Assembly: GCA_016926135.1 (NCBI GenBank)
Contig: JAFGPH010000506.1
Location: 1-7,254, forward strand
Reading direction: 5' to 3'
DNA length: 7,254 nucleotides
Origin: Deltaproteobacteria bacterium
GTDB taxonomy: Bacteria > Desulfobacterota > DSM-4660 > Desulfatiglandales > HGW-15
Below are positions 1 to 7,254 of this stretch, one piece after another. How positions within the stretch are numbered: position 1 is the first letter of the stretch; the number at the start of each line of letters is the position of its first letter. Position numbers and translations under genes: made by a program. Under the pieces are notes generated by a model, which worked only from the letters and a program-made list of their open reading frames with translations, had not been told where the DNA came from and did not search any database.

Positions 1-1
1 G

Positions 2-391
2 AAAATTGCTGCAGGAGCCGATTTCATCCAGACCCAGTGCATCTACAATATGGAAAGGTTCCGCGAGTTCATGAAAAGGGCGGTGGAGATGGGTCTCCAT
101 GAGAAGTGCTACATTCTGGCTGGTGTCACCCCCATGAAAAGCGTCGGCATGGCGCAGTACATGGCCAAGTCCGTGCCCGGCATGGATGTGCCGGAATCCC
201 TCATTAAGAGACTGCGGGAAGCGGGAAAGGCCAAGGTGGCGGAGGAAGGGATCAAGTTTGCCGTCGAGCAGATACAGGAATTCCAAGAGATGAAAGGGGT
301 GGCCGGGGTCCACCTCATGGCCATCGAGTGGGAACACAGGGTGCCTGAAATCGCCGAGATGGCGGGTGTGCTTCCCAGGCCTTCGGTTTAG
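2..391 (+). CDS. metF: Methylenetetrahydrofolate reductase (MetF), C-terminal fragment
   Basis: The gene runs in from the left edge, so only the last 129 codons are seen and the start is missing. MetF is a flavoprotein TIM barrel that interconverts methylene-THF and methyl-THF in the cytoplasm. Near the beginning the fragment reads AGADFIQTQ, the family strand that carries the folate-contacting Gln (Q183 in E. coli MetF), and this Gln is kept. Next come a barrel strand with LAGVTPMKS, a helix with a GMAQYM segment, and the C-terminal signature GVHLMAIEWE...VPEIAEMAG...PRP. That ending is typical of MetF from acetogens and sulfate reducers, where the enzyme works in the Wood-Ljungdahl methyl branch, often with Hdr-type electron-transfer subunits. 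It ends at a TAG. A second, more divergent MetF-like gene lies at 6140-7015. The family call is secure; the electron donor cannot be told from this fragment. Confidence 0.9.
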   Translation, partial: KIAAGADFIQTQCIYNMERFREFMKRAVEMGLHEKCYILAGVTPMKSVGMAQYMAKSVPGMDVPESLIKRLREAGKAKVAEEGIKFAVEQIQEFQEMKGVAGVHLMAIEWEHRVPEIAEMAGVLPRPSV

Positions 392-395
392 CATC

Positions 396-433
396 GCCCC
401 TCTTCGACGCGCTGCCGGGGCCCATGTTTTTTT
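396..433 (+). terminator. Possible rho-independent terminator after metF
   Basis: A GCCCC/GGGGC inverted repeat (396-400 with 417-421, 16-nt loop) is followed after five bases by a run of seven T (427-433). The stem is short and the loop large, so this is only a moderate candidate. Its place just after the metF stop and before the candidate promoter supports it. Confidence 0.4.
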
Positions 434-434
434 C

Positions 435-464
435 TTGAATTCATCGAGATGAATCCATTAATAT
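435..464 (+). promoter_or_regulatory. Candidate sigma-70-type promoter
   Basis: TTGAAT (435-440) and TAATAT (459-464) are separated by 18 bases, each matching 4 of 6 positions of the -35 and -10 consensus. The element sits in the most AT-rich part of the window, after a possible terminator and before the small gene and the kinase block. It could drive that whole run of genes. No sigma-54 type -24/-12 element was noticed. Confidence 0.4.
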
Positions 465-470
465 CCTACC

Positions 471-487
471 AGGAAGCAATGAATTAA
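471..487 (+). other. Ribosome-binding site plus two-codon mini-ORF (Met-Asn-stop)
   Basis: AGGAAG (471-476) is followed by ATG (479-481), AAT and TAA (485-487). After the TAA the same frame stays open from 488 through the ATG at 566 into the small gene there. It may be a leader mini-ORF, or the original start of that gene cut off by an early stop, or a coincidence. Nothing decides between these. Confidence 0.3.
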
Positions 488-565
488 CAGAATCTCTGCA
501 TCTCTGCTTCCAGAATCGCTGCGGGAGCGTCGGAAAACCCGTATCCGAGGTCCACTCTGGCTTCC

Positions 566-895
566 ATGAGCGGGTTTTTTTCCTCGGCCAGCCCCGAATT
601 CTGGGAAGAGTGTCGCCCCATAACCATTGTGATCATTACCACCAGAAATGGAAAAACCATCGATACGGAGAGGGACCTCACAGCCCCTGAGCGCCATGTT
701 CTGCAAAAACTCTTTCTCTGGAAGTCCATGGCCGAAAGCATCGAACAGTTCAGGGAAAAAAAAGAGTCGGCCCTGATCAGGGGATGGAACAATTCGGGGT
801 CCATCGCCGAGAGTCCGAACCTCAAAAGCGTTATCACTGACCTCGAAGAAAAGGTCCTTCATCGTCTCGGTAAAGAGAACCTCCACAGCGGGTAG
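566..895 (+). CDS. Small soluble protein of unknown function (109 aa)
   Basis: I do not recognise a named family. The protein has a short N-terminal segment, then a beta-strand-like stretch (RPITIVIITTRNGK, about residues 17-30), a turn with an ERDLTAPERH segment, and a highly charged, mostly helical C-terminal half with FREKKESALIRGWNNSG and a final LEEKVLHRL helix. There are no membrane segments or signal peptide. Codon third positions are mostly C or G, as in the neighbouring genes, and the protein reads as a folded domain. That favours it over the antisense frame across the same bases. ATG 566 is the only standard start in the open frame; it has only a distant GAGG (547-550), so its ribosome binding site is weak. 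A better RBS serves the mini-ORF at 479 in the same frame. The gene ends 65 bases before the sensor kinase and could be co-transcribed with it. Confidence 0.6.
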   Translation: MSGFFSSASPEFWEECRPITIVIITTRNGKTIDTERDLTAPERHVLQKLFLWKSMAESIEQFREKKESALIRGWNNSGSIAESPNLKSVITDLEEKVLHRLGKENLHSG

Positions 896-960
896 ATGAA
901 GAAATCTGTCCCTGCGGAGAGCGTTGGTGAGACTCCCAAGGCCCACATCATGGTGGAATA

Positions 961-2970
961 TTGATAGAAGGTGTCTTCAAGCGATCTGCTGATGGGGTAT
1001 CCGGTAAGGCCGTTCAGATCCGCCGGGGTAAGGAGACCGAAAACCCTCTCAACGTGGCGTTTGTGGGCGGGGGTCGAGCTTGCCATGACCTGCTCCGACT
1101 CCTGGACCAACAGCGCCTCTCCAAGCTGGGGTTGAGAATCCTGGGCGTTTTCGATTTCCATCCCGATGCCCCAGGCCTTCAATATGCACGTAATCTGAAC
1201 CTCCTGGCGACGACCCGCATGGAGGATCTTTTCACCCTGAAGGGGCTCAACCTCATCATTGAACTCACCGGATCGCATCGGGTCCTTGACGAGATCCACG
1301 AGAAAAGGCCCCCCGGCGTATCGGTTCTGGACCGCGAGTCTGCCCGGCTCCTTTGGGACCTCATCCAGATGGAGGTGGAAAAGAGCGAACTCGAGGTGGA
1401 GCGAAAGAGATACGAGGAGAGTGCGCAGCGGCAGACCCAGGTCATTCTGGACTCCCTTCCCTACCGCGTGATGGTGGTGGACAGGGACCTGAGGATCAAC
1501 ACCATCAACCAGACTTTCGTGCGAGACCACGGTCTGAAGCGCGAAGAGGCACTGGGAAAGCATTGCTATGAGCTCAGGTGGGGTTTGGACCGGCCCTGCC
1601 ATGAATACGGAAAGCCCTGTTATGTCACGTATCGAATCGAAGAGCTCAAGGAAAGGGGCTTTATCAGTTCCTATCAAGAGCACGTGGACGAAAACGGCGA
1701 AACCCGTTTCGACGTGATAACCATTGCCCCGATGTATGACGAGCAGGGCGAAGTGACCCACATTGTCGAAGCATCCAGGGATGTCACCGAAAGAATCAAG
1801 CTGGAGAGGGAGTACCAGAAGTCCAGCACCTTTCTCGAAAAGGTGATCCAGAGTACCGTGGATGGCATCGTCGTGGTGGACACCAAGGGGAAGGTCCTTA
1901 TCTTCAACCACGGCATGGAGCAGCTGACCGGGTATTCGGCCGCCGACATCATCAACCGGAGTCACCTCAGCACCTTCTACGATATCGATGTGGCCAAGGA
2001 GAACATGCGGAAGATGCGAAGCGACCAGTATGGGCCTCCCGGAAAGTTGAATCCCACCAGCATGACCGTGAAGACCAAAGACGGGATAGAAATCCCGGTC
2101 ACGCTCAGTGCCTCCATTATCAATATTGACGGCAAGGAAATGGGCAGTGTCGGGGTCTTTACGGACATGAGGGAAGTTCTCAAGATGAGGAAGGAACTGG
2201 AAGATGCGAACATCCAGTTGATACAGTCCCAGAAGATCGCCTCCATCGGCAGAATGGCTGCCGGTGTTGCCCATGAGATCAACAACCCTCTCTCAGCCAT
2301 TCTGATCTATGCCGAATTACTAAAAGATAACTTAAAGGAGTCACCTCAATACATCAAAGACATTGAGGAAATAATAGGCCAAGTGCTTCGGTGCAAGAAG
2401 ATCGTCACTGATCTCCTGGAGTTCAGTCGCGAGTCTGCCGGCAAGACCTCTTCTTTCAGCCTGGATGAACTGCTGCAAAAGTGCCTTGAGCTTCTGATCC
2501 ACAAGGCGGCCTTCCAGAACATCCAGGTCACCAGCCATATTCAGGAGGGCATGCCCGGCGCGGTGGGGGACATGGGTCAGATCCAGCAGGTCTTCACCAA
2601 TCTCTTCATCAATGCCGCAGATGCCATGGATGGAAAGGGCAAGCTGGACATTCAGGCGAGTTACCTTGCTGACAAGGGCTCTTTCATTGTTCGCATCGCC
2701 GATACGGGGCCGGGAATCCCGATGGAAGTCAGGGACAAGGTCTTCGACATCTTTTTTACCACAAAGGCTGTCGGGAAGGGCACGGGTCTGGGTTTGAGCA
2801 TCTCCCAGAACATCATCAAGATCCACGGTGGAGAGATCCGCTTCGAATGCCCGCCCGAAGGGGGAACCACCTTCATTGTGGAACTCCCTGCCGCCCATCA
2901 TGGAGTGTTCCCCGATGAATCCGCCTTTTTCGGAGAGGAACCCGTCTTCGTGGGACCGGATGGATCATGA
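961..2970 (+). CDS. Soluble sensor histidine kinase: Rossmann NAD-binding-like domain, two PAS, HisKA, HATPase
   Basis: This is a 669-residue cytoplasmic kinase with no membrane segments. Residues 31-130 form a Rossmann-like unit: strand NVAFV, glycine loop GGGRAC (36-41), an acidic residue ending strand 2 (GVFD, D65), and LNLIIELTG (96-104). It resembles the dinucleotide-binding domains of homoserine dehydrogenase or DapB-like oxidoreductases. A coiled linker (about 132-160) leads to PAS1 (about 161-279), which carries C202, C213 and C220, and PAS2 (about 290-409). HisKA has the phospho-acceptor H438 in VAHEINNPLSAI. The ATPase domain has N551 (N box), D581 in DTGPGIP (G1) and GKGTGLGLS (605-613, G2), so the kinase looks catalytically complete. 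TTG 961 is the chosen start: an in-frame stop lies at 928-930, no in-frame ATG precedes the first domain, GGTGGA (952-957) lies just upstream, and the next GTG (1054) would cut strand 1. Its stop overlaps the next start (ATGA), so the two are probably translationally coupled. NAD(H) binding is inferred. Confidence 0.9.
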   Translation: MIEGVFKRSADGVSGKAVQIRRGKETENPLNVAFVGGGRACHDLLRLLDQQRLSKLGLRILGVFDFHPDAPGLQYARNLNLLATTRMEDLFTLKGLNLIIELTGSHRVLDEIHEKRPPGVSVLDRESARLLWDLIQMEVEKSELEVERKRYEESAQRQTQVILDSLPYRVMVVDRDLRINTINQTFVRDHGLKREEALGKHCYELRWGLDRPCHEYGKPCYVTYRIEELKERGFISSYQEHVDENGETRFDVITIAPMYDEQGEVTHIVEASRDVTERIKLEREYQKSSTFLEKVIQSTVDGIVVVDTKGKVLIFNHGMEQLTGYSAADIINRSHLSTFYDIDVAKENMRKMRSDQYGPPGKLNPTSMTVKTKDGIEIPVTLSASIINIDGKEMGSVGVFTDMREVLKMRKELEDANIQLIQSQKIASIGRMAAGVAHEINNPLSAILIYAELLKDNLKESPQYIKDIEEIIGQVLRCKKIVTDLLEFSRESAGKTSSFSLDELLQKCLELLIHKAAFQNIQVTSHIQEGMPGAVGDMGQIQQVFTNLFINAADAMDGKGKLDIQASYLADKGSFIVRIADTGPGIPMEVRDKVFDIFFTTKAVGKGTGLGLSISQNIIKIHGGEIRFECPPEGGTTFIVELPAAHHGVFPDESAFFGEEPVFVGPDGS

Positions 2971-4451
2971 GTGACACGACCGATCAGAAGGTGAAGGTCC
3001 TGGTGGCTGATGACGAAAGGCCGATCAGGGATGGGTGTCAGCGTGTTCTCACCTCCCGGGGCTACGACGTCATGCTGGCGGAAGACGGTCGGGAGGCCCT
3101 GGACATCATATCGAGACGCGGTGTCGATATCGTCCTCCTGGACTTGAAGATGCCGCTCATGGGCGGAGAGGATGTCCTCGAAATCGTTTGCACCCGGCAC
3201 CCGGATATCCCGGTCATCATCATCACAGGCCACGGCACCGTGGATACGGCTGTGGCGTGCATGAAGAAAGGCGCCTACGATTTCATCACCAAGCCTTTCC
3301 AGGTGGAACAGTTCCTGATCACCGTCCGCAGGGCCGCGGAGAAAAGGAAACTGGAGCAAAGAGCGAAGCTTTTCCAGGAGGAAAGCGCACGGAATCTTTA
3401 CGACCTCCACCTTGAGAAGAGCCGGGTGAAGACGATTATCCAATGTATGAGGAACGGGGTAATGGTGACCAACCGCAATCTGGAGGTCGTCCTTCACAAC
3501 CCTGCCTTGATGCGCCTCATGGAGGTTTCCGGGGAACTCGGGAACCCGGTCCCTATCAGGGACATTCTGCGGGATGAATTCCTCATTGACACACTGAGAA
3601 GAATCCTGGATAGCGATCCTGTTTTGGATGAAGCAATCATGCAGGAGACCTCCGCCGGAAAGAACATGCTGAGGGCCCTATCCGCCCCCCTGCTCGCCCC
3701 CGGCGGTAACGCCGTCGGCACGGTGACCGTGATGGAAGACATCACCCCCTTCAAACAGCTCGAACAGATAAGGACCGACTTCGTGAATATGGTCGTCCAT
3801 GAACTGCGCAGCCCTCTTGTTTCCATCAAACAAATGAACAGCGTTATCCTGAAAGGGTTGGCGGGACCCCTGGCGGAAAAGCAGGAGGACTTCATTGGGA
3901 GAGGAAACAGGAAGATCGACACCCTGCTGGCGCTGATCAACGATCTTCTGGATGTGGCGAAGATTGAGGCGGGGCAGTACGTCCAGAGGAGAGTTCCTAC
4001 CGACATCGGAAAGATCCTTGAGGATACGACAGCCTTCATGGAGCCCAGCGCCAAGGAGCACGGGGTTGTACTCACCTGTTCTTGCAGCAATCTGAAATCC
4101 GTTCGGGCGGACCCGAAGAGCATGGAGGAGATCTTCAACAACCTCATCACCAATGCCATCAATTATTCTCCCGGCGGGGGCAAGGTGACGGTGACCGCCA
4201 CAGGCATGGGCGAGTATATTGAAGTCAAGATACAGGACACGGGAGTGGGCATATCGCCCGAGGAACTGCCGAAGGTCTTTGACAGGTTCTATCGCGTGAA
4301 ACATCCAAAGACCAGACAGGTGGCAGGTACGGGCCTTGGGCTTGCCATCGTGAAAGGAGCAGTGGAGGCTCATCATGGCACCATTGACGTGGAGAGCGAT
4401 CCGGGAAAGGGTACCCTATTCCGTATTCTCCTTCCCGCCATCGAGGAGTGA
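2967..4451 (+). CDS. Receiver - PAS-like - HisKA - HATPase hybrid signalling protein, copy 1
   Basis: This is a 494-residue soluble protein. The N-terminal receiver (about 8-125) has the acidic pocket D15/D16, phospho-acceptor D59 in LLDLKMP, T87 in ITGHGT and K109 in FITKPF. A coiled linker and a weak PAS-like region (about 150-265; NGVMVTNRNLEVVLHNPALM) follow. HisKA carries H278 in VVHELRSPLVSI. The ATPase domain has N396 (N box), D424 in DTGVGIS and GTGLGL (454-459). All residues expected for phosphoryl uptake and for ATP-dependent autophosphorylation are present, but there is no DNA-binding or other output domain. It is therefore likely an intermediate in a phosphorelay, perhaps receiving phosphate on D59 from the kinase encoded just upstream. 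Its ATG overlaps that gene's stop and has only a weak RBS, which fits translational coupling. C371 and C373 form a CSC pair at the start of the ATPase domain that the next gene also has. Confidence 0.93.
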   Translation: MSDTTDQKVKVLVADDERPIRDGCQRVLTSRGYDVMLAEDGREALDIISRRGVDIVLLDLKMPLMGGEDVLEIVCTRHPDIPVIIITGHGTVDTAVACMKKGAYDFITKPFQVEQFLITVRRAAEKRKLEQRAKLFQEESARNLYDLHLEKSRVKTIIQCMRNGVMVTNRNLEVVLHNPALMRLMEVSGELGNPVPIRDILRDEFLIDTLRRILDSDPVLDEAIMQETSAGKNMLRALSAPLLAPGGNAVGTVTVMEDITPFKQLEQIRTDFVNMVVHELRSPLVSIKQMNSVILKGLAGPLAEKQEDFIGRGNRKIDTLLALINDLLDVAKIEAGQYVQRRVPTDIGKILEDTTAFMEPSAKEHGVVLTCSCSNLKSVRADPKSMEEIFNNLITNAINYSPGGGKVTVTATGMGEYIEVKIQDTGVGISPEELPKVFDRFYRVKHPKTRQVAGTGLGLAIVKGAVEAHHGTIDVESDPGKGTLFRILLPAIEE

Positions 4452-4457
4452 ACTGAG

Positions 4458-4471
4458 GGGTGACCGCACCC
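4458..4471 (+). other. Short GC-rich hairpin in the gap between the two hybrid genes
   Basis: GGGTG (4458-4462) pairs with CACCC (4467-4471) around a 4-base loop, starting 7 bases after the stop of copy 1. There is no T run after it, so it does not look like an intrinsic terminator. It may set mRNA stability or relative expression. The rest of the 126-base gap (4452-4577) shows no gene and no clear promoter. Confidence 0.35.
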
Positions 4472-4577
4472 GGATTCGTACTGCATCGCGCGCTCCGGCA
4501 AGGATGAGCATCTCTGCGTCCCGATTCGCGGGCACCGGAGGGGTGAAACCGCCAGCACACCCGAATGAGCGCTGAAT

Positions 4578-6074
4578 GTGGACGAAGTGACCAAAATACT
4601 GCTTGTGGACGACGAAAAGGCTTTCAGGGACACCTCCCGACGACTTCTGACCGGGAAGGGGTACGACGTCGTTACCGCCGAAAACGGCGAGCTGGCCATG
4701 GAAGTCCTTCTCAAGAACCCGGTGGATGTGATACTCCTGGACCTCAAAATGCCTGTGATGGGGGGCGAGGAGTTCCTCAACAGGATCCACCCCCTGTATC
4801 CGGAGATCCCCGTCATCGTATTGACCGGACACGGCACCATGGACAAAGCGGTGGAATGCATGAAAGAGGGGGCCTACGATTTCATCACCAAACCTTTTGA
4901 ATTCAACCAGCTCTTCTTTACCCTCGAAAGGGCTGTGGAGAAAAGAAAGCTCGAGCAGAAGGCCAAGCGTTTCCAGGATGATATCGTCCGAAGTTACCTG
5001 GATTTGAGCACGGAAAAAAAACGGCTGGAAACCATTATCAGTTGCATGGCCAACGGGGTCATGGTGACCAACAAAAACATGGAGGTCATCCTCCACAATC
5101 CGGCGCTCCTTAGAATGACGGGGATCTCAGACCCAGTGAGCTGCCCCGTTCCCGTGGATCGCATCCTCAACGACCCCGTTCTTCTGGAAACCCTGCGGAA
5201 GATCCAGCGCGGCCAGATCTCGGAAAAGGAATTCGTCTCCCAGGAAATTCACCTGAGCGAGAAGGTGTTGAGGGCCATTTCGGCCCCTACCCTGGGGCCG
5301 GACAGGAACGTATTCTGGGCCGTGGCCGGCGCAGTAACCGTGTTGGAGGATGTCACGGCCTTCAAGGAATTGGACCGGATGAAGTCCGAGTTTGTAAACA
5401 TGGTGGCCCACGAACTCCGGAGCCCCCTCGTTTCCATCCGCCAACTCCAAAGCGTCCTCCTGGAGGGCATGGCCGGCACCCTCCAGGAAAAACAGAGCGA
5501 CTTTGTCAGCCGGGGGATCCGTAAGATCGACGCGCTTCTGGAATTGATCAACGACCTTCTCAGCGTGGCAAGGCTTGAGGCAGGCAGGCTTCAGCAGCAG
5601 CAGATCAGGGTGGACGTTTCGGAGGTAGTCTCGGAAACAGCGGCCCTCATGGGGCCCCGGGCGAGGCAGCAGGGAATCACTCTCGTGTGTTCCTGCGACG
5701 ACCCGCCGCCCGTCTATGGGGATCCCAAGAATATAGAAAAGGTGATCGGCAACCTGATCAGCAATGCGATCAACTACTCTCCCGACGGCGGAAAGGTATC
5801 GGTCCGTGCACGGAGCCAAGGCGATCTGGTAGAGATTGCCGTGGCCGATACGGGAGTCGGTATTGCGCCCGAGGAGTTGCCGAAGATCTTCGACAGGTTC
5901 TACCGTGTGAAACACCCCAAGACCCGTCATGTGACAGGGACAGGTCTGGGCCTGTCCCTGGTGAAGGGGATTGTGGAGTGCTACCAGGGAAAGATCGAGG
6001 TTGAAAGCTCTCCCGGCCGGGGAAGCACCTTCCGGATCTTGCTTCCACGCATGAGGGAAGGCCCGGGAGACTGA
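4578..6074 (+). CDS. Receiver - PAS-like - HisKA - HATPase hybrid signalling protein, copy 2
   Basis: This 498-residue soluble protein is a clear paralog of the preceding gene, with the same domain order and nearly identical motif positions. Receiver: D11/D12, phospho-acceptor D55 in LLDLKMP, TGHGT, K105 in FITKPF. A PAS-like region (about 145-265) contains NGVMVTNKNMEVILHNPALL. HisKA has H278 in VAHELRSPLVSI. The ATPase domain has N396, D424 in DTGVGIA and GTGLGL (454-459). The ATPase core RFYRVKHPKTR matches copy 1 exactly, and the CSC pair C371/C373 is also kept. The N-terminal half and the PAS-like region differ more, as expected if signal input has changed. GTG 4578 is chosen because an in-frame stop lies at 4566-4568 and the receiver begins almost at once; ATGs at 4565 and 4576 are out of frame. 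The RBS is poor (GGAGG at 4539-4543 is too far), so initiation may be weak. There is no output domain. Confidence 0.92.
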   Translation: MDEVTKILLVDDEKAFRDTSRRLLTGKGYDVVTAENGELAMEVLLKNPVDVILLDLKMPVMGGEEFLNRIHPLYPEIPVIVLTGHGTMDKAVECMKEGAYDFITKPFEFNQLFFTLERAVEKRKLEQKAKRFQDDIVRSYLDLSTEKKRLETIISCMANGVMVTNKNMEVILHNPALLRMTGISDPVSCPVPVDRILNDPVLLETLRKIQRGQISEKEFVSQEIHLSEKVLRAISAPTLGPDRNVFWAVAGAVTVLEDVTAFKELDRMKSEFVNMVAHELRSPLVSIRQLQSVLLEGMAGTLQEKQSDFVSRGIRKIDALLELINDLLSVARLEAGRLQQQQIRVDVSEVVSETAALMGPRARQQGITLVCSCDDPPPVYGDPKNIEKVIGNLISNAINYSPDGGKVSVRARSQGDLVEIAVADTGVGIAPEELPKIFDRFYRVKHPKTRHVTGTGLGLSLVKGIVECYQGKIEVESSPGRGSTFRILLPRMREGPGD

Positions 6075-6089
6075 TATGTCCTGAGATTC

Positions 6090-6109
6090 GGAGACCAGAT
6101 CCGGTCTTC
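6090..6109 (+). other. Inverted repeat / hairpin before the second metF-like gene
   Basis: GGAGACC (6090-6096) pairs with GGTCTTC (6103-6109), seven pairs including one G-T wobble, around a 6-base loop. A run of five T begins at 6120, eleven bases after the stem. That is too far for a classic terminator, though partial termination is possible. It could also be a protein binding site. It separates the signalling genes from the metF-hdrA genes. Confidence 0.4.
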
Positions 6110-6126
6110 ACGTTCCCCATTTTTCT

Positions 6127-6139
6127 GGAGGTATAGGAG
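6127..6139 (+). promoter_or_regulatory. Strong ribosome binding site for the metF-like gene
   Basis: GGAGG (6127-6131) lies 8 bases before ATG 6140, and a second AGGAG (6135-6139) abuts the start. This is the best Shine-Dalgarno in the window and fixes the start. It suggests a higher translation rate for the enzyme gene than for the signalling genes. Confidence 0.75.
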
Positions 6140-7015
6140 ATGCCACTAAGGGATAGAATAGGTTCCGGGAAATTCGTCTTGCTGGGAGAATTTGAGACCC
6201 CTAAAGGGGCCGATTTTTCGGGGCTGTTGAAAAACGCCGATGCCTGTAGGGGTCGCCTGGATGCGATTGTCGTGCCCGAAATGGCAAACGCCGTCCTGAA
6301 GTCGAGTTCCCTGGGTGGGTGCGCCTTCTTTCAGAGGGAGGGAATCGAAACCGTGATGCAGGTATGCTGCCGCGACAGGAACCGTCTGGCCCTCCAGGCG
6401 GACATCCTTGCTGCGTCGGCCCTGGGCATCCAGAACATCATGGCGGTTCCGGGTGAGGACATCCGATTCGGAGATCATCCCCAGGCAAGGGTCGTGAACG
6501 ACCTGGACCTGATGGGGTTGATCGAGACCCTGCAGAAACTGCAGGGGGGCAAGGATCTCGCGGGCATTGAACTGAGGGGGGTTCCCCGCTTCTTTATTGG
6601 CTCCATGATCGACACGGGAGCGCCGGGAGGGCTCCTCACCATTGAACTGGAAAACCTCAAGAGAAAGATCGACCTTGGGGTGGAGTATATCATCACCAAT
6701 CCCGTCTTCGACCTGCGACGTTTCGATCAGTTTATCAAGAGGGTGGAAACCAGCAAGGTTGCCGTGATTCCCACGGTGTTGCTCCTCAAATCCGCGGGGA
6801 TGGCGCGTTACATCGACCGCAACGTCAAAGGGATGAGTATTCCGCCCGAGGTCATCGCCCGCATCCAAAAGGCCCCCGACAAGGTGAAGGAGTGTGTTTC
6901 CATTGCCGCCGACTCGATTCTCCGCATCAGGAACATGGGGATGGCCGGCGTACTGATATCCACGGCAGGGTGGGAGGACAAGATCCCTTTGATCCTGGAC
7001 CAAGCGAACCTCTAA
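6140..7015 (+). CDS. Divergent methylenetetrahydrofolate reductase-like (MetF family) protein
   Basis: This 291-residue soluble TIM-barrel protein is about the usual length of a bacterial MetF. It opens with LLGEFETPKG, where family members keep a catalytic Glu near a TPKG/FPP turn. GIQNIMAV and then PGED (104-107) follow where most members have RGD or TGD (D120 in E. coli). FGDHPQAR (110-117) and NDLDL are typical of acetogen and sulfate-reducer MetF. Strand IITNPVFD (184-191) has N187 followed by Pro where the folate-contacting Gln is normally found. The C-terminal half aligns with the partial MetF at 2-391 (SAGMARYI against SVGMAQYM; MAGVLISTAGWEDKIP against GVHLMAIEWEHRVP), so the two are paralogs. 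It sits 20 bases before hdrA, and MetF proteins of this type often partner Hdr subunits. It could be a methylene-THF reductase with altered kinetics, or a paralog with a different substrate or a structural role. The family is secure; the activity is not. Confidence 0.85.
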   Translation: MPLRDRIGSGKFVLLGEFETPKGADFSGLLKNADACRGRLDAIVVPEMANAVLKSSSLGGCAFFQREGIETVMQVCCRDRNRLALQADILAASALGIQNIMAVPGEDIRFGDHPQARVVNDLDLMGLIETLQKLQGGKDLAGIELRGVPRFFIGSMIDTGAPGGLLTIELENLKRKIDLGVEYIITNPVFDLRRFDQFIKRVETSKVAVIPTVLLLKSAGMARYIDRNVKGMSIPPEVIARIQKAPDKVKECVSIAADSILRIRNMGMAGVLISTAGWEDKIPLILDQANL

Positions 7016-7022
7016 AAGCACG

Positions 7023-7033
7023 AAGGGTGGGAG
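7023..7033 (+). promoter_or_regulatory. Ribosome binding site of hdrA
   Basis: AAGGGTGGGAG (7023-7033) precedes ATG 7036; the AAGG part gives a 9-base spacing. It lies in the 20-base gap after the metF-like gene, so the two genes are very likely one transcript. Confidence 0.55.
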
Positions 7034-7035
7034 AC

Positions 7036-7254
7036 ATGACCGAGCAACAGAAAAGACCATCTGGAGCGATCCTGGTCGTAGGCGGGGGTATTGCGGGCAT
7101 GCAGGCGGCCTTGGACCTTGCAGACTCCGGTTACTATGTCCACCTGCTGGAGAAGTCATCCGCCCTGGGCGGGGTGATGAGCGAACTGGACAAGACCTTT
7201 CCCACCAATGACTGCTCCATGTGAATTATCTCCCCCAAACTGGTCGAGGTCGGC
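7036..7254 (+). CDS. hdrA: Heterodisulfide reductase subunit A (HdrA), N-terminal part, probable selenoprotein with Sec63 at TGA 7222-7224
   Basis: HdrA is the FAD- and iron-sulfur-containing subunit of soluble Hdr complexes that transfer or bifurcate electrons. The first 62 codons give an FAD Rossmann start: strand AILVVGGGIAGMQAAL with GxGxxG at 16-21, the strand-2 acidic residue E39 (LLEK), then GGVMSELDKTFPTNDCSM. HdrA normally continues with Cys and then a stretch like IISPKLVEVG. Here the codon for that Cys is TGA, and the frame continues exactly as expected through IISPKLVEVG to the window edge. The TGA is therefore best read as selenocysteine, next to the conserved C60. Sec-containing HdrA is known in some methanogens and deltaproteobacteria. 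This protein starts directly at the FAD domain, without the N-terminal extension of methanogen HdrA. A standard gene caller would report a false 62-residue protein. Alternatives are a nonsense mutation or a sequencing error. Confidence 0.85.
7225..7254 (+). promoter_or_regulatory. Start of a candidate bacterial SECIS element (truncated)
   Basis: Downstream of the TGA, GTCG (7243-7246) can pair with CGGC (7251-7254), including one G-U pair, around an AGGU loop (7247-7250). The loop starts 22 bases after the TGA, within the usual bacterial SECIS spacing, and its GG resembles the AGGUCU loop of E. coli fdhF. The window ends inside the 3' arm, so the full stem cannot be tested. Confidence 0.45.

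What the first reader, a model, noticed from the sequence alone, without database searches (positions are those of the whole stretch)
7036..7254. hdrA with in-frame TGA at a conserved cysteine: probable selenocysteine HdrA
The frame reads TFPTNDCSM, TGA, IISPKLVEVG. In ordinary HdrA the position after DCSM is Cys, and it lies in the region linked to iron-sulfur binding near the FAD. Homology continues on both sides of the TGA in one frame, the hallmark of a selenoprotein. Sec here would change the redox chemistry at the flavin/Fe-S site of an electron-transferring enzyme. The gene will be mis-annotated as a 62-aa fragment unless Sec is considered.
Basis: partly seen in the sequence, partly recalled or inferred. 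Interest (0 to 1): 0.85.

Follow-up and report, generated by a model that had tools for sequence, protein, structure and literature searches.

The report
Selenocysteine-containing HdrA electron-transfer protein, truncated
The end of this DNA piece holds the start of an electron-transfer gene (HdrA) in which a stop-like codon almost certainly inserts selenocysteine; this is a correct and useful reading, but of a selenoprotein family that is already known from related sulfate-reducing bacteria.

Summary
Window 7036-7254 reads as the N-terminus of HdrA with an in-frame TGA (7222-7224). Of 80 related loci, 55 have TGA there and 25 TGC/TGT. Only the TGA loci share a near-invariant stretch, CTGGTCGAGGTCGGC, 15 nt past the TGA (exact in 52 of 55, against 0 of 25 Cys loci). 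The window carries it exactly, to its last base. It is the 5' part of a bacterial SECIS-like hairpin. Of 15 relatives' genomes chosen, SelB passes its cut-off in 14 and tRNA-Sec scores 69-78 bits in 13. The window's own genome is not held, and the hairpin's end lies outside the window.

This is a new member of a known kind: Sec-HdrA and Sec-HdrL of Deltaproteobacteria were in print by 2006-2009. Synteny suggests MetF-linked, GltD-fused HdrL, as in Moorella's MetFV-HdrABC-MvhD. I add one point: Sec63 aligns with Cys197 of solved HdrA, described as a ligand to the partner HdrA's N-terminal Fe-S cluster. A selenolate ligand bridging two HdrA modules is therefore predicted, not shown.

The parts
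7036..7221 (+). N-terminal 62 codons of hdrA (probably the long, GltD-fused hdrL type): FAD-binding Rossmann motif VVGGGIAG and the TFPTNDCSM motif; the reading frame starts too close to the Rossmann motif to hold the N-terminal Fe-S domain of archaeal HdrA
   Evidence: type inferred
7222..7224 (+). in-frame TGA, read as selenocysteine (Sec63); aligns with residue 197 (Cys) of HdrA 5odc_A
   Evidence: residues 12-72 align without gaps to 5odc_A 146-206; TGA in 55 of 80 related loci, TGC/TGT in 25
7225..7254 (+). continuation of hdrA, IISPKLVEVG, cut by the end of the window
7240..7254 (+). first 15 nt of the SECIS-like element CTGGTCGAGGTCGGC: 5' arm 7240-7246, loop AGGT 7247-7250, start of 3' arm 7251-7254; the last three bases of the 3' arm lie beyond the window
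   Evidence: exact match to the element found in 52 of 55 TGA loci and 0 of 25 Cys loci; hairpin as
6140..7015 (+). methylenetetrahydrofolate reductase-like gene (MTHFR, 291 aa) ending 20 nt before hdrA; the same neighbour precedes the TGA-type long hdrA in L013, L009, L068 and L028
   Evidence: Pfam PF02219 5.8e-25; 72.5%, 68.0%, 52.4%, 48.6% identity
2..391 (+). C-terminal part of a second MTHFR (MetF-like) gene; a partial match stands downstream of hdrL and metV in L028
   Evidence: PF02219 3.5e-23; 67.5% over 40 aa to L028 7239-7358

Best explanation
The window ends inside a gene for a selenocysteine-containing HdrA, the FAD-binding, electron-bifurcating subunit of heterodisulfide-reductase-like complexes, probably from an uncultured bacterium of the Desulfobacterota. 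The TGA at 7222-7224 is decoded as Sec by SelB and tRNA-Sec, directed by a hairpin that starts 15 nt after the TGA (5' arm 7240-7246). Shown here: the TGA/Cys position, the constrained element in TGA relatives only, and its first 15 nt in the window. Inferred from synteny and nearest relatives: the full protein is the ~1,475-aa HdrL type, made of two HdrA modules and a GltD-like NAD(P)H domain, and works with MvhD, MetV and MetF in methyl-/methylene-tetrahydrofolate redox chemistry of the Wood-Ljungdahl pathway. Inferred from alignment to a solved structure: Sec63 takes the place of Cys197, which supplies one ligand to the N-terminal Fe-S cluster of the partner HdrA. In the fused relatives module 1 has the Sec/Cys but no N-terminal cluster domain, and module 2 has that domain but no Cys there. 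Sec63 would therefore be a selenolate ligand to a cluster held by the second module of the same chain. PMC9012536 puts that cluster on the low-potential branch.
For: Frame and motif. TGA in 55 and TGC/TGT in 25 of 80 loci. Exact 15-nt element in 52 of 55 TGA loci against 0 of 25 Cys loci, Fisher p = 9e-18 without correction for shared ancestry. Mean synonymous entropy over codons +6 to +11 is 0.07 bit in TGA loci and 1.50 in Cys loci, while the flanks lie at 1.06-1.31 in both. The window's five codons match the element exactly, chance 0.0075 under its own codon usage. The hairpin's seven pairs form in 98.3% of 235 cells, with one double change C-G to U-A in L077. Of 15 relatives' genomes, SelB passes its cut-off in 14 and tRNA-Sec scores 69-78 bits in 13; the one genome with neither over cut-off (L070) has the Cys form. 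MTHFR gene directly upstream in four TGA loci, all of the long type. Downstream in L009: mvhD (PF02662, 1.8e-48) with a TGA at codon 16 in CCQF-U, then metV (PF12225, 1.8e-36), then an MTHFR-like gene cut by the locus end. Alignment to residue 197 of 5odc_A and the role of Cys197 as a ligand from the partner HdrA (PMC9012536 passages). Module 2 lacks Cys in the corresponding stretch in 43 of the 43 loci where both modules could be read by pattern, of 64 long enough. In the model of the L026 relative, module 2 (454-1001) fits nearly the whole of HdrA 5odc_A (2-644) and module 1 (6-435) fits HdrA from residue 149 on.
Against: No genome is held for the window, so its sel genes and the end of the hairpin were not seen. 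The window's 33 nt from the TGA on do not fold better than shuffles (z 0.29), and the elements of two relatives score z -1.77 (L013) and -0.14 (L009). Rfam gave no match at the L013 element. Covariation gives no statistical support: one double change, reached by 40 of 500 shuffles, and a covariation score reached by 474 of 500; 4 of 235 cells are unpaired. On supported branches only 4 independent Sec/Cys pairs exist, p 0.125. Six of the seven Cys-form genomes tested also have SelB and a strong tRNA-Sec, so the sel genes do not separate the forms; in the controls tRNA-Sec passes its cut-off in 5 and SelB in 2 of 14 well-known genomes. The HdrL assignment rests on 52-73 residues and a neighbour gene; the window's place in the tree is poorly supported. 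The Fe-S ligand role is by alignment only; no coordinates were available to measure distances. The chains that fit module 1 best (8rwn_A, 7bke_A) are themselves partial, so that fit alone does not show the lack of the N-terminal domain. PMC12350162 names HdrA's clusters and their path differently from PMC9012536, so the branch on which the cluster sits is uncertain.
Confidence: 0.88

Rival explanations
1. The TGA is a true stop: a decayed gene or a one-base sequencing error in a Cys-type hdrA.
For: Cys is found at the same place in 25 of 80 relatives, and one base separates TGA from TGC/TGT; reads could not be checked.
Against: The 15 nt at 7240-7254 match the TGA-type element exactly, which none of 25 Cys loci do. 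The residue before the last Gly is Val, as in 53 of 55 TGA loci, whereas 13 of 25 Cys loci have Cys there and 6 have Val. The frame is otherwise intact, and its GC3 (0.71) is like that of the other genes (0.70-0.74).
Confidence: 0.04
2. TGA means tryptophan throughout this genome (a code-4-like recoding).
For: 6 of 120 listed database relatives carry Trp at this place, which shows that some pipelines read it so.
Against: Three other genes of the window end in TGA (961-2970, 2967-4451, 4578-6074). None of the 80 loci has TGG at this place; they have TGA, TGC or TGT.
Confidence: 0.01
3. Sec63 is a redox-active residue that pairs with Cys60 (C-x-x-U, a selenenylsulfide near the FAD) and is not an Fe-S ligand.
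For: The motif is listed as CxxU (review PMC13188914, passages), the fold is related to thioredoxin reductase, and one paper calls the step from the [2Fe-2S] cluster of the MvhD-like subunit to FAD 'an unknown mechanism' (PMC12350162, passages).
Against: The aligned Cys197 is described as a cluster ligand from the partner HdrA (PMC9012536), and the fused proteins show the matching split of ligand and cluster domain.
Confidence: 0.25
4. The gene is the short (~1,010-aa) HdrA type without a GltD domain, or a split hdrA, and its link to MetF is accidental.
For: Identity of the readable residues is nearly the same to both types: mean 0.82 for each Sec group, best 0.871 for long and 0.855 for short. 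8 of 55 TGA loci stop 67 to 264 codons after the TGA, 6 of them at 67-72.
Against: The MTHFR gene directly upstream is shared with four loci that are all long type, and the nearest rows by tree path lie in the long-type clade.
Confidence: 0.2

Closest known systems
Sec-containing HdrA of Deltaproteobacteria, Clostridia and Sec-decoding archaea (Zhang et al. 2006, PMC1794560; NCBIfam NF040770, motif CxxU in PMC13188914)
   Same: Same protein family and CxxU motif; SECIS-like element right after the UGA in the bacterial relatives. Moorella thermoacetica HdrA is on their selenoprotein list.
   Different: The window's copy is a new sequence, cut after residue 73; its neighbours are MTHFR and two-component genes, not frhD-frhG-frhA.
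HdrL of Desulfobacterium autotrophicum HRM2 (PMC2702500)
   Same: Long HdrA/glutamate-synthase fusion followed by mvhD; HdrL1 and HdrL3 contain Sec (passages). Architecture matches L009.
   Different: The length of the window's protein is unseen; the passages I read do not place HdrL beside MetF.
MetFV-HdrABC-MvhD methylenetetrahydrofolate reductase of Moorella thermoacetica (Mock et al. 2014, not read; via passages of PMC9430772 and PMC9012536)
   Same: HdrA of 162.8 kDa with a GltD insert and two TrxR-like modules, encoded with metVF and mvhD; L009 carries hdrL, mvhD, metV and an MTHFR-like gene in a row.
   Different: The relatives have an extra MTHFR-like gene directly before hdrL; hdrB and hdrC were not searched for.
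HdrA in the solved Hdr-hydrogenase complex (5odc)
   Same: Sec63 aligns without gaps with residue 197.
   Different: The archaeal HdrA is one module of about 650 aa with Cys there and forms a dimer of two chains; in the relatives two modules are fused and Sec replaces Cys in 55 of 80.

Membership tests
HdrA (NCBIfam NF040770) | profile match | tested here: inconclusive
   E 4.9e-26 over residues 9-72, but 91 bits against a cut-off of 1100 set for the whole protein; only 73 residues exist in the window
HdrA (NCBIfam NF040770) | FAD Rossmann motif and TFPTxDC motif | tested here: met
Bacterial selenoprotein | in-frame UGA aligned with Cys in homologs, homology on both sides | tested here: met
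Bacterial selenoprotein | SECIS hairpin right after the UGA with G in the apical loop (rule partly from recall; a conserved apical-loop G is named in PMC1794560) | tested here: inconclusive
   5' arm and loop AGGT present, end of 3' arm beyond the window; complete in relatives. No Rfam match and weak folding z-scores
Bacterial selenoprotein | selA, selB, selC, selD in the same genome | not testable with these tools
   no genome held; in 15 relatives' genomes SelB passes its cut-off in 14 and tRNA-Sec scores 69-78 bits in 13; selA and selD not searched
HdrL (long, GltD-fused HdrA) | GltD-like NAD(P)H domain and second HdrA module | not testable with these tools
   beyond the window; seen in relatives L009 and L013; frames of matching length in L012 and L024
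MetFV-HdrABC-MvhD complex | metF, metV and mvhD in the cluster | tested here: inconclusive
   two MTHFR genes in the window; metV and mvhD are not in the window but follow hdrL in L009

The most novel reading that the evidence does not exclude
In fused HdrA/HdrL proteins of Desulfobacterota, selenocysteine is a natural selenolate ligand to an Fe-S cluster. One HdrA module donates it to the cluster of the other module in the same chain, tuning one branch (the low-potential one, if PMC9012536 is right) of an electron-bifurcating or confurcating MetF-linked complex in which MvhD also carries Sec. Eight searches listed no paper that, by title, start of abstract or the passages I read, joins Sec-HdrA with the Cys197 ligand role. 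Only open-licence papers are held, and the original structure paper was not seen.
Probability: 0.5. Interest if true: 0.5.

Novelty: new member of a known kind. Interest (0 to 1): 0.27.

Why it matters
For annotation, the gene will be called as a 62-aa fragment or with a false Trp unless Sec is considered, and both errors are visible among database relatives. For bioenergetics, the mapping of Sec onto the inter-module Fe-S ligand of HdrA gives a concrete, testable reason why Sec and Cys forms coexist: tuning of one cluster in the electron-bifurcating path. The family itself is known, so the finding is confirmatory.

Tried and rejected
The window's own genome: not held. Rfam search at the SECIS-like element of L013: no match up to E 10. 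Folding z-scores of single elements: weak, so I rely on conservation, not on folding energy. Covariation: one double change only, not beyond shuffles; A1 held 31 of the 55 primary TGA loci, 2 second copies and the window. A pairs test on the tree had too few supported pairs (4; p 0.125). An exact 41-nt piece of the window was not found in viral contigs. The model of L026 has good confidence (pLDDT 87.5), but its coordinates were not in the script folder, so the distance from residue 62 to the cluster cysteines was not measured. The L013 model (residues 1-1200, pLDDT 79, pTM 0.56, weak at 53-61 and 106-160) was not used as evidence. TGA=Trp, decay and sequencing error were considered and set aside for the reasons under rivals. 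Chain 9sfi_A shows X at the aligned place; I could not learn whether that X is Sec. Trees used 72 of 80 loci; 8 were dropped as too short on one side or with a stop inside the stretch.

Full report
What is in the sequence. From ATG 7036 the frame reads MTEQQKRPSGAILVVGGGIAGMQAALDLADSGYYVHLLEKSSALGGVMSELDKTFPTNDCSM, then TGA at 7222-7224, then IISPKLVEVG to the last base, 7254. NCBIfam HdrA2 (NF040770) matches residues 9-72 with E 4.9e-26, and five PDB HdrA sequences match with E 1e-21 to 9e-18. The ten residues after the TGA have a chance probability of about 2e-13.

Is it selenocysteine? At the position of the TGA, 55 loci have TGA, 14 TGT and 11 TGC. The TGA loci carry the element CTGGTCGAGGTCGGC starting 15 nt past the TGA: exact in 52 of 55 and one mismatch in 3. 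In the 25 Cys loci it is exact in none, and 3 have one mismatch. Synonymous variation nearly vanishes over codons +6 to +11 in TGA loci (mean 0.07 bit), but not in Cys loci (1.50), nor upstream (1.22 and 1.06) or downstream (1.31 and 1.22). That is the mark of an RNA element rather than of close ancestry. The element forms a hairpin of seven pairs with loop AGGU. In L077 a C-G pair became U-A; 4 of 235 cells are unpaired, and the covariation measures are not beyond shuffles. The window carries the first 15 nt exactly, with Val where 13 of 25 Cys forms have Cys; with its own codon use this has probability 0.0075 given the protein. The last three bases of the 3' arm would lie at 7255-7257, outside the window.

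Decoding machinery. No genome is held for the window. I chose 15 relatives' genomes (8 reached through TGA loci, 7 through Cys loci). SelB passes its cut-off in 14. tRNA-Sec passes its cut-off in 14 by the tool's tally, but I count 13 (69-78 bits): the hit in the genome of L002 is a 77-nt stretch at 47.0 bits, exactly the cut-off, which I discount. The Cys-form Bacillota genome of L070 has neither over cut-off. In the 14 control genomes tRNA-Sec passes in 5 and SelB in 2. Six of 7 Cys-form genomes also have both, so the machinery is permissive, not diagnostic. Three genes of the window end in TGA, against a Trp recoding.

Mis-annotation. Among the best 120 listed of 7,982 database proteins of 40-128 aa, 15 end right before the position, 98 have Cys, 6 have Trp and 1 lacks the motif (the query carried Cys there).

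Which HdrA. Counting codons from the position to the next stop of any kind, the 55 TGA loci fall into 20 long (1,300 or more), 18 short (850-1,100), 8 early stops, 8 cut by the contig end and 1 other (L014, 840); the 25 Cys loci into 11 long, 10 short, 1 early and 3 cut. The long type carries a GltD-like domain: L013 residues 162-563 match a glutamate synthase small chain, and L009 has PF14691 and PF07992 in this stretch. It corresponds to HdrL of Desulfobacterium autotrophicum, where HdrL1 and HdrL3 contain Sec (PMC2702500, passages). Early stops cluster at 66-72 codons in 7 loci (6 TGA, 1 Cys), perhaps split genes such as the hdrA_N-unknown-hdrA_C order named in PMC1794560. The MTHFR-like gene 20 nt upstream of the window's hdrA also stands directly upstream of the long TGA type in L013 (72.5%), L009 (68.0%), L068 (52.4%) and L028 (48.6%). 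Downstream in L009 come mvhD (PF02662, 1.8e-48) with a TGA at codon 16, metV (PF12225, 1.8e-36) and an MTHFR-like gene cut by the locus end; L028 also has PF12225 downstream. Placement of the window near L009, L013, L012, L024 and L047 agrees but is poorly supported.

How it probably works. P0001 residues 12-72 align without gaps to 5odc_A 146-206, so Sec63 corresponds to residue 197. PMC9012536 (passages) states that Cys197, from the thioredoxin-reductase domain, is one ligand of the N-terminal Fe-S cluster of the other HdrA in the dimer, and that fused HdrAs, Moorella's among them, split the two features between modules. That paper calls the structure M. wolfeii; the PDB title of 5odc names Methanothermococcus thermolithotrophicus. 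I checked the split here. Of 64 loci long enough, both modules could be read by pattern in 43, and in all 43 module 2 lacks Cys in the corresponding stretch; the N-domain pattern (V/I)CxC(G/N)xN(I/V) lies 399-938 residues after the position in 63 of 64 (not in L014, which stops early). Four cysteines of that domain are invariant in the alignment of 42 short-type proteins (463, 465, 498, 523 of L026) and in that of 19 long-type proteins (936, 938, 971, 996 of L013). In the L026 model, module 2 (454-1001) fits nearly the whole HdrA, N-terminal domain included; module 1 (6-435) fits HdrA from residue 149 on, though the best chains there are partial. So Sec63 is best seen as a selenolate ligand bridging the modules. 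The rival is a CxxU redox pair near FAD. PMC12350162 names the clusters and their path differently, so the branch is uncertain.

Known or new. Sec-HdrA was reported in bacteria in 2006 with 16 cases, Syntrophobacter (7) and Moorella among the organisms (PMC1794560, passages), and is listed in a 2026 review as CxxU (PMC13188914, passages). Papers on D. autotrophicum and Desulfococcus multivorans report it too (passages). Mis-annotation of Sec-HdrA as partial sequences in methanogens is also in print (PMC12054007, passage). The window therefore adds a member. What I did not find in the papers searched is Sec placed on the Cys197 ligand. A tree of 72 of the 80 loci needs 9 Sec/Cys changes, at least 4 on supported branches.

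Noticed in passing
L031, L063, L078 (Cys forms): These Cys-type hdrA genes have only one mismatch to the 15-nt SECIS-like element, so they may be former Sec genes with a remnant of the element.
   Followed up: partly
LT984854.1: L001 (TGA) and L055 (TGT): One genome carries both a TGA-type and a Cys-type HdrA, like the Sec/Cys isoform pairs of Methanococcus maripaludis (PMC11097638, passages).
   Followed up: no
L003 10146-10190: A second TGA-containing HdrA paralog has different DNA after the TGA (AAGATGCTGGATGTCGGTCGACATC); by eye it could form a shifted hairpin GAUGUC-GGUC-GACAUC, a different SECIS solution.
   Followed up: no
L009 10452-10877: mvhD (PF02662) with an in-frame TGA at codon 16 (CCQF-U) directly after the Sec-hdrL: a second likely selenoprotein in the same cluster.
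   Followed up: partly
window 961-6074: A PAS histidine kinase and two response-regulator/histidine-kinase hybrids of like architecture lie between the two MTHFR genes; L020 has a kinase (37%) and a hybrid (37-40%) before its TGA-type hdrA, so they may regulate the cluster.
   Followed up: partly
L027, L029, L032, L034, L052, L066 (TGA) and L064 (Cys): Frames that stop 66-72 codons after the Sec/Cys position, at nearly the same place, perhaps split hdrA genes.
   Followed up: partly
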